The translations under genes and the position numbers were made by a program. Positions 1-64,000 of a stretch of 64,000 nt of DNA are shown in pieces (position 1 is the stretch's first letter; the number at the start of each line of letters is the position of its first letter). The stretch is from Mogibacterium sp. (GTDB lineage: Bacteria; Bacillota; Clostridia; Peptostreptococcales; Anaerovoracaceae), in NCBI GenBank assembly GCA_017434025.1, contig JAFRGC010000036.1, positions 19,192-83,191 of the forward strand. Reading direction: 5' to 3'. The notes beneath the pieces are model-generated. The model worked only from the letters and a program-made list of their open reading frames with translations, did not search any database and was not told the DNA's origin.

Positions 1-439
1 TGATCTGTTCGATGAATGCCGGGAATGGTCTGGCCTGGAAGGTCTGCCCGGTCGTCTCGTCTGTGATCACTCCGGTACGGGTATCGACATCGATGATGTC
101 GCCGGCAGCGATCGCCGCGGATGCCTCAGGACACTCCAAGATCGGGAATCCGATATTGATTGAGTTCCTGTAGAAGATCCTCGCGAAACTCGCTGCGATG
201 ACGCAGGAGATACCGCTTGCCTGAATGGAGACCGGCGCGTGCTCTCTCGAGGAACCGCAGCCAAAATTCCATCCGCCGACCATGATGTCGCCTTCCTGTA
301 CGCTGCCCGCGAAGGATTTGTCGATGTCCTCCATGCAGTGCTTAGCCAGTTCAGACGGTTCCGGCGCATTGAGATATCTTGCAGGGATGATAACGTCTGT
401 ATCTACGTGATCTCCGAATTTCCATGCTTTGCCTCTCAT
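1..439 (-). CDS. leuD: 3-isopropylmalate dehydratase small subunit (partial)
   Basis: Small subunit of isopropylmalate isomerase, which with LeuC converts 2- to 3-isopropylmalate in leucine synthesis. The frame opens at ATG 439 behind GGAGGTGAGATC and stays open to the window edge, giving 146 residues; the family is usually about 160-170, so only the C-terminus is missing. Visible family signatures are [15 protein letters not shown] near the N-terminus and the swivel-domain motif [15 protein letters not shown]. It starts 16 bp after the leuC stop, so it is the last visible gene of the ilv-leu operon. Confidence 0.95.
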
Positions 440-455
440 GATCTCACCTCCAGCA

Positions 456-1721
456 TCAGCCCTGCAGAACGCGAGGGTCCGCTACACAGCCCGAGACAGC
501 CGATGCCGCTGCAACTGCAGGGCTCGCCAGTATGACCTCGCTGCCGGTATGTCCCATTCGCCCGACAAAATTCCTGTTGGTCGTCGTGACTGCTCTCTCC
601 CCGTCAGCCATGACGCCCATGTGCCCTCCGAGGCACGGTCCGCAGGTTGGTGCGGATACTGCACAGCCTGCTTCTACGAATGTCCTGAGGATGCCTTCCT
701 CAAGACACTGCATGTAGATCTCCTGAGTTGCCGGTATGATGATGCACCTGACTCCGTCAGCGACTTTCCTGCCCTTGATGATGGCTGCAGCTGCCCTGAG
801 GTCGGAGATCCTGCCGTTGGTGCACGAACCGATCACGACCTGATCGATATGCATGCCGGCTGCCTCAGTGATCGTTCTTGTATTGGATGGAAGATGCGGA
901 AGCGAAACTGTCGGTTCCAGTGCTGAAAGGTCGATCGTAACGGTCCTCTCATACTCTGCGTCCTCATCTGCCTCATATACGACAGGCTCTCTGCCGAACC
1001 TGCCTGTGATATATTCTATTGTCTTATCATCGACCGGGAAGATCCCGTTCTTGCCGCCGGCTTCGATCGCCATGTTGGAGATCGTGAACCTGTCGTCCAT
1101 GCTGAGCTCGGCAACGCCTTCACCGGTGAACTCGATCGACTTGTACAGTGCGCCGTCTACTCCGATCTCGCCGATCAGGTGCAGGATGACATCCTTGCCT
1201 GATACGTATGGCTGGAGTTTGCCTGTCAGCTCGACTTTGATCGCAGGCGGCACTTTGAACCAGTTGACGCCTGCTGCCATGCCGGCTGCCATGTCTGTGG
1301 AGCCTACCCCCGTTGAGAATGCTCCAAGTGCTCCGTATGTGCATGTATGCGAGTCGGCGCCGATGATGCAGTCTCCAGGCCCGACGAGACCCTGTTCCGG
1401 CAGGAGCGCATGCTCAATGCCTACAGTACCGACATCATACAGATGTGTGATCCCGTGCTTGCGGGCAAAATTCCTTGCCGTAACGCACAGTTCTGCCGAT
1501 TTGATATCCTTGCACGGTGTGTAGTGATCGAGAGTGATCACGATCCTGTCCTTATCGAATACGCGGTCAAATCCCGCCTTCTCGAAAACGCCGACCGCGA
1601 CCGGAGTCGTAACGTCGTTGCCGAGAACGATATCGAGTTTGGCCTCGATCAGATCGCCGGCGTGTACTTCAGGGAGTCCTGCGTGTGCTGCCAGGATCTT
1701 CTGTGTCATCGTCATGCCCAT
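456..1721 (-). CDS. leuC: 3-isopropylmalate dehydratase large subunit
   Basis: Catalytic aconitase-family subunit for isomerisation of isopropylmalate. The 421 residues match the short bacterial/archaeal-type LeuC. The cluster-ligand regions are visible: [22 protein letters not shown], and [11 protein letters not shown], which together carry the three cysteines that hold the [4Fe-4S] cluster. The start is ATG 1721 behind AGGAGGGACTGCA; a second ATG two codons later is possible. It lies 13 bp after leuA and 16 bp before leuD, so it is translated from the same mRNA. Confidence 0.97.
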
Positions 1722-1734
1722 TGCAGTCCCTCCT

Positions 1735-3285
1735 CTATTGCTCGTCTGCAGCTGCGATCAGTTTCTTCTCGTAAGCATTCATACGGTTGAGCGCTTTGAT
1801 GTAAGCGTTGATGCTGGCTTCCATAATATCAGTCGATAGTCCGCGGCCGGTAAAGGTCCTGCCGAACGCGTTGACTTTGACTGTGACATCTCCCAGCGTA
1901 TCCTTGCCTTCGGATATTGAATGGATGTTGAAGATATCGAATGTATGGGCGGACGGGTTTACTATGTTGTCTATCGCATTGTAAGCCGCGTCGATCGGGC
2001 CGTCGCCGAGTGCTACATCCTGCTTCTTCACTCCGTCCTTCTCGAGGCTGACTGTGCAGGTCGCTATGGTGAAATTGCTCGTTGACACCTGGAACCAGTC
2101 GAGTTTGTAACCTTCCTCATCGTCCGCATAGACCTGATTGGTCTGATGTGTCACGATCGCTTCGAGGTCAGCGTCTGTGATGTTCTTTTTCTTGTCACAT
2201 ACGATCTTGAACTCCTCGAAACATTTGTCGAGTTCTTCCTTGCTGAGCGTGAAGCCCATCTCCTCGAGTCTCTGGCCTACAGCGTGGCGTCCGGAATGTT
2301 TGCCGAGCACAAGATTGTTGACGTGGATACCAACCGACTCAGGTGTCATGATCTCGTAAGTCTGCTTGTTGGCAAGGACTCCGTGCTGATGGATGCCTGA
2401 TTCATGTGCGAAAGCATTCTTGCCGACGATCGGTTTGTTGAGCGGAGCAGTCTGTCCGATGATGTTGTAGACAGTCTGGCTCGCGCGGTGGATCTGTGTC
2501 GTATCGATTCCCGTGGTGAGTCCTGTCACATCCTGACGTGTGCGGATCGCCATGACGATCTCTTCCAGCGAAGTATTGCCGGCTCTCTCGCCAAGGCCGT
2601 TTACAGTACACTCGACCTGACGGGCGCCGCCGAGAACTCCGGCAAGCGCGTTGGCTGTCGCCATTCCGAGGTCATTATGGCAGTGTACTGAGAAGATGAC
2701 ATTCTCCGCACCTCTGACGTTGCAGCGGATGTCCTCAATGAGTCTGCGCATCTCTTCCGGTGTCGTGTAGCCGACCGTATCAGGGATGTTGACGGTAGTC
2801 GCGCCGTTGGCGATCGCCACTTCCACGACTTTCTTGAGGAAGTCCGGCTCACTGCGGGTCGCGTCCTCCGCCGAGAACTCTATGTTGGAGCAGTACTTCT
2901 TCGCGTAAGCGACCATATTCCCTGCCTGCTCAAGCACCTTCTCAGGTGTCATGCGGAGCTTGTACTCCATGTGCAGCGGTGATGTCGCAATAAATACATG
3001 GATGCGAGGATCTGCAGCGCCTTTGACTGCTTCCCACGCAGTGTCGATATCCTTAGGAGTCGAACGCGCCAGAGACGCGATCGTGCATCCTCTGATCGTT
3101 TCTGAGATCGTCTTCACCGACTCGAAATCTCCCGGCGAAGCGATCGCGAAACCAGCTTCGATGATATCGACATGCATTTTCTCGAGACAGCGGGCGACCT
3201 CGATCTTCTCCTGCAGGTTCATGCTGCAGCCCGGAGACTGCTCGCCATCTCTCAAAGTTGTGTCAAAAATCTTTACCTGGTCCAT
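1735..3285 (-). CDS. leuA: 2-isopropylmalate synthase
   Basis: Condenses acetyl-CoA with 2-oxoisovalerate, the committed step of leucine synthesis. The 516-residue length is that of the LeuA type with a C-terminal allosteric domain. The TIM-barrel signatures are [12 protein letters not shown] near residue 10 and [15 protein letters not shown] around 200, which supply the metal ligands. The C-terminal part from about 380 (including [18 protein letters not shown]) looks like the leucine-binding regulatory domain, so feedback inhibition by leucine is expected. Homocitrate and citramalate synthases share the fold, but length and the leuCD neighbours favour LeuA. Confidence 0.95.
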
Positions 3286-3317
3286 GATGATTACCCTTTG
3301 ATCCTATATATGTTCTG

Positions 3318-4979
3318 TTATTCCAGTATTGCCCCTCTGTCTGCCGAGGAAACGAGTTTGGCGTAGCGCGCGAGATATCCGGTCTTGACCTTAGGCTCCG
3401 GACATACCCATGCAGCACGTCTCTTCGCGAGTTCCTCATCGGATACTTTGAGCTCTATCTTCTTGTTGGTGATATCTATTGCAATGATGTCGCCCTCTTC
3501 CACGAGTCCGATATTACCGCCGCTCGCAGCCTCCGGACTGACATGTCCGATCGAAGCTCCTCTTGTCGCGCCGGAGAATCTGCCGTCTGTGATAAGCGCG
3601 ACGGATTCATCCAGTCCCATGCCTGCGATAGCTGATGTCGGGTTGAGCATCTCACGCATGCCAGGGCCGCCTTTTGGCCCTTCGTAGCGGATGACTACGA
3701 CATCACCTGCATGGATGCCGCCCTCGTAGATGACCTTGATCGCGTCTTCTTCGGAATCGAAGACTCTTGCAGGTCCCTCGTGCTGCATCATGGATTCCTT
3801 GACCGCAGCCTGCTTGACGACGCATCCGTCAGGAGCGAGGTTGCCCTTGAGGACTGCGATGCCGCCGGACTTCATGAACGGATCCTCGAACGGACGGATG
3901 ATATCAGTATTGCGGTTATCCGCGTGCTCGATGTTCTCGCCCATGGTCTTCATCGTGACGGTCATCACGGAAGTATCGAGGAGGCCGCCTTTGGTCAGCT
4001 CTTTCATCACAGCATAGACGCCGCCCGCTGCATCGAGATCTTCCATGAAAGTATCTCCTGCCGGTGCGAGGTGACACAGGTTCGGTGTGACTGCGCTGAT
4101 CTCATTTGCCAAGTCAAAATTCAATTCAACTCCCGCCTCGTGAGCGATCGCCGGAAGATGCAGCATGGTGTTTGTCGAGCATCCGAGTGCCATGTCTACA
4201 GTCTCTGCATTGTGGAAAGCAGCAGCTGTCATGATGTCGCTCGGCTTGATATTGTTCTCGACGAGCTTCATGATCTGCATTCCTGTCGCCTTGGCCAGAG
4301 GGATCCTTGCGGAATACGGCGCAGGAACAGTACCATTGCCAGGAAGCGCCATACCGATCGCCTCGGTAAGGCAGTTCATTGAATTTGCAGTATACATGCC
4401 GGAGCAGGATCCGCATGATGGACAAGCCTGCTCTACGTATACCTGGACATCATCCTCGTCCATGGTACCGGCATGGTAGGCTCCGACTGCCTCGAACATA
4501 TGAGAGAGGCAGGTGCGCCTTCCGTCAGGAAGACGGCCGGCCAGCATCGGCCCTCCGGAGCAGAAGATCGTCGGTACGTTGATGCGTGCTGCAGCCATCA
4601 GAAGACCCGGGACATTCTTGTCACAGTTCGGAACCATGACAAGACCGTCAAACTGATGCGCTATTGCCATAGCCTCAGTCGAATCTGCGATGAGGTCACG
4701 CGTAACGAGCGAGTACTTCATTCCGATATGTCCCATGGCGATACCGTCGCAAACCGCGATCGCCGGGAACAGGATCGGCGTTCCTCCCGCAGCACGGACA
4801 CCGGCTTTGACAGCTTCCGCTATCTTGTCGAGGTGCATATGGCCCGGGACGATTTCATTATATGAGCTGACAACGCCGATCAGAGGGCGTTTAATCTCTT
4901 CCTCAGTGAGGCCGAGCGCGTACATAAGACTCTTGTTAGGCGCGCGGTCGACACCGATCTTGACCTGATCAGATTTCAT
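3318..4979 (-). CDS. ilvD: dihydroxy-acid dehydratase
   Basis: Fe-S dehydratase that makes 2-oxoisovalerate and 2-oxo-3-methylvalerate for valine and isoleucine. The 553 residues fit the family. Cluster-binding cysteines are in CDKNVPG and [17 protein letters not shown], and GRFSGATRG is a conserved C-terminal motif. It starts at ATG 4979 behind AAGAAGGA, 17 bp after ilvC. The 32-bp gap to leuA shows no terminator, so transcription probably continues. Confidence 0.97.
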
Positions 4980-4996
4980 TCCTTCTTACCTTTCTG

Positions 4997-6016
4997 TTAA
5001 TTGGAAGCCTTATCCAGATCGTTGTCATTCTTCCAGAGCATCTCATCTCTCAGCTGCTTGCCTACAACTTCCATCTGGTGTCTTGCCAGCTGTGCTCTCT
5101 TGGAGTTGAAGAATGTACGGCCGTTCTTGTTCTCTGCGATCCATCTGCCGGCGAATGTTCCGTCCTGGATGTCGGAGAGGACTTTGCGCATGTTAGCTTT
5201 GATCTCGTCATGTGGCAGTACGCGAGGTCCGCTGACATACTCACCGAACTCTGCTGTATCGGAGATGGAGTAGTTCATTGCTGCGATACCGCCCTTGTTG
5301 ATGAGGTCGATGATCAGCTTCATCTCGTGGATGCACTCGAAGTAAGCGTTCTCAGGCTTGTATCCAGCCTCGACCAGTACTTCGAATCCGCACTGCATGA
5401 GGTCTACTACGCCGCCGCAGAGTACTGTCTGCTCGCCGAAGAGGTCTGTCTCGGTCTCTTCGTCCATCGTTGTCTCGAGGATGCCTGCGCGGGCTCCGCC
5501 GATACCGGCAATGTATGCGAGAGCGATGTCATAAGCTTTGCCTGTTGCGTCCTGCTCAACAGCGATGAGGCAAGGTACGCCTTTGCCTGCTACATACTGG
5601 CTGCGTACTGTGTGGCCAGGGCCCTTCGGAGCTGCCATGAATACGTCGATGTCTGCAGGAGGAACGATCTGCTTATAGCGGATGTTGAATCCGTGAGCGA
5701 AAGCGATTGCCTTACCTGCTGTCAGGTAAGGTGCGATATCCTTCTGGTACATTGCAGCCTGAGCCTCGTCGTTGATAAGGATCATGATGATGTCAGCCTT
5801 CTGAACTGCTTCAGGAACTGTGTATACCTCAAAACCGTCCTTCTCAGCTACCGGCCAGGACTTACCGCCCTTGCGGAGGCCGACGATAACGTGACATCCG
5901 GAGTCACGAAGGTTGAGTGCGTGTGCATGGCCCTGTGAGCCGTATCCTACGACAGCGATTGTCTTGCCGTTGAGTGCGTCAAGGTTGCAGTCTTTCTCAT
6001 AATACATTTTTACCAT
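4997..6016 (-). CDS. ilvC: ketol-acid reductoisomerase (class I)
   Basis: Isomerises and reduces acetolactate or acetohydroxybutyrate with NADPH. Rossmann motif [19 protein letters not shown] is near residue 20, and the short single knotted domain marks class I. The open frame extends upstream to 6067, but that extension overlaps the end of ilvN. I chose ATG 6016 ([11 protein letters not shown]), which matches family N-termini and gives 339 residues; ATG 6007 is also possible. It overlaps the ilvN coding end by 20 bp, suggesting translational coupling. The C-terminal tail after the knotted domain is poorly conserved. Confidence 0.96.
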
Positions 6017-6557
6017 AGTTGAATTCCCCGCTTTCTTTTGATTTATCATTGATAGTTGCTTTACCACGTTCTATTGCGACCACTCCGGTCCTGGCGATCT
6101 CGAGTACCTCGAACTCATTCATGATATTCTCCAGACCGTCCATTTTCTCTGCGTCTCCGGTCATGCCCAGTGTGAGGGTCTCCAGCGAGACGTCTATGAT
6201 CTGTGCCCGGAAGATGTTCGCCAGCTGGATCACGTCGTTGCGGCGCTCGCTCGAGTCCGCACGGACTTTGATCAGCATCAGTTCTCTGTATATTGAGTTA
6301 CCGGTATTCAGGCGTTTTACCGAATGTACCGGGTAGAGCTTCCTGAGCTGATTACACAGGAGCTCGGTGTGAGGCTCATCGGCGAGGACGTCGATCGTGA
6401 TACGGGTCACGCCCGGATTCTCAGTCGGTCCTGCGGCGAAAGCCTCGATATTGTATCCTTTACGGGAGAAAAGTCTGGCGATCTGCGAGAGTACTCCCGG
6501 CTCGTTGTCGACGAGCAGCGCAAGAGTCTGTCTCCTGATATCCTGCATTTTGTCCAT
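5997..6557 (-). CDS. ilvN: acetolactate synthase small (regulatory) subunit, copy 1
   Basis: ACT-domain subunit that binds valine and stimulates the catalytic subunit. The 186 residues begin with an ACT domain, [23 protein letters not shown], typical of IlvN/IlvH, and continue with the second C-terminal domain of IlvH-type proteins. It starts behind AGGAGGGAGACAAG, 12 bp after ilvB. It is longer than the second small subunit encoded at 8621-9094. The symbol could equally be ilvH; the pairing with the adjacent ilvB is inferred from position. Confidence 0.93.
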
Positions 6558-6569
6558 CTTGTCTCCCTC

Positions 6570-8276
6570 CTATATCTTCATGAAGTTGGTGATGTGGTCA
6601 CCGCCTCCGACCATCGGCCGCACCATCTCGTCCATGTCGAGGACGCAGTCGATGACATATCCTTCTCCGCACTCCAGCGCATCGGTGATCGCGTCTGCCA
6701 GATCCTTCTGGTTGTTGACGCGGCGTCCGTGCAGTCCGTAAGCTTCAGCGAGTTTGACGAAGTCCGGTCCGCGGTCCAGAGTTGTCTCTGAGAAGTTCTT
6801 GCCGTATATGAGATTCTGCCACTGACGTACCATTCCGAGTGTTCCGTTGTCGAAGACAAATGTGATGACCGGAATGTTGTAGTACTGCTCCGTGCAGAGC
6901 TCATTGCAGTTCATGCGGAAGCTTCCGTCTCCCGCGATGTGGATCACCGTCTTGTCAGGATTGCCGACTTTCGCTCCGATCGCTGCTCCGAGACCAAATC
7001 CCATGGTGCCGAATCCTCCCGAAGTGATCAGCTGTCCCGGATAGTCGAAGTGGAAGTGCTGGATCGCCCACATCTGATGCTGTCCGACATCGGTAGATAC
7101 GATGGTATCCGCCGGTACGAGTCTGGCGATCGTTTCACAGACCTGTTTCGGTGTGAGGGTATCTCCGCCTTCTTCGTATACTGTCTCGGTCGGATGTGAG
7201 AATACGAACTTCTTCCATTCTGTGTGATCCTGCTGCGTCAGTCTCTCGTTGAGCATCCTCAGAACTTCCTTCGCGTCACCGACGATGTGGTGATCGGTCT
7301 GTACATTCTTGTTGATCTCGGATCTGTCTATATCTATATGGACGATCTTAGCCTGTGAAGCAAACGATTCCGGATCGAGCGCAACTCTGTCTGAGAACCT
7401 GCAGCCTACCGCGATCAGCAGATCGCAGTTGTCGCAGGCAATGTTTGACGCCTGTGATCCGTGCATGCCGATCATACCGGTAACATGCGGGTTGCGTCCT
7501 GCGATGCCGCCTCCGCCCATGACAGTGATCGCTGTAGGAGCATCGACGATATTCGCGAATCTGTCGAATTCTTCATTAGCGCGTCCTCTGACGACACCGC
7601 CTCCGCAGATCAGCATAGGCTTCTTCGACTCGCCGATCATCTTGACCAGCAGATCGATATCCTCTTCATCGATCGAAGGGATCCTGAAGTCCGCCATATT
7701 GCGTTCATACAGCGTCTGCAGAGCTCCGGTGGTCTTGTGGTCCTTGCGCGGTATGAATTCGTACTCTGCCGTCTCGGCTGTCACGTTCTTGAGAATGTCG
7801 ATAAACACCGGACCCGGACGTCCGCTCCTCGCGATCGCGAAGGCTTTGCGCACGGTATCCGCAAGTCTGTTCACATCAGTGACCTGGAAGTTGCTCTTCG
7901 TGATCGGGAGCATGATCCCAGTACTGTCTACCTCCTGGAACGAGTCCTTGCCGATGAGGTTATCAGCAACATTGCACGAGATGAAAACGACCGGTGATGA
8001 GTCCATGTATGCTGTCGCTACGCCGGTCGTCAGATTGGTAGCTCCTGGTCCCGAAGTCGAGAAAACGACTCCCACCTTGCCGGTGCTTCTCGCGTAGCCG
8101 TCCGCTGCGTGCGAAGCGCCCTGTTCATGTGCAGTGAGGTAGTGTCTGATCCTGTCTCTGTATTTGACGATCGTATCATACACGTTCAGGATCGTGCCGC
8201 CCGGATATCCGAAGATGACTTCGGTATCCTGCTCCAGCAGACATTCCATTAATATTTCCGCACCCGTTAGCTTCAA
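6570..8276 (-). CDS. ilvB: acetolactate synthase large (catalytic) subunit, copy 1, TTG start
   Basis: ThDP/FAD-dependent enzyme that starts valine, isoleucine and leucine synthesis. The 568 residues show FGYPGGTILNVYD, the catalytic-glutamate segment TAHEQGASHAADGYAR, and the ThDP-Mg motif around GDGSFRMNCNELCTEQ. The predicted start is TTG at 8276, nine bases behind a strong AAGGAGG; no in-frame ATG exists close by, and the N-terminus MKLTGAEILMECLLEQ fits the family. It is the first enzyme gene after the leader peptide and attenuator at 8310-8501. A TTG start on the first gene of a biosynthetic operon may lower its translation. Confidence 0.95.
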   Translation of the reverse strand: MKLTGAEILMECLLEQDTEVIFGYPGGTILNVYDTIVKYRDRIRHYLTAHEQGASHAADGYARSTGKVGVVFSTSGPGATNLTTGVATAYMDSSPVVFISCNVADNLIGKDSFQEVDSTGIMLPITKSNFQVTDVNRLADTVRKAFAIARSGRPGPVFIDILKNVTAETAEYEFIPRKDHKTTGALQTLYERNMADFRIPSIDEEDIDLLVKMIGESKKPMLICGGGVVRGRANEEFDRFANIVDAPTAITVMGGGGIAGRNPHVTGMIGMHGSQASNIACDNCDLLIAVGCRFSDRVALDPESFASQAKIVHIDIDRSEINKNVQTDHHIVGDAKEVLRMLNERLTQQDHTEWKKFVFSHPTETVYEEGGDTLTPKQVCETIARLVPADTIVSTDVGQHQMWAIQHFHFDYPGQLITSGGFGTMGFGLGAAIGAKVGNPDKTVIHIAGDGSFRMNCNELCTEQYYNIPVITFVFDNGTLGMVRQWQNLIYGKNFSETTLDRGPDFVKLAEAYGLHGRRVNNQKDLADAITDALECGEGYVIDCVLDMDEMVRPMVGGGDHITNFMKI

Positions 8277-8309
8277 TTCTATAGTCCTCCTTAGATGCTT
8301 ACATTATTA

Positions 8310-8346
8310 AAGCCCTGAGATCATATATCGCTGATCGCAGGGCCTT
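8310..8346 (-). terminator. attenuator terminator hairpin of the ilv leader
   Basis: In the leader RNA, GCCCUG pairs with CAGGGC and an inner GAUCA with UGAUC, then UUUAAUAAU follows. The U tract is interrupted, so efficiency is uncertain. The 5' arm contains AUCAGCG (8329-8335), which can instead pair with CGCUGAU (8409-8415) just after the leader ORF stop. It lies about 35 nt before the ilvB start. Confidence 0.65.
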
Positions 8347-8363
8347 ATAGTCTGTTCTTCGTC

Positions 8364-8383
8364 GAACCTGCGTCTGCAGGTTC
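8364..8383 (-). promoter_or_regulatory. accessory hairpin in ilv leader
   Basis: A perfect 8-bp stem (GAACCTGC with GCAGGTTC) closes a 4-base loop between the leader peptide ORF and the terminator hairpin. It has no U tract, so it is more likely a pause or spacer structure than a terminator. Confidence 0.5.
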
Positions 8384-8420
8384 TCCGGGATCCGTTACAC
8401 GGCACAACATCAGCGTTATT

Positions 8421-8501
8421 CTATTCCTCAGCAAGGCTGATAAGGCTTAGAATAATGATACCACTAAGTATAATGCTGACGAGCAGTGAGCTTACTGCCA
8501 T
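8421..8501 (-). CDS. ilv leader peptide (attenuation)
   Basis: A 26-codon ORF starting at ATG 8501 behind GGGGAGAAG and ending TAG at 8421. It has six Leu, six Ile and two Val codons, so 14 of 26 residues are the end products of the operon; they are grouped as LLVSIIL and GIIILSLISL. Such composition is the hallmark of leader peptides that stall ribosomes when charged tRNA is short. AUCAGC inside its 3' part (8436-8441) can pair with GCUGAU (8409-8414) right after the stop, giving the classical 1:2, 2:3, 3:4 set of alternatives. No T-box element was seen. The peptide probably has no function after synthesis; a small membrane protein is the less likely alternative. Confidence 0.85.
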   Translation of the reverse strand: MAVSSLLVSIILSGIIILSLISLAEE

Positions 8502-8562
8502 TAACTTCTCCCCTGGTTACTCAGTTGTAACGTTCAACGCATATCGTTCATGCGCTGTACCT

Positions 8563-8591
8563 ATACTACAACACTACTTTGTTAAAATCAA
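8563..8591 (-). promoter_or_regulatory. probable promoter of the ilv-leu operon
   Basis: On the minus strand TTGATT (8586-8591) is followed after exactly 17 bases by TAGTAT (8563-8568). A start near 8556 would give about 55 nt before the leader ATG. The -10 box matches the consensus at only four positions. Confidence 0.5.
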
Positions 8592-8620
8592 CAAAATTTG
8601 CCCTTAAATTTGTGGTTTCT

Positions 8621-9094
8621 CTATTTATATTCCATAGCGATCGTTCCCGTGCGCTGGACTTCCTGTATGCCGTAGTTCTTGAGCATATGAATGAAGTCTT
8701 CGACGGCCTCGGTCTCTGCGTGATATTCGAGCAGCAGGTATTTTGGTGTCACTTTCATGATCTTGGCGCCTACGATCGAACACAGTTCGATCAGTGACGA
8801 ACGGTTCGAAACATTGTAGGCGACTTTGATCAGCATCATCTCAAGACAGATGCTGCGCGACTCGCTGAGCCTGCGCACTTTGATGACATCTACTTTCTTA
8901 TTGAGCTGTTTCTCGATCTGATCGATCGTTCTCTGGTCTCCGGTGGAGACGATCGTCATGCTGGAGATCTCGTGGTCGTCTGTCTCACCTACAGCAAGGC
9001 TGTCGATATTGAAGCCGCGCCGCGCGAACAGTCCCGAGACACCTGACAGTACTCCGTCTCTATTCTCTACCAGTACAGAAAAAATGCCTTTCAT
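8621..9094 (-). CDS. acetolactate synthase small subunit, copy 2
   Basis: Second regulatory subunit of 157 residues with an N-terminal ACT domain (FSVLVENRDGVLSGVSGLFARRGFN) and the typical second half ending VQRTGTIAMEY. It follows the second large subunit by 15 bp and almost certainly pairs with it. It differs clearly from the 186-residue copy at 5997, so this is not a recent duplication. The gene ends about 30 bp upstream of the ilv promoter, so read-through from this operon could also feed the ilv leader. Confidence 0.92.
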   Translation of the reverse strand: MKGIFSVLVENRDGVLSGVSGLFARRGFNIDSLAVGETDDHEISSMTIVSTGDQRTIDQIEKQLNKKVDVIKVRRLSESRSICLEMMLIKVAYNVSNRSSLIELCSIVGAKIMKVTPKYLLLEYHAETEAVEDFIHMLKNYGIQEVQRTGTIAMEYK

Positions 9095-9109
9095 GATACC
9101 GACTCCCCG

Positions 9110-10726
9110 TTATTTCACTCTGTCCTCGCCGTCGACATCGACTGTCATCAGGCAAGTGCCTTCTGTGGCAAGGAATGCATCCAGCCTGTCATCCAGTTCT
9201 TCGTTGGATGAGCAGGTGAAGTACGGAATACCATACGCTTCTGCGATCTTATCGTATCTCGGACAGTCATTCAGTTTGACACCGATATAGTGAGAATCAA
9301 ACAGATTATACTGATACTCTCTGACCAATCCGAGGTAACCGTTGCGCACGATGATGATCTTGACGTCTACATCGTTCGCGCGTATCGTCGCAAGTTCATT
9401 CATCGACATCTGGAACGCGCCGTCGCCGCAAACAGCCACCGTCTGACGGTCAGGAGCGAAAAGTTTTGCACCCATGGCTGCCGGGATGGAGTATCCCATA
9501 GTGCCCATTCCTCCGGTCGTCAGGAATCGGCCTTCCTTCATCACATAGTTGTCCGCACTCCAGAGCTGATTCTGTCCCACGTCTGCGACATAGAACGCAT
9601 CGTCGTCCATCTTCTCTGAGAGGGTCTGCACCAGCGTGTTTGGATTGACCAGTCTGTCGCTGAACACACGTGTATCGACGGTCGTATGCTTGATCTCTTC
9701 CAGCGTATCGATCCATTCCTGTCCGGCCGGAGAGATCTTCTCATTCAGCAGTTTTCCGAATATCTCACTGACAAGACCGACCAGCGGGATCGTTGGTCCC
9801 ATGTTCTTGCCAATCTCGGCGGTATCAATGTCTATGTGGATTATGACACGGCTCTTGAGATTCTCAGGCTCAGGGATCGCACGGTCCGCGATCCTCGCGC
9901 CGACGATCACCAGCAGATCGGCTTTGCGCACAGCCTTGTTGGCATATGGTTTGCCGTTGTTGCCGAGCATGCCGAAGTTGAGAGGATGCCTCTTCGGCAG
10001 CACGCCCATGCCCATCATAGTGTGTACCAGCGGGATGTTGAACTTCTCGCAGAATTCTCTGATGACACCTTCACCGTTGCCGAGTATGACGCCTCCGCCT
10101 GCGCAGAGGAGGGGTCTCTCAGCCTGATTCAGAGCAGCAACTACTCTGCGCATCTGGCTGATGTTGACCTTGACCTCAGGCTTGTAGCCTCTGATCACAA
10201 CGGATTCCGGATAGCGGAATTCCTTCTTGAGCTTCTTGAGCTGCACATCCATCGGCACATCGATCAGGACCGGGCCTTTGCGTCCGGTGGAAGCGATATA
10301 GAACGCCTCTTTGAACACTCTCGGTATGTCGTCAGGATCTTTTACCAGATAGCTGTGCTTGACGAAAGACTCTGTCGCTCCGCGCATGTCCGCCTCCTGG
10401 AAGACATCGCGTCCGAGCAGCTCGCTCGACACCTGACCGGATATGGCGACAATAGGAATGCTGTCTGCGTACGCCGTTGCCAGCGCCGTGATAAGATTGG
10501 TCGCTCCAGGTCCGGAAGTGACCGCGCAGACAGCTGTCCCACGCGAAACACGGGCATAGCCGCTCGCGGCATGCCCTGCGTTCTGTTCCTGTCTTACGAG
10601 AATGTGTTCGATATCCGAGTGGTAGAGCCCTTCGTAGAAAGGTGCGATCGCTACCCCCGGATAACCGAATATCTTAGTGATACCCTCCAGCTCGAGGCAT
10701 TTCACCATTGCTTGAGCGCCGTTCAT
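9110..10726 (-). CDS. acetolactate synthase large subunit, copy 2
   Basis: A second ThDP-dependent acetolactate synthase catalytic chain of 538 residues. Visible are IFGYPGVAIAPFYEGL, the Glu segment VRQEQNAGHAASGYARVS, and the ThDP motif GDGAFQMSMNELATIRAND. The adjacent small subunit argues for an anabolic, FAD-containing AHAS rather than a catabolic AlsS. It is distinct in sequence from the copy at 6570. It follows the leucine dehydrogenase-like gene by 62 bp without a clear terminator. Confidence 0.92.
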   Translation of the reverse strand: MNGAQAMVKCLELEGITKIFGYPGVAIAPFYEGLYHSDIEHILVRQEQNAGHAASGYARVSRGTAVCAVTSGPGATNLITALATAYADSIPIVAISGQVSSELLGRDVFQEADMRGATESFVKHSYLVKDPDDIPRVFKEAFYIASTGRKGPVLIDVPMDVQLKKLKKEFRYPESVVIRGYKPEVKVNISQMRRVVAALNQAERPLLCAGGGVILGNGEGVIREFCEKFNIPLVHTMMGMGVLPKRHPLNFGMLGNNGKPYANKAVRKADLLVIVGARIADRAIPEPENLKSRVIIHIDIDTAEIGKNMGPTIPLVGLVSEIFGKLLNEKISPAGQEWIDTLEEIKHTTVDTRVFSDRLVNPNTLVQTLSEKMDDDAFYVADVGQNQLWSADNYVMKEGRFLTTGGMGTMGYSIPAAMGAKLFAPDRQTVAVCGDGAFQMSMNELATIRANDVDVKIIIVRNGYLGLVREYQYNLFDSHYIGVKLNDCPRYDKIAEAYGIPYFTCSSNEELDDRLDAFLATEGTCLMTVDVDGEDRVK

Positions 10727-10788
10727 AATAACCTCACTCTATTGCTGTTCCGTCCTCTGTAATGCTGTCCGTCTTCCGGGCTCATGCA

Positions 10789-11832
10789 TTATGCATCGAG
10801 ACCGTTCATGATGCGGTTTTCTGCAAATCTTGTTGCGATAACGCCTTCAGGAATACCTGTCTCTTTCGACTCCTCGAGCATTCTGTATACAGTGTTGTAG
10901 ATGTTGTGTACCTGCTTGAGGACGTTCTCCTTATCGTATGTTGTGAATGCTTCCTGACCGGCATTGATAACTCCGCCGCCATTGATGATGAAGTCCGGTG
11001 CGTACAGGATGCCGCGTGCCTTGAGTGCTTCGCCTGATGCGTCGTCATAGATCACGTTGTTAGCAGCGCCGGCGATCGCTCTGCACTTGAACTGCGGGAT
11101 GGTCTTAGGATTGACCACTGCTCCGAGAGCGCATGGTGCGAAGATGTCGCAGTCTACGCCATAGATCTCATCTCTGCCTACCTCAGTAGCCCCGAGCTCC
11201 TCGACAGCATATTTCATTGCTTCTCTGTTCGAATTGTTGCAGACGATCAGTTTAGCGCCGGCAGCGTGGAGCTTCTTAGCAACGTCCATTCCGACCTTAC
11301 CAAGACCCTGTACAGCGATCGTCATGCCTTCAAGGCTGTCGCTTCCGTTCATGAACTGTGCTACAGCGCGGATGCCGTCGAATACGCCAATTGCAGTGAA
11401 CGGAGAAGGATCGCCCGAAACGTCCTCACGTCCTACTACATACTGAGTTGTGCGAAGCATGTACTCAGCGTCCTTGGTGTCGGTATTGACGTCCTCAGCT
11501 GTGTAATACTTACCCATGAAAGTATTGACCGCCTCACCGAATGCTTCGAACATAGCTTCTGTCTTCTGGGACGGATGAGCTATGATGACGCCCTTAGCGC
11601 CTCCGAGAGGCATACCTGCAGCAGCGTTCTTGTGGCTCATACCACGGGAGAGCCTGAGTACGTCAAAGAGCGCAGCCTCTTCACTCTCATAAGGCCAGAG
11701 TCTGCAGCCGCCTACAGCAGGTCCGAGATTGGTGTTGTGAAGCGCGATGATTGCCTTGAGTCCGGCTTTCTCGTTGTTGAAATAAGCTACCTGTTCGTGT
11801 CCGTAAGCGCGGATCATTTCAATGTTAGTCAT
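10789..11832 (-). CDS. Glu/Leu/Phe/Val dehydrogenase, probably leucine dehydrogenase
   Basis: Reversible NAD-dependent oxidative deamination of branched-chain amino acids to 2-oxo acids. The 347-residue length fits leucine/valine dehydrogenases rather than the longer glutamate dehydrogenases. The catalytic-lysine motif is GMPLGGAKGVI, and the Rossmann fold shows QGLGKVGMDVAKKLH. The start is behind GAAAGGGGTACATA. Lying directly before the second AHAS, it could add the amino group in the last step of valine/leucine synthesis or run in catabolism. Exact substrate is inferred from length and neighbours. Confidence 0.88.
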   Translation of the reverse strand: MTNIEMIRAYGHEQVAYFNNEKAGLKAIIALHNTNLGPAVGGCRLWPYESEEAALFDVLRLSRGMSHKNAAAGMPLGGAKGVIIAHPSQKTEAMFEAFGEAVNTFMGKYYTAEDVNTDTKDAEYMLRTTQYVVGREDVSGDPSPFTAIGVFDGIRAVAQFMNGSDSLEGMTIAVQGLGKVGMDVAKKLHAAGAKLIVCNNSNREAMKYAVEELGATEVGRDEIYGVDCDIFAPCALGAVVNPKTIPQFKCRAIAGAANNVIYDDASGEALKARGILYAPDFIINGGGVINAGQEAFTTYDKENVLKQVHNIYNTVYRMLEESKETGIPEGVIATRFAENRIMNGLDA

Positions 11833-11879
11833 TATGTACCCCTTTCATCTATAAGTAATTAATTATTATCTATATATAA

Positions 11880-12986
11880 TTAACCTTCAGCCTCTTCAGG
11901 CGTTTCGGTATTATATTTTGCGAACTGGCCCTGCATCTCTTCGTAGAACTTGGAGTTCTCGCTGCCATATTTTGCCTGGCATTCATCGAGTGCTGATTTA
12001 TACAGTTCTACGTTGATGTGGTCCTCTATATCGATCGATTCTGCTGTTGAGCTGAGCAGACCCAGGCGGTCCAAGTAATCCCACGCTCTCTTGACAGAAT
12101 CTTTCATCGGTCCGATGTTGAGATCAAGGTGCGGATTGTCCATGTATGCTCTGATCTCTGCTTCACTCTTTCCTGCTAGTTCGGCAACCATAGCGACGGT
12201 CTCATCATGATGCTGATCATAGTATGACATTGCCCTGATCCAACATCTCAGGAGGGCTTTGACCGTGTTCGGGTTCTCATTGACCCACTCAGTCTTCGCC
12301 TCTACACGGCAGCAGGAATAATTAGGAAGAATGTCGCTCGCATAGGTGCACACTTTGATCTCCGGGTCACTATTGATCACGTAGTTGAGCTGTGTTCCGA
12401 CAAGGCCGTAATCCGCTTTGCCTTCTTTGACAGCCTTGATACGGTCTGTCTGATCCTCCGGCTGATACCATGTTACCTCGTTGATCGGATCATGTCCCAT
12501 GTCGAGCAGCGGACCGGTGATGGCATAGAGATTCGGCTCACATGCCATGGTCTTGCCGATAAGATCCTCAACGCTGGTCCATGGTGTATCGACTTTGGTG
12601 AAAATCGGCATGCACCCGGTCAGCAGATACCCTCCGAATATAGTGAGATCCTGTCCCTCAGAGATGCGCTGGAGCGGCAGGTTGGTACCCGAATTGGACG
12701 CAATATCTATCGTGCCGTTCTCGATCCCTCTGAACACTTCTTCATCGGTAACGACCGGAACGGTCTCTACAGAGATGCCTTCCTCTTCATAGTATCCCTG
12801 CTGCTCTGCGATAGCATTGAAAACGTGCCCATGTTCGAATACTGCCAGCCTGATGACTGTAGTCTCGGGTACTTCCGGCTCCTGAGCCTGCTCTCCCTTG
12901 GAGGTATTCCCGGAACATGCCGCAAACATCACAGTCACCATAGCAATGCACACCAGCAGTGCAGTGAACCTGTTTGCTTTCTTCAT
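11880..12986 (-). CDS. ABC transporter substrate-binding lipoprotein, NMT1/THI5-SsuA type
   Basis: Extracytoplasmic binding protein of 368 residues. The signal sequence ends in the lipobox FAAC, followed by an acidic linker. The body resembles SsuA/TauA/ThiY-type proteins: a short N-terminal strand block (RLAVFEHGHVFNAIAEQQGYYEEEG), then VEDLIGKTMACEP. No permease or ATPase gene lies nearby, so it is an orphan or works with a distant transporter. It starts 48 bp after the MscS-like gene with AGGAGACTAAGTA in front. The ligand is unknown; sulfonate, pyrimidine precursor or amino-acid-like compounds are all possible. Confidence 0.8.
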   Translation of the reverse strand: MKKANRFTALLVCIAMVTVMFAACSGNTSKGEQAQEPEVPETTVIRLAVFEHGHVFNAIAEQQGYYEEEGISVETVPVVTDEEVFRGIENGTIDIASNSGTNLPLQRISEGQDLTIFGGYLLTGCMPIFTKVDTPWTSVEDLIGKTMACEPNLYAITGPLLDMGHDPINEVTWYQPEDQTDRIKAVKEGKADYGLVGTQLNYVINSDPEIKVCTYASDILPNYSCCRVEAKTEWVNENPNTVKALLRCWIRAMSYYDQHHDETVAMVAELAGKSEAEIRAYMDNPHLDLNIGPMKDSVKRAWDYLDRLGLLSSTAESIDIEDHINVELYKSALDECQAKYGSENSKFYEEMQGQFAKYNTETPEEAEG

Positions 12987-13034
12987 TACTTAGTCTCCTT
13001 ACTGAATAATCTTGATTCCGATTCTATCCGGTTA

Positions 13035-16000
13035 TTATTCCTCGATAAAATCATCCGGAAATTCTTCTTTCTCACTGCTCTCTCTCAGCAGATCTGCTAA
13101 CGTTTTCCTGCCATCCATTTCGAGAGTTGAGAATGTGACGTTCGGGAACGGAATGTTGATGTCGTTATCGTAGAATATCTTGAGCACCGCTCTGTTGAGG
13201 AAACGTTTCATGCCCATGATATCTGCCTCACTGCAGTAGCAGATGATAAGCAGTTCGACACCGCTGTCTCCCAGCTTGGACACGCCGAGATACTTCGGGC
13301 CGTCCAGGATCAGCGGATTTTCGTCTTTGAGTTTTGGCAGTTCACGATTCAGCACGGCCTCAACATATTCGATATCCTGTCCATACTCTATGGTGACATA
13401 ACAGAGAGCTATGGATGACTCCTGTGTCATGTTGAGTACGCCGGCGATGTCGCTGTTGTTGTAGATCTTGATGTTTCCATCTGTTCCGAGGATCTTGGTC
13501 GTACGAAGACCGATGTCTAGAACATTGCCTCGGTAGTCGCCGATCGTTACGATATCTCCTACACGGAACTCTCCCTCGAATACGATGAAGATACCTGCGA
13601 TGATATCTTTGATGAGACTCTGCGCTCCGAGACCTATGATCAGGGACAGGATTCCGGCACTGGCGAGCAGTCTCGAGGAATCAATGCCCAGCAGATACAG
13701 ACAGTAGAATATCGCGAAGAGCACGCCGCCGTACTTCACGACTGAGAGAAGCAGGTGTCCTACGGTCTCTCCTCTTGCGCCAAGCAGTGATGTAGTGATC
13801 CTTACAGGGATCCTGAACAACAGGACACCAAGATATATCGTGATCAGGACCAGTGCACAGGAACTGAATGCGAAGATATTACGGCCTCTGTCCCAGTCTC
13901 CGCTCAGGATATACCGAATGATCGATCCCTCGCTGAACAGCGTATCTGAACCCATAACGATCAGAATTACATACAGCATCAGGATCCCGGCCAGGGCGCT
14001 CACCATCACCAGAAGCTTCTGCTCAGGGCTCCTCTCCGACCAGCGTATGCGGCGGTTGTCCCATCTAGCAGCAGCCTTGACCGTCGTCGTAGCTCGTCCG
14101 GACGGCAGTATCAAATTGAAAATTGCGGAGTTCAGGCCTCTGCCAGCCTGTTCTTCGCTCATTGCCTCATACAGTCTCTCCTCTTCCTTGTTGGTCAGCG
14201 TGACTGTACCTGACAGGATGAGGATCAGCAGGAAGCTCATGAGCGCTGTGATCAGTGCGATGATCCCTCTCGCGTGATACATCTCATCCTTGAGGAGGGC
14301 TGTTCCTATATAATATCCGTCAGCATAGCGGAAGCAGGAGAAGTAATCCACTCCGTTGACCCTGGCGAATCCATAGTAGTTATCCGCGCTGAACGCTTTC
14401 GGTGAAACGCCTAACTCTTTAGCCGTCATACCTATGCTGACTTCTTTAGGGGAATAGACGCACAGATGATCATCACTCGTGTCAAACATAACGACGAATC
14501 CGTTGTTCAGCATGTTTGTTGAGAGGACATTCGCCACATCCGTCGAATCCAGCAGCTTCTGCGTCATTTCCGCATCCAGGCCGATCTGTACCATAGAATG
14601 GTGTTCCATGATACCTCCCGCTTCTCCGTCAACGACCTTGCCTTCAAGGCCGGCCTGCTGATACTCATAACGCGACACGTATTCGGTATTGCCGCTCTCG
14701 CCTTTTTTCGTATAATAAGTGAATTCTACACCTATGAACTGTGTGGCCTCACCAAGATCATTTGTCATCGGATCCTGGATCAGGCTGTCGACCTTGCCGT
14801 CCAGTATCTGGAGGAACGGATATGACTGGGCTTCTTCATCATGACTGACTGTGAAGAACCAGTTTGGTGTGTTCGTACCGATGGTATGGCCGTCCTCGTC
14901 GAAAACATATATAGATTCTATGTCATTGGCATCGCAGAGTTCCTGGAGTCTTGCAGAGGACGCAACAGACTTAAGCCTGTTCCCCTCATCATCTGTCAGG
15001 AACACTTTGCTGTTATTCTTGTCATAATAACTGTGATATTTGTTGGACTCCGCGTTGAGTACCGATGGATCCTCTTCAATCAGGAACGCGATCAGCTTCG
15101 CCTTGGAGAGGAATCTGTCATTGTAGTAATTCTGGATGATATCACGGCTCTGCTGACTCTCTTCATATCTGCCGGCGATCTCCTCGAGGGCGATATTGGA
15201 TTTGTCTATGCCTTCTGTGATCTCGAGCAGTGTCTGTGTGTAGAATGAGATCCCGAACATCAGCAGTACGCCTGCAAGCATCAGCGGGAATACCTTCTTG
15301 AAGACAGACTTGTCGAAATAAGTAGGGTTATCTGACTTAGGGTTGAGAATTGTCCTCTCCGTCTGGACTGCTCTGCGCACAAAGTCATTGCGGACTACCA
15401 CCGCATACGCGAGGCAGACCAGCATGACAAGAATGAATCCTGTGATCGTCCAGAACAGCACATATCTGTCGTTGGAGTAGATCTCTCCGGTCGCAGCGAC
15501 AGCGCATACGACAGTTTGTTCACCAAAATCTCTGGAAACACAGAAGTATCTCGTACCGTTAATGGTCTCTATTCCATAATATCCATCTGTAAGCGCGGCT
15601 TCTGTCAGTCCGGCTCCGGTAGCGCTCTGTCCTGTAAGGATCTCTCCATCATTGTTGAAGTACAGGAATGTACGGTCTTCCTTGTTGACAGCAAACATGA
15701 ATCCGTTGTTGCCAACCGACGCGCGGCTGAGGACTACCGATACATCCTTGAGGGAAGCGATCTGGACATCCAGCACGCTGGCATTGGATCCCAGTACGAA
15801 CATGTATTTAACACCATTGTAGATATACGGCATCGAATAGAAATAGAATCTGCCGTACTGATTGCCGACTATGACTGGTTTGATCGTACCGTCCGACTGG
15901 AGCGTTCCCTTGAGAATGTCGTTGACGTTCTCCTGGGTCATAAGCGCTCTTGCAGCAGGATTCTCACCATAGATAGAAGGCTCCTGCGACAGGACGATCT

Positions 16001-16415
16001 TCCCGTCCATGGACATCAGGAACAGATACTCGACCCCCGAGCGCTGGAGCATATCGCCGAAAACTGCCGAACGGGTTTTGTTGTCCATATCCGCCATCGA
16101 CACGAAAAGGCCACTGGAAAACAGCTGACACATGTCATCCAGTACGTCCTGATTGCTGTCATGGAAGATTCGTGTCAGGGTGTCTGCATTCTCAGCATTC
16201 TCTTCGAGTACTTTGACTGCTTCCGTAAGTGCAAGCTCACTGTTCTCACGCTGCTTGGTCAGCGCAGTCTGCGACTGCATCTGACGCAGGAAGATCGCAA
16301 TGAAAACTGCTCCGAGGAATATGAGGAGCAGATTGACCCCAATCTTTCCGAAGAAATACCTGTTGGCTTTCTTGCGAGTTTCCTGATCAACTATATTCTT
16401 GTTATCATCTGCCAT
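13035..16415 (-). CDS. large MscS-family mechanosensitive channel with two sensor-like ectodomains
   Basis: A 1126-residue membrane protein. TM1 is at about 24-44, then an extracellular region to about 335 with a Cache-like pattern (YLFLMSMDGKIVLSQ, FYFYSMPYIYNGVKY). TM segments follow near 336-360 and 395-420, then a second ectodomain to about 735 with EYVSRYEYQQAG and FSCFRYADGYYIG. More helices at about 735-910 lead to the MscS core: pore-lining helix and beta domain at about 912-1020 with GLGAQSLIKDIIAGIFIVFE and FRVGDIVTIGDYRG. An ordinary MscS is near 290 residues. The Cache assignment rests on hydrophobic pattern only. Likely role: ion or solute release gated by tension, a ligand, or both. 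Confidence 0.85.
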   Translation of the reverse strand: MADDNKNIVDQETRKKANRYFFGKIGVNLLLIFLGAVFIAIFLRQMQSQTALTKQRENSELALTEAVKVLEENAENADTLTRIFHDSNQDVLDDMCQLFSSGLFVSMADMDNKTRSAVFGDMLQRSGVEYLFLMSMDGKIVLSQEPSIYGENPAARALMTQENVNDILKGTLQSDGTIKPVIVGNQYGRFYFYSMPYIYNGVKYMFVLGSNASVLDVQIASLKDVSVVLSRASVGNNGFMFAVNKEDRTFLYFNNDGEILTGQSATGAGLTEAALTDGYYGIETINGTRYFCVSRDFGEQTVVCAVAATGEIYSNDRYVLFWTITGFILVMLVCLAYAVVVRNDFVRRAVQTERTILNPKSDNPTYFDKSVFKKVFPLMLAGVLLMFGISFYTQTLLEITEGIDKSNIALEEIAGRYEESQQSRDIIQNYYNDRFLSKAKLIAFLIEEDPSVLNAESNKYHSYYDKNNSKVFLTDDEGNRLKSVASSARLQELCDANDIESIYVFDEDGHTIGTNTPNWFFTVSHDEEAQSYPFLQILDGKVDSLIQDPMTNDLGEATQFIGVEFTYYTKKGESGNTEYVSRYEYQQAGLEGKVVDGEAGGIMEHHSMVQIGLDAEMTQKLLDSTDVANVLSTNMLNNGFVVMFDTSDDHLCVYSPKEVSIGMTAKELGVSPKAFSADNYYGFARVNGVDYFSCFRYADGYYIGTALLKDEMYHARGIIALITALMSFLLILILSGTVTLTNKEEERLYEAMSEEQAGRGLNSAIFNLILPSGRATTTVKAAARWDNRRIRWSERSPEQKLLVMVSALAGILMLYVILIVMGSDTLFSEGSIIRYILSGDWDRGRNIFAFSSCALVLITIYLGVLLFRIPVRITTSLLGARGETVGHLLLSVVKYGGVLFAIFYCLYLLGIDSSRLLASAGILSLIIGLGAQSLIKDIIAGIFIVFEGEFRVGDIVTIGDYRGNVLDIGLRTTKILGTDGNIKIYNNSDIAGVLNMTQESSIALCYVTIEYGQDIEYVEAVLNRELPKLKDENPLILDGPKYLGVSKLGDSGVELLIICYCSEADIMGMKRFLNRAVLKIFYDNDINIPFPNVTFSTLEMDGRKTLADLLRESSEKEEFPDDFIEE

Positions 16416-16464
16416 AAACTATAGTCTCCCTGATAATGTCCGAACTGCATTGAACAGCGCGTAA

Positions 16465-16487
16465 ATTATATCAGTATAATAATACAT
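16465..16487 (-). promoter_or_regulatory. possible promoter of the MscS-like gene
   Basis: A perfect TATAAT box on the minus strand (16465-16470) lies about 50 bp before the gene. The hexamer 17 bp further upstream (CTGTTG) is a poor -35. Confidence 0.35.
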
Positions 16488-16562
16488 CAACAGAAAAAAG
16501 GATGAAACAAATAATAAACAAAAAATAAGCAAAGACCGCATTTTCCAACATTTTACAGTCAA

Positions 16563-16588
16563 AAGTCCGGGCTGTTCTGCCCGGACTT
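16563..16588 (-). terminator. rho-independent terminator of the TauE/SafE gene
   Basis: Perfect 10-bp stem AAGTCCGGGC / GCCCGGACTT with a six-base loop; on the minus strand it is followed by a short TTTTG run. It separates the permease gene from the MscS-like gene. Confidence 0.8.
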
Positions 16589-16631
16589 GATAGACAAATC
16601 TCTTTTCCGCATGTCGCAGCGGAACGCTCTC

Positions 16632-17393
16632 TCACAGGATCTCTGTCAGTATCTTGATGAAGAATATCACCAGTACGGTCAGCATGATCGGCCTGACTGC
16701 TTTCGCGCCGTTCTTGTTGAAGAAATTCACTCCGATATAGTTGCCGATCATTCCGCAAATGCCGCCTGCGAGTCCCAGCGGGATCAGGACTTTGCCGTTC
16801 AGCAGATAGACGACCAGTGATGTGAGCCCTGATGTCAGGTTGATTGATTTCGCAATGCCGTTGGATTCCCCGAGATTCATCCGGGCAAAACCTGCGAGCA
16901 GCAGGATCAGGAACGTCCCCGAGCCCGGTCCGTAGAACCCGTCATATGCTCCGATGACCAGCGCGACAACTGAAGCACGGATAATCGTTCTTCTGTAATC
17001 CAGGGGCTCCTTCTCTCCGCCCATTTCCCTGTTCTTCATTACATATGCGGCGGTCAGCGGTATGATCACCAGCATGAGCCTTTTGAACAGCTCCGCGTCG
17101 ATGAGCAGCGCGAGTTTGGCACCGCAGGTCGACCCGATGATCGCCATGACGATGCAAAGTGCAGCTTTGCGCCAGCGGATGTGGCCGAGCCTGGCAAGTT
17201 TGGCGGTGGAAACCATCATTCCCATGCCCGCGCTGAGTTTGTTCGTCGCGATCGAGTAATGCACAGGAAGGCCTGCGATCATGTACGCCGGGATCGTGAT
17301 GAGCCCTCCCCCGCCTGCGATCGCATCGACAAAACCGCCGAGAAATGTCAGCGGGCAAACTATCAGAAACGTGATCAGACTGAGTTCCGGCAT
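16632..17393 (-). CDS. TauE/SafE family membrane permease
   Basis: A 253-residue polytopic protein with the internal duplication of the TauE/SafE family: the first half carries GGFVDAIAGGGGLITIPAY, the second half GAYDGFYGPGSGTFLILL. About seven or eight hydrophobic helices are visible. Members export sulfite, sulfoacetate or other small organic anions; substrate cannot be told here. ATG 17393 sits after AGAGGAGTATTG; a TTG codon just before it is less likely. It is a single-gene unit closed by the hairpin at 16563. Confidence 0.85.
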   Translation of the reverse strand: MPELSLITFLIVCPLTFLGGFVDAIAGGGGLITIPAYMIAGLPVHYSIATNKLSAGMGMMVSTAKLARLGHIRWRKAALCIVMAIIGSTCGAKLALLIDAELFKRLMLVIIPLTAAYVMKNREMGGEKEPLDYRRTIIRASVVALVIGAYDGFYGPGSGTFLILLLAGFARMNLGESNGIAKSINLTSGLTSLVVYLLNGKVLIPLGLAGGICGMIGNYIGVNFFNKNGAKAVRPIMLTVLVIFFIKILTEIL

Positions 17394-17524
17394 CAATACT
17401 CCTCTTCTCCAATGTGATTATGTGATATTGTATCATAAGAGCTGCTGCCCGCGCCCCGGAATTGAGTATTTATCTCCCTGTTTTCAATGTTGAGAGAACT
17501 CTTTCTTTTTTGGCCCGCAGGTAC

Positions 17525-17530
17525 TATAAT
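17525..17530 (+). promoter_or_regulatory. -10 box before tRNA-Val
   Basis: A perfect TATAAT ends 10 bp before the tRNA. The -35 region (TTTCTT, 17 bp upstream) is weak. Confidence 0.5.
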
Positions 17531-17540
17531 AACGATGCGC

Positions 17541-17616
17541 GGTCTGTTAGCTCAGCTGGGAGAGCGTCTGGGTCACAACCAGAATGTCGAGGGTTCGAGT
17601 CCCCCACAGACCACCA
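17541..17616 (+). tRNA. tRNA-Val, anticodon CAC (atypical bases)
   Basis: Complete cloverleaf of 76 bases with encoded CCA. The acceptor stem GGTCTGT/ACAGACC and anticodon stem TCTGG/CCAGA pair perfectly. The loop GTCACAA gives U33 followed by CAC, reading GUG. Two oddities: position 32 is G, normally a pyrimidine, and the T stem GAGGG/CCCCC has an A-C mismatch. A dedicated CAC valine tRNA is uncommon because UAC usually reads GUG. It may therefore be a supplementary or slightly degenerate gene. Confidence 0.82.
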
Positions 17617-17635
17617 GCATAGATATGTATCATCA

Positions 17636-17662
17636 AAAGAGGACGCTCAATGCGTCCTCTTT
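17636..17662. terminator. bidirectional terminator between tRNA-Val and the secreted amidotransferase
   Basis: Perfect 11-bp stem AAAGAGGACGC / GCGTCCTCTTT with loop TCAAT. A TTTT run follows on the minus strand and TTT on the plus strand, so it can end both convergent transcripts. Confidence 0.8.
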
Positions 17663-17669
17663 GCTGTTG

Positions 17670-18413
17670 CTAATCCATATATTTTCTGCATATGTCCCTG
17701 AATTCCCGGAAGACCTTGAGTCCCTGTCTCTCGATCTTCGCGTCAGGATGCCACTGTATCCCGTAGATCGGGAGTGTCTTATGCTGGATCGATTCGATAT
17801 GCTTGGACTTCTTATCATAAGATGTCGCGACCAGGCCTTTGCCAAGCTTCTGGACACACTGATGATGATAGTGATAGCAGCTGCGGGTCGCACCAAACAT
17901 CTGATACATCCAGTATCCTTTGACATTCCTGACTTTGCGGAATCCCTTGTGCCATTTGATATGCTGCTTGATCGTTCCGCCGAAAGCAACATTGATCACC
18001 TGACAGCCGCGGCAGAGGCCTAATATAGGCTTGCCCGCATAAGCGAATCTCTTCACAGCCGTTATCTGGATCCTGTCTTTGTTGATATCTGTACCATATG
18101 TCTTCTTGGATCTCTTGGCGTGATACATACGCGGATCTATATTGTGTCCGCCCGGAATGATCAGGCCATCATACTTACTCGGATCAACAAGTTTGAGATC
18201 ATATACAGTAGTCACTTTGACCCCGACCCGATTGAAGTATTTGACCACCCGCTGATTCTCCTTGGAATTATCGACCATCAGCAGATGCACTGCACGGGTC
18301 GTTGTCTTCGCTGCGGCGTAGACGCTGGCAGGTGCTGAGACAAAAGCTGCCGACAGTACCATAGTGACAATCATCCAGATACAAGCGATTCTTTTCATCA
18401 GCTTCCTGAACAT
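17670..18413 (-). CDS. secreted class-I glutamine amidotransferase-like protein (peptidase C26)
   Basis: A 247-residue protein resembling gamma-glutamyl-GABA hydrolase (PuuD). Unlike cytosolic PuuD it starts with a signal peptide (MFRKLMKRIACIWM... to about A34), so it should act outside the membrane. The nucleophile elbow is GLCRGCQ (Cys134), and the other triad residues are in QWHPDA: His222, with Asp224 where the family normally has Glu. I chose ATG 18413, 2 bp after the kbl stop; an upstream frame extension overlaps kbl and is unlikely. A gamma-glutamyl peptide or amide hydrolase role is inferred. Confidence 0.8.
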   Translation of the reverse strand: MFRKLMKRIACIWMIVTMVLSAAFVSAPASVYAAAKTTTRAVHLLMVDNSKENQRVVKYFNRVGVKVTTVYDLKLVDPSKYDGLIIPGGHNIDPRMYHAKRSKKTYGTDINKDRIQITAVKRFAYAGKPILGLCRGCQVINVAFGGTIKQHIKWHKGFRKVRNVKGYWMYQMFGATRSCYHYHHQCVQKLGKGLVATSYDKKSKHIESIQHKTLPIYGIQWHPDAKIERQGLKVFREFRDICRKYMD

Positions 18414-18415
18414 GA

Positions 18416-19606
18416 TCACAGCCCCATTTCCTCTCTTACTTCCTTGAAGCATTTCACTACGAAATCGATGTCTTCGTACGTATGGCTTGCAGAAACCTGT
18501 GTACGGATGCGGGCTTTGCCCTTCGGAACTACCGGATATGAGAAGGCGACAACGTATACGCCCTTCTTCATCATCCTTGCAGCGAACTCCGCAGCAGTCT
18601 TCTCGTCATAGAGCATGACCGGAACGCACGGATGTGTGCCTGGAATGACATCAAACCCCTCTTCATCGAGCTTCTTGCGGTAGTATGCTGTAACTGCTTC
18701 GAGGTGGTCTCTGAGCTCTGTGCTCTCTCTGAGCATCTGGAACAGTTCCAGGCTGGCTCCCGCGATCGCCGGTGCCAGCGAATTGGAGAACAGGTACGGA
18801 CGGCTCCTCTGACGCAGCAGATCGATAATCTCTTTCCTGCCGGAAGTGTAGCCGCCGGAAGCTCCGCCGAGCGCTTTGCCGAGTGTGCCGGTGATGACAT
18901 CGACACGTCCCTCGACTCCGCAGTATTCCGCAGTGCCTCTGCCGTGCTTGCCGACAAAACCTACTGCGTGGCTGTCGTCGACCATCACGAGCGCGTTGTA
19001 TTTGTCTGCCAGATCGCAGACTCCCTTGAGGTTAGCGATGATGCCGTCCATCGAGAACACGCCGTCAGTAGCGATGAGTTTGATCCTCGCGCCGGCAGCG
19101 TCTGCCTCCTGGAGTTTGGCTTCGAGGTCTTCCATATTATTGTTCTTATAACGGTATCTCTTCGCTTTGCAGAGTCTGACTCCGTCGATGATCGACGCGT
19201 GGTTGAGCTCGTCGCTGATGACCGCGTCCTCTGCCGAGAGGATGGTCTCGAAGAGTCCGCCGTTTGCGTCAAAGCATGACGAATACAGGATGGTATCGTC
19301 AGTGCCGAGGAACTCGGAGATGCTCTTCTCGAGCTTCTTGTGGATATCCTGCGTACCGCAGATGAATCTTACGGATGCTACGCCAAATCCCTTCTCATCA
19401 TATGTCTTCTTTGCTGCTTCGATCAGTCTCGGGCTGTCGCCGAGTCCCAGATAGTTGTTGGCGCACATGCAGAGCAGCTGTCTGCCGTCCTCCATGGTAA
19501 CATGCGCGCTCTGAGGTGATACGAATGGCGCCTCTCCCTTGAAGAGTCCTGCCTCGCGGATCGCTTCTACTTCACTGCGGTAGAAATCCAATGCTTCTCT
19601 GTTCAT
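18416..19606 (-). CDS. kbl: glycine C-acetyltransferase (2-amino-3-ketobutyrate CoA ligase)
   Basis: PLP enzyme that splits 2-amino-3-ketobutyrate with CoA into glycine and acetyl-CoA. The 396 residues show the alpha-oxoamine synthase pattern: [14 protein letters not shown] near the N-terminus, [10 protein letters not shown] (PLP aspartate) and the Schiff-base lysine in [14 protein letters not shown]. Of two adjacent ATGs the second (19606) has better spacing from AGGAGG. It follows tdh directly, so the two form the threonine-to-glycine pathway. Confidence 0.95.
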
Positions 19607-19615
19607 CATATCCTC

Positions 19616-20686
19616 CTATTCGTACAGCTTGTGTATGCAGTCCCAGTCCAGTATCACCTTGCCGGATCTGCCCGAGATCATAGCCTCGAAGCCCTTCTCG
19701 AAATCAGTGATATCGAACCTGTGTGTTATGATGTCTGAAATATCCAGGCCAGCCTGCGTCATGGTCGTCATCTTGTACCATGTGTCCCAGACCTTCCTGC
19801 CGTAGATGCCCTTGAGTGTCAGTCCGTCGAAGATGACCGTTTCGAGATCCACAGGCGTCTCCGTGCCCTGCAGTCCGAGAAGAGCGATCCTGCCGCCGTG
19901 CTTCATCGAATGGATCATGCTGTTCAGTGCGTATTTGGATCCGGACATCTCGAGACCGACGTCAAAGCCTTCCGTCATACCGATCTCTTTCATCACGTCG
20001 GAGATCTTCTCATCAGTGATATCGATCGTGCGGGTCGCTCCGAGTTTCTTCGCCAGTTCCAGTCTGTATGGGTTCATGTCGGTTACGACGACATGCCTTG
20101 CTCCGCAGAATTTGACGATGGCGGCAGCCATACATCCGATCGGGCCGGCGCCCGAGATCAGGACATCCTCGCCCAGAGTCTCATAGCTCAGCGCTGCGTG
20201 CGTTGCATTGCCAAACGGGTCGAAGATCGCATACATCTCCATCGGGATGTTCGGGTTGCAAGGCCAGACATTGGCCGCAGGGATCACCAGATACTCTGCG
20301 AAAGCGCCATTCCTGTTGACACCTACACCCTTGGCATCCTTACAGTTCTCCTTGTGCCCTTCCAGGCAGTTACGGCACTTACCGCATGTGATATGACCCT
20401 CACCGGAAACCAGATCGCCTTTCTTGAATCCCTGTACTCCCGGGCCGACTTCCTCGACAACGCCGACATATTCGTGACCTGCCGTGAGTCCGACCGGTAT
20501 CGTGTGCTGTGCCCAGTCATTCCACTGCCAGATGTGTACATCTGTACCGCAGATAGCCGTCTTGAGTATCTTGATCTTGACATCGTTGTAACCAACTTCA
20601 GGGATAGGGACCTGCTTCATCCACAGGCCTTCCTCCGGACGCTCTTTGACCAGCGCCCACATCATGCCCTTGTCCGCTCTTTCCAT
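19616..20686 (-). CDS. tdh: L-threonine 3-dehydrogenase, Zn-dependent
   Basis: Oxidises threonine to 2-amino-3-ketobutyrate, the substrate of Kbl. The 356-residue medium-chain dehydrogenase has the catalytic-zinc segment [15 protein letters not shown], the four-cysteine structural zinc site [15 protein letters not shown] and the NAD-binding [17 protein letters not shown] 20686 lies about ten bases behind ACAGGAG; a GTG three codons upstream sits too close to that site. It ends 9 bp before kbl. Confidence 0.95.
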
Positions 20687-20748
20687 TTCGTGCACTCTCC
20701 TGTTTTCGCTGAATTGAAGTCCGCATAAATTGCCGTTATGCGAAACGA

Positions 20749-20780
20749 AAGACTACGGATCGATCTTATCTCGTAGTCTT
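20749..20780 (-). terminator. terminator-like hairpin after the 20843 gene
   Basis: Inverted repeat AAGACTACG / CGTAGTCTT with a 14-base loop lies between the unknown membrane protein and tdh. On the minus strand it is followed by TTTCGTTTCG, an imperfect U tract. Confidence 0.5.
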
Positions 20781-20842
20781 CCCTGTAAGTAATTTTACAT
20801 CATCATATAGTAGGTTTAAACCCTGAAATGGGGGGAAAATTG

Positions 20843-21703
20843 TCACAATATCGAAATGAACAGCCCGATGTAAAGTCCCGCGATTGCTGACGCGAGATTC
20901 GCAATGACCGCATACAGAATCGCTTTGACTTTGGCGCGGGTCTTGCCCGAAACCGCCAGTTTGTCGTAATAGATCAGTCCTTCGAAGACGATCACTCCCA
21001 GCTCCAGCGCAGGCATGTATGTGATCCATACCACGCCGCCCAGATTGTAGTCCAGAACTGTCATAGCCAGATTGAGCAGGGCTTGTGTCACGATATTGAC
21101 AGCCACGATGACCTTCATCTCCCTCGCTCTGTAGTAGCCGAAGATCAGGGCTATCAGCAGCTCGATCAGGATCGTGGCCGCCAGCCTGATGAAGAAACTG
21201 TTGATGTTCTTCTCATAAGCCGGAACTGATGTGACGAGCAGCACGCCGTCTGCGCCTGGTTTGGCAGTGTAATAGCACTCGAACGCATATCGCGGTACCG
21301 CTGTGCTGATCAGTAATTGTTTGGCCGTCGCGTCATAGAGCGCGACTTTAAAGTGATTCGGAGGGTAGTATCCCCATTTGAAAGTATTATCGTAGATCTT
21401 GTCGAGGTTGCCCCAGAACAGATACCCGTCAGGATCCTGGTATTCGAAGAAGGCCTTGAATGCCGCCTTCTCCTCTGCCGTGCCTGTGCCCTCTCCTGTC
21501 TCCGGTACCGAATACGGTCCATACGCCTCAGTATCACCGAGCAGGGTCGCTACATAGACATGGTCCGGCGCCAGCCCTTCGAAAGTGATATCTACGAAAG
21601 GCTTCGGCCCGACATCCGCGAAAACAAAGCTGACCATGCTGAGCAGCATGGCAGCAGTACACAAGAATATGAATGGTATTCTCGCAAGCGGGTGTCTTCT
21701 CAT
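20843..21703 (-). CDS. membrane protein with secreted N-terminal domain, unknown function
   Basis: I do not recognise this 286-residue protein as a named family. A signal sequence is followed by ADVGPKPFVDITFEGL, a beta-rich ectodomain of about 135 residues, then four hydrophobic helices (about 165-285) in a C-terminal membrane domain. The repeated acidic/aromatic ectodomain suggests ligand or wall contact. ATG 21703 (MRRHPLARIPF) is preferred over an ATG seven codons upstream. It is divergent from the lipoprotein at 21844, with about 140 bp between them. Confidence 0.65.
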   Translation of the reverse strand: MRRHPLARIPFIFLCTAAMLLSMVSFVFADVGPKPFVDITFEGLAPDHVYVATLLGDTEAYGPYSVPETGEGTGTAEEKAAFKAFFEYQDPDGYLFWGNLDKIYDNTFKWGYYPPNHFKVALYDATAKQLLISTAVPRYAFECYYTAKPGADGVLLVTSVPAYEKNINSFFIRLAATILIELLIALIFGYYRAREMKVIVAVNIVTQALLNLAMTVLDYNLGGVVWITYMPALELGVIVFEGLIYYDKLAVSGKTRAKVKAILYAVIANLASAIAGLYIGLFISIL

Positions 21704-21843
21704 GGACAGTTCTCTCCTATACATATGGATATTGTACTACAAATGCATCGTTTTACCAAAACCAAATGTATTCATCCCATGTTCACCGTAATGTGCTAAA
21801 ATGTATGCATCCGGCAAGGTTCCGGTTCATGGGGGTATGTATA

Positions 21844-22455
21844 ATGAGACGCTATTCCTATATGATCAGAGTATTGGTGATCATGATCCTGACTGCGCTG
21901 ATTCCGGCGCTTTCTTCGTGCGGCTCCGGTGCGAGCAGCACACCGGATGCGAAGGATGCGGGGCTGCCTCCCGTCGAGCGGGTCCTGCGGGCGATGATCG
22001 AATATCCGAACGAGGAGCTGTTCAATCCTACGATGACGTATATCGGGCTTGGCGTGCCCGAAATGACGGAAGAAGAGAGAGCCGAGGCGCAGGCGGAAGC
22101 CGAGAAGAATCGCGAGAAGGAGAAATCCGCGTGGCAGGCTGCTGTCGGCGACTGTTTCGCCAATGGGATGTTCGATACATTCTACGATAACTGGGAACGC
22201 ACAGAGATCCTCGGAACAGCTCGTATCCTCAAACTGACGACTGTCGTCAAGAGTGTCGATATCATCGATAAGGAAGAAGAGGATAACGTAAAACAATATC
22301 AGGTCACGATCGAAGCGACCGATGACACCGGCCATGTCGATACATACGACACCGTGTGGCTCGTGACATTTGACTCAGCTGATCCGCAGCTCCTGCAGTC
22401 TATCGAACTGCTGGCAGACGGAGGATTCTTCTGCAGGAGCGGATGTCCGCTGTAA
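21844..22455 (+). CDS. putative lipoprotein, unknown function
   Basis: A 203-residue protein on the opposite strand to its neighbours. ATG 21844 follows GGGGGT at a good distance; upstream codons in the frame are not needed. A hydrophobic signal ends at LSSC, a lipobox, after which comes a Gly/Ser linker, a charged helix rich in Glu/Ala/Lys (about 75-105) and a beta-rich end. Downstream is the hairpin at 22492. It is probably a surface-anchored protein; no enzyme motif is visible. Confidence 0.7.
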   Translation: MRRYSYMIRVLVIMILTALIPALSSCGSGASSTPDAKDAGLPPVERVLRAMIEYPNEELFNPTMTYIGLGVPEMTEEERAEAQAEAEKNREKEKSAWQAAVGDCFANGMFDTFYDNWERTEILGTARILKLTTVVKSVDIIDKEEEDNVKQYQVTIEATDDTGHVDTYDTVWLVTFDSADPQLLQSIELLADGGFFCRSGCPL

Positions 22456-22491
22456 GAACGGTATCTCAGCTGCGACATTAAGCAAATAAAT

Positions 22492-22540
22492 AGACGGCAT
22501 TTCGATGATCTCTTTGTTCGAAGGTCATTGAACGCCGTCT
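22492..22540. terminator. bidirectional terminator
   Basis: Long stem: AGACGGC with GCCGTCT outside, and TTTCGATGA with TCATTGAA inside with one G-U pair. TTTAGTTTTG follows on the plus strand and TATTTATTTG on the minus strand. It overlaps the last codons of the ferredoxin-like gene. Confidence 0.75.
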
Positions 22541-23379
22541 TTAGTTTTGTCTGTGAAGCCTACGGAGATCGCCTTGCAAGGACATGCTGCCGCGCATTTG
22601 CCGCAGCGGATGCATTCGGCGGAGTCTGGTTTGGCTACCGGATCGATGTCCATCGGACAGATATCCCGGCACTTGCCGCACGAGATGCAGCCGGAGTGGT
22701 TGATATGCACGCGGTACAGGCTGATCTTGTTGAGCAGTCCGTAGATCGCGCCGAGTGGGCACATGACCTTGCAGAAAAACCGGCAGCATACGATGCAGCC
22801 GAGGATAGTGATGACGAGGATCGCGGCTTTGAGGACAAAGAGCCCGCCGAGCTGCGCTCTGAGTTCGGGATGTGTCAGGAGCAGTGGAATGCCGCCTTCG
22901 AGGGTCCCGGCCGGGCAGATGTATTCGCAGAACGCCGGCGCACCGAGGCCAAACTGGTCGGTCACCACGGCCGGCATCAGGAGCACGAACACCACGAGCA
23001 GTATGTATTTGATGTAAGTCAGCGGTTTCGGTACGCGGATGTGCGGCGACGGGATCTTGTGCAGGAGTTCCTGGATGAGTCCAAACGGGCATACGAACCC
23101 GCAGATGGCTCTTCCGAACACCACGCCCAGCGCCAGGACGAATCCCAAAGCATAGAACCCCACGCTGAACTGCCTGTCCCCTCCGACTGCCTGCATCGCG
23201 CCGATTGGGCACGACAATCTTGCCGCCGGACACGAGTAGCAGTTGATGCCGGGGTTGCAGAAGTTCTTCCAGCTGCCTTTGTAGATCTTCCCGGCCTGGA
23301 AGTTACCGAGGTAGCTATTGGAAAAACCGAACGCTGCTATCTGTATGATCTTGCGCCTGATGTCCTGACTGATCTTCAT
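22525..23379 (-). CDS. NapH-like membrane 4Fe-4S electron-transfer protein
   Basis: A 284-residue protein with about five membrane helices and several Cys clusters. CPAARLSCPIG and CGFVCPFG lie on the N-terminal half, CEYICPAG and CKVMCPLG follow helices in the NapH pattern, and two ferredoxin motifs close the protein: CISCGKCRDICPMDI and CIRCGKCAAACPC. It should pass electrons between a quinone or flavin donor and an exported partner. ATG 23379 (MKISQDIRRK) is chosen over an ORF extension that runs into the upstream mini-gene. It forms an operon with the CXXC mini-protein and the redoxin. Confidence 0.88.
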   Translation of the reverse strand: MKISQDIRRKIIQIAAFGFSNSYLGNFQAGKIYKGSWKNFCNPGINCYSCPAARLSCPIGAMQAVGGDRQFSVGFYALGFVLALGVVFGRAICGFVCPFGLIQELLHKIPSPHIRVPKPLTYIKYILLVVFVLLMPAVVTDQFGLGAPAFCEYICPAGTLEGGIPLLLTHPELRAQLGGLFVLKAAILVITILGCIVCCRFFCKVMCPLGAIYGLLNKISLYRVHINHSGCISCGKCRDICPMDIDPVAKPDSAECIRCGKCAAACPCKAISVGFTDKTKDGVQ

Positions 23380-23383
23380 GGAT

Positions 23384-23530
23384 CTACCCCAGACCAATGC
23401 ACTCAAGGCAGATGTGCACCGCCTTGGTGAACACGACAGGCACCTCTCCGCGCATGACACCTACTGTCACGAGACTGACGGAGAGCACGAGCAGCAATAA
23501 TGCAATTATGAGTCTTTTCCTGGATTCCAA
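23384..23530 (-). CDS. CXXC-motif mini-protein (CD1871A-type), TTG start
   Basis: A 48-residue ORF: charged N-terminus ESRKRLI, one membrane helix (about 7-26) and a C-terminal segment KAVHICLECIGLG with a CLEC pair four residues from the end. It matches, as I recall, a small clostridial family found next to NapH-like ferredoxins and TlpA-like redoxins. No ATG is available; TTG 23530 follows AGGGACACAGGA. It ends 4 bp before the 4Fe-4S gene. The CXXC is probably redox active, carrying electrons or disulfides between its two neighbours. Confidence 0.78.
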   Translation of the reverse strand: MESRKRLIIALLLLVLSVSLVTVGVMRGEVPVVFTKAVHICLECIGLG

Positions 23531-23589
23531 ATCCTGTGTCCCTGTCTTTCGAATCGCTGTATATCGCTTCGGGTTGGCGATTACTGGCG

Positions 23590-24183
23590 CTAGCCTGCGA
23601 GATAGTCCTCGACCGCCTTTTTATAGCTATTTACATCCGCGCCGATGATCGGCGGACAGATGGTTTTGCCCTCACGGTCCAGAATGAAAGTGGTCGGAAC
23701 TGCTTCGACGACCGCAAACGCTTTCATCACAGATTCGCTTGCGAGTATGTTGAGGTATTTGACGCCAGTCTTGTCGCAGATCTCATGGGCCAGTTCGAGG
23801 TTCTCGGCAGCGCCGCCCCAGATCTCATCTGAGTTGCCATCGGAAGGAGGCGTATCGATCACGACACCGACGATCTGAACGTTGTCCGGGAGCTCGCTGT
23901 CCCAGGCTGCCAGATCAGGCATCTCCCCTATGCAAGGGCCGCAGAAAGTTGCCCACACATTGAGCACCGTGACGTCCTTGTCTGCGAAGACCGCTTCGGT
24001 CACCTTATTGCCATCCATATCCTCCGACTCGAAAGCTGCGATGCCGGTCCCGACTTCAATGTCTTCCGCAGCATAATGGTATTCATCCTCTTCGTACTCT
24101 TCCTCAGCAGGCTCATTGCTCGCGCAAGCCGAGATCGAGAGGCACAACACGAGAGAGAGGATCAAAATCAGATACTTTTTCAT
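23590..24183 (-). CDS. TlpA/ResA-like thiol-disulfide redoxin lipoprotein
   Basis: A 197-residue exported thioredoxin-fold protein. The lipobox SISAC puts the lipid at Cys20; an acidic Glu/Tyr linker follows. The active site is WATFCGPC (Cys81, Cys84), and the cis-proline side is in VEAVPTTFILDREG. Such proteins reduce or oxidise thiols on exported proteins or cytochromes. Position before the CXXC mini-protein and the NapH-like ferredoxin suggests all three form a trans-membrane reducing chain. Confidence 0.9.
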   Translation of the reverse strand: MKKYLILILSLVLCLSISACASNEPAEEEYEEDEYHYAAEDIEVGTGIAAFESEDMDGNKVTEAVFADKDVTVLNVWATFCGPCIGEMPDLAAWDSELPDNVQIVGVVIDTPPSDGNSDEIWGGAAENLELAHEICDKTGVKYLNILASESVMKAFAVVEAVPTTFILDREGKTICPPIIGADVNSYKKAVEDYLAG

Positions 24184-24330
24184 ATAGTTCCTTTCAGGAT
24201 TATTTCACAGCAGATCGATTCCGATTGGGTCGTTCTTTAGCGAGCTAACGATAAAGAATTTGCCCTTTATGGTATTGATTGTAACGATCAGAGGAGCCAA
24301 TGTCAAAATAACGGAAGAATGGTTGGGTGC

Positions 24331-26334
24331 CTATGCTTCGTTCAGCAGGATCGATACTTTGAACATGTCTCCGTCGATCTTGATTTCGAAGACGCCCCCC
24401 ATCAGGTTGGTCAGGTCTTTGGCAATTGCCAGCCCGAGGCCTGAACCTTCGGTGTTGCGCGACTGGTCGCCGCGGGTAAATCTCTCCATGAGTTCATCCG
24501 GCGAGATGTTCAGCTCATCGCGGGAGATGTTCTTGATCTCGAGGAGGAGTTTGGCCGGAGCAGCGGTGCCGGCAGGTTTGCTTACATCTATATAGACGCG
24601 GCTGCCTTCGAGCGCGTACTTGCTGATATTGCCGAGCAGGTTCTCGAGTACTCGGTAGAGCAGCTTGCCGTCAGCGCGAACCATCGTGTTTTCAGCAGTG
24701 ATCTTCTTCTTGACCTCGAGGTTTTTGCTGCTCAGGCGGTCGCCCATTTCCGCCAGTGACTGGTCGATCAGTGCAGCGAGGTCGATCGTCTCGATCTCGC
24801 AAGGGATGTTGCCGCTTGAGGCTTTGGCCGCCTCGAACAGCTCTTCTGTCAAAGTCTTCAGCCTGTCGGTCTTCTCGCGTACGATCGCCAGATGGGCAGG
24901 CGCGTCCGGGCTGTCGAGACCCTCTTTGTCGAGGATATCGAGGTAGCTGATCATGGAAGTCAGCGGTGTCTTGAGATCGTGCGAAACGTTGCTGATCAGG
25001 TCGGTCTTGAGCCGCTGATTCTTGATCTCATTCTGGACAGCGGCGTTGGTCGCTTCCGAAATGTGGTTGATGTCGCTCGCCAGTTTGTCCAGGTCGGTCT
25101 TCGGTCCGTTCTCGTCGACAGTCACAGGGATCTTGTGCGTCAGATTGCCTGACTTGACCTCGATGACGCCTGCGCGGATCTCGGCGAGTTTGCCGACTTT
25201 GCGGATGATCAGGATCGCCGCGAGGACTGTTGAAACGATCATCAGGAAGAACAGCGCTTCAAAGCCTCCTTCTAAGGCATACACGAATACCGGGAACCAA
25301 AGCAGCACACATGCGATCAGGATGTATTTGATCATCAGCTTGACTGCTGCGCGCCTGTCCGCATCTGCTGGGATCGTCAGGCTGCGGAACGCGTTCTTGT
25401 TCCTGGCAGCCAAACCCTTGCTGGCTTTGGCGATCCCTTCGCCTGCCTTGGCGAATTTGTGGCCGGCATGAACTGCTCCGATGCCGAGGAACGCCAGTAT
25501 CTTGCCGAGCAGCGAACGGTGGATCAGCTCGCGGGCTTTGATCTTCTTGACCAAAGTCACCCAGCAGATGACTGCGATCGCGATCAATACGAACATGCCG
25601 ATCGCGCAGTACCAGAAGACTGAATTGTTCGGGATCTCGAAGAAATAATCGTCCGGCTCTATTGGCTTGTATACCGACGAGAGATCGATCGGGCCAATCT
25701 TATTGGTGCAGCTGACGAGCTTGGCGACAGGGGCCGCGGTGCCCACCGCGGCCGCGGCCGCGCACACGCCGGCCGCGATGTGGAGCTCGCTCCACAGCCT
25801 GTCGAACCAGTTCAGCCGGATCTTGCCCTCTTCATCTCTGCTGAATCTGCCTGTCACGACACACAGACCGATCACTGCTGCCAGAAATACCAGACTGGTT
25901 ATTATTATGAATGTAATGTTCCTGCTGATGAACTCTGCCTGTGCGTGCGTATTGCTGAAATTTGCTACCCAGCCATACGGTGACAGCTCGAGATCTTCCA
26001 GATGTTCTGCAGAAAAGCCTGTAATATCCAGAAGATTCGCTACTCCGAAGGTCAGAGCCATCAGGATCCCGGTAACGGTGCCGGCCAGAGGCGCCAGGAT
26101 CTCAAACAGCGCATACAGGCCGCGGCTGGCCGGCTTGCGCGCAGTGGCTGCGCCTTCGGAATCCGGCTCCCTGTATACAGCAGGCGCAGGCACTGCGCCA
26201 CCAGCTTCCGCCTCCGGCGCTTCCGCCGCGATCACTTCCGTTTTCGCTTCTTCCGCCGCGATCGCTTTCGCGTCGACCACGATCGTATCCTGGTCGTCCT
26301 CTACTATTTCAAGAAGTTTCTTTTTCTTAGCCAT
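24331..26334 (-). CDS. sensor histidine kinase, VanS-like C-terminus with large membrane domain
   Basis: A 667-residue kinase. The N-terminus (about 1-70) is a charged, Ala/Glu-rich cytoplasmic stretch, unusual before the first helix. About six hydrophobic helices lie between 75 and 380, then a HAMP-like linker. The H box is ISNVSHDLKTPL with His452, the N box ENLLGNISKYA is near 565, and GSGLGLAIAKDL is near 630. The gene starts 9 bp after the regulator at 26344. A stretch near 25735-25770 is extremely GC-rich and encodes an alanine run. Signal unknown; cell-wall stress is a guess from VanS likeness. Confidence 0.9.
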   Translation of the reverse strand: MAKKKKLLEIVEDDQDTIVVDAKAIAAEEAKTEVIAAEAPEAEAGGAVPAPAVYREPDSEGAATARKPASRGLYALFEILAPLAGTVTGILMALTFGVANLLDITGFSAEHLEDLELSPYGWVANFSNTHAQAEFISRNITFIIITSLVFLAAVIGLCVVTGRFSRDEEGKIRLNWFDRLWSELHIAAGVCAAAAAVGTAAPVAKLVSCTNKIGPIDLSSVYKPIEPDDYFFEIPNNSVFWYCAIGMFVLIAIAVICWVTLVKKIKARELIHRSLLGKILAFLGIGAVHAGHKFAKAGEGIAKASKGLAARNKNAFRSLTIPADADRRAAVKLMIKYILIACVLLWFPVFVYALEGGFEALFFLMIVSTVLAAILIIRKVGKLAEIRAGVIEVKSGNLTHKIPVTVDENGPKTDLDKLASDINHISEATNAAVQNEIKNQRLKTDLISNVSHDLKTPLTSMISYLDILDKEGLDSPDAPAHLAIVREKTDRLKTLTEELFEAAKASSGNIPCEIETIDLAALIDQSLAEMGDRLSSKNLEVKKKITAENTMVRADGKLLYRVLENLLGNISKYALEGSRVYIDVSKPAGTAAPAKLLLEIKNISRDELNISPDELMERFTRGDQSRNTEGSGLGLAIAKDLTNLMGGVFEIKIDGDMFKVSILLNEA

Positions 26335-26343
26335 GTCGCACCT

Positions 26344-27042
26344 CTATTGTTTCTCAACTTTGTACCCGACACCCCATACAACTTTGAGGTACCTCGGATT
26401 CTTAGGGTCGATCTCGATCTTCTCACGGATCCTCCGGATGTGGACCGCCACAGTGTTCTCAGCACTGTAAGCCTCCTCCTTCCAGACCTTCTCATAGATC
26501 TCTTCGATACTGAACACCCTGCCGGCATTTGCCGTCAGCAGCTTGAGGATGCCATATTCGATCGGCGTCAACGATACATTATCGCCATCGACCTTGACCG
26601 TTTTGGCATCATCATCGATCTCGAGACCACCGCAGCGGAAAACATTCGCCGCTCTGGTCTCGGCCGCACTGCCAAGCTGGTTGTAACGTCTCAGCTGTGA
26701 TCTGACCCTTGCAATCAGTTCCAGAGGATTGAAAGGCTTGGTCATGTAGTCATCCGCACCGACGTTGAGTCCGGTGATCTTGTCATAATCCTCAGACTTT
26801 GCGCTGAGCATGATGATCGGAATATTGTGTTCCTCTCTGATGCGCAAAGTCGTCTGTATACCATCGAGGCCCGGCATCATCACATCCATGATGATCAGGC
26901 TGACAGGCATGCTGCGGACAAGGTTGAGGGCTTCGATGCCGTCGAGCGCTATATGCGGCTCGTAGCCTTCACTCCGGAGATAGAACCCTATCGCCTCAGC
27001 AATTTCTCTGTCATCATCTACGATCAGGATATTCGTTCCCAT
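26344..27042 (-). CDS. OmpR/VanR-type response regulator
   Basis: A 232-residue regulator: receiver domain 1-120 with acidic pocket VDDD (9-11) and phospho-acceptor Asp53 in IIMDVMMPG, and lysine in DYMTKPFNP; a winged-helix DNA-binding domain from about 135 with EEAYSAENTVAVHIRRIREK and RYLKVVWGVGYK. It starts behind AAAGGAGTCATGT and is followed 9 bp later by the kinase, its expected partner. Target genes are not evident; autoregulation is common in the family. Confidence 0.95.
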   Translation of the reverse strand: MGTNILIVDDDREIAEAIGFYLRSEGYEPHIALDGIEALNLVRSMPVSLIIMDVMMPGLDGIQTTLRIREEHNIPIIMLSAKSEDYDKITGLNVGADDYMTKPFNPLELIARVRSQLRRYNQLGSAAETRAANVFRCGGLEIDDDAKTVKVDGDNVSLTPIEYGILKLLTANAGRVFSIEEIYEKVWKEEAYSAENTVAVHIRRIREKIEIDPKNPRYLKVVWGVGYKVEKQ

Positions 27043-27120
27043 ACATGACTCCTTTCAATCCTCGACTATATACTAGAGCACGCATCTTAAGAAAAAGTGC
27101 GTATAATTATTACGAAATCA

Positions 27121-28530
27121 TTAAGAAGTACGGCCCGGCTGCTTTTCCCGCAAATTCCTTATCTCAGCAGCCAGCTCCGCGGCTTCCGTATATCCCGCTG
27201 CAGACATCGCATCCGCAGCCTTCGAAAGCGCGGGATCAAAGCGCGCCGCCATATCATCGAACCGCCTCATGAAGATCCGGCGGTTCAGGCCGATCTCATC
27301 AGCAGCGCGCTCGAAGCAGGCCCGGTCCATCTTGTACCAGTCCATCTCTCCTCCGATCGCGAAAGCCATTTCCCACGAATGATTCCCGTACACCACGGTA
27401 CTGATAACATCATACGCAGGCGCCAGCCTGACGGACCTCAGCTGTCTGTCATACAGCAGCGAGAAGTTCTTGATGTGCCCGTCCGTATTTCCTATAAGAT
27501 AGTGGAACACGATGATGTCCCACAGTTTCATCTGATCTTCGATCGGCGACGCCGAATACCTTCTCAGCAGGTCGAACATCTGCTTCATGTGCTGCTCGCC
27601 GCCGTGCTCGTACTTGTTAGCGGCAGCGATCCCAAGTGCCTGCCCAAAATCCTCCTGATGCAGCCTCAGCGGACACGGCAGCCCGTCGATCGTACGGACG
27701 CTGCCCTCCATAGTCCGGTCATACCGCTCTGTCGCGAAAAGCACAGTTGCGTCCCGGCTGTCCCCGATGATCCGGCGGCGGCCGGACCTTCCGGCATCCG
27801 TATTTCCGCTATTGGCGGTCCGCCCGCCATTCCGGACGGCGCCCTGACCTCCGATGCCTATATCCCATCTGGCGCCGTCCGCGCTCGTCCTTATGATCTC
27901 ACTGTGCGGCACTGAGATCCCGAGCTGCTCCGCAGTCAGCTGAGCCAGCTGTTCATTCTGGACGATACGGTCGTATCGGATGTGGCTTTGCTTGAGGATA
28001 TGCGTACTTGGTGCACTGCCGATCGGCAGATACCAGCGGCCGGCATCTGCATCGTGATACGCACCGACTTTGCCCGAAGCTCCCGTCAGCGACAGGTGCG
28101 CCTCCACCACAAGGTCCGCCGACAGACTTGCACCTTCCGAAGCCAGATCGAACATCATTTCCGGATCGAATTCCCTGTAGCTCGGTTCCACAGCGTGGTA
28201 CTCATCACCCTTGATCTGGATCGCGCCAAGGCACTCCGACCCCAGCATCTCCAGCAAAGTCAGATAATCATTCGAATCCGTCCGGTTGTTCTCAGCAACC
28301 GTCCGACGCAGGAACCCTTCCGGCAACAGGCCCTCGAAGAATCGCCTCGTCTCCTCTGGGCCGTACGCCTGGTCCGTCAGCGGCAAACTGATCGAGATCG
28401 GCCTTGACTGAGGCGACTCGAGGTAGTCGTCCGAATACCTGAACTCCGCCGAGAACTCCGTATCCCCGACAATGCTGCCGACTTCACGCTGCCGGCCTTC
28501 TATCTCCACGGAAACATACAATTTCCTCAT
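27121..28530 (-). CDS. hipA: HipA-family serine/threonine kinase toxin
   Basis: A 469-residue HipA-type kinase. HLSLTGASGKVG matches the loop carrying the autophosphorylated Ser of HipA (Ser147 here), ILKQSH holds Lys180, ERYDR is the hinge motif, and the catalytic segment NTDGHIKNFSLL has Asp350 and the Asn partner; APAYDVIST gives the Mg-binding Asp374. An insertion of about 38 residues rich in Gly, Arg and Asn (about 224-261) precedes ERYDR. The ATG overlaps the stop of the antitoxin gene (TGATG). E. coli HipA phosphorylates GltX; the target here is unknown. Confidence 0.9.
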   Translation of the reverse strand: MRKLYVSVEIEGRQREVGSIVGDTEFSAEFRYSDDYLESPQSRPISISLPLTDQAYGPEETRRFFEGLLPEGFLRRTVAENNRTDSNDYLTLLEMLGSECLGAIQIKGDEYHAVEPSYREFDPEMMFDLASEGASLSADLVVEAHLSLTGASGKVGAYHDADAGRWYLPIGSAPSTHILKQSHIRYDRIVQNEQLAQLTAEQLGISVPHSEIIRTSADGARWDIGIGGQGAVRNGGRTANSGNTDAGRSGRRRIIGDSRDATVLFATERYDRTMEGSVRTIDGLPCPLRLHQEDFGQALGIAAANKYEHGGEQHMKQMFDLLRRYSASPIEDQMKLWDIIVFHYLIGNTDGHIKNFSLLYDRQLRSVRLAPAYDVISTVVYGNHSWEMAFAIGGEMDWYKMDRACFERAADEIGLNRRIFMRRFDDMAARFDPALSKAADAMSAAGYTEAAELAAEIRNLREKQPGRTS

Positions 28531-28748
28531 CACTCACCTCTCCTTGTTACGCACAGATCCATGCCAAGCAGGCTCAGCACCTCCATCAGTTTATTGATCT
28601 GCACAGTTTCCTTGCCATTCTCGAGTTCCGACAGAAAACTCACGCTCACCCCCGCATAATCCGCGAGAAAAACCTGCGTGTATCCGAGTTCCTTCCGTCT
28701 CGCCCGGATCTCCCTGCCGAGATCCACCGTCTCCCTGATCAGTTCCAT
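28530..28748 (-). CDS. hipB: HipB-like HTH antitoxin
   Basis: A 72-residue Xre-type helix-turn-helix protein: RRKELGYTQVFLADYAG and VSFLSELENGKETVQ make the DNA-binding helices. It should bind and neutralise the HipA-like kinase and repress the operon. ATG 28748 lies seven bases behind AGGTGAGG; a TTG two codons earlier is possible. Repeated ACTTCGCCG elements upstream (28787-28886) are candidate operators. Confidence 0.88.
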   Translation of the reverse strand: MELIRETVDLGREIRARRKELGYTQVFLADYAGVSVSFLSELENGKETVQINKLMEVLSLLGMDLCVTRRGE

Positions 28749-28786
28749 AATCAAACCTCACCTATATTGCATCAACACTCACAGTC

Positions 28787-28837
28787 AACTTCGCCGTACA
28801 TGGGAATCGCCTATGTACACCATGTAAACTTCGCCGT
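28787..28837. promoter_or_regulatory. putative HipB operators 1 and 2
   Basis: AACTTCGCCGT occurs at 28787-28797 and again at 28827-28837, exactly 40 bp apart, about four helical turns. Between them GTACAT (28796-28801) and ATGTAC (28813-28818) form a separate inverted repeat. Both sites lie downstream of the predicted start point. Confidence 0.55.
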
Positions 28838-28860
28838 TCGCCTAAATTCTTTTCAAGCTA

Positions 28861-28889
28861 ATTATAATTTAGCCGTTCGGCGAAGTCAA
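28861..28889 (-). promoter_or_regulatory. hipBA promoter with overlapping operator 3
   Basis: TTGACT (28884-28889) and TATAAT (28861-28866) are separated by exactly 17 bp on the minus strand. ACTTCGCCG, in inverted orientation to sites 1 and 2, occupies 28878-28886 and so overlaps the -35 box and spacer. A start near 28854 gives an mRNA leader of about 105 nt. Confidence 0.75.
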
Positions 28890-28933
28890 TCCGGCTAGTA
28901 TATAGTTCCCGTTCTGCATCCAGCCCGCCTTCG

Positions 28934-28942
28934 TGCTATAAT
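28934..28942 (+). promoter_or_regulatory. extended -10 promoter of pepT
   Basis: TGCTATAAT is an extended -10 element reading toward pepT; no good -35 is visible. It lies 45 bp upstream of the hipBA -35 box on the other strand, so HipB binding could affect both genes. Confidence 0.55.
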
Positions 28943-28980
28943 GGTCTGGGACAGTCATTTTAAGGAGGATAATACACAAA

Positions 28981-30306
28981 ATGATTTACTTTAATGAAGC
29001 TAATGCAATGACTGCTGGCTCAGCTGCCGGCTCCGGCGCTCCTGTAAGAGCTGACCTGGTCGGCTCCAGCGATGTAGTAAAGAGATTTTTCAGATACATT
29101 TCGCTCGACACGCAGTCTGATGAGGACAGTACGACTTCGCCAAGTACGGCCAAACAGTTCCGTCTCGCCCGCCTTCTCGCGGAAGAGATGCTCGAGATCG
29201 GCATCTCCAACGTCCGCCTGGACGACCACCACTGCTATGTTTACGGCGAGATCCCTTCCAATATACAAACGGCCGGCGGCCCAACCGCTGAGGCTCTCGT
29301 CGAACCGCCTGCTCTCGGTTTCATCGCTCACATGGATACAGCGCCGAGAACTCCGGGTGACGCCAGCAATTCCAGGATCCACAGGAATTACGACGGCGGC
29401 GTCATTCAGCTCAACGAAAATGTCGCTTTGGACCCGGAGGTCTATCCGGAACTCAGCAATTATGTTGGCTGCGACCTCATCGTCACCGACGGTGTCTCGC
29501 TGCTCGGTTCCGATGACAAAGCCGGCATCGCCGAGATCATGACTATGGCCGCCCGCCTGGTCAACGATCCGTCGATCAGGCATGGCAAGATCGGACTTGC
29601 TTTCACATCAGACGAGGAAATCGGTAGAGGAGCAGATTACTTCGATGTGGAAGGTTTTGGCATGGACTTCGCCTACACCGTCGACGGCGGTGAGCTCGGC
29701 GAGCTCGAGTATGAGAACTTCAACGCAGCCGAAGCCCGTATCAAGATCACAGGACGTGACATCCACCCGGGCAGCGCCAAAGGCATCATGGTCAACGCTG
29801 TCAGGATCGCTGCCGAACTGGACCGCCTCCTGCCGCAGGAGCAGAGGCCGGAATACACAGACGGGTACGATGGATTTTTCCACATCACCCTGCTGAACGG
29901 CACTGAGGCCGAAGCCCAGTCCCGCTACATCATCAGAGATCATGACGCCGATCTCTTCCAGCAGAAGATCGACCTCATGCGCAAATGCGTCGATTACCTC
30001 AACGTCAAATACGGCAATGTGATCGACCTCGTGATCCGCGAGCAGTACCGCAACATGAAAGAGCTTGTCAAGCCGCACATGTTCCTCATCGACAATGCCA
30101 AATCAGCGTTCCGCGCCTGTGGCGTCGAGCCTAAGATCATCGCCATCCGCGGCGGTACGGACGGTGCGCGCCTCACATACGAAGGCCTCCCGTGCCCGAA
30201 CCTCTCGACCGGCGGATTGAACTTCCACTCCAACACCGAGTACATTCCGGTCCAGTCTCTCGAGAAAATGGTCGATGTGCTGACCGAGCTGGCCCGCGCG
30301 AAATAG
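28981..30306 (+). CDS. pepT: peptidase T (tripeptide aminopeptidase)
   Basis: Cytosolic M20-family zinc aminopeptidase that releases N-terminal residues from tripeptides. Metal-binding segments are FIAHMDTAP, LLGSDDKAGIAEIM, the catalytic SDEEIGRGADYFD and VDGGELGELE; GGTDGARLTYEGLPCPNLSTGG is in the C-terminal part. At 441 residues it exceeds the usual 405-410 because of an N-terminal Ala/Gly/Ser segment (about 1-20) and an insertion near 95. ATG 28981 follows AAGGAGG at 12 bases, so an ATG nine codons later is an alternative start. Confidence 0.93.
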   Translation: MIYFNEANAMTAGSAAGSGAPVRADLVGSSDVVKRFFRYISLDTQSDEDSTTSPSTAKQFRLARLLAEEMLEIGISNVRLDDHHCYVYGEIPSNIQTAGGPTAEALVEPPALGFIAHMDTAPRTPGDASNSRIHRNYDGGVIQLNENVALDPEVYPELSNYVGCDLIVTDGVSLLGSDDKAGIAEIMTMAARLVNDPSIRHGKIGLAFTSDEEIGRGADYFDVEGFGMDFAYTVDGGELGELEYENFNAAEARIKITGRDIHPGSAKGIMVNAVRIAAELDRLLPQEQRPEYTDGYDGFFHITLLNGTEAEAQSRYIIRDHDADLFQQKIDLMRKCVDYLNVKYGNVIDLVIREQYRNMKELVKPHMFLIDNAKSAFRACGVEPKIIAIRGGTDGARLTYEGLPCPNLSTGGLNFHSNTEYIPVQSLEKMVDVLTELARAK

Positions 30307-30323
30307 AAACAATACTTAACTAT

Positions 30324-30358
30324 AAAAGCCCTTCACTTCATTGAAGCGAAGGGCTTTT
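30324..30358. terminator. bidirectional terminator after pepT and the signal peptidase gene
   Basis: Perfect 11-bp stem AAAAGCCCTTC / GAAGGGCTTTT with a 13-base loop that can itself pair (CTTCA/TGAAG). T runs occur on both strands. Confidence 0.85.
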
Positions 30359-30406
30359 CTGGTGTGTTAAATATGCTGATCCTCTGTGACATTATCGGGC
30401 AGGCGG

Positions 30407-31072
30407 TCAATACTTAGGCTTCTTCCTCAGCCTTACACCGACCTCGGTCAGCAGGAAGCCCGCGACGAGGATCATGCCGATGGCGATCTTGCCCATCAGC
30501 GTCGAGAGCGGACTGGCGATGTAGCCGAGTTGCGGAATGTGCCTGATGACTTTGCCTCTCACCTGATCGTAAGTGACCGGCCTGATGTCGTTCTGATCAT
30601 TGGCATCGCCTTTGGTGATGATCTCCCACTGGTCGGTATGGTTCTCCACGACTCTGTGGGTGATCGGGGTGTCGTTCAGTCTTATGTTGTTGAAGATAAT
30701 GACGTCACCGGGCTGCAGGGTCGCCGGTTCAACGGCCTTGGAGAAGACCATACTTCCGACAGGGATCGCCGGCTCCATACTGCCGCTCACGACAATGAAC
30801 GATTCAATGCCGAAGAACCTCGGAACAGACAGGCCAAGGCTTACGACCACAGCTGCCAGCATGATCAATGTCCCGATCAGATTGAGCAGTTTGCCCATGA
30901 AAGTCATCGGAGGTTTCTTCTTCTTGCCTGTGGCTGCCGGCTCACTCTTTACAGGATCTGCCTGTATCTCTGTTGCTCCCGCCGCTGCTGTGGTCACATC
31001 AGCCTGCGGCTCCTTATATCTCTTCCCGTGCTTTGCAGCCTCTTCAGCCGCGTGTCTCTCGACTCTGCTCAT
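30407..31072 (-). CDS. signal peptidase I, SipW/ER type
   Basis: A 221-residue membrane protease. The N-terminal 55 residues are cytoplasmic and charged; one helix follows at about 65-85, then the catalytic Ser in VVSGSMEPAIPVGS, GDVIIFNN, and ITHRVV with a histidine where bacterial type I enzymes have lysine. ITKGDANDQND is the conserved end box, and a second helix lies near the C-terminus. The Ser-His arrangement marks the SipW/eukaryotic-archaeal class, whose Bacillus member processes TasA-like proteins. No such substrate gene is adjacent. ATG 31072 follows CAGGAGAGACCAGAT; the upstream extension is rejected. Confidence 0.88.
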   Translation of the reverse strand: MSRVERHAAEEAAKHGKRYKEPQADVTTAAAGATEIQADPVKSEPAATGKKKKPPMTFMGKLLNLIGTLIMLAAVVVSLGLSVPRFFGIESFIVVSGSMEPAIPVGSMVFSKAVEPATLQPGDVIIFNNIRLNDTPITHRVVENHTDQWEIITKGDANDQNDIRPVTYDQVRGKVIRHIPQLGYIASPLSTLMGKIAIGMILVAGFLLTEVGVRLRKKPKY

Positions 31073-31195
31073 ATCTGGTCTCTCCTGTATCCGGGTTCTG
31101 TATTCATGCGAGGATAATATACTATATATATTGTATATTCCTATTCTTGTCCACATTATATACGAAAATGCTACAACATTATAGCATATCCCGGA

Positions 31196-31705
31196 TCACT
31201 CCTCCAGCGTTTCCGGGCCAAAGCTCTCCGGAAGCATCTCCCCAAGTGTCCACTCGCGGTAATCGTCCGGAGTCTTCGCGCAGATGATCGTCATGTCGTC
31301 AGGTCCGGCATAGTCGCGCATGACCTGGCGGCAGACGCCGCACGGTGTGCAGTATTCGGTGAGGGGTCTGCCGTCCGCCGCATCGATGCCTCCGACGACT
31401 GCGATTGAAACAATGCGGCGCTCACCTTGAGCCGCTGCATGGAAGATCGCGTTGCGCTCTGCGCAGATCGTAGCCGAAAGCAGTGCACTCTCAATGTTGA
31501 CTCCTGTGTAGATCTTGCCGGAAGACATCAGCACTGCCGCCGCGACATTGTAGTGTGAGTATGGCGCATAGGAATTTGGCAGGATCCCCAGTGCCTGGCG
31601 GATCATACAGGCTTTGATATCTTCAGTGAGATCACTCGGTGATGCAGGTGCAGGTGTCACGAAGAAGATCTTCTCGCTGGTTTCTTCAATTCTATAGTTA
31701 CTCAT
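31196..31705 (-). CDS. cdd: cytidine deaminase
   Basis: Zinc enzyme of pyrimidine salvage that deaminates cytidine and deoxycytidine. GVNIESALLSATICAERNAIFHA gives the substrate loop, the first zinc Cys and the proton-shuttle Glu; TPCGVCRQVM gives the other two Cys, as in the small tetrameric class. At 169 residues it has short N- and C-terminal extensions over the usual 130-140. ATG 31705 follows AAGGAGGTCAACC. It is 34 bp after the B3/B4 gene and probably cotranscribed. Confidence 0.93.
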   Translation of the reverse strand: MSNYRIEETSEKIFFVTPAPASPSDLTEDIKACMIRQALGILPNSYAPYSHYNVAAAVLMSSGKIYTGVNIESALLSATICAERNAIFHAAAQGERRIVSIAVVGGIDAADGRPLTEYCTPCGVCRQVMRDYAGPDDMTIICAKTPDDYREWTLGEMLPESFGPETLEE

Positions 31706-31739
31706 GGTTGACCTCCTTGTGGCACATTGGTTGCGTTGA

Positions 31740-32501
31740 TCAGAATTCGAATCTCGGATTGTCTTTGTCAACGAGGCCTGTCGCTACTGTGCAGCTGTAG
31801 CCTGATCTTGCAAAGTAGTTGGCGACCAGTTCAGTGAAATCCTTCATCGCTGCCTTGACTTCAGCGAGATTGAGATCGCTGAAACCGTCGATCGGATAGA
31901 GGACACCTGCGGTCTTGTCGGTCATCTTACCGACTTCGCTCTGTCTCCAGGTCCAGCGGCGCGTGCGGACCTCGTGTCCGGAAACGTATACGACTTCTCC
32001 GTCTTCAGGGTTGTCGAATTCGCCTTCTCCCGCACCGAAAGGTCTGAAAGTATCCTCGGCAGTTGCCGGCCTTACCTCGAGTCCGGTGTCTGCAGCGCCT
32101 CTGCCCGTGCCGTCAGGTCTGACGAAAGTATAGATGTCGTGAGCGCCGATCGGCAGTTTGTACTTGAGCGAGATCGCGTTACCCAGGTCGACTGCAGGGT
32201 TGATCGAAGGAAGGCCTTTGCCCTTGGCGAGGCGGTCCATCAGAGCCTCAGCTGCGCAGGCATATCTGTTCGGGTTCATGCCGAGCGCGCGGAAAGCTTC
32301 GCGGTACGGAACGACATGCGGGTCGTTCTTGGCTTTGGTCCCTGCCTCTGCAAAGTAATCGATCACTTCCTGTGAATTCTTCTCAAGCATCTCGGCGATC
32401 GCCGGTACTTCTCTGGAATTATCTATGCCTGTGACAGCTACCACGCCGACGACGAAATTCGGCAGCTTGTCGAAAACTTCTTTGCTGACTTCGTAGAACA
32501 T
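31740..32501 (-). CDS. B3/B4 tRNA-binding domain protein (PheT-editing-like)
   Basis: A 253-residue stand-alone relative of the B3/B4 editing domain of phenylalanyl-tRNA synthetase beta. Family features visible are YREAFRALGMNPNRYACAAEALMDR, LPSINPAVDLGNAISLKY and the closing RTRRWTWRQSEVGKMT. Such proteins may hydrolyse mischarged aminoacyl-tRNA or act on related aminoacyl compounds; the exact role is unproven. Start ATG 32501 follows CAGGAGGCAAACA. First gene of a pair with cdd. Confidence 0.85.
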   Translation of the reverse strand: MFYEVSKEVFDKLPNFVVGVVAVTGIDNSREVPAIAEMLEKNSQEVIDYFAEAGTKAKNDPHVVPYREAFRALGMNPNRYACAAEALMDRLAKGKGLPSINPAVDLGNAISLKYKLPIGAHDIYTFVRPDGTGRGAADTGLEVRPATAEDTFRPFGAGEGEFDNPEDGEVVYVSGHEVRTRRWTWRQSEVGKMTDKTAGVLYPIDGFSDLNLAEVKAAMKDFTELVANYFARSGYSCTVATGLVDKDNPRFEF

Positions 32502-32583
32502 TGTTTGCCTCCTGATTATTACTGTCTCTAGCCTGTAATGTACAAATTATACCATTTTTCTGCAGTGTGTTTCGCTATTAACG

Positions 32584-32617
32584 AAAAAGTGGCACGGAAA
32601 AGCTCTTCCCTGCCACT
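32584..32617 (-). terminator. terminator of the DUF1858 gene
   Basis: AGTGGCA pairs with TGCCACT, with GGGAA/TTCCG pairing inside, followed on the minus strand by a five-T run. Confidence 0.8.
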
Positions 32618-32651
32618 ATTCGATATTGTAATGATTGGTGGTGCCTCGCCA

Positions 32652-32846
32652 CTATGCGCCGAGTGCCTCGTTGAGTGCTGCTGTCAGAGCGTCTCCGTCA
32701 AGTCCGTGAACCTGAGCTGCAGCCTCGATGGACTCTCCCTGGCTTGCCGGGCAGCCAATGCACATCATGCCGTTAGCGAAGAATGTGCGGATGAGTTCAG
32801 GATGCTCGCTGATAACATCACCGATGATCATGTCCTTAGTAATCAT
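32652..32846 (-). CDS. DUF1858 small protein
   Basis: A 64-residue protein with the DUF1858 pattern MITKDMIIGDVISEHPE, then FFANGMMCIGCPASQGESIE with two close cysteines, and a C-terminal helix. Family members are small all-helical proteins, some fused to redox or hybrid-cluster regulators; function unknown. ATG 32846 follows AAAGGAGAACTTACA; the longer frame upstream has no site. It stands alone with its own terminator. The CxxC may bind metal or be redox active. Confidence 0.85.
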   Translation of the reverse strand: MITKDMIIGDVISEHPELIRTFFANGMMCIGCPASQGESIEAAAQVHGLDGDALTAALNEALGA

Positions 32847-32976
32847 TGTAAGTTCTCCTTTCATATGAACTGCGGCAGACGAGCCACAGCGGTTTTCACT
32901 TCTTGTTCCGAGGGTTATACTACAACCCTGCAGAGGTATTGTCAATATATATTCCTATTTATTGAGTAGGAAATTG

Positions 32977-33576
32977 CTATAGCGCCGACTTGATCGCCGC
33001 GAGGAAATCATCGAATTCCTCGAAAGCCGGATACTGCGGATAGTCCGCTTTGATCTTGTCGGTCGTACGGAAGAGGAATCCAGCTTTGCTCGCCTCGATC
33101 ATCTCGAGATCGTTGTAGCTGTCGCCGGCAGCGATCGTGTCGTAACCGATCGCCTGAAGGCCGCGGACCGTAGTGAGTTTGGAATGATCACAGCGCATCT
33201 TGATATCCGCAATGTATCCTTCATCATCGATGATCAGTTCATTGCAGAAGATCGTCGGCCATCCGAGCTGCTCCATCAGCGGCTCAGCAAACTGCGAGAA
33301 AGTATCACTGAGAATGATCACCTGTGTGATGCTGCGGAGCTCATCCAGGAATTCCCTTGCACCAGGCAGCGGGCGGATCTTGGCGATCGTATTCTGCACA
33401 TCCTTGAGCTTGAGTCCGCGTTCACGGAGGAGTCCGATCCTCCACTTCATCAGTTTGTCATAGTCAGGCTCATCCCTTGTCGTCCTCTTGAGTTCCGGTA
33501 TGCCGCTCTCCTTGCTGAAAGCGATCCAGATCTCCGGGTAGAGCACACCTTCCATATCGAGACATACAATATTCAT
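32977..33576 (-). CDS. thrH: ThrH-type phosphoserine phosphatase / homoserine phosphotransferase
   Basis: HAD-superfamily enzyme of 199 residues. Motif I is CLDMEGVLYPEIW, with Glu in place of the second Asp as in ThrH; motif II is IILSDTFSQF; motif IV is AAGDSYNDLEM. Pseudomonas ThrH moves phosphate from phosphoserine to homoserine and can bypass SerB. Here it may provide serine synthesis or threonine precursor. It stands alone with good spacing to AAAGGGGACTGCT. Confidence 0.9.
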   Translation of the reverse strand: MNIVCLDMEGVLYPEIWIAFSKESGIPELKRTTRDEPDYDKLMKWRIGLLRERGLKLKDVQNTIAKIRPLPGAREFLDELRSITQVIILSDTFSQFAEPLMEQLGWPTIFCNELIIDDEGYIADIKMRCDHSKLTTVRGLQAIGYDTIAAGDSYNDLEMIEASKAGFLFRTTDKIKADYPQYPAFEEFDDFLAAIKSAL

Positions 33577-33690
33577 AGCAGTCCCCTTTCAGTAATTGCC
33601 TATAATAATAAAGAACAACGAATTAACCGATATTATACCACATACCAGCCGTCAAATGCACCCGGACATTCAACAGGTGGTGGTTTTCCT

Positions 33691-34965
33691 TCAGTCGATC
33701 GGGAACCCGAAGTATGCCGGGTGCGGTACTTCGTACGGATCGTACGGCCGGGCCACGGAGGCATTCTTCTCTGCCAAACCGTTTCCCGGTTCGCCGGCTG
33801 TTCCGATCTCTGCTGTATGCCCTGTCGCGATCATCGACTGGCAGCGGGTGTGGCCAGGTGTCCGGAACACGAGGCTGTCTGTGCCAAAATGCTCTGCGAG
33901 TTTGGCTGCGAGTTCTTCATCGATCTCTGCGGAGATCTCCTTCAGCATCGGGTTTACAAGGAGTTCCGCAGCCAGGATACCGGTCGGGTGCAAATTGTCT
34001 GAGGCTGCTGTCAGGGTACAGATCGCATCTCCTCCATTGATCAGCAGCAGCCCGTCGCCGCCCAAGCTCTCCGCACGGATGAACTCCAGCATGGTCCTTG
34101 TGAGCTCGACATGCGGCCGGCCAGCAAGGAATTCCTCCCGGTATCTGTTGTAAGTCTCTGCGTCGACGGCCAAAACATCCAGTCCCGGATCGAAGGCTTC
34201 GAAATCGTCGTCATCCTCGCCCCACTCGTAGATCCGGGCTCTGCCGGATCCATCGCCTGAACCTTCCTCAGCTGCTTCATCGTACTGGCTATCGGCTGGA
34301 TCATAGAAAGGTTTGCCGGACGGGCCGTAATATGGGCCGCTGATCAATTCTTTGAATAAGCTGTTTGTCAGGCTGTCTTCGGTAATATCCTCCAGAATAT
34401 CCTCCGGATCTCCGCTGGAAGCTATCAGTTCATCTGCGTAGAAGTGCGGCTCGTAGCCAAGGCTCTGATAGAATCTGATCAGTGAAGGCTCTGCAGGTGA
34501 TACGAGCGAGATCCCGCCAGGGGACATCGCTGTCACCAGATCTCTGACATATTCTGTAAGCTTGCCCGCCAGGCCCAATCCCCGGTAATCCGGGTCAGTA
34601 CACACTGCGTAGCTGACATAGACCGGCATGCCGTCCAACGAAGCGAACATCTCATACGGGGAGTCTGCATTGCGAACGTCCTCTGCGCACTTTGGATGTT
34701 CTGCGCTTGCATCTGCAGCTGTCCTGTCATAGCCAAAATCCTCTGCTCTGTATGTCCCGCACCTGTAGCAGGTGAGAGCGGAGACGACTTTGCCGGCAGG
34801 ATCGGTCACCACGTAACCTGCGATATCTGCGCTGAACGCGCCGTACATTGCGTCGACGAACTCGGCCTCGTCCCCGAATACTCTGCACCATAAATCGCGG
34901 AGCCCTTCGTAGAGCGTCCGCGATTCGACTTTCATGATTGAATACTCTGTTCCCATCTTCTTCAT
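33691..34965 (-). CDS. GNAT acetyltransferase, two-domain (Eis-like)
   Basis: A 424-residue protein. The N-terminal half is a GNAT domain with acetyl-CoA motif VSYAVCTDPDYRGLGLAGKLTEYV (about 115-138) and FYQSLGYEPHFYADEL. A second half of about 230 residues with an acidic Gly/Ser/Asp linker near 225-245 may be a second GNAT fold or SCP-like domain as in Eis proteins. Substrate unknown. The start is uncertain: ATGs occur at residues 1, 4 and 11 with no strong ribosome site. A 110-bp AT-rich gap separates it from thrH. Confidence 0.75.
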   Translation of the reverse strand: MKKMGTEYSIMKVESRTLYEGLRDLWCRVFGDEAEFVDAMYGAFSADIAGYVVTDPAGKVVSALTCYRCGTYRAEDFGYDRTAADASAEHPKCAEDVRNADSPYEMFASLDGMPVYVSYAVCTDPDYRGLGLAGKLTEYVRDLVTAMSPGGISLVSPAEPSLIRFYQSLGYEPHFYADELIASSGDPEDILEDITEDSLTNSLFKELISGPYYGPSGKPFYDPADSQYDEAAEEGSGDGSGRARIYEWGEDDDDFEAFDPGLDVLAVDAETYNRYREEFLAGRPHVELTRTMLEFIRAESLGGDGLLLINGGDAICTLTAASDNLHPTGILAAELLVNPMLKEISAEIDEELAAKLAEHFGTDSLVFRTPGHTRCQSMIATGHTAEIGTAGEPGNGLAEKNASVARPYDPYEVPHPAYFGFPID

Positions 34966-34996
34966 ATCTATTGCAGGATCGCAAGGAGCTTTCGAT

Positions 34997-35947
34997 CTAT
35001 TTCTCTCTTGCGAAATACTTCATCAGCAGGATGTCCGGATGGTAGCTTTCTTTGGCACGGCGCAGCCCCTCGATGCCCATGTCCTCTTCACGATTGAAGA
35101 ACTGGATGCTCGGCAGCTCAGCGTGCACGAGTCTTGCGAACTCGCGGTTGACCATCGCATACGCGCCATCGACGCCCGGCAGAGCTTTCTCGAAATGCAC
35201 GTCGAAGACCTCGTTGTCCAGTTTGGTCCCGGCAGTGAAAGCAACCGGCTCGCCATTCTGGTACAGCAGCCCTCCGATGAATCCGAGCGCTTCATAGTTC
35301 TCGAACATCTCCTCGATCGCAGTCGCTTCAGCCGCGAGCTCCGGATCGTTCTTCTCTCTGTAGAACTCCGCCACGAAAGCGCGCGCCTCCTCGATCGAAG
35401 AGCTCTTGTACTCGCGTTCCCCGTCTGCAGCGTCCGGATGACAGCCTGATGTCACACATCCGCACGAGTCCGCAGCGATTTTGTGGAACTCCCACGCACC
35501 GTTGCGCTCAAAATGCTTGATGTGATTGCGCTTGGACGAGAGGTGGCGGCCCGGCAGATTGCAGAGTTTGTCGGTGGAATAGACGTAGTCCGCGTTGTCA
35601 CGGTCCTCACTGATCTCAAAGTGCCCGCCATAAAGCGGCAGGAACTCGTCAAGTGTCTTCTGCGTGAGGCCCCTGAGCATCAGCTTTCTGCCCTTCTCGT
35701 GCGCTTCCTGCAGCAGCAGCTCGATCGACGGACGGACATCGCCGTCCCCCTTCGGATACGCGTAAACATTCCACTGCGGCATGCCGACCAGCAGGCGCGG
35801 TCCGCAGAAAGCGATCAGCGGCGTATACGCCTTTCTCCATATAAACAGATTGGCAAAACCATAGTCCGCACCGTGACAACCGCTCGCGCAGATCTTATCC
35901 TCGATCGCCGGTTTGTCGCTAAGTTCAACTTCCTTCCAGTTGATCAT
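34997..35947 (-). CDS. DUF2156 / phosphatidylglycerol lysyltransferase-domain protein
   Basis: A 316-residue soluble protein resembling the C-terminal catalytic domain of MprF-type aminoacyl transferases. The diagnostic segment is YVYSTDKLCNLPGRHLSSKRNHIKHF, followed by a GNAT-like fold with GEPVAFTAGTKLDNEVFDVHFEKA and FFNREEDMGIEGLRRAKESY. There is no membrane domain, so it likely transfers an aminoacyl group in the cytosol. It starts 31 bp upstream of the GNAT gene; cotranscription is likely. Confidence 0.85.
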   Translation of the reverse strand: MINWKEVELSDKPAIEDKICASGCHGADYGFANLFIWRKAYTPLIAFCGPRLLVGMPQWNVYAYPKGDGDVRPSIELLLQEAHEKGRKLMLRGLTQKTLDEFLPLYGGHFEISEDRDNADYVYSTDKLCNLPGRHLSSKRNHIKHFERNGAWEFHKIAADSCGCVTSGCHPDAADGEREYKSSSIEEARAFVAEFYREKNDPELAAEATAIEEMFENYEALGFIGGLLYQNGEPVAFTAGTKLDNEVFDVHFEKALPGVDGAYAMVNREFARLVHAELPSIQFFNREEDMGIEGLRRAKESYHPDILLMKYFAREK

Positions 35948-36001
35948 AAATCCTCCATTAAGTCCGGTTCCGTTTCTTCCAACACCCTCAGATGCAAATA
36001 A

Positions 36002-36637
36002 TTACAGCATGTCAGCTGCAGCTGTGCCGCCTGCAACCTTACCTGCGTCTTCGAGTTCTTCATCCAGAACTTCTCCCGCTTCAGCGGCTTCCTCAGCTTC
36101 AGCAGTTTCCTCTGCTGGTTCAGCGGCTTCGACGACTTCTTCGACTTCTTCTGCAGCTTCCTCGACTGCCTCAACTTCTTCTACAGCAGCTTCCTCGACT
36201 GCGGCTGCTTCAACGACCTCAGCATTCTCATCAGCTGCTTCAGCAGACTCCTCTGCAGCTTCCTCTGCCTTGTCGAATTCGACGATGTCCTTCGCATCAG
36301 CCGCAGCTGCAGCAGCACTTGCGTCTTTCGGCAGCTTCTTCGCAGCCTTCTCCTCAGCGAGCTCCTCGTCAGTCTTCCAGTTATTCGGGTCAAGCTTGCG
36401 GACTGCGTCATAGATGAGTCCTGCCATGAATATCATGATCGCATTGACCAATGTGCCGAATCCGTTCTGGAAGATGTATGTCACATACTCAGTGAATGTT
36501 CCGGTCATGCCATACTGTGCGTAGTACTCATCGATAGTGCGGATCGTGCTGACAGCAGTGACGCAGAAATATACTACTATCAGAGCTGCAATAACGTAAC
36601 ATGCAATTGTAATTGGGGATCTTCTGAATTTCTTCAT
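36002..36637 (-). CDS. small membrane protein with long acidic Ala/Glu/Val tail
   Basis: Unrecognised 211-residue protein. Two hydrophobic helices (about 10-31 and 50-72) are followed by a basic DPNNWKTDEELAEEKAAKKL segment and then about 105 residues of low complexity made mainly of Glu, Ala and Val. The tail would be intrinsically disordered or helical with strong negative charge, and could bind cations, ribosomes or a basic partner. The repeated codons (gcttcttcg-type on the plus strand) make the region prone to length change. Confidence 0.65.
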   Translation of the reverse strand: MKKFRRSPITIACYVIAALIVVYFCVTAVSTIRTIDEYYAQYGMTGTFTEYVTYIFQNGFGTLVNAIMIFMAGLIYDAVRKLDPNNWKTDEELAEEKAAKKLPKDASAAAAAADAKDIVEFDKAEEAAEESAEAADENAEVVEAAAVEEAAVEEVEAVEEAAEEVEEVVEAAEPAEETAEAEEAAEAGEVLDEELEDAGKVAGGTAAADML

Positions 36638-36666
36638 CTGTAATTAACCTTCCTTCAATATATTAT

Positions 36667-37404
36667 CTAAAGTCTCCAGTCGACCGGCTCTACGCCGTTG
36701 TCTTCCAGGAAGTAATTTGTTCTCGAGAAATAGCGTCCGCCGAAGAATCCGCGGTACGCGGACAGCGGACTCGGATGCGGCGCCTGAATGATCAGGTGGC
36801 GCCGCTCCGGACCTGAGCTCACTTGAGCCTTCAGGATGAGCTCGCGCTTCGCTCCGGCATTTGCGCCCCAGAGGATGAATACCATCGGCTGCTCCCTCAT
36901 AGCCAGGAGCTCGATCACCCTATCGGTGAACTGTTCCCATCCATGACCCCGGTGGGAACCCGCCTGGTGGGCGCGGACGGTCAGGACAGTATTGAGCAGC
37001 AGGACACCGTGCCGCGCCCAAGGCCCGAGCACAGCATTCTCAGCCCAGTGCGCAGAGCTCGGGCCACCGCTCTCGCGGCCCTGCTCCTGCCCGTATCTTA
37101 TCCCCAGATCTGACTCCAGCTCTTTGAGTATATTGACCAGCGACGGTGGCATCACCATATCCGCCGGCACACTGAAAGCCAGCCCCTGAGCCTGTCCTGG
37201 CTCATGGTACGGATCCTGGCCCAGTATCACCGCCCGGACATCCGCGTAAGGCGTGAGCCTCAGCGCGTTGAAGATATCATCTGCCGGCGGGTATACCGTG
37301 CCTTCCCTGTATTCCCTAGCAAGAAACGAGCGCAGCTTTGTGTAATATGGCTTGTCCCATTCACCAGCAAGACGCTCGTCCCAGTCGTTACCTATTATTA
37401 CCAT
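36667..37404 (-). CDS. ung: uracil-DNA glycosylase, family 1
   Basis: Removes uracil from DNA to start base-excision repair. The catalytic water-activating Asp lies in GQDPYHEPGQAQGLAFSVP and the minor-groove loop in HPSPLSAYRGFFGGRYFS; LLLNTVLTVRAHQAGSH is the uracil-binding strand. At 245 residues it is slightly longer than usual because of an insertion (YGQEQGRESGGPS). It begins 7 bp after the small lipoprotein gene and lacks a strong ribosome site, so it may rely on translational coupling. Confidence 0.95.
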   Translation of the reverse strand: MVIIGNDWDERLAGEWDKPYYTKLRSFLAREYREGTVYPPADDIFNALRLTPYADVRAVILGQDPYHEPGQAQGLAFSVPADMVMPPSLVNILKELESDLGIRYGQEQGRESGGPSSAHWAENAVLGPWARHGVLLLNTVLTVRAHQAGSHRGHGWEQFTDRVIELLAMREQPMVFILWGANAGAKRELILKAQVSSGPERRHLIIQAPHPSPLSAYRGFFGGRYFSRTNYFLEDNGVEPVDWRL

Positions 37405-37411
37405 CTATGTG

Positions 37412-37789
37412 TTATTTGCTCAGTTTGTACTGTGCTCCCTGAGGGTCGGTGAGGTGCATCATGCCCTCTTCATCGATACTTCCGGTCAGCACCTGATCTT
37501 CTCCATACTTGATCGTCAGCGTACCGTCTTCCGCTTCAGTCCATGTTCCTTCTTCTTCAACATCGAGGAACGTGACTTTGCACACGCCGCTCTTCTGCAG
37601 CTTGATCGATCCTACGACACTCATTCCGAGGTTGTTCGCGTCATCCTCTGTCATCACGACCTCGCCGGCAGTTACTTCATCTATCGTCCAGAAACCTATC
37701 GCCGGACTCCCGCTGCACGCCGTGAACAAACAAGCTGCGACGCTCAGGATCATGATCAGACTTATTAAAACAGCAATCTTCTTCCTCAT
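37412..37789 (-). CDS. small lipoprotein, unknown function
   Basis: A 125-residue exported protein. Signal sequence ends at the lipobox FTAC, then SGSPAIGFWTIDEV. The mature part is a compact beta-rich domain with a pattern (WTEAEDGTLTIKYGEDQVLTGSIDEEGMMHLTD) common in small clostridial lipoproteins of lipocalin-like or DUF type. No enzyme motif is visible. It sits between the PAP2 gene and ung. Confidence 0.7.
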   Translation of the reverse strand: MRKKIAVLISLIMILSVAACLFTACSGSPAIGFWTIDEVTAGEVVMTEDDANNLGMSVVGSIKLQKSGVCKVTFLDVEEEGTWTEAEDGTLTIKYGEDQVLTGSIDEEGMMHLTDPQGAQYKLSK

Positions 37790-37808
37790 ACAGAACCTTT
37801 CCTTCTAC

Positions 37809-38489
37809 CTAGTCCCTAACACCATTCCCGCCGATAATACCACGGGAACCTTCGATTTTTTTGATGATATAGTGAACAATCGTCGCGCAGATCATTCCCA
37901 GCAGCAGTCCGCAGATCACATCTGACGGATAGTGCATGCCGAGATACAGTCTTGAGATCCCGATCAGGACCGACAGCACGACCAGTGCGATACTCACTTT
38001 ATGTATTGTGTGCGGATCCGCACCTGCGCTTCTCCAGCCGAGGCACGGAACACTGTCATATTCCCTCCGCACTCTGACTGCGCCGGTCTCTTCATTGCGG
38101 ATGCGGATCTTAGCCGGTAAAGTGCTGATAAACATCGCCCATGCCGGTCCCATCGAATTTGCAGAGTGTCCACTCGGGAACGACGCGTCACCAGGCGGCG
38201 GCAGGAATGCCCGGACTTCCTCAAAAGTGACCCATGGCCTTGTCCTGTTGACGAGCGGCTTGAGGCACAGATTGCAGCAGATGAATGTCAACAGCAGCGA
38301 CAATGAACATATGATGCCCAGCCTGCGTGTCTTAGGATACAGCAGCATGAGCAGGCACAGAGCGATCCAGAAAACTCCGCTCTCCCCGAACATCGTGATG
38401 AATTTCATGATCGGAGTAAGCCAATCGGCATTCAGCGTGTGCTGGATGCCGATCAGAATGTTACCGTCAATAAGTGTAAATCCGTCCAT
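37809..38489 (-). CDS. PAP2-family membrane phosphatase
   Basis: A 226-residue protein with five or six helices. The acid phosphatase signature is in three parts: KPLVNRTRPW, PSGHSANSMGP, and SRLYLGMHYPSDVICG. Likely substrates are undecaprenyl diphosphate or phosphatidyl phosphates in envelope lipid recycling. The segment between motif II and III (about 120-150) has an unusual charged insertion. Start ATG 38489 follows AGAGGATATGA. Confidence 0.9.
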   Translation of the reverse strand: MDGFTLIDGNILIGIQHTLNADWLTPIMKFITMFGESGVFWIALCLLMLLYPKTRRLGIICSLSLLLTFICCNLCLKPLVNRTRPWVTFEEVRAFLPPPGDASFPSGHSANSMGPAWAMFISTLPAKIRIRNEETGAVRVRREYDSVPCLGWRSAGADPHTIHKVSIALVVLSVLIGISRLYLGMHYPSDVICGLLLGMICATIVHYIIKKIEGSRGIIGGNGVRD

Positions 38490-38537
38490 TCATATCCTCT
38501 GATTGCCGGGCCGGTGCGGTGGATCCGTTCCTCCGCT

Positions 38538-39707
38538 CTATCTGCACATGCCCTCCGGGTAATTTACATATACTTTAGGGATCCTCAGATCGAAGCAGCA
38601 TGTGATCTCGTAGTTGATCGTTCCGTTGATCGCTGCCAGATCGTCTGCGCTGATCTCCTGATCTCCCTGTTTGCCCAGGATGACAACTTCGTCGCCGAGT
38701 TTGACATCAGGAACTTTGCTGACATCGACCATGCACTGGTCCATGCAGATGTTGCCGACGACAGGGCACTTGATGCCTCCGACGAGGACGCTGATCTTGC
38801 CGCTGTTGAGTCTCGAATAACCATCCGCGTAGCCGAGTCCGATCGTAGCGATCTTGGTCTCTTCAGCAGATGATGTGAACTTGCGTCCGTAGCTGACCGA
38901 TGTGCCGGCCGGTACGGTCTTGAGGTTCACGATCTCGGCTTTGACCGTCATGACAGGCCAGAGGTCGAGAACTTTGTTCTTGAGGTAGCCGGATGGAGCC
39001 AGTCCGTAGAGGATGATTCCTGGGCGGCATGCGTCGAAGTGGATCTCCGGATATACCATGATGGAAGCTGAGTTCGCGCAGATCTTCTTAGGATTGAAGC
39101 CTGCCGCATTGATCTTCTCTATGAACGCCTTGTAGTTAGCGATCTGCATTCCGGTGTATTCTCTCTGCTCCTCGTCAGCTGTCGAGAAGTGTGTGATGAC
39201 GCCGGCGACCTCGATACCAGGAAGCTCTGAGAACTTCTTGTACTGCTCTACTGCGTAGTCGCGCTCTTCTTCAGTGAATACTCTGAAACCGACTCTGCCC
39301 ATTCCTGTGTCGAGACCGAAAAGTACTCTCGCCGGTTCAGCACCCTGAGCCATGACCTCATCGCTCAGTGCTTTGACATAATCATAGTGCATGACTCCCG
39401 GGATCAGGTCGTACTCGATCACAGTATCCACGCATTCTATCGGTGTCAGCCCGAGAATCACGATGTTGCCCTCAATGCCGTCCTCGCGGAGATTGATGGC
39501 TTCTTCAAGAGTTGCTACTGCAAAACTATCTACACCGTTATACTGAAGGACTTTGGCGCACTCAGTAGCTCCATGCCCGTATCCGTTAGCCTTGATGACA
39601 CCTATCATCTTAGGGCATTTCATCTGGCGCTTGATTTCCTTAACATTGTGGTCGAAAGCCGACATATCGATCTCAGCCCAGACCTGTCTTAAAGTCTCCT
39701 TATACAT
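38538..39707 (-). CDS. alr: alanine racemase
   Basis: Makes D-alanine for peptidoglycan. The PLP lysine is in MIGVIKANGYGHG (near 39), and the second catalytic base is the tyrosine of GTSVSYGRKF. Length of 389 is normal. It is preceded by AGGAGAATAGGT and lies 48 bp before the PAP2 gene. CMDQCMVDVS is a conserved C-terminal-domain motif. Confidence 0.96.
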   Translation of the reverse strand: MYKETLRQVWAEIDMSAFDHNVKEIKRQMKCPKMIGVIKANGYGHGATECAKVLQYNGVDSFAVATLEEAINLREDGIEGNIVILGLTPIECVDTVIEYDLIPGVMHYDYVKALSDEVMAQGAEPARVLFGLDTGMGRVGFRVFTEEERDYAVEQYKKFSELPGIEVAGVITHFSTADEEQREYTGMQIANYKAFIEKINAAGFNPKKICANSASIMVYPEIHFDACRPGIILYGLAPSGYLKNKVLDLWPVMTVKAEIVNLKTVPAGTSVSYGRKFTSSAEETKIATIGLGYADGYSRLNSGKISVLVGGIKCPVVGNICMDQCMVDVSKVPDVKLGDEVVILGKQGDQEISADDLAAINGTINYEITCCFDLRIPKVYVNYPEGMCR

Positions 39708-39757
39708 ACCTATTCTCCTTACATATGATCAAATAACACCCGGTTAATTGACAGCGC

Positions 39758-39789
39758 AAAACTGATCAGGACCTCTCTGTCCTCATCAG
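39758..39789 (-). terminator. terminator of the transglutaminase lipoprotein gene
   Basis: CTGAT-AGGAC pairs with GTCCT-ATCAG around one mismatch and a six-base loop, followed on the minus strand by TTTTG. Confidence 0.75.
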
Positions 39790-39842
39790 ATTACGTATTC
39801 ATTGTACTCCTGCTACCTCAAGATAGCAAGGAATCACCCAAG

Positions 39843-40772
39843 TCAGGCAGAAGGATACTTCTGCATAAAGTCGTCTGTCAGGAATTCTTCACTCCGCTTA
39901 TGTTCACGGTCGAAGTAGCTGCCGGTTCTCAGATAGTATTCTCTGGACATACCGCTCGTGTCCCATGTCGCATCCAGTCCATAATACAGGCCGTCGAGGC
40001 AGACGATATTCCACACATGTTTATCCTCCGGCTCTCCGGGCTGCGCGGCTTTACCACATATAACGCGGTTGTCTATACCGGCCTCAAGAAGGAGCCTGTA
40101 CAGGGCGACAGAATACCCCTGGCAGTTCGCTTTGCCCTCTATGAGAGCCGCGTAGGCCGTACGCATCAGCGTGTACTCTTCATCTCCGAAATGTTCATCA
40201 TCATATACTACATTGGAGCAGACATAGTCATAGATCCTGCGGATCTTCTCCTCTGTACCAAGCCCGTCAAGATCCAGGCTGTCTATGATCTCACGGACCT
40301 TATCATCAACCTGCTTTTCCTGATCCGCGCTCGAATAGAAATTGATATCGTAGCTGATCAGCAGGCCCGGCGATCCCTTGAAAGAATTCGTCTCCCAGGA
40401 CACATACCACTTGTCGAGCTGGTAGTCCAGGTAGTCCCCTTCTGCAGGCTGCCCGGTATGCTCCAGCGCGTCAAAGACAAGACGGTGCATCATTTCCTTG
40501 CACTCGTCATGCTCCGTTGTATCCGTTAACAGGAAAAGGTTGACTGACGGGTCTCGTTCCCGCATGCAATCTCTCAGGACATCCACAGCCTCTGATTCTG
40601 ATCTGCAGAGCGTGACTTCGGCTCCGTCGATCGTAGCAACAGCATATTCACTGTCGACCGGCATCAGATTTGCAGCTGACGCCAAACCATCAGTGCATGC
40701 CGTAAGCAGCACCGCCGCCGATAATACCATCGCTAGACCGATCTTCAGACGTTTCATAGCCGGCTTTGTCAT
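39843..40772 (-). CDS. transglutaminase-domain lipoprotein
   Basis: A 309-residue exported protein: signal and lipobox LLTAC (Cys26), a beta-rich middle, and a C-terminal transglutaminase/protease-like core. The triad is visible: Cys217 in GKANCQGYSVALYRLL, His252 in KHVWNIVCLD, and Asp267 in GLDATWD. The family hydrolyses or cross-links peptides at the cell surface. Single-gene unit with its own terminator. ATG 40772 follows GAAGGGAACTCT; an ATG five codons later is possible. Confidence 0.85.
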   Translation of the reverse strand: MTKPAMKRLKIGLAMVLSAAVLLTACTDGLASAANLMPVDSEYAVATIDGAEVTLCRSESEAVDVLRDCMRERDPSVNLFLLTDTTEHDECKEMMHRLVFDALEHTGQPAEGDYLDYQLDKWYVSWETNSFKGSPGLLISYDINFYSSADQEKQVDDKVREIIDSLDLDGLGTEEKIRRIYDYVCSNVVYDDEHFGDEEYTLMRTAYAALIEGKANCQGYSVALYRLLLEAGIDNRVICGKAAQPGEPEDKHVWNIVCLDGLYYGLDATWDTSGMSREYYLRTGSYFDREHKRSEEFLTDDFMQKYPSA

Positions 40773-40867
40773 AGAGTTCCCTTCTTCACGGATATATCCA
40801 AACGCATTCTATCATAACATCCAGCAAAAACATACATTCAAAATTGGCGTCCGACGGCCCGTTTCAC

Positions 40868-40896
40868 TTGATATCTCTTTCCATGTATGTTATGAT
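40868..40896 (+). promoter_or_regulatory. tRNA-Arg promoter
   Basis: TTGATA (40868-40873) and TATGAT (40891-40896) are exactly 17 bp apart, placing a start about 24 nt before the tRNA. Confidence 0.7.
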
Positions 40897-40926
40897 TCTT
40901 GAGCGCAAATAAATACGCATCGATAA

Positions 40927-41002
40927 GTCTCTGTAGCTCAGGGGATAGAGCAACGGTTTCCTAAACCGTGTGCCGGAGGTTCGAATCCTCTCAGGGACAC
41001 CA
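40927..41002 (+). tRNA. tRNA-Arg, anticodon CCT
   Basis: Complete 76-base cloverleaf with encoded CCA. Acceptor GTCTCTG/CAGGGAC (one G-U), anticodon stem ACGGT/ACCGT, loop TTCCTAA giving CCT for AGG codons; T arm GGAGG/CCTCT with TTCGAAT. It stands alone. Confidence 0.95.
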
Positions 41003-41009
41003 GACAGAA

Positions 41010-41036
41010 ATGGCAGGCCAATGGCCTGTCATTTTT
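41010..41036 (+). terminator. tRNA-Arg terminator, overlapping the end of the TIR gene
   Basis: Stem ATGGCAGGCC / GGCCTGTCAT with one mismatch and an AAT loop, followed by TTTTG. Its 3' arm contains the stop codon (41029-41031) of the convergent TIR-domain gene, and the T tract encodes that protein's final Lys. Confidence 0.85.
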
Positions 41037-43788
41037 GTTCCAGGATCTCTTTCAGTTTCCTCTGCAGCTGTTCCATCGTGATCGGTTTGAGCAGATATCC
41101 TCTGGCTCCCATCCGCACGCCTTCCTCCAGTTTGTCCTGTGCTGCCCGGTCTCCTACGAGCAGGAACGCAGGCCCGGATCTGGAGTGATGGAGTTCCGAT
41201 TTCAGATCATTCATCAGCTGAGTTGAGTACGACTTGATCTCCAGTACTACAATATCTGGCTCGATCTCGGAGCACTGCCTGCTCCAGTCCATGCTCAGCG
41301 GTACCATCAAGGCCCTGAATCCGTCCATCGGCATATGTCCCAGTTTCCAGTCACGCTCCGGTTCTGAATCATCGCAGATCATGACCCAAGGCAGCTTCTT
41401 CTCCGGGAACATTTCATACAGGCGGTTCAGCCGGTTCCTGAGGGCTTCCCTCCTGACTCTGTAATCCAGATTGCCCATGATGTTCCAGAGCTGTTGGCGC
41501 ATATCAAACACTTCTTCCAGCATGCGGATGTCTGTCTTGTCATCATCCTGATAGCCTGCCTCGTTCTCGAGACGGTTCGCGAGCCGCTCCAGATATTCAG
41601 GATTACGCGTATCTTCGTACAGTTTGGCCAGATTTTCTCTCATCTGCCGGAAGAACTCTGCCGCCTCCTCCTTATGACCGGTATTATACAGAAGTATGAA
41701 TAGATCATATTGCGCGTTGGTCCTTGTTTCTCTGGCCTGTGCGCCGTCCGGATCCTCTTCCGGAGTCTCAAGGCAGTCGCGGTAACACCGGATCGCGCTG
41801 GTCCGGTCTCCCAGCCAGTCATAGAAATCGCCAAGCTCACTGTACAGCCCGTTCAGCCTCAGGCCGTTCTCTCTTGCTTCTTCTAATTCCTCTTTCAGAA
41901 GCTCGATCGCTCTCAGGCAGTACTCTTTGGCCTTTTCTTTCTTGCCGGTCCGGTTGTATTGACGCATCAGAGTGTCGTATGTGCTGATCAGCGAGCGCCT
42001 TCCGGCAGGCGTTTTCTGTTTTGTATAGGCAGTCTCGGCAAATTCTCTTGCTTTCTCGTAAGCCTCTGCCGCCTCATCAGCTCTGTGCAGGTTATGCAAT
42101 ATGTCGCCTTCCTCATTCCACAGAGCTGTCATATCCTTGCTGAGGCTGTCCCTGTACTCTTCGGTCTGCAGCTCCATCAGCGGTTCCCTGGCAGCCCGGT
42201 AAGCCGCAAGCGCTTCCTCCCAGTCCTGCCGTTTTCCGTATATGGATGCCTGATACCGACAGGCAATATACAGATCGCAGCGGGCGGAATCCGTCGGATC
42301 CTCTTCCAGAAGGCTGCGGAATATCTCGATTGCCTGTCCGCAGTATTTCACGCCTTTCCAAGTCTCCCCGACTCCCGAGCCGACTTCTCCCAGTTTGCTC
42401 AGACACACCGCCAGATCGTGACGGCTTCCCGGCAGCTTGCGCTCGGCCGCTTCTTCCATCCAGGTCTTCTGATCATAGATGCAGGCATAGAGTTCCGCGA
42501 CTCTCCTCGCCCGGTGCAGCCTGTTCCCCAGGATGTTCTGTTCCTTGCACAGGGCCTGCAGATTCTCATCACTTCTGTTTTTCCGGTACCGTTCCTCCAG
42601 ACTGTGGCACAGTTCCTTCTGCCAGTCAGCTGCCTTATTGACTGACCGCGGAACACCTTTGCCGGTGTTGTACATGGACGAGAGCTTGCGCATCGCCTCT
42701 TCCAGACCTGCTTCAGCCGCTTCTGTGATCATCGCGACGCCCTTCTCGAGATCGACTTCCATGTTGATCCCGTCGAGGTAGGCGAGTCCGATCAGGAAGG
42801 TGTGCTGCATGTCACCCGTTCCGGTCCGCGTTCCCGTCTTAAGGGCAAGCCGCTGCATCTGTTTGGCCAGCGCATCATCCCAGTGCGGGCTGCCGTCTCC
42901 GTCCGCGCTCTCAGGTATCCCCTGATAACGCTTCGTGAGTTCGGCTTTCTCATCGGCGCTCAATTCTTTCATGATGACCGGGAAGATCCTCTTGCCCGCG
43001 TCTCTCGCTGCCGGATACTCGTGGTACATGACAAAATTAGGGTCCTCGAGCAGATTCGGCGTGACGACCATCGTGAAGAGGTCGCTCTCGTCGAGCGCTT
43101 TGTTGATTCCTTTATTAAAATCTTCTCCCGGTACGAGAAACTCATCGTACCAGAACGCGATGTCGCGGTACCGCGGGTTCCGGTGGATCATCCGCATCAG
43201 TTCCCTTGCGTACTCACGGTCCTTCTTGCGGTAGCTGAGGAAGACCAGCGCGTCAAAAGCGTCTCTCACCTTCTGCGCGGTCTCGTCGCTGACGATGACT
43301 TCCGAGAGAAACGATGAGAGTTTCTGCGGGAACGGGATCGCCGTCGGATCCGGATCATCCGGAACGAGGAATTGAAGATCCCCGAATTTCTTCTGATACC
43401 GTTTGGCCGGATCCGCTTCCATCATCAGTGGGAGGACCGGGATGCCGTGCCCCAGCGCATACGGAATGATGCTGTCCATCGCGGGGTTCGGTTCCGCCAG
43501 GAATTTCTTCGTGACTACCGCAACGACGAGCTGCATATCGCCGAGAACTTCGGCAATGCGCTCCTCACTGACTTTGTGACGCTGTTCGCCAGGCGGGATC
43601 TGTGCTCCGGACTGCTCGACATCAAAGTAGTACACGATGCAGTCCTGCTGATCCTGCAGCAGTTTAATGATATGATCGAGATGCTCCGACTGTTCGTCCG
43701 GGTGCGCTGTGATGAAAAATCTCGGTTTGCTGTTGAGATTATCCGCTTTTCCGGTCTGTGAACGGAGCTGGTCAGTCATTCTGTTCAT
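41029..43788 (-). CDS. tandem TIR / Sel1-TPR repeat / pseudo-receiver protein
   Basis: A 919-residue soluble protein. Residues 22-165 form a TIR-like fold (RFFITAHPDEQSEHLDHI, VVAVVTKKFL, IPVLPLMME). Residues 178-285 are a second, more canonical TIR: ALVFLSYRKKD, IAFWYDEFLVPGEDF, and TPNLLEDPNFVMYHEYPAA with Glu257 at the place of the NADase glutamate. Sel1-like repeats (about 330-390) and TPR-type helices (about 400-790) follow. The last 120 residues are receiver-like: VMICDDSEPE, DIVVLEIK where the phosphorylated Asp is Glu, and RGYLLKPITMEQL. It starts 18 bp after the S66 gene. Defence, signalling or scaffold roles are possible; none is proven. Confidence 0.8.
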   Translation of the reverse strand: MNRMTDQLRSQTGKADNLNSKPRFFITAHPDEQSEHLDHIIKLLQDQQDCIVYYFDVEQSGAQIPPGEQRHKVSEERIAEVLGDMQLVVAVVTKKFLAEPNPAMDSIIPYALGHGIPVLPLMMEADPAKRYQKKFGDLQFLVPDDPDPTAIPFPQKLSSFLSEVIVSDETAQKVRDAFDALVFLSYRKKDREYARELMRMIHRNPRYRDIAFWYDEFLVPGEDFNKGINKALDESDLFTMVVTPNLLEDPNFVMYHEYPAARDAGKRIFPVIMKELSADEKAELTKRYQGIPESADGDGSPHWDDALAKQMQRLALKTGTRTGTGDMQHTFLIGLAYLDGINMEVDLEKGVAMITEAAEAGLEEAMRKLSSMYNTGKGVPRSVNKAADWQKELCHSLEERYRKNRSDENLQALCKEQNILGNRLHRARRVAELYACIYDQKTWMEEAAERKLPGSRHDLAVCLSKLGEVGSGVGETWKGVKYCGQAIEIFRSLLEEDPTDSARCDLYIACRYQASIYGKRQDWEEALAAYRAAREPLMELQTEEYRDSLSKDMTALWNEEGDILHNLHRADEAAEAYEKAREFAETAYTKQKTPAGRRSLISTYDTLMRQYNRTGKKEKAKEYCLRAIELLKEELEEARENGLRLNGLYSELGDFYDWLGDRTSAIRCYRDCLETPEEDPDGAQARETRTNAQYDLFILLYNTGHKEEAAEFFRQMRENLAKLYEDTRNPEYLERLANRLENEAGYQDDDKTDIRMLEEVFDMRQQLWNIMGNLDYRVRREALRNRLNRLYEMFPEKKLPWVMICDDSEPERDWKLGHMPMDGFRALMVPLSMDWSRQCSEIEPDIVVLEIKSYSTQLMNDLKSELHHSRSGPAFLLVGDRAAQDKLEEGVRMGARGYLLKPITMEQLQRKLKEILEQK

Positions 43789-43806
43789 AGGTCTCCCCCG
43801 CTGATC

Positions 43807-44643
43807 CTATTCAAATCTCATATTCTTCCCTATCACGATGGCCTTCGAGTCATACCCGTGCCCGATGTCTCTTGTCACTGCTACCGGCAGGTCATCTCTG
43901 ATATGCATCTTCAGAAGGTCATAGACCGTCATCTTCAGATTGGCTCTCTCATAATTTGTAAATGTCCCGAGCAGTACGCCGGCGACCTGATCGAACACTC
44001 CGATCAAGTCCAGCTGGGCCAGCAGCGTCGCGATCTGCCCGGACTCCCCGCCAAATGATTCGAGGAACAGGATCTTGTCCTGCAGATCCGGCCAGAATTT
44101 TGTCCCGGCGAGCTTCGCAAAGCACCTTATATTGCCTCCGACCATGATGCCTTCCATCCGGTCGCCCTGGGCGAATTGATAATCAATACCAAACAGTCCT
44201 TTCGGGTCGCCCGCTACAAGATCACGGACCCGCTTTCTCTGCAATTCCGCATCCTTCCACACCAGATTCTCGATCTGCCACAATACCGAAGGCTTCCCGG
44301 TCATGGTGTAGATCGCATTGATCACTGTAGTCAGGTCACTGTATCCCCAGAAGGTCTTATCGGATGCTGCGATCACCTCGAAGTCCAGATATTTCAGAAC
44401 GCCGTTTGCCAGGTCTCCGCCTGAGATATCGCAGATCATATCGATCGAATCGTCTCTGTAGAACGCCATGAGATCTGCTGCGCGTTCTTCGTCAGTTCCG
44501 CTGAATGTATCAGTCCGGGCATAGATGTGCGGAGCCGGCACCGGCTCTGCCCCAAATTCCCTGAGCACCTCCATCAGCTCTTCTTCCTGTTTCTTGTCCT
44601 CTATGTTCCGCCCGTTAGAGCATGCTGAAATCCCAATTCTCAT
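43807..44643 (-). CDS. S66 (LD-carboxypeptidase/MccF-like) protein, nucleophile apparently missing
   Basis: A 278-residue protein with the S66 two-domain layout: MRIGISACS at the start, DMICDISGGDLANGVLKYLD, WGYSDLTTVINAIY, a glutamate block LESFGGESGQIATLLAQL, and a histidine block DIGHGYDSKAIVIG. Classical members have GGYGS with nucleophilic Ser; here the aligned residue appears to be Ala79 of GGDLA. Either catalysis differs or the protein binds rather than cuts. It overlaps the hydrolase gene by 4 bp and precedes the TIR gene by 18 bp. Confidence 0.75.
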   Translation of the reverse strand: MRIGISACSNGRNIEDKKQEEELMEVLREFGAEPVPAPHIYARTDTFSGTDEERAADLMAFYRDDSIDMICDISGGDLANGVLKYLDFEVIAASDKTFWGYSDLTTVINAIYTMTGKPSVLWQIENLVWKDAELQRKRVRDLVAGDPKGLFGIDYQFAQGDRMEGIMVGGNIRCFAKLAGTKFWPDLQDKILFLESFGGESGQIATLLAQLDLIGVFDQVAGVLLGTFTNYERANLKMTVYDLLKMHIRDDLPVAVTRDIGHGYDSKAIVIGKNMRFE

Positions 44644-45449
44644 TTCTCTTCCGATCTCTCTTTCAGGAACGCCAGAATGTGTGCATTCACTTCTTCCGGC
44701 CTATCGACATTCACATTATGTGCGGCTCCGCGGATGATCTTCAGCGGATAACCGGTGCGTTTGGTCCACGCTTTATTGTATTGCGCCACTTTGCCGGTCT
44801 TGTCCTTCTCGCCCAGGATCAGCAGGACCGGACAAGGAATTTCCAGTTCGCAGTTGTCCTCCAGAAATCCCGCATAGCCGACACCCATCAGGTGGCACAG
44901 TTCGTTTTTGCCATAAGGAGCCAGCATCTGCATCATGTTCTCGTAAGACTTCTGCGTGGTGGATACCTGTTTGGCCATCGCCTTCTTCATCATCTGCAGC
45001 GGATACAGATGGGCCATCCACTCGACCTGTCTGATGATCCAGATGTCGAGCTTCGAGTAATAGCCGGACCCGTACGGAGAGCTGTCTATCGAGATGAACC
45101 CTTTGACACGATCCGGATACCGCTTGATGAAAGACTGCACGACATATCCGCCGAGCGACTGGCCGGCAAGGTACACCCTGCGCACCTCCAGTTCGTCCAG
45201 AATAGTCTTGATGTATTCCGAAGTATCACCGAAATCAAACTCCGCAAACGGCCTCGACTTCCCATGCGCCGGCGTATCCCAGGTCAGGAGGTTGTAGTCC
45301 TTATCAAAGAACTCGACCTGCCCGTCAAACATCGTGTGATCCGCCGTGAGCCCGTGCAGGAAGAAAATCGTGTCCGCACCGGCATCCCAGTTCTCCGACC
45401 TCCAGTAGTGAACATCACCCTTGGCCGTCCGAAGAATCAGTTCCTTCAT
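44640..45449 (-). CDS. alpha/beta hydrolase
   Basis: A 269-residue soluble hydrolase. Oxyanion motif FLHGLTADHTMF, nucleophile elbow LAGQSLGGYVVQ (Ser), acid in LLILGEKDKTG and the histidine in IRGAAHNVNVDRPEEV. ATG 45449 follows GGGGTGAAGGTC and gives the normal family length; the frame continues upstream through Cys-rich noise that I reject. First gene of the unit with the S66-like and TIR genes. Substrate unknown. Confidence 0.88.
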   Translation of the reverse strand: MKELILRTAKGDVHYWRSENWDAGADTIFFLHGLTADHTMFDGQVEFFDKDYNLLTWDTPAHGKSRPFAEFDFGDTSEYIKTILDELEVRRVYLAGQSLGGYVVQSFIKRYPDRVKGFISIDSSPYGSGYYSKLDIWIIRQVEWMAHLYPLQMMKKAMAKQVSTTQKSYENMMQMLAPYGKNELCHLMGVGYAGFLEDNCELEIPCPVLLILGEKDKTGKVAQYNKAWTKRTGYPLKIIRGAAHNVNVDRPEEVNAHILAFLKERSEEK

Positions 45450-45562
45450 GACCTTCACCCCCTCATCTTCAGTGATCCCTTTTGACACTATGATATCACA
45501 GCAGTATTTCCCTGACCACGGCAACATGCACCAACATCCGGCATCACCACACGCAATCAAAC

Positions 45563-45594
45563 AGGGTGCCCAACGTACATCTGTTGAGCACCCT
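45563..45594 (-). terminator. hairpin after galT
   Basis: AGGGTGC pairs with GCACCCT and CAAC with GTTG inside. On the minus strand TGTTTG follows, a weak U tract. The 225-bp gap 45450-45674 otherwise must hold the promoter of the hydrolase-S66-TIR unit; TTTTGACACTATGATATCAC near 45479-45498 is AT-rich but no clear hexamer pair was found. Confidence 0.6.
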
Positions 45595-45674
45595 ATGTTC
45601 TTATTATTACAGATATGAAAGTGTTTGTGCGCAGTGCATACCAAAACTCTTGCCTGCCCCGCTCGCTAAACTTT

Positions 45675-47165
45675 CTACAGTGTCCCGATAAATCTCCTGA
45701 ATGCTGCCTGCCCTGCTTCGTCGCGTTTGAACACGCCTGCGTCGAGCAGGACTTTCTCGAAGACGGCGCCGACTTCGGCTTCGATGATTCCCATCGCGTT
45801 GTCTGCATTGAGTTCCGGATGGTCTTCCACGATCTTCGCGGCCCATTCTGCATGGCTTGCGGTCTGCGGATCTGCTGCCAGGTCCTTGCCGGTCAGGATC
45901 GCGTCCTTGACTGCGACCAGCTCGTTCGCCAGTCTTGCCGGAAGGACGGCCAGGCCCATGACTTCGATCAGGCCGATGTTCTCTTTCTTGATGTGGTGCA
46001 GCGTTGGATTCGGATGGAACACACCGAGCGGCCGCTCGTCGCTGGTGATGTTGTTCCTGAGTACGAGGTCGCATTCATACATTCCGCCATTCATGCGCGC
46101 GATCGATGTGATCGTGTTATGAGGCACTCCGTCAGTTACGGCCAAAACTCCTGCCGCCTCATCGCTGTATGCCCGCCACGCGCCAAGCACTTTGGTGCAG
46201 GCGCCGACCAGTCTCGCTTTGTCCGCGCTCCTCAGGCGGATGACCGTCATCGGCCATCTGACGGTAGCGGCGTGTACGTCTTCGAATCCTCCGATGCTGA
46301 ATTCATCTTCTTCCGGAGCTGTCTGCATTGCAAAAGTATAGCGTCCGCCCTGGAAATGCTCGTGGCTCAGGATCGAGCCGCCGACGATCGGAAGATCTGC
46401 GTTGGAACCTACGAAGTAGTGCGGGAACTGCTCTATGAAATCGAAGAGCTTCCTGTATGCGGATTCATCGACCACCATAGGCACGTGCTCACTGTTGAAT
46501 ACGATACAGTGTTCGTTGTAGTAGCTGTACGGCGAGTACTGCAGATACCATCTGCCTCCATCGATCTTGAGCGGCACCGGTCTGAGATTCTGCCTTGCCG
46601 GATGGTGGCTGTTGCCGGCAAATCCCATGTTCTCCGTACAGAGCTGGCACTTAGGATATGCGGTCGAAGCCGACGCGCCGGCCTTAGCGATGTCGCGAGG
46701 GTCCTTCTCCGGTTTGCTCCTGTTGATGGTGATATCCAGCGTGCCGTAATCCGAATCATAAGTCCACTTGAGGTCTTTGGCGATACGTCCTGCGCGCACG
46801 TAATTGAGCTTCTTGCTGATATCGTAGTACCAGTCCGTAGCCTCCTCAGGCGATCTGCTGTACCTCTCGCCAAAATCACGGATGATCTCTCTCGGAAGCG
46901 GCGTCACGATGCCCATCAGTTTGGTGTCGAAGAGATCGCGGTTCGCGCCGGTATCTTCGATGACCCCATTGTCACATGCGTATCTGATCAGTGGCGCGAG
47001 GATCTCATCGATCGATCCGCCGTCCTCGTCAACCGGCTCATCGGTCCAGTCATAGACATGGAGCGCATCCATGAGCATATTCCTGATGACGATCTCATCC
47101 TCTGCATCGATCAGTCCGTTCCTGACCGAATAGTTTATAAGTTTCTGAATATCTGCACAAATCAT
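45675..47165 (-). CDS. galT: UDP-glucose--hexose-1-phosphate uridylyltransferase, class II
   Basis: Leloir enzyme that exchanges UMP between UDP-glucose and galactose-1-phosphate. The 496 residues fit the Firmicute GalT class II, which lacks the HPHPQ zinc signature of class I. Typical parts are LINYSVRNGLIDAEDEIVIRN... near the N-terminus, YSPYSYYNEHCIVFNSEHVPM, and GGSILSHEHFQGGRY with the nucleophilic histidine region. It starts 19 bp after the membrane protein gene and is the distal gene of the alpha-galactoside cluster. galK and galE are not in this window. Confidence 0.93.
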   Translation of the reverse strand: MICADIQKLINYSVRNGLIDAEDEIVIRNMLMDALHVYDWTDEPVDEDGGSIDEILAPLIRYACDNGVIEDTGANRDLFDTKLMGIVTPLPREIIRDFGERYSRSPEEATDWYYDISKKLNYVRAGRIAKDLKWTYDSDYGTLDITINRSKPEKDPRDIAKAGASASTAYPKCQLCTENMGFAGNSHHPARQNLRPVPLKIDGGRWYLQYSPYSYYNEHCIVFNSEHVPMVVDESAYRKLFDFIEQFPHYFVGSNADLPIVGGSILSHEHFQGGRYTFAMQTAPEEDEFSIGGFEDVHAATVRWPMTVIRLRSADKARLVGACTKVLGAWRAYSDEAAGVLAVTDGVPHNTITSIARMNGGMYECDLVLRNNITSDERPLGVFHPNPTLHHIKKENIGLIEVMGLAVLPARLANELVAVKDAILTGKDLAADPQTASHAEWAAKIVEDHPELNADNAMGIIEAEVGAVFEKVLLDAGVFKRDEAGQAAFRRFIGTL

Positions 47166-47184
47166 GTTATACCTCTTATAAAAG

Positions 47185-47859
47185 TCAGCCTCTCAGCATC
47201 GGCTGAGCTACGTGTACGTTAAAATATGTGATCAGCGGCCCCATGAAGAACGCCGTTATGATGGTGCCAATGCCTACATTGGCGAGGATGCCGGCAATGC
47301 CCGCCCCTGCTCCGGCGAGAAGCGCTATGCCACACGCCACGCATATGAAATCGCTGATGACTCTGCATATCGCGAAAGGGATCCTGCTCTGTCTCTGTGA
47401 CCATACCAGCGATACAGCGTCATACGTCGAAACGCCAAGATCCGCCGTGAAATACAGCGAGGATGCCAGGCAGAGTATTACGATAGCGACCAGCAGCACC
47501 ACAACGCGCAGTACGAGTGACGCGTCCGGCATCAGTCTTCCGCACATTCCCTGCGAGAATTCTACGATATATCCAAGCAGGAACAGGTTGATCAGCGTCG
47601 CTATACCGATCTTGGTCCTGTCGAATACCAATGCGAAAATCAGCAGCACCGCGTTGACGATCACGTACAGCGTGCCGAAACGGATCGGTATCATTGCATC
47701 GAGCCCGCTCATCAGAGTCTGGAACGGGTCAACACCAAGCGCAGCGAATTTGAACATGCCGACGGCGATCCCGCAGATCACTACGCCGAGCACACTCATC
47801 AGTATCCTTCTGCCGAGCAGAGCTCCATCAGGTGTCTGCCGGCTGTTTTGTTCTGTCAT
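47185..47859 (-). CDS. YczE/YitT-family membrane protein
   Basis: A 224-residue protein with five hydrophobic helices. The family start GRRILMSVLGVVICGIAVG, GVDPFQTLMSGLD and LGVSTYDAVSLVWSQR are visible. Function of the family is unproven; members often lie near transporter or regulator genes. It is 20 bp before galT and 124 bp after the ATPase terminator, so it and galT may have their own promoter near 47860-47910. Confidence 0.82.
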   Translation of the reverse strand: MTEQNSRQTPDGALLGRRILMSVLGVVICGIAVGMFKFAALGVDPFQTLMSGLDAMIPIRFGTLYVIVNAVLLIFALVFDRTKIGIATLINLFLLGYIVEFSQGMCGRLMPDASLVLRVVVLLVAIVILCLASSLYFTADLGVSTYDAVSLVWSQRQSRIPFAICRVISDFICVACGIALLAGAGAGIAGILANVGIGTIITAFFMGPLITYFNVHVAQPMLRG

Positions 47860-47914
47860 CTATATTGAGCTCCTGTTGTTTAATTTTGTTGCGTGTGTCT
47901 GTTGTTTCTGCAAA

Positions 47915-47943
47915 AATAACCTCTCACCAATTACGGTGAGAGG
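47915..47943 (-). terminator. terminator of the MsmK-like ATPase gene
   Basis: Perfect 9-bp stem CCTCTCACC / GGTGAGAGG with loop AATTAC; on the minus strand TTATTTTTG follows. Confidence 0.88.
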
Positions 47944-47983
47944 CAATTTTTAATATTCCGCTGCCAATCCGGCAGCCGTCATA

Positions 47984-49138
47984 TTAGAAGTCGTAGTCCT
48001 TGCACTTAGGCGAGTGAGCAGCTACTGATTCTGCATCGTACCAAATCAGGTTGTTGCCTGTCTCTTTGTCGAAGAGCTGGATCAGTCTAGGCTGAGTTGT
48101 GAACTTGACCTTAGCGCCGATCGATACATCATGCTCGAGGTCTGCAGTCTGCAGTACCATTACGACATCGTCTCCGCCGCAGTTAACATGGAGGTCAACT
48201 TCGGAACCGAGCATCTCGGATACTTCGACAACGCCTTCGAGCTTGCCTTCGCCAATTCTTACATGCTGTGGACGGATACCTGCGACGATGTCACATGGCT
48301 TCTGTCCGTTAGCCTTCAGAGCCTTCTGCTGGAATTCGTCAAGCTTGTACTCAACGCCCTTGATGTTAGCATAGTATACGCCATTCTTGAGCTCGAGCTT
48401 GCAGCCATCGAAGAAGTTCATGACTGGCATGCCGATGAATCCTGCTACGAAGAGGTTGACCGGACGATCGAAGAGATCCTGAGGTGTACCGATCTGGTTA
48501 ACGTATCCGTCTTTCATGATGACGATACGGTCACCGAGGGTCATAGCCTCTGTCTGGTCATGGGTTACATACATGAAGGTCGTGTTGATACGCTGTCTGA
48601 GCTTGATGATCTCAGCTCTCATCTGGTTACGGAGCTTAGCATCGAGGTTGGACAGCGGCTCATCCATGAGGAATACCTTAGGGTCACGAACCATAGCACG
48701 TCCGATAGCTACACGCTGACGCTGGCCGCCGGAGAGAGCCTTAGGCTTACGATCGAGGTACTGAGTGATGTCGAGGATCTCGGCAAACTCACGGACCTTC
48801 TTGTCGATCTCGTCCTTCGGTGTCTTCTTCAGCTTGAGAGCAAATGCCATGTTGTCATAAACTGACATATGCGGGTACAGAGCGTAGTTCTGGAATACCA
48901 TTGCGATATCACGGTCTTTCGCTGCGATATCATTGCAGAGCTTTCCATCGATATAAAGCTCGCCTCCGGAGATGTCTTCAAGACCTGCGACCATACGCAG
49001 TGATGTGGACTTACCACAGCCTGACGGACCTACGAGAACGATGAACTCTTTGTCCGCGATGTGCAGGTTGAAGTCGTGTACGGCAGTAACCTTGTTGTCA
49101 TACACCTTCTTCATGTCTTTGATCAATACTTCTGACAT
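47984..49138 (-). CDS. msmK: carbohydrate ABC transporter ATP-binding protein (MsmK/UgpC/MalK type)
   Basis: Energises sugar import. The 384 residues have Walker A GPSGCGKST, Q loop VFQNYALYPHMSVYDN, signature LSGGQRQRVAIGRAMV, Walker B VFLMDEPLSNLDAK and switch His in VTHDQTEA. The C-terminal 150 residues are the regulatory OB-like domain of MalK-type ATPases. ATG 49138 (MSEVLIKDMKKVYD) agrees with family N-termini, though its ribosome site is weak; the frame runs further upstream. Such ATPases often serve several importers; here MsmEFG is the obvious partner. Confidence 0.92.
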   Translation of the reverse strand: MSEVLIKDMKKVYDNKVTAVHDFNLHIADKEFIVLVGPSGCGKSTSLRMVAGLEDISGGELYIDGKLCNDIAAKDRDIAMVFQNYALYPHMSVYDNMAFALKLKKTPKDEIDKKVREFAEILDITQYLDRKPKALSGGQRQRVAIGRAMVRDPKVFLMDEPLSNLDAKLRNQMRAEIIKLRQRINTTFMYVTHDQTEAMTLGDRIVIMKDGYVNQIGTPQDLFDRPVNLFVAGFIGMPVMNFFDGCKLELKNGVYYANIKGVEYKLDEFQQKALKANGQKPCDIVAGIRPQHVRIGEGKLEGVVEVSEMLGSEVDLHVNCGGDDVVMVLQTADLEHDVSIGAKVKFTTQPRLIQLFDKETGNNLIWYDAESVAAHSPKCKDYDF

Positions 49139-49404
49139 ATTTTCCGACTCTAGCATCCCAGCCTCCGCTAACGAATGCCTCACAGATACCCGGTAAAAGA
49201 GTAAATGCATTACGACAGGTCTCCACACTGCCGCACCGTGAGCCGAACGGTTAATCCTCCTTTTTTCACATGTACGATGCCCATTAAGTGGAGTGATGCA
49301 ACGCCATGGTATTGGTATTACAATAATAGCAAAATTTTCTGCTGATTAACAGTAAATCCGCTAATAAAAATGCGCAAAAGTCTAATAATTTCAGTCTGTT
49401 GCCA
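49139..49404 (-). promoter_or_regulatory. 266-bp 5' region of the ATPase gene with orphan Shine-Dalgarno
   Basis: AT-rich upstream half (49310-49404) with TATTAT and TGTTAA 17 bp apart as a possible promoter. A perfect AAAAAAGGAGG (49256-49266) lies 118 bp before the ATG and is not followed by a start codon at usual spacing. No other gene is visible here. Confidence 0.4.
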
Positions 49405-50127
49405 TCAAAATCCGTCGAGTTCGCGCAGATCATCCATTGAGGCATACTCATCGCCGTACGGATTCTGCCCGTCATCCCCGTCCTCATCGATATCGTCGAG
49501 GAACGGTTTGAATACCGGCAGCAGCAGTGTCGCTCCGAGCATTGTGATCAGTCCGAATCCGCAGACTGCCCATATGAACCCATAGAGCGGCAGGTACTGA
49601 CGGTCTGTATACGTCAGGAACAGCGGGAAGATGTCGAAGAACGCGATCACGATGAACCTCAGCGGCTTCCTGATGATGAAGTAGAGCGAGTCTTTGACAT
49701 GCTGTGCTATCGATCCGTAGAATGCTGCTGTCGTCGGCAGCATGTACAGATAGAGGAAGATGATCGCAGCTCCGATCACATAGATCGGGATCCGCAGCTT
49801 GCTGAGTGCCCCGCCTGCCTGTTCGCAGATCTGAAGATCCACAGTCAGGAATCCTGTCAGGAAGACGAAGATCACCCAGGTCACTGTCGCCTGCTTGAAA
49901 TTGCTCTTGAATCCCGCCCAGAATTCCTTGAACGGATTGCATATACCACCGCCCCGCAAGGTCTTGAACATCACATGGTAGAGGGCGGTCAGCCCTGCTC
50001 CGATGGTGACAAACGGCACACTGAAAAGGATGAACATAATATTCGCAGCGATGATTATGCCTATCTTGGTCATCAGTTTGCCGAAGAAACTGTCGTTATC
50101 CAGGAATCCTTGCAGCCATGTGTTCAT
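49405..50127 (-). CDS. YesL-family (DUF624) membrane protein
   Basis: A 240-residue protein with about five helices. Family marks: DSFFGKLMTKIGIIIAANI, PFVTIGAGLTALYHVMFK, and FKSNFKQATVTW. YesL-type proteins commonly occur in polysaccharide or oligosaccharide ABC gene clusters; function is unproven. The ATG follows the alpha-galactosidase stop codon directly, so translation is probably coupled. The C-terminus is acidic. Confidence 0.88.
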   Translation of the reverse strand: MNTWLQGFLDNDSFFGKLMTKIGIIIAANIMFILFSVPFVTIGAGLTALYHVMFKTLRGGGICNPFKEFWAGFKSNFKQATVTWVIFVFLTGFLTVDLQICEQAGGALSKLRIPIYVIGAAIIFLYLYMLPTTAAFYGSIAQHVKDSLYFIIRKPLRFIVIAFFDIFPLFLTYTDRQYLPLYGFIWAVCGFGLITMLGATLLLPVFKPFLDDIDEDGDDGQNPYGDEYASMDDLRELDGF

Positions 50128-52374
50128 CTATTTGATCTTTCTGAAGTAAATCTGTAATGCCGGATAGTCACCGAATGCCCACGGGAGTGTGTATCCCGCA
50201 TTCATCAGTGTTTCGCCTGTAAATGTAGTCTTGACCACTCTCTCTGCCTGACTCACGTACTTCGATTCGAAGCCGTGCTTACCAGTCTCGTTGATCATCT
50301 CATATACCGCATCCGGGTCAAGGCCCTTCAGCTTGAGGTTGATCAGAGTAGGGTTCGGCTGCGTATTGGTGACAACGACGTTCAGCAGAGCCTCGCTCTT
50401 ATCAGCGGAAGCGAACTGCCATGCTTCGAAATAGTCCTCTTTGATCTCAGTCAGTCTGTAATACAGACCGTTCTGGATCAGATCATAGTACTTCTTGAAG
50501 ATGCCGATCTGCTCTCTGATCTCTGCTTTGTCTTCTTCGCTCAGTTTGCCCGGATCGAGTTCGTATCCGAAAGTGCCGGACATAGCAACGACTCCCCTAG
50601 TATGGATCGATGTGCTCCTGCCCGTCTGGTGGTTAGGCGATGCGGAAACGTGCGCTCCCATGGTGCTTACAGGATATCCGAACGAAGTTCCGTACTGGAT
50701 GTTGAGCCTGTGGATCGGGTCTGTATCGTCCGAGCACCAGATCTGCGGCGAATAGCAGAGGATTCCCGCGTCAAAACGGGCACCGCCGCCCGAACATCCT
50801 TCGACGAGGACGTCAGGGAAGTTTGTCGTGATGCGTTCCATCAGGTCATAAACGCCGAGCATGTATCTGTGCAGCACCTCTCCCTGGCGGTCGGTCGGCA
50901 GAGCAGCGGAATAGACGTCCGAAAGCGATCTGTTCATATCCCACTTCACGTACTCGATGTTGTTGTTGCCGAGGATGTCCTCGACACGCTCGTATAAGTA
51001 GTCGACGACTTCAGGTCTGGTCATGTCCAGAACGAGCTGGTTACGTGTACGGTTCGGTCTGCGGCCAGGCATCTTGAGGGCCCAGCCCGGATGCTTCCTG
51101 TACAGGTCGGAATCCTCGTTGATCATCTCCGGCTCGATCCAGATACCGAACTTGAGGCCTTTCGCATTGACCTGCTCTACCAGGCTCGTGAGGCCGCACT
51201 TGATCTTGTCTTCGTTGACATACCAGTCACCGAGGCCGGCGTTGTCGCTGTTCCTGTCTCCGAACCATCCGTCGTCCAGTACCAGCATCTCTATGCCGAG
51301 ATCAGCAGCCTCATCAGCGATGGCCAGGAGCTTCTCGTCGGTAAAATCGAAGTATGTCGCTTCCCAGTTGTTGATGAGGATCGGTCTTCTGGCGAACTGG
51401 TACTTTCCTCTGTTGATGTTGTGGCGGATGAACCAGTGATATGTATGCGAGAGCTTGGTGAAACCTTCATCTGAGAATGTCATGATGACTTCAGGCGATG
51501 TGAAGACCGAGCCCGGTTCAAGCTTCCAGCCGAACTGCTCATCCTGCAGTCCCATTACCAGTCTGAGGCTGTCGAACTGATCGACTTCTGCCTGCATCTT
51601 GAAGCCTCCCGAATACACGAGCATCATTCCGTAGCATGCGCCATGGTCCTCGTCAGCCTTGTGGTCAGCGATGATCACGAAAGGATTCTCCTGGTGGCTC
51701 GAAGTACCGCGTGTCGAACCGACGGTTTTGATAAGATGACCAAGGCTCTCTCTTTCAGTCTGGCGCTCGAGAGCATGCTTGCCGTGGAAATGGATCATGT
51801 CCCACTTGCCATAAGGGATGTCGAGCGACATCGAAAGGGTCCTTGTCAGTACAGCTGTGCTGTCTCCCTCGTTCCGGATGCGGACGGCTCTTGTGATGAC
51901 ATCTTCATCAGGAAAGATGCCGTACAGAAGATCAATCGTCAGGCCAGAAACATGGTCCTTGATCGTGACTGTCAGGGTCTCTGCATCACCTTTGCTGTCG
52001 TAGGATGAAGGCAGACCTTCAAGCTTATACTTGCCCTTGGTGATCTCATGCTTCACATATCTGAAATCCGCGCCACGGCTGCCGTCAGCGTTGCGCACTG
52101 CGATCGGTCTGATACGGAAGTCGCCGACACCGTAGCCCGGATATTCCTGCGGCATGGTATCGAAAGAGATATTGCGGCTCGGATACACTTCGTCCGGGTT
52201 GCCGGAGCATGCTCTGTCATAGTTGAGAATGAGGTAACTCATGTCTTCTCCGTTGACATGCTTACCATAGTATGTGTGCTGCAGGAATCCGTGCGGTGCG
52301 ATACGCATCTGATAGGTCGTATTCGCGGTCTGGATCGTTATAGTCTTTCTTTCTTCGTTGTAAAGAATGGCCAT
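50128..52374 (-). CDS. GH36 alpha-galactosidase
   Basis: Cytosolic 748-residue enzyme that frees galactose from raffinose, melibiose or stachyose. The catalytic domain shows LVLDDGWFGDRNSDNAGLGDW, the nucleophile Asp in EYVKWDMNRSLSD, EGCSGGGARFDAGILCYSPQ, and the acid/base Asp in WCSDDTDPIHR. An N-terminal beta-sandwich and C-terminal beta domain complete the GH36 layout. No signal peptide. It lies in one unit with the importer and YesL; galactose then goes to GalT. Confidence 0.94.
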   Translation of the reverse strand: MAILYNEERKTITIQTANTTYQMRIAPHGFLQHTYYGKHVNGEDMSYLILNYDRACSGNPDEVYPSRNISFDTMPQEYPGYGVGDFRIRPIAVRNADGSRGADFRYVKHEITKGKYKLEGLPSSYDSKGDAETLTVTIKDHVSGLTIDLLYGIFPDEDVITRAVRIRNEGDSTAVLTRTLSMSLDIPYGKWDMIHFHGKHALERQTERESLGHLIKTVGSTRGTSSHQENPFVIIADHKADEDHGACYGMMLVYSGGFKMQAEVDQFDSLRLVMGLQDEQFGWKLEPGSVFTSPEVIMTFSDEGFTKLSHTYHWFIRHNINRGKYQFARRPILINNWEATYFDFTDEKLLAIADEAADLGIEMLVLDDGWFGDRNSDNAGLGDWYVNEDKIKCGLTSLVEQVNAKGLKFGIWIEPEMINEDSDLYRKHPGWALKMPGRRPNRTRNQLVLDMTRPEVVDYLYERVEDILGNNNIEYVKWDMNRSLSDVYSAALPTDRQGEVLHRYMLGVYDLMERITTNFPDVLVEGCSGGGARFDAGILCYSPQIWCSDDTDPIHRLNIQYGTSFGYPVSTMGAHVSASPNHQTGRSTSIHTRGVVAMSGTFGYELDPGKLSEEDKAEIREQIGIFKKYYDLIQNGLYYRLTEIKEDYFEAWQFASADKSEALLNVVVTNTQPNPTLINLKLKGLDPDAVYEMINETGKHGFESKYVSQAERVVKTTFTGETLMNAGYTLPWAFGDYPALQIYFRKIK

Positions 52375-52415
52375 TTATATTTCTCCTTTTCAATAATTAA
52401 ATATATGTACAAACG

Positions 52416-52829
52416 TCAGAACATTATCATCCATATGATGACGTAGATAACTAATTCAAGAATGATTGCTGCGAGATAGCCGTACATGAGTTTTCTCGGT
52501 CCGTCCCCTGCGGACGCAACATGTACCGCGCCGTTGCTCGCCTGGTAATAGCGTATATCCAGCTTCGTACCGATCTCATAATTTCCCGCCTGATCCAGAG
52601 GGATGATGATCTCTGAGGTCCTTGGCTCGCCGTTCATCTCATACTCGATGACGACATCCTTAGCCGGCGGTTCTTTCCTGTGTCCCGGCACATGATCGCT
52701 GACCTTGACGACTGTTGCAGTCGTCTCATCCTTATAGTCTTTGACGATCCTGAAATACTTGAAGAAACGGGCAACAGTGAACAGGATCGACCAGAATACC
52801 AATAATATCAGAATAATGTATGTGATCAT
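52416..52829 (-). CDS. DUF3592-like small membrane protein
   Basis: A 137-residue protein: N-terminal helix (about 3-25), a beta-type soluble domain with VVIEYEMNGEPRTSEIIIPL and KLDIRYYQASNG, and a C-terminal helix. This helix-beta-helix layout fits DUF3592. Function unknown. It sits between the 52842 gene and the alpha-galactosidase with short spacers, so it is in the sugar operon by position. Confidence 0.7.
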   Translation of the reverse strand: MITYIILILLVFWSILFTVARFFKYFRIVKDYKDETTATVVKVSDHVPGHRKEPPAKDVVIEYEMNGEPRTSEIIIPLDQAGNYEIGTKLDIRYYQASNGAVHVASAGDGPRKLMYGYLAAIILELVIYVIIWMIMF

Positions 52830-52841
52830 AGTATTTCCCCG

Positions 52842-53534
52842 TTACTCCAGAATAAAATCCAGGAATTTCTCTACGGCATCGACGCGTTCGGATTTTGCGC
52901 CGATCCCTAATGCGATATCGATCGGGTAGGCCTTGTATTGGGTCACCAGCTTGCTGTCACTGATGTCTATGCCGACAGGGACCAGATCTTTGCTGTATTC
53001 TTCGTCGAAAGGCTCCGAATAGATGAACCGGTCTCCGTACTTGGCCTTGATGGAAGCACATTCCTCGGAATCCAGATCCATGAGTCTGCCGGACTTGCCC
53101 AGTGCGGCAAGCGAACCGTTGCCCATAACGATCCCGTCGAGGATCCCTCCATCCGCATAAGTGACAAATGCTTCAAAGTAAGTATTGCCTGTCACGCCTT
53201 TGAGATAATCGAAGTACGAATTCGCGTTGAACTCTACTTCTTTCTCGTCCAGATCAAAACCGGCGTATTCGACATAATCCTCCCAGATCTCCGAGCCGGT
53301 CCCGGCGTCTGCATACGTGTTGGCAAAGATCATATAGCACCAGTAATCATGAAGCGTAGTGGTGTACTGGTGGATGGCAAAAGAGAAAAACCAGACCGCA
53401 CAAATAATGCCGATTATCCAGAGTTTATAGTACTCCCAAATATACTCGGCCTTCTTCTTAAGAGTAGGGATCTCCCCTATCTTCTCCTTTTCAGTTCTTG
53501 CCCACTGTCTGTGTCTCTCTCTGAGTTCGCCCAT
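52842..53534 (-). CDS. single-helix membrane protein, unknown, in sugar cluster
   Basis: I do not recognise a named family. The 230 residues start with a charged segment, then KAEYIWEYYKLWIIGIICAVWFF as a membrane anchor (about 28-52), and an extracytoplasmic mixed domain. The outer part (about 60-230) with GILDGIVMGNGSLAALGKSG and YPIDIALGIGA resembles a remnant of a type 1 binding-protein fold. The start is uncertain: ATG 53534 has no good ribosome site, and an upstream ATG at 53591 would run through a perfect palindrome. Confidence 0.6.
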   Translation of the reverse strand: MGELRERHRQWARTEKEKIGEIPTLKKKAEYIWEYYKLWIIGIICAVWFFSFAIHQYTTTLHDYWCYMIFANTYADAGTGSEIWEDYVEYAGFDLDEKEVEFNANSYFDYLKGVTGNTYFEAFVTYADGGILDGIVMGNGSLAALGKSGRLMDLDSEECASIKAKYGDRFIYSEPFDEEYSKDLVPVGIDISDSKLVTQYKAYPIDIALGIGAKSERVDAVEKFLDFILE

Positions 53535-53563
53535 TTCAAATCGATCAGTTTTGTCGGGATGAA

Positions 53564-53585
53564 GGCGCAGGCATATGCCTGCGCC
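53564..53585. repeat. perfect 22-bp palindrome
   Basis: GGCGCAGGC and GCCTGCGCC flank ATAT with no mismatch, 30 bp before the gene at 52842-53534. As RNA it would be a very stable hairpin without a U tract; as DNA it could be a repressor site. Confidence 0.7.
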
Positions 53586-53596
53586 GAACATTTACC

Positions 53597-53629
53597 GATA
53601 AAAATGAGCTGCTATGCTGCAGCTCATTT
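53597..53629 (-). terminator. terminator-like hairpin after the second permease gene
   Basis: AAATGAGCTGC / GCAGCTCATTT, 11 bp, six-base loop, followed on the minus strand by a T run (TTTTTATC). It likely reduces expression of the distal genes relative to the importer. Confidence 0.8.
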
Positions 53630-53651
53630 CGTAAGACATAGTATGTCAATG

Positions 53652-54494
53652 CTACAGCTTGCCTCCGGAAGTAGCGATACCTTCGACAAACTGTTTCTGG
53701 AAGATCACGTAGATGACGATCATCGGAATAACAGCCAGAACTGCTGCCGCCATCATCTGCGGATAGTTGCTTCCATACCGTCCCTGTGCCTTAGCAAGGC
53801 CGGCAGCCAGAGTCGTTGTCTGTACGCTTGTGCAGACGATCATCGGCCACATCAGATCCTTGAATGCGAACAGTGCTGTGAAGATTCCCAGTGATACCAT
53901 TGAAGATCTTGTCAGCGGCATCATGATACGGAGGAACTTCTGTCCGATATTACATCCGTCGATACCTGCTGCCTCTTCCAGGTCTTTAGGAAGTCCCTGA
54001 TAGCCGGTCTTGAGCAGATATGTACCGAACGCTGTTACGATTCCCGGGAATACCAGACCTGCTGTAGTATTCAGCCAGCCGAGTCCGGATACCATCAGGT
54101 ACTGCGGGATGATGAAGATCGTTGACGGGATCATCATCTGTACGAGTACCAGCGAGAACAGGAAGTTCTTGCCAGGGAACTTCAGTCTTCCGAATGCATA
54201 GCCTGCCATTGTAGCAGTCAGGCATGCGCATACGACACGGAAGAAGATCATCAGCAGTGTGTTCTTATACAGCAGGAAGAAGTTGTAGCTCTTCCATACT
54301 TCGCCGAAGGTCTCCCAGTGCCAGCCGTTATGCGGGAAGATGTAGAACGGGCTGACAGAAATAGCTTCCTGATTGGTCTTGAGTGCTGTCAGGATCATCC
54401 AAGCGAAGGGAACCAGCATGATGAATGCCATGATGATCAGGATGATGTACATGACAGTTTTCGAAACACGGTCTCTTGTACGTGCGCTTTCCAT
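53652..54494 (-). CDS. msmG: sugar ABC transporter permease, MsmG/MalG type
   Basis: A 280-residue inner-membrane permease with six helices. The EAA loop for ATPase contact is EAAGIDGCNIGQKFLRIMMPLTR; PFAWMILTALKTNQEA near the N-terminus is typical of the MalG class. It follows the first permease by 18 bp and starts behind AAAGGAGGGAATGATTC. Forms the channel with the MsmF-like partner. Confidence 0.93.
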   Translation of the reverse strand: MESARTRDRVSKTVMYIILIIMAFIMLVPFAWMILTALKTNQEAISVSPFYIFPHNGWHWETFGEVWKSYNFFLLYKNTLLMIFFRVVCACLTATMAGYAFGRLKFPGKNFLFSLVLVQMMIPSTIFIIPQYLMVSGLGWLNTTAGLVFPGIVTAFGTYLLKTGYQGLPKDLEEAAGIDGCNIGQKFLRIMMPLTRSSMVSLGIFTALFAFKDLMWPMIVCTSVQTTTLAAGLAKAQGRYGSNYPQMMAAAVLAVIPMIVIYVIFQKQFVEGIATSGGKL

Positions 54495-54512
54495 GAATCA
54501 TTCCCTCCTTTC

Positions 54513-55406
54513 CTAGTTGTAGAATACAAAGCGCTTCTCAGCGCGCTGCATTATTACAGTAACGATCATGATGAACACAACAAGTATCATTACGATTGCT
54601 GCACCATAACCCTTGTTGCCCTGTGTAAATGCGTAGTTATAGAACACATATACAGCGGACTCGACCTTCTGGAGTGCGAGGTTCGTCTTATCCATGACCA
54701 TGAACATCAGGTCGAAGATAGTCAGAGCGCCGATCACACGGGTCTGTACGATGAAGAACGTCGTAGGGCTGAGCAGTGGAACGGTTATATCAAAGAACTG
54801 ACGGATGCCTGTAGCACCATCAATCTCTGCTGCTTCGTAATAGTCACCCGGGATCTCCTGCAGTCCGGATATGAACAGAACCATATTATAACCAATGATA
54901 GACCATACACCAATGATACCAATTGAGACCCATGCAATCTTCGGATCAGAGATCCATGCAACACTCGTATGGAAGATGTTGTTGAGAAGACCAAACTGCT
55001 GATTGTAGAGCCATTTCCATACCATCGCTACAGCTGCAGGTGCGCAGACCATAGGCAGGAAGAATACGGTACGGAAGAAAGATGTTCCCTTAAGCTTCTT
55101 GTTAAGGAATACGGCAAGTATCAGCGCGATGATAACACCGAACGGAACTTCGATGATCGCATACTTGATCGTATTGAGCAGTGACTGCCAGATCTCAGGG
55201 TCAGCTAAAGCTCTCTGATAATTGGCAAGTCCTACGAACACATTACCCTTACCGAAGTCTCCTGTCTTGCAGAACGACTGGATGACAGTGTCGATCGCAG
55301 GGTAGAAGTTCAGGATGATCAGACCAAGAATAGTCGGAGTAACGAAGAGATATCCCCACATCGCCTCGTTCTTTTCCTTGGCAGTCATCTTTTTCTTTTC
55401 TTTCAT
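54513..55406 (-). CDS. msmF: sugar ABC transporter permease, MsmF/MalF type
   Basis: A 297-residue permease. LFVTPTILGLIILNFYPAI marks the MalF-type first helix, and EAAEIDGATGIRQFFDITVPLLSP is the EAA loop. ATG 55406 follows AAGGAGGAAACT, so the frame upstream of it is not used. It lies about 110 bp after the binding-protein gene; a short repeat-free spacer with CGATGG/GGCCCGCCAT pairing between could cut down read-through. Confidence 0.93.
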   Translation of the reverse strand: MKEKKKMTAKEKNEAMWGYLFVTPTILGLIILNFYPAIDTVIQSFCKTGDFGKGNVFVGLANYQRALADPEIWQSLLNTIKYAIIEVPFGVIIALILAVFLNKKLKGTSFFRTVFFLPMVCAPAAVAMVWKWLYNQQFGLLNNIFHTSVAWISDPKIAWVSIGIIGVWSIIGYNMVLFISGLQEIPGDYYEAAEIDGATGIRQFFDITVPLLSPTTFFIVQTRVIGALTIFDLMFMVMDKTNLALQKVESAVYVFYNYAFTQGNKGYGAAIVMILVVFIMIVTVIMQRAEKRFVFYN

Positions 55407-55515
55407 AGTTTCCTCCTTATTCGCTAAGAATAAAGGATCGCGGGCCATCACATACCGAGATGGCCCGCCATGCTTACAGTTTACTTAAAGATAGAATTGC
55501 TGACAAACTGCCAAA

Positions 55516-56847
55516 TTATTCATTGGCGATAGCGTTCTCAATGATCTGCTGTGCGTTGTCGCAAGCGGTTGCCATTACAGCAGGATCATTAGGATTCTGC
55601 CATGCATCAAGGAATGCACCAGCCTGCTGGAGAGCGTCTTCCCATACAGTTGTGTTACGTGTGTATGGACGGAAGTAGAGTGAACCCTCTTCCTCAACTC
55701 TTGTGAATGCGGATACATCCATACCCTCGAATGCACCTGCGAATGCGTCGGACATTCCCATCATACCAGCCATTGTAACGCCGAGCTCTGCCTGCTTCTT
55801 CTGAGCTTCCTCAGAGCAGAGGTAAGCGATCAGGCTGTAGCAAGCGTCTGGGTTAGCAACGGAAGCTGCAGCTGCCCAGCCGAGTCCGTTGTATGCGGAC
55901 CAACGCTCACCGTCGTCGCACTGGCCATTGCCGTTAGCATCGCCGTAAGGGATCATAGCCCATGCATAGTCAGCATGGTTCTCAGCTGTGTAGAAGGAGT
56001 TGATCATCCAGGATCCCTGTGTGATCATTGCAACCTTGCCAGACTGGAACAGTGAATCTGTACCTGTCTCAGCAACTACGCCCTGTGGAGCTGCAACTGT
56101 GAGGATCTTACGAACCATTTCCATACCAGCCTTACCAGCGTCGCTGCCAATGGTTGTGCCCTTGTGATCATCAGTGATGACCTGTGCACCGTAATCATAA
56201 ACGAAGTTGTACCAGCCATCCTGGTTGTTGGATGTGTTCAGAGCATAGCCGTAAACGTCTCCGCCGGATGCCTCAGTGATCTTCTTTGCTGCTTCATAGA
56301 CATCATCCCATGACCAGTCATCTGTAGGATACTCTACGCCATACTGATCGAAGATTGCCTTGTTGTACAGAAGAGCGATTGTGTCGTGATCCTTAGGCAG
56401 AGCATAGATGTTGCCATCGCTGCGGGTATAGAGCTTAACGATGCCCTCATAGTACTTGCTCATGTCAACGGTGTCATCTGCATCAATGTAATCATTGAGC
56501 TTGAGGAGCAGATCGTTCTCCATGTACATCTGTACAGTATTGGAGTGGCACCAGAATACGTCTGGCATCTGGCCGCCGGATGCGCCTGCTTCGAGAAGTG
56601 TCCAATAGTTATCCCAGTCAATAACTTCTACTTTAACTTCCGGATTGCCAAGAGCTGTCCAGTCATTGCAGATCTGCTGAATTCCTTCCTGCTGGTTAGC
56701 ATCCCAGATGTTAACTGTGATAGCGCCGCTTGCATCGCCGCCGCCGGATGAATCCTGTGCTGGTTCACTGGATCCGCCGCCACAAGCTGCAAACATGCCT
56801 ACCATTGCTACGCAAAGCATAGCGACCAATAATTTCTTAATCTTCAT
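55516..56847 (-). CDS. msmE: sugar ABC transporter substrate-binding lipoprotein, MsmE-like
   Basis: A 443-residue extracellular binding protein. Signal sequence ends in the lipobox MFAAC, then a Gly/Ser/Asp linker and an extracellular type 1 fold: NIWDANQQEGIQQICNDW, PKDHDTIALLYNKAIFDQYG, AMITQGSWMINSFY. ATG 56847 follows TAGGAGGAAGT. First gene of the importer; promoter at 56888-56917. The alpha-galactosidase downstream points to raffinose-family sugars or melibiose as ligand. Confidence 0.92.
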   Translation of the reverse strand: MKIKKLLVAMLCVAMVGMFAACGGGSSEPAQDSSGGGDASGAITVNIWDANQQEGIQQICNDWTALGNPEVKVEVIDWDNYWTLLEAGASGGQMPDVFWCHSNTVQMYMENDLLLKLNDYIDADDTVDMSKYYEGIVKLYTRSDGNIYALPKDHDTIALLYNKAIFDQYGVEYPTDDWSWDDVYEAAKKITEASGGDVYGYALNTSNNQDGWYNFVYDYGAQVITDDHKGTTIGSDAGKAGMEMVRKILTVAAPQGVVAETGTDSLFQSGKVAMITQGSWMINSFYTAENHADYAWAMIPYGDANGNGQCDDGERWSAYNGLGWAAAASVANPDACYSLIAYLCSEEAQKKQAELGVTMAGMMGMSDAFAGAFEGMDVSAFTRVEEEGSLYFRPYTRNTTVWEDALQQAGAFLDAWQNPNDPAVMATACDNAQQIIENAIANE

Positions 56848-56864
56848 ACTTCCTCCTATAAAAC

Positions 56865-56917
56865 AGCAATAACGTTTTAACATTAGAATTATACTTTACT
56901 GAAGCATAGTCTGACAA
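56865..56917 (-). promoter_or_regulatory. promoter and possible operator of the alpha-galactoside operon
   Basis: TTGTCA (56912-56917) and TATAAT (56888-56893) are 18 bp apart on the minus strand. GTTAAAACGTTATTG, centred on AACGTT just after the start point, resembles a LacI-family half-palindrome; no regulator gene is adjacent. Confidence 0.65.
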
Positions 56918-56942
56918 TAGTTTGTTATATGTTTAACCGTGC

Positions 56943-56960
56943 AAAAATGACTCGTAGTCA
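56943..56960 (-). terminator. small terminator-like hairpin at the aldo/keto reductase stop
   Basis: TGACT / AGTCA with a three-base loop and five T on the minus strand; the TGA stop codon is part of the stem. Only five base pairs. Confidence 0.4.
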
Positions 56961-57935
56961 CCGGTTTTCATCCCACAGATCATGCCAGTCTGTAGCGCCT
57001 TCCCACAGGAACACCTGGCCTTTGACCAAACGGTTGCCGCACTCCAGCGCAGTGATCCGGGACATCTCCTCTTCGCTCAGCGGTTCAGTGACTGCTGCCT
57101 GCAGATTGTTCTCATAGTGATGCACTGAGAACGGGATCGGCAGCACGCCTCTCTGCAGCGCCCACTTCAGGCAGATCTCCGCTGGATGGCATCCATGGTC
57201 CCGGGCGATCTCCAGGAGTGCCGGTTGCTGCATATCCACTACGTCTTCCGGTGCGATATCCCGCTCCGGTCTCCTCGGCGATCCCAGCGGCATGTATCCG
57301 ATAGGAAGTATGCCTTTCTGCTTCAGATACTCCACCAGTTCTTCCTGTCCGAAGCATGGATGGACTTCGGATTCGCAGGCTGCCGGCGGGATCCTCAGCT
57401 CGCCCAGCACTGCTTCCAGCTTCCTGATCGTCATATTGGAGATCCCGATATAGCGGATCAGCCCTTCTTCGACCAGCACTTCCAGTTGCCTGTAAGTGTC
57501 CAGGAATTCCTCGGCCGAGAACGGTCTCGAATCCGGATTTCTGGCGTCGCCATCACAGCCGGGAGCATGATAATTCGGGAACGGCCAGTGGATGAACAAC
57601 ATATCCAGATATCCGCACTGCAGATCCTGTATGCTCTTCCTGCAGGACGCCGCCACATTGCGGTGCATATCATTCCACACCTTGCTCATGACGAACAGGT
57701 CTTCTCTCTGTACGACCCCTTCTCTGAGCGCTTTGCCGATCTCCTCGCCGATCTCCCGTTCATTTCCATAGCAGGCAGCACAATCCAGCAGGCGATAACC
57801 TGCGCGCAGCCCTCCCGCTACAGCTCCTGCCACTTCCGCAGCACTGACACGGTCCGACCCGAACGTCCCCATACCGATGCAAGGGATCGTTCCTCCATCA
57901 AATAATTTGTATACAGGTACCTGCCCGATTTCCAT
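56958..57935 (-). CDS. aldo/keto reductase
   Basis: A 325-residue NAD(P)H oxidoreductase. The catalytic tetrad is visible: Asp and Tyr in RLLDCAACYGNE, Lys in FVMSKVWND, His in LDMLFIHWPFPN. GIPPAACESEVHPCF-like and LIRYIGISNMTIRKLE segments are normal for the family. Last gene of the redox operon, 15 bp after the TIM-barrel isomerase gene. Likely reduces or oxidises a sugar-like carbonyl compound. Confidence 0.92.
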   Translation of the reverse strand: MEIGQVPVYKLFDGGTIPCIGMGTFGSDRVSAAEVAGAVAGGLRAGYRLLDCAACYGNEREIGEEIGKALREGVVQREDLFVMSKVWNDMHRNVAASCRKSIQDLQCGYLDMLFIHWPFPNYHAPGCDGDARNPDSRPFSAEEFLDTYRQLEVLVEEGLIRYIGISNMTIRKLEAVLGELRIPPAACESEVHPCFGQEELVEYLKQKGILPIGYMPLGSPRRPERDIAPEDVVDMQQPALLEIARDHGCHPAEICLKWALQRGVLPIPFSVHHYENNLQAAVTEPLSEEEMSRITALECGNRLVKGQVFLWEGATDWHDLWDENR

Positions 57936-57950
57936 AGTACACCCCCTGTG

Positions 57951-58778
57951 TTACATAATGCTCTTCAGATAGCCGACTCCGGCTCTCGCCCACTCATCTT
58001 CCATCTGCAGCGTCTCTTCCAGTGTCTCGCACGGTTCCATCCATGATTCCAATATGATATTGAAGTCACTGCCGGAGCTCGTCCGGCACTCTTCATAACA
58101 GCGGCGGATATCCAGTCTGCCGGTCCCCGGACATGCTCCGGTGATCCTCAGGCCGCCGCCTCCCGGGACCCTTCTGACCGCATAATCCTTGATATGCAGA
58201 CATACACAGTAAGCCGCCATATCCCGCAGGACATCCCCGACCGGTTCTTCCAGCGACAGAGAATTCACCGAATCCACGGTAAGGCCGATCTGCGGATGCC
58301 CGACCGTCTCGACCATCCTCATGTATTCATGCGTGTGGAACCTGTCATGATTCTCTATACCCAGGACCACCCCGCTCTCTTCAAGCAGCGGGATCACAGC
58401 GGTAAATATCCTGCAGCATTCCTCAAAGCTCGGAGCAAAACCCACCCCGTCTGTGATCAGGCGAAGTACGCGCGCACCGATCTTGTGTGTGATGCGGATG
58501 TATTCCGCCAGCCGTTCCTCTGTAGATTTGCGCATCCCGGCTTCCAGTTCGATCCCCCGTTCTTCTGCATAGGCGCGGATCCTCACAAGTTCCTCGTCGC
58601 TGTACCGTTCAAGCGGCATGTTGTCGCCGAACTGGACCGCATCTGCACCGATCTCGACCGCTTTGTCGATCAGATCGAACGGTGTCATGACATGTTCCGG
58701 CTTTTCATACGGTCTGGTCCCGCAGGCATAAGAATATGCGAAAGAACTGATACCGATCTTGTGTGTTCCGCTCATCAT
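57951..58778 (-). CDS. TIM-barrel sugar isomerase/epimerase family protein
   Basis: A 275-residue member of the xylose-isomerase-like (AP endonuclease 2) superfamily. Metal ligands are likely in LGIENHDRFHTHEYM (Glu, His), LTVDSVNSL and CVCLHIKDY, with a final Glu in NIILESWMEP. Such proteins isomerise or dehydrate keto-sugars, or act in inositol degradation. Its ATG overlaps the nitroreductase stop (ATGA), so it is translationally coupled. Confidence 0.85.
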   Translation of the reverse strand: MMSGTHKIGISSFAYSYACGTRPYEKPEHVMTPFDLIDKAVEIGADAVQFGDNMPLERYSDEELVRIRAYAEERGIELEAGMRKSTEERLAEYIRITHKIGARVLRLITDGVGFAPSFEECCRIFTAVIPLLEESGVVLGIENHDRFHTHEYMRMVETVGHPQIGLTVDSVNSLSLEEPVGDVLRDMAAYCVCLHIKDYAVRRVPGGGGLRITGACPGTGRLDIRRCYEECRTSSGSDFNIILESWMEPCETLEETLQMEDEWARAGVGYLKSIM

Positions 58779-59614
58779 AAACCTTCTTCCCTGACGAACG
58801 CATAGAACGCGTCCTCTGCATCACGGTCTTCGTTCCTGATCGTGCCTACCGGCATCGCATAGAAGATGCTCTCCTCTACTCCATCCAAGCCGAAGATCGC
58901 ATCCGCCTTCTGCGGCTCTACGGCTGCGATCGCGCATCCTCCCAGGCCGATCGACTCAGCGGCAAGGTACAGGTTCTGCGTAATATGTCCGCTGTCTATC
59001 AGGACCGGTCCGTGAGCCCATACGCCGTACCGCCATTCAGCACGGTAGAAAACGCAGCTGTAATAGAAGATCACATTTGCCTTGACTGCCCAGGACTGTC
59101 CGCAGAGGGAATCCGTGACAGTTTCCTCCATGTTATCGAGGCCACCCAGAAATTCTATCTGGTGCGTCATCGGCAGATAATGGTAGCATCCTTCCTCCAG
59201 GCCGTCCACATCCCGGATCGTCATATAGCATTCGAATGGATGTCTCGCTCCGCCACTCGGGACCGTCCGCAACGTGGCATAGGATTTGCCGCGGACTGAC
59301 TGGACTCCCTGGGTGCACCACAGCAGGTATGACAGTTCCAGCAAGGTGACCGGCTGCCCGGTGAATACCCTGTGGCTGCGGCGGCCGTTGATGATCTGCA
59401 GGAAATCATTGCTGATCTGCAGATCTCCGAATTCGTGCGGCAGATCTATCGCACGGTCCGTCATCGCTGCTTTGGCAAGCGGCGGCTGCGGACGTTTCAG
59501 TTCCTGATCTGTTGCGTAATCTTCACCGATGCCTGTGTCATCATTGAACCCGGTGATGAACGCCCGTCCTTTCTTGATGCGCTCGCGCGCTGCATCTTCA
59601 GTCGTTTTCTTCAT
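58775..59614 (-). CDS. SagB/ThcOx-type nitroreductase
   Basis: A 279-residue FMN oxidoreductase. RRSHRVFTGQPVTLLELSYLLWCTQGV is the family start; TVPSGGARHPFECYM and GLGGCAIAAVEPQ are FMN-contact regions. SagB relatives oxidise azoline rings in peptides, but stand-alone clostridial members act on unknown small molecules, and no precursor peptide or cyclodehydratase gene is near. An N-terminal charged segment of about 50 residues precedes the domain. Confidence 0.87.
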   Translation of the reverse strand: MKKTTEDAARERIKKGRAFITGFNDDTGIGEDYATDQELKRPQPPLAKAAMTDRAIDLPHEFGDLQISNDFLQIINGRRSHRVFTGQPVTLLELSYLLWCTQGVQSVRGKSYATLRTVPSGGARHPFECYMTIRDVDGLEEGCYHYLPMTHQIEFLGGLDNMEETVTDSLCGQSWAVKANVIFYYSCVFYRAEWRYGVWAHGPVLIDSGHITQNLYLAAESIGLGGCAIAAVEPQKADAIFGLDGVEESIFYAMPVGTIRNEDRDAEDAFYAFVREEGL

Positions 59615-59650
59615 CTCTCTGCCTCCATAATAACCTCTACGGCCGGCAGT

Positions 59651-60850
59651 CTATTTCCTGTTCGGCACTTCTATCACTGCATCAGAAAGAGCAAATGATG
59701 CGCAAGGATGGATGTATCCGTACTCTTTGTCTGCGCCCCGCCTTCCATCGGTGAGTTCCGGGATGAACACATTGCCTTCCAGCAATTTGCTCCTGCACCA
59801 GCCGCAGACTCCGCCTCTGCAGCGGTTCGGTCCTGCGATACCTGCGCGTTCGAGCGCGACCAGCATGTTCTCGTTCGCATTGCACGGGATGTCATATTCA
59901 TCTCCGCACATGATTACTTTGAGCCTGAAGATCTTGTCTCTGGCCTCTTCCGGATAACCCGGCAGTGTCCACGGCTCTTTGATCGATCCGAAGATCTCTT
60001 TGCGGTAATGCTTGAAGTCAAGCCCTAGCTTGTCCGCCTCTGCATCCAGGAAGTTGTACATTGCCTGCGGTCCGGAAGCGAACAGCGAGTACTTGCCGTC
60101 TCCCGCGTATTTCCTGATCAGGTCAGCTGTGATAAAGCCCTTCTCGCACCCTTCGGCGACTTCGTCCGAGAGGACGTTGACCAGTTTGACCTTATCAGTC
60201 GCTTTCATGACTTCCTCGAACGCCTCGGCGAAAAGGATGTCCTCTTTCGTCCGCGAACCGTAGAGTACGGTCAGGCGGAAGTCTTCGTCACCGCTCGCTA
60301 TCGCTTTGGCCATGGAGAGGATCGGCGTGATGCCGCTGCCTCCCGAGCAGGCGATCACGTGCGGCTCGTCGCGGAATCCTTCATAGTAGAACAGACCCTG
60401 CGGTCCGGAAGTTCTGACTTCATCGCCTTCTTTCCAGTTCTCGATGATGTATTTCGAGAGGAAACCGTTCTCGACTTCTTTGACGGTGACCTCCAGTTTG
60501 CCCTCGAGGGTCTCTGCCGGTCCTGAGCTGATCGAGACCGGTCTTGCGATCAGTTTGCCGTCGATCTCCTGACGGATGACGACGTACTGTCCCGCGCGGA
60601 AGAACGCCGGGTCGGTCCCGTCTTTCTTCCTGAGCGTGTAGGTCTTCACCCCTTTGCCGCGGTCTGTGATCTTGTCTATGATGAACAGCTGCTCGTCTGG
60701 ATGACGCTCGGCTGCCTTGATGTTGCACTTGAAATTGGCGCCTGATCTTTCAGGGACGGTATCCTGGATCCTCTTCTCACGCTCTTTAGGCTTGTTGGTG
60801 AAGTATATGATATCTTTCAAACCGTACTTTCTGAGTTTTACTTTTGACAT
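59651..60850 (-). CDS. ferredoxin-NAD(P) reductase-like flavoprotein with C-terminal 2Fe-2S domain
   Basis: A 399-residue electron-transfer protein. After about 55 charged residues, the FAD domain shows ARPVSISSGP, the NAD domain ACSGGSGITPILSMAKA and YGSRTKEDILFAE, and a plant-type [2Fe-2S] domain ends the chain with CRGGVCGWC and a distal HPC. It would pass electrons from NAD(P)H to the cluster. It follows the FAD oxidoreductase by 4 bp; the two may form one complex. Confidence 0.9.
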   Translation of the reverse strand: MSKVKLRKYGLKDIIYFTNKPKEREKRIQDTVPERSGANFKCNIKAAERHPDEQLFIIDKITDRGKGVKTYTLRKKDGTDPAFFRAGQYVVIRQEIDGKLIARPVSISSGPAETLEGKLEVTVKEVENGFLSKYIIENWKEGDEVRTSGPQGLFYYEGFRDEPHVIACSGGSGITPILSMAKAIASGDEDFRLTVLYGSRTKEDILFAEAFEEVMKATDKVKLVNVLSDEVAEGCEKGFITADLIRKYAGDGKYSLFASGPQAMYNFLDAEADKLGLDFKHYRKEIFGSIKEPWTLPGYPEEARDKIFRLKVIMCGDEYDIPCNANENMLVALERAGIAGPNRCRGGVCGWCRSKLLEGNVFIPELTDGRRGADKEYGYIHPCASFALSDAVIEVPNRK

Positions 60851-60854
60851 CTCA

Positions 60855-62414
60855 CTAGCCCTCCATTTCTTCCAGAATGATCTTGCCGATATCGTTGCCG
60901 TTCGTGTAGGTCATGTTGTAGCCATCACCTCTCGCGCCGGCAGCTCCGCAAGTTTTGAACCCTTTGATCGGCTGGTCTTTGCGGATCGCCATCAGTCTCG
61001 ACAGCATCGTATCCCAGTCATCGACCATGTAGCCGTATGTGGTTCCCTCAGGCGTATTCAGGAAGTGTGCGAAGGTCCACGGCGTTGCCAGTTCGATCTC
61101 TTCGATGCAGTCGTGGATGATGATGCCTGTGTCCTGCTCGAAATTGTCCATGACCTTCTGGAAGAGTTCCTGCTTCCTGTGGACGTATTCTCTCTGTGTG
61201 AAATCGCCCCAGACATCCTCGGTGTAGCAGATCGTGAATGTCATTACGGTCGTGCCTTCAGGCGAAGCGTCCGGATTGACGACATTGTAGATGACTACTA
61301 CACTGTGAGTGTTGTCCTCGTATGACTTGGAGTCCTCGATATTCTTAGCGTTATCAAATGAGCCCGGCATGAAGATCGTGTAGTCTTTGATGCCCAGTTC
61401 TTCGATGCTCTTGTTTAATGCGACATACGCGTTGAAGAAGCGGATGCCGTGCTTCTCAGCGGCGACTCTCTTGTACTCGCGCTGCGGGACTCTGATGTTC
61501 TCGTCGAGCAGTTTGTTATAGGCGATCTCCGGATTGACATTCGCGATGACGTAATTGGTCTCGACCATTCCGACGTCTGTCAGTACGCCTGTGATGTTGC
61601 CTTCCTTGTCGCCGCAGACTTTGAGCGCTTTGGTATTGAGCCAGAGCTCGCCTCCGAGTTCCCTGAACCTCTCGATGACCGCCATGGTCAGGCCGTGCGC
61701 GTTGTCACGGGTGATCGACGGTTCGTTTTGGGCGTACATGTAGAACATCCATGCCTGATGCACGAAGCTCATCTTGGAGTAGTCCGCGCCGATGTATGTC
61801 CAGTAGACGTCGAGGATGTCTATTGCGTCTTCCGGCATGCCGATGTTGCGCATGACTTCGTTGAACGGACGCTCGGCGACTTTGAGGAAGTTCGAGAAAT
61901 TTTTCATGAAATACAGGCTGTCCGTCTTGAGGAACCCGTCTTTCTTGACCTCTGACATGTGCGCGGAAAAGTAATCGTTGGCATCGACGCATTCTTTCGC
62001 GAGCGACATGAAGACCTTCATCGGCTCGCGGCTGCCCGGTACGATCTCTTCCATCTTCTCGATGACATTGTCGACACCGGTCGGAAGTTTGACATCAAAA
62101 TGCTTACCGCTCCTCGTGGTGCCGATGCATCTGTACATTTCAGGGATCCATATCCATTTGATGTTGAGTCCGTGGTCTTCCATCATGATCCTGCCCGGAA
62201 GAGCCCAGTCGCCCGGCTTGCCGAGTCCGCAGAATTCATGCAGTGACGCATCGAACTCAAAACGGCCTCTTACGAAGGAGGACGCGCATCCGCCCGGCAG
62301 ATTGTGCTGATCGAGAAGCAGCACCTTCTTGCCTGCTTTCGCGACAGTGACAGCGGCCGACATGCCCGCCAGGCCGGCGCCGATCACTACGCAATCAAAC
62401 TTTTTGTTGCCCAT
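60855..62414 (-). CDS. FAD-dependent oxidoreductase, phytoene desaturase-like
   Basis: A 519-residue flavoprotein. The dinucleotide fold is FDCVVIGAGLAGMSAAVTVAKAGKKV, followed by LLDQHNLPGGCASSF and a closing FAD motif KGFKTCGAAGARGDGYNMTYTNG. The layout is that of COG1233 (phytoene desaturase and retinol saturase relatives). No carotenoid genes are near, so a polyprenyl, sterol-like or small carbonyl substrate is open. ATG 62414 follows AAAGGAGCTGTTAT; the 17 codons upstream are not needed. First gene of the five-gene redox operon. Confidence 0.85.
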   Translation of the reverse strand: MGNKKFDCVVIGAGLAGMSAAVTVAKAGKKVLLLDQHNLPGGCASSFVRGRFEFDASLHEFCGLGKPGDWALPGRIMMEDHGLNIKWIWIPEMYRCIGTTRSGKHFDVKLPTGVDNVIEKMEEIVPGSREPMKVFMSLAKECVDANDYFSAHMSEVKKDGFLKTDSLYFMKNFSNFLKVAERPFNEVMRNIGMPEDAIDILDVYWTYIGADYSKMSFVHQAWMFYMYAQNEPSITRDNAHGLTMAVIERFRELGGELWLNTKALKVCGDKEGNITGVLTDVGMVETNYVIANVNPEIAYNKLLDENIRVPQREYKRVAAEKHGIRFFNAYVALNKSIEELGIKDYTIFMPGSFDNAKNIEDSKSYEDNTHSVVVIYNVVNPDASPEGTTVMTFTICYTEDVWGDFTQREYVHRKQELFQKVMDNFEQDTGIIIHDCIEEIELATPWTFAHFLNTPEGTTYGYMVDDWDTMLSRLMAIRKDQPIKGFKTCGAAGARGDGYNMTYTNGNDIGKIILEEMEG

Positions 62415-62519
62415 ATAACAGCTCCTTTCCCCCAGATCAGTTATTGATTGGTTAAATATTATCACACTTGTCGTTCCTTATTGCCGTCCCGCAATAATTG
62501 TGTGCCTGACGGCCTCATG

Positions 62520-62987
62520 CTACAGTTCCCGCAGCATTATATATTCTTCATCGTTCTCGTTGATGATTTTGAACCCGGCTTGCCCATACATCCGGATCGC
62601 ATAGTTCGCTTTCTGTACTGCGAGCGACACCCGGCTATAGCCTTGATCTTTCAACAGGTTGAGCAGATGGCGCAGGAGCCGGGTCCCGATGCCCTGGCCT
62701 CTGTACTCTTTGAGGATCGAGATCGCCAGCGACGGAGTTGCATCATCAACATGTCCGTAATCATTCATGATCCGCGACCAGGCAGCCCCGACGATCTGCC
62801 CGTCATCATCTGCGACTATGCAGAAGTCAGCCGGCCCGCTGCCAAAATCCGCATAGTAAAGTGCCAGCTCCGGCAGCTCGATAATAGACCGGGCCGGTGG
62901 ATCTACACCCTCCGGAATGAAGATCGCCTCATAGAGGAATACCTTCAACAATTCGTATTCTTCAGGTTTAATCGATCTGAATACCAT
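62520..62987 (-). CDS. GNAT N-acetyltransferase
   Basis: A 155-residue single-domain acetyltransferase. Acetyl-CoA motif A is PSLAISILKEYRGQGIGTRLLRHLL, and the final strand region VSLAVQKANYAIRMYGQAGFKIINEN is typical RimI/GNAT. Substrate unknown. It is separated from the redox operon by 105 bp holding TTATTGC/GCAATAA and an AT-rich stretch. Confidence 0.88.
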   Translation of the reverse strand: MVFRSIKPEEYELLKVFLYEAIFIPEGVDPPARSIIELPELALYYADFGSGPADFCIVADDDGQIVGAAWSRIMNDYGHVDDATPSLAISILKEYRGQGIGTRLLRHLLNLLKDQGYSRVSLAVQKANYAIRMYGQAGFKIINENDEEYIMLREL

Positions 62988-63073
62988 GATCCTAACAGAT
63001 TGCTCTCTGGATTACTTACACCCCTTCGCCGTCACGCGCATTGACCATTTTTTACACTATTATGATACCATAC

Positions 63074-63117
63074 ATGCGGACATCATTGCTGTGTAATGCG
63101 GACATCATTGCTATGTA
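63074..63117. repeat. tandem direct repeat, 2 x 22 bp
   Basis: ATGCGGACATCATTGCTGTG plus TA is followed at once by a copy with one base change (G to A at position 18). It lies 65 bp upstream of the promoter at 63182. Confidence 0.85.
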
Positions 63118-63166
63118 ATTCGGCCATTCATGTCAGAAGTGTGTCAAATATGTACTATTTGTGAAA

Positions 63167-63189
63167 TATGTCAAATATATATTGACATA
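63167..63189. promoter_or_regulatory. palindromic operator over the -35 box
   Basis: TATGTCAA and TTGACATA are perfect inverted repeats around a 7-base AT spacer; the right arm contains the TTGACA -35 element. A further TGTCAAATAT half-site lies at 63142-63151. Confidence 0.65.
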
Positions 63190-63210
63190 CTCCGCGACAA
63201 CGAGTATACT
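63182..63210 (+). promoter_or_regulatory. near-consensus sigma-A promoter
   Basis: Perfect TTGACA (63182-63187), exactly 17 bp spacer, TATACT (63205-63210). The start point should fall near 63217, about 22 nt before the ATG and directly before the ribosome site AAGGGAGGTAACCAAA. Confidence 0.85.
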
Positions 63211-63238
63211 CCCTATTGTCACAAGGGAGGTAACCAAA

Positions 63239-63787
63239 ATGATGTACATCTACGACCCTGATAAATTAGACGAACTACTTGATACGATACAAGACGATGA
63301 CAGTGTCACGATCACCGGCAGACAGCTGAGAGAGCTTGCAGAGACCATCAGGAAGAAAGGCAAAGGCCGTAAGCCGATCGCTCTCGATGATGATCTGTTC
63401 GATCGCGTCGTAAGACGCTGGCAGAGTGGAGAAATAACTGCTCGTGCAGCAATGCAGGAGCTGGACTTAAAACCCAATACATTCTACAGAAGAGTGAAAG
63501 AGAGGTATGACGACATGGATGAACTCAGGAAAGAACTTAAGAAAGCAGCAAGAGAAGAGAAGGAAGAGCTCAAGGAGCTGAAGAAGCAGGTCAAGGCTGA
63601 AGCCCGCGAGGTCAAGAAGGCTGTTAAAGAGAAGGCTGAAGAAACGATCAGCGCTCACAAGATGGAGAAGGAGATCCTCAAGGAGAAGGTCGCTGCTCAG
63701 CTCGACCACAAGAAAGAAATGAGCGAGCTCCGCAAGACAGTCGAGGCCGAGGCTGAAGCCATCAAGGCATCCGCCGAGGAGAACTGA
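63239..63787 (+). CDS. resolvase-type HTH protein with long coiled coil, unknown function
   Basis: A 182-residue protein starting at ATG 63239 behind AGGGAGGTAACCAAA. Residues 1-40 are acidic and helical. Residues 48-88 (LFDRVVRRWQSGEITARAAM, then LKPNTFYRRVKERY) closely resemble the C-terminal HTH of serine resolvases, but no resolvase catalytic domain is present. From about 92 to the end is one highly charged Lys/Glu/Arg coiled coil. It probably binds DNA as an oligomer and may repress its own promoter. Origin from a fragmented recombinase is possible but unproven. Confidence 0.75.
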   Translation: MMYIYDPDKLDELLDTIQDDDSVTITGRQLRELAETIRKKGKGRKPIALDDDLFDRVVRRWQSGEITARAAMQELDLKPNTFYRRVKERYDDMDELRKELKKAAREEKEELKELKKQVKAEAREVKKAVKEKAEETISAHKMEKEILKEKVAAQLDHKKEMSELRKTVEAEAEAIKASAEEN

Positions 63788-63890
63788 TCAGCCGCAGGCC
63801 TGGTCACGGCTATCGACATCTGCAACTGAATATGTACAAAACAAGGGCAGCTTCATCAGCCAATGTCATTAAGTTAAGATGACTAAGAGA

Positions 63891-63927
63891 TACTCTCTCA
63901 TCAGAAATGATGAGGGGGTATTTTTTT
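63891..63927 (+). terminator. terminator of the HTH/coiled-coil gene
   Basis: TACTCTCTCATC pairs with GATGAGGGGGTA (with G-U pairs), loop AGAAAT, followed by seven T. Confidence 0.9.
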
Positions 63928-63935
63928 CGTAAAAG

Positions 63936-63991
63936 ATTGCGTGCCTTTAAACCCGCCCCCCCATGTGACCCGCCCCCGCCGGGCACGCAAT
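63936..63991. repeat. inverted repeat enclosing duplicated C-rich decamer
   Basis: ATTGCGTGCC and GGCACGCAAT are perfect 10-bp inverted repeats 36 bp apart. Between them ACCCGCCCCC occurs twice (63951-63960, 63968-63977). No gene is visible from 63788 to the window end. Confidence 0.7.
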
Positions 63992-64000
63992 TTGAATTAA

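Follow-up and report, generated by a model that had tools for sequence, protein, structure and literature searches.

A tandem-TIR protein with Sel1/TPR repeats and a pseudo-receiver domain from Mogibacterium sp., and the linkage of part of its family to RyR-domain genes

What does a bacterial protein do when two TIR domains, a Sel1/TPR repeat array and a receiver domain sit in one chain? The question is raised by a gene in a 64,000-nucleotide stretch of a Mogibacterium sp. genome (the whole analysed stretch is called the window here). The reading we prefer, and regard as fairly probable, is that its product is a cytosolic accessory immune sensor-enzyme with an NADase/cyclase TIR domain. The domain order given in the original prediction was confirmed by the open reading frame (ORF), Pfam, an AlphaFold2 model and profile searches, and the gene and its parts lie as follows:

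41029..43788, minus strand: TIR-TIR-Sel1-TPR-REC gene, 919 aa (ORF list; Pfam; AlphaFold2 model)
43294..43731, minus strand: first TIR domain, residues 20-165, with Ile107 at the catalytic-Glu position
42871..43257, minus strand: second TIR domain, canonical, residues 178-306
43018..43020, minus strand: codon of Glu257, the predicted catalytic glutamate (Glu in 85/85 aligned rows)
42613..42810, minus strand: Sel1-like repeats, about residues 327-392 (PDB Sel1 proteins, Pfam)
41419..42570, minus strand: TPR-type helical array, about residues 407-790
41032..41415, minus strand: pseudo-receiver domain, residues 792-919, with D806, D807, E850 at the phospho-site and K901

The AlphaFold2 model of the 919-aa protein has a mean pLDDT of 83.1 and a pTM of 0.81. 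The results of a fold search with the whole protein were filled by TPR proteins, so the two TIRs were modelled separately. This part-by-part fold search, proposed with the original prediction, bore it out: residues 20-165 and 178-306 were both modelled as TIR folds, and the receiver profile matches CheY. Plain Foldseek with the two-TIR model gave top rows in which EngA GTPases and UDP-GlcNAc epimerases (rmsd 11-22) were mixed with TIR proteins; we set the GTPase and epimerase matches aside because they are whole-model alignments of two Rossmann-like units. By sequence, a profile of the N-terminal domain found no TIR match in the PDB, and this domain is assigned as a TIR from structure modelling and fold comparison. 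The Sel1 part matches PDB Sel1 proteins at E 3e-15 and scores 26 bits with Pfam Sel1, below the cut-off of 30.7. There is no transmembrane stretch in the protein (highest 19-residue hydropathy 1.21), and a promoter/terminator scan gave 5 vs 3.0 expected, and 4 vs 3.5 expected. Tandem DNA repeats are absent from the TPR part of the window gene. In one relative, the DNA that encodes the TPR part repeats in tandem with a 141-bp unit and 90% matches (L098:11251-11673), which suggests that the sensor repeats have turned over recently.

The enzymatic reading begins with the second TIR. In an alignment of 85 rows (the window protein, L013, L014, L015, 79 of the 80 loci kept from the collection search described below, and two viral contigs; L038 duplicates L015, and L023 sits on G505:C22), position 257 is Glu in every row although residues 255 and 256 vary widely. 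The peptide patterns used in the collection search excluded position 257. In tir-1, the residue aligned with this column is also a Glu, the catalytic one of that protein. The original prediction of a canonical TIR with Glu at the NADase position thus holds throughout the family alignment, and both features of a catalytic TIR NADase, the fold and the glutamate, were found in the window protein, whose second TIR looks enzymatic as far as sequence can predict. At position 107, the first-TIR counterpart of 257, the 85 rows hold E34, D33, V6, I5, L4, A2 and Q1. For inactive proteins of the TIR-DrHyd-SLOG class, a role as nucleotide-binding sensors has been proposed (PMC9503650), and by analogy such a role is possible for the first TIR. 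The invariance of E257 beside such variable residues argues against a reading in which the TIRs only act as scaffolds, i.e., serve protein interactions in everyday signalling or at the cell envelope, possibly together with the adjacent S66 peptidase and hydrolase genes; we consider this quite unlikely and return to its genomic side below.

The C-terminal domain invites a different reading. A four-member profile matches CheY at E 4.7e-9, so the fold is that of a receiver, and the fold is well supported. It occurs in 4/85 members (the window protein, L021, L022 and L023), which form one clade with local support of 1.0; a profile made from the four receiver stretches gave no match at E<=10 in any of the remaining 81 rows, nine of which are cut at the 3' end. 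The original prediction had coupled the protein to two-component signalling through a phosphomimetic receiver. As an explanation of the protein, this would mean that the phospho-site Glu locks an active-like state or that the domain couples to a histidine kinase, and the window copy does keep D806, D807 and K901 around E850, within a well-supported fold. However, no phosphorylatable Asp is present at the site in the window receiver, and the four aligned receivers read E, G, G, D at the phospho-site, K, R, R, R at the Lys and V, V, A, T at the switch Thr. A phosphomimic receiver is therefore rejected as a family feature, the coupling claim is not supported, and, with most members showing no receiver at all, we judge a two-component-coupled effector to be very improbable. 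The likeness to CheY-like response regulators is thus one of fold by profile, and the difference is that the phosphorylation site is not conserved in the clade of the window protein; phosphorylation is not supported by these sequences. Conflict-system receivers have been proposed as kinase-independent, nucleotide-responsive switches (PMC8195603), which speaks further against the two-component reading, and by analogy a kinase-free switch of this kind would fit the domain better than phosphorylation does.

The survey of homologues and neighbours proposed with the original prediction gave a large family, part of which is linked to RyR-domain genes. The window genome (G000; 2.2 Mb, 84% complete) has nine TIR_2 matches, eight of them over the cut-off, and three family members: the window copy and one each on C68 (L013) and C8 (L014). 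A whole-protein match was found in 2/119 genomes of the GTDB family, i.e., the window genome itself and G067. A single-protein search of genome contigs returned no relative, and an alignment-based search did. With the four-member profile, 16/391 genomes of the class (window genome included) match at E<=1e-6, nine of them above 100 bits. Among 84,980 species genomes, 506 stretches match one of two peptide patterns and 405 encode relatives, of which the best 80 were kept for reading. The titles of these best 80 of 405 are mostly those of uncultured Clostridia-type Bacillota metagenome bins, many named for animal gut sites, with several Solobacterium or Erysipelotrichaceae among them and a Coriobacteriaceae bin as the best match. 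The family genomes are mostly metagenome bins. No match was found in 50,697 phage and 72,556 plasmid records; IMG/VR has two relatives, one of which (L127) directly follows a putative integrase ORF. Within the genus, where the bins are 74-99% complete, one of the eight other genomes has family members (G505, four on one contig); in the remaining 7/8, several of them incomplete bins, no member was found at E<=1e-10.

Is the window gene then part of the fixed equipment of its genus? Four further genes bear on this:

43807..44643, minus strand: S66 LD-carboxypeptidase gene, start-side neighbour of the TIR gene with 18 bases between the ORFs (Pfam Peptidase_S66, 112.5 bits)
44640..45485, minus strand: alpha/beta hydrolase gene upstream of the S66 gene, possible further start at 45644 (Pfam Abhydrolase_1, 70.6 bits)
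39843..40772, minus strand: transglutaminase-like gene downstream of the TIR gene (Pfam Transglut_core, 49.6 bits)
38538..39707, minus strand: alanine racemase gene (alr, named by eye), the conserved flank for the synteny test (90-93% identity, 5 same-genus genomes)

The alr gene has a match in 6/8 same-genus genomes, five at 90-93% identity and one at 49%. On the five well-matched stretches alr is followed by PAP2 in 5/5 and by UDG in 4/5, and the TIR, S66 and transglutaminase genes have no tblastn match there; these stretches extend 2.4-11 kb beyond alr, the shortest reaching only the start of the TIR position. G504 carries, some 10 kb away from alr, an ORF that resembles a serine recombinase. 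The window gene is accessory and lies in a region that varies across the genus. A housekeeping role was rejected on this variability and on the absence of the family from most same-genus genomes (7/8, incomplete bins among them). Among the relatives found, the window copy is closest to L021, which comes from a Coriobacteriaceae bin of 67% GC (flanks 67% GC, gene 68% GC), and not to members from its own genus; because this closest relative is a high-GC one, transfer between phyla is suggested for the lineage of the window copy, the bins themselves being unverified. GC content gives no transfer signal of its own (window gene 55.0% vs window 52.8%).

The same-strand order of hydrolase, S66 and TIR genes with a short gap favours the scaffold reading with its adjacent partners. 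These partners do not recur beside other members, which counts against it: among the neighbours of 85 regions, the only S66 match at E<=1e-5 and the only alpha/beta hydrolase are the window's own copies, and at E<=1e-30 S66 has no match in 14/14 other relatives. An S66-TIR operon as a functional unit was rejected on these grounds, and the S66 gene may have arrived together with the TIR gene. Transglutaminase-like matches occur near three relatives, L065 (gene position -4), L035 (-3) and L058 (+2). No recognised effector was found among the four scanned neighbours of the window copy (S66, alpha/beta hydrolase, GalT and transglutaminase).

The protein also differs from the TIR systems with which it might be compared. 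Thoeris (ThsB TIR plus ThsA) resembles it in being an accessory system whose TIR is predicted to make an ADPR-type signal for a second protein. However, no ThsA effector (SIR2-SLOG or macro type) was found beside the window TIR gene among the four neighbours scanned and the others read by eye, and a ThsB-type TIR was not recognised (Pfam ThsB_TIR unreported at E<=1, PADLOC ThsB1 only 16.8 bits). In contrast to Thoeris, the window protein has two TIRs and Sel1/TPR repeats, and the likely reader in part of its family is a RyR-domain protein. SARM1 has ARM and SAM domains; the window protein differs from the NAD+ hydrolases SARM1 and TIR-1 in its second TIR and its Sel1/TPR part. The TPR-S / TIR conflict systems are a further class to compare it with; no match named after their TPR-S sensor was among the Pfam matches at E<=1. 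The original prediction that no described system has the same order agrees with what was found: no single Pfam, PADLOC or NCBIfam model covers the full domain order, and neither this order nor a host TIR-RyR link was found in the literature searched. Each part is known by itself.

The evidence for a second protein comes from gene neighbourhoods. We built a RyR HMM from 16 sequences, 14 of them class matches and the other two L015 (the family locus L038) and L020, and ran it on the ORFs of 82 family loci with about 1.07 Mb of flanks, the window being excluded. It matched at 9/82 loci (L023, L028, L038, L050, L055, L056, L059, L060 and L077). Pfam RyR is over its cut-off at five of these nine (L028, L038, L050, L059 and L060) and below it at L056 and L023, with no match at E<=0.05 in L055 and L077. 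No RyR was found in the examined flanks, many of them short, of the other 73/82 loci. The class background is 33 RyR matches, 32 over the cut-off, in 27/391 genomes, and control genomes have none (0/14). In the family flanks, 0.036 over-cut-off RyR matches were thus expected vs the five loci seen (P about 5e-10), an expectation that assumes an estimated mean genome of ~2.4 Mb and ignores relatedness. Among strong family carriers, 4/9 genomes have RyR (P 0.0018), or 3/8 with the window genome left out (P 0.012); in these three the RyR gene is adjacent (G350) or on other contigs (G241), or the genome has only an N-terminal family fragment (G367).

The reverse comparison started from 15 RyR loci, which hold 17 of the 33 class matches and are mostly the best-scoring ones. 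A TIR gene lies within 3.5 kb at 9/15 (L143, L148, L149, L150, L151, L152, L153, L154 and L159, of which L154 and L159 are close relatives). L144 was left out of this count because its one candidate is an N-terminal family fragment that Pfam does not match, and no TIR gene was found within the same distance of L146, L147, L155, L158 and L160. Across genomes, a TIR_2 match is present in 22/27 RyR-bearing genomes vs 123/391 overall (P 3.9e-8). Linkage between RyR and TIR genes is far above the estimated background in both the family and the class. For part of the family, these neighbourhoods support RyR as a reader of the TIR product; they do not do so for the window copy.

No RyR gene lies beside the window copy, and Pfam RyR matches in its own genome are on C42 and C85 only, with a further RyR protein on C8 recognised by our HMM. 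The C42 gene (L020:3718-5277, the same gene as L008) combines Ion_trans_2 (61 bits) with RyR (28.8 bits, cut-off 27.4) and has a TIR gene about 1 kb away. The C85 gene (L158:2317-3921, its RyR also listed as L130) has the same plan of a K+-channel-type pore with a C-terminal RyR, which scores 21.8 bits, below the cut-off; no TIR gene was seen near it. A ligand for such domains is suggested by phage RyDEP, which, according to a 2026 preprint (PMC13232231), binds and cleaves 2'/3'cADPR through contacts at H75, W78, H100 and D117, and 6/8 tested homologues of which bound 2'/3'cADPR signals. His-x-x-Trp is present in 30/30 of our RyR ORFs, Asp at exactly +42 in 19/30 and His at exactly +25 in 9/30, many others having Thr there. 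The RyR of L020 has His, Trp, His and Asp at exactly 0, +3, +25 and +42, and that of L158 has Asn at +25 and His at +42, so the RyDEP residues at these two positions are not kept. The likeness to RyDEP (PF02026) is thus that family-neighbour RyR ORFs share the H75, W78 and D117 spacing, which is a match of spacing and not structural proof. The difference is that RyDEP, as described in that preprint, is a phage counter-defence protein, whereas the RyR genes here adjoin bacterial TIR genes and some are fused to channel pores. RyR proteins that stand alone (93-115 aa) may, instead of reading a signal, degrade or buffer it.

With no partner at its side, the window copy could also act alone, as a single-protein abortive NADase in which infection leads to TIR assembly and NAD+ collapse with neither messenger nor partner. 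SpbK offers a precedent, being reported as a TIR protein and antiphage NADase (PMC12847820); the likeness to SpbK and other single TIR antiphage NADases is that there is no obvious neighbour partner. The solitary window copy and the lack of RyR in the examined flanks of most family loci are what this reading would lead one to expect, whereas the RyR-TIR linkage and the RyR proteins of the window genome itself count against it. We hold it to be a real possibility that falls short of probable, and its odds overlap those of our preferred explanation because it is one branch of the output step which that explanation leaves open.

In the preferred explanation, an accessory immune sensor-enzyme, the Sel1/TPR solenoid would recognise an infection cue or partner and the TIR domains would then assemble; in the receiver clade, the unphosphorylated receiver may help in this recognition. 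The second TIR, using E257, would split NAD+ into nicotinamide and either ADP-ribose or cyclic ADP-ribose, and the first TIR of the window copy would be a non-catalytic partner or nucleotide-binding subunit. The output would be NAD+ loss or a signal that RyR-domain proteins read, the latter being what gene neighbourhoods suggest in part of the family, and the loss of NAD+ or the TIR product would stop growth. Candidate readers in the same genome, away from the window, are the two K+-channel-RyR proteins and, in a paralogue cassette, a RyR protein that bears an HD-like motif by eye. The broader claim of the original prediction, a TIR enzyme of probable defence type, gains support from the invariant Glu, the patchy occurrence in the genus, the variable region and the paralogues among conflict-type genes.

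A wider extension, which we offer as speculation and think rather unlikely to hold in full, is a Clostridia-type TIR-RyR immune circuit. Cyclic ADP-ribose made by TIR sensors, the tandem-TIR ones among them, would be bound by RyR domains; some of these are fused to a K+-channel pore (L020, L158), and infection would open the channel and stop the cell. The window protein would be a RyR-unlinked, pseudo-receiver branch feeding effectors in trans. If true, the circuit would mirror, in bacteria, the cADPR-tuned ryanodine receptors. With a host TIR-to-RyR route, TIR effectors would gain a new class, and the proposed connection between cADPR and ryanodine receptors a bacterial test case. The window protein matters here as the one that leads to the statistical TIR-RyR gene link, RyR-K+-channel fusions included.

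The neighbourhoods of paralogues and relatives hold further observations. The C68 paralogue (L013:8811-13086) adjoins genes for an AAA protein (MoxR-like; bpMoxR just below cut-off), a DUF2201 VWA protein and a BspA-type LRR protein, a set reminiscent, by analogy, of MoxR-vWA ternary conflict systems; a cluster of 16 tRNA genes (L013:1084-4297, G000:C68) lies about 1.5 kb from this paralogue. Around a family member, a cassette is common to L014:6530-12082 plus L186:2619-4811 and to L023:6949-16361. It includes a protein of 322 aa in L014 that Pfam does not match and whose L023 relative Pfam assigns to the DSP phosphatases. A second protein, of 182-192 aa, has no Pfam match either, and a third, larger one shows an HD-like motif (by eye) and ends in a weak RyR. 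In L014, the cassette holds a DUF4062 protein and a TROVE-like protein (21.4 bits, cut-off 23) as well as this relative of the DSP-phosphatase protein of L023. The same-genus contig with four family members (L178, G505:C22:18001-35887) carries 26 tRNA genes and a ROOL RNA (314 bits), with further ORFs that read as RtcB and as TROVE/Ro60-like; the combination of ROOL and tRNA clusters might indicate a mobile element. In G350, a 1359-aa protein matching PADLOC PD-T4-6 is encoded directly upstream of the RyR gene and the family member (L143:2780-6859).
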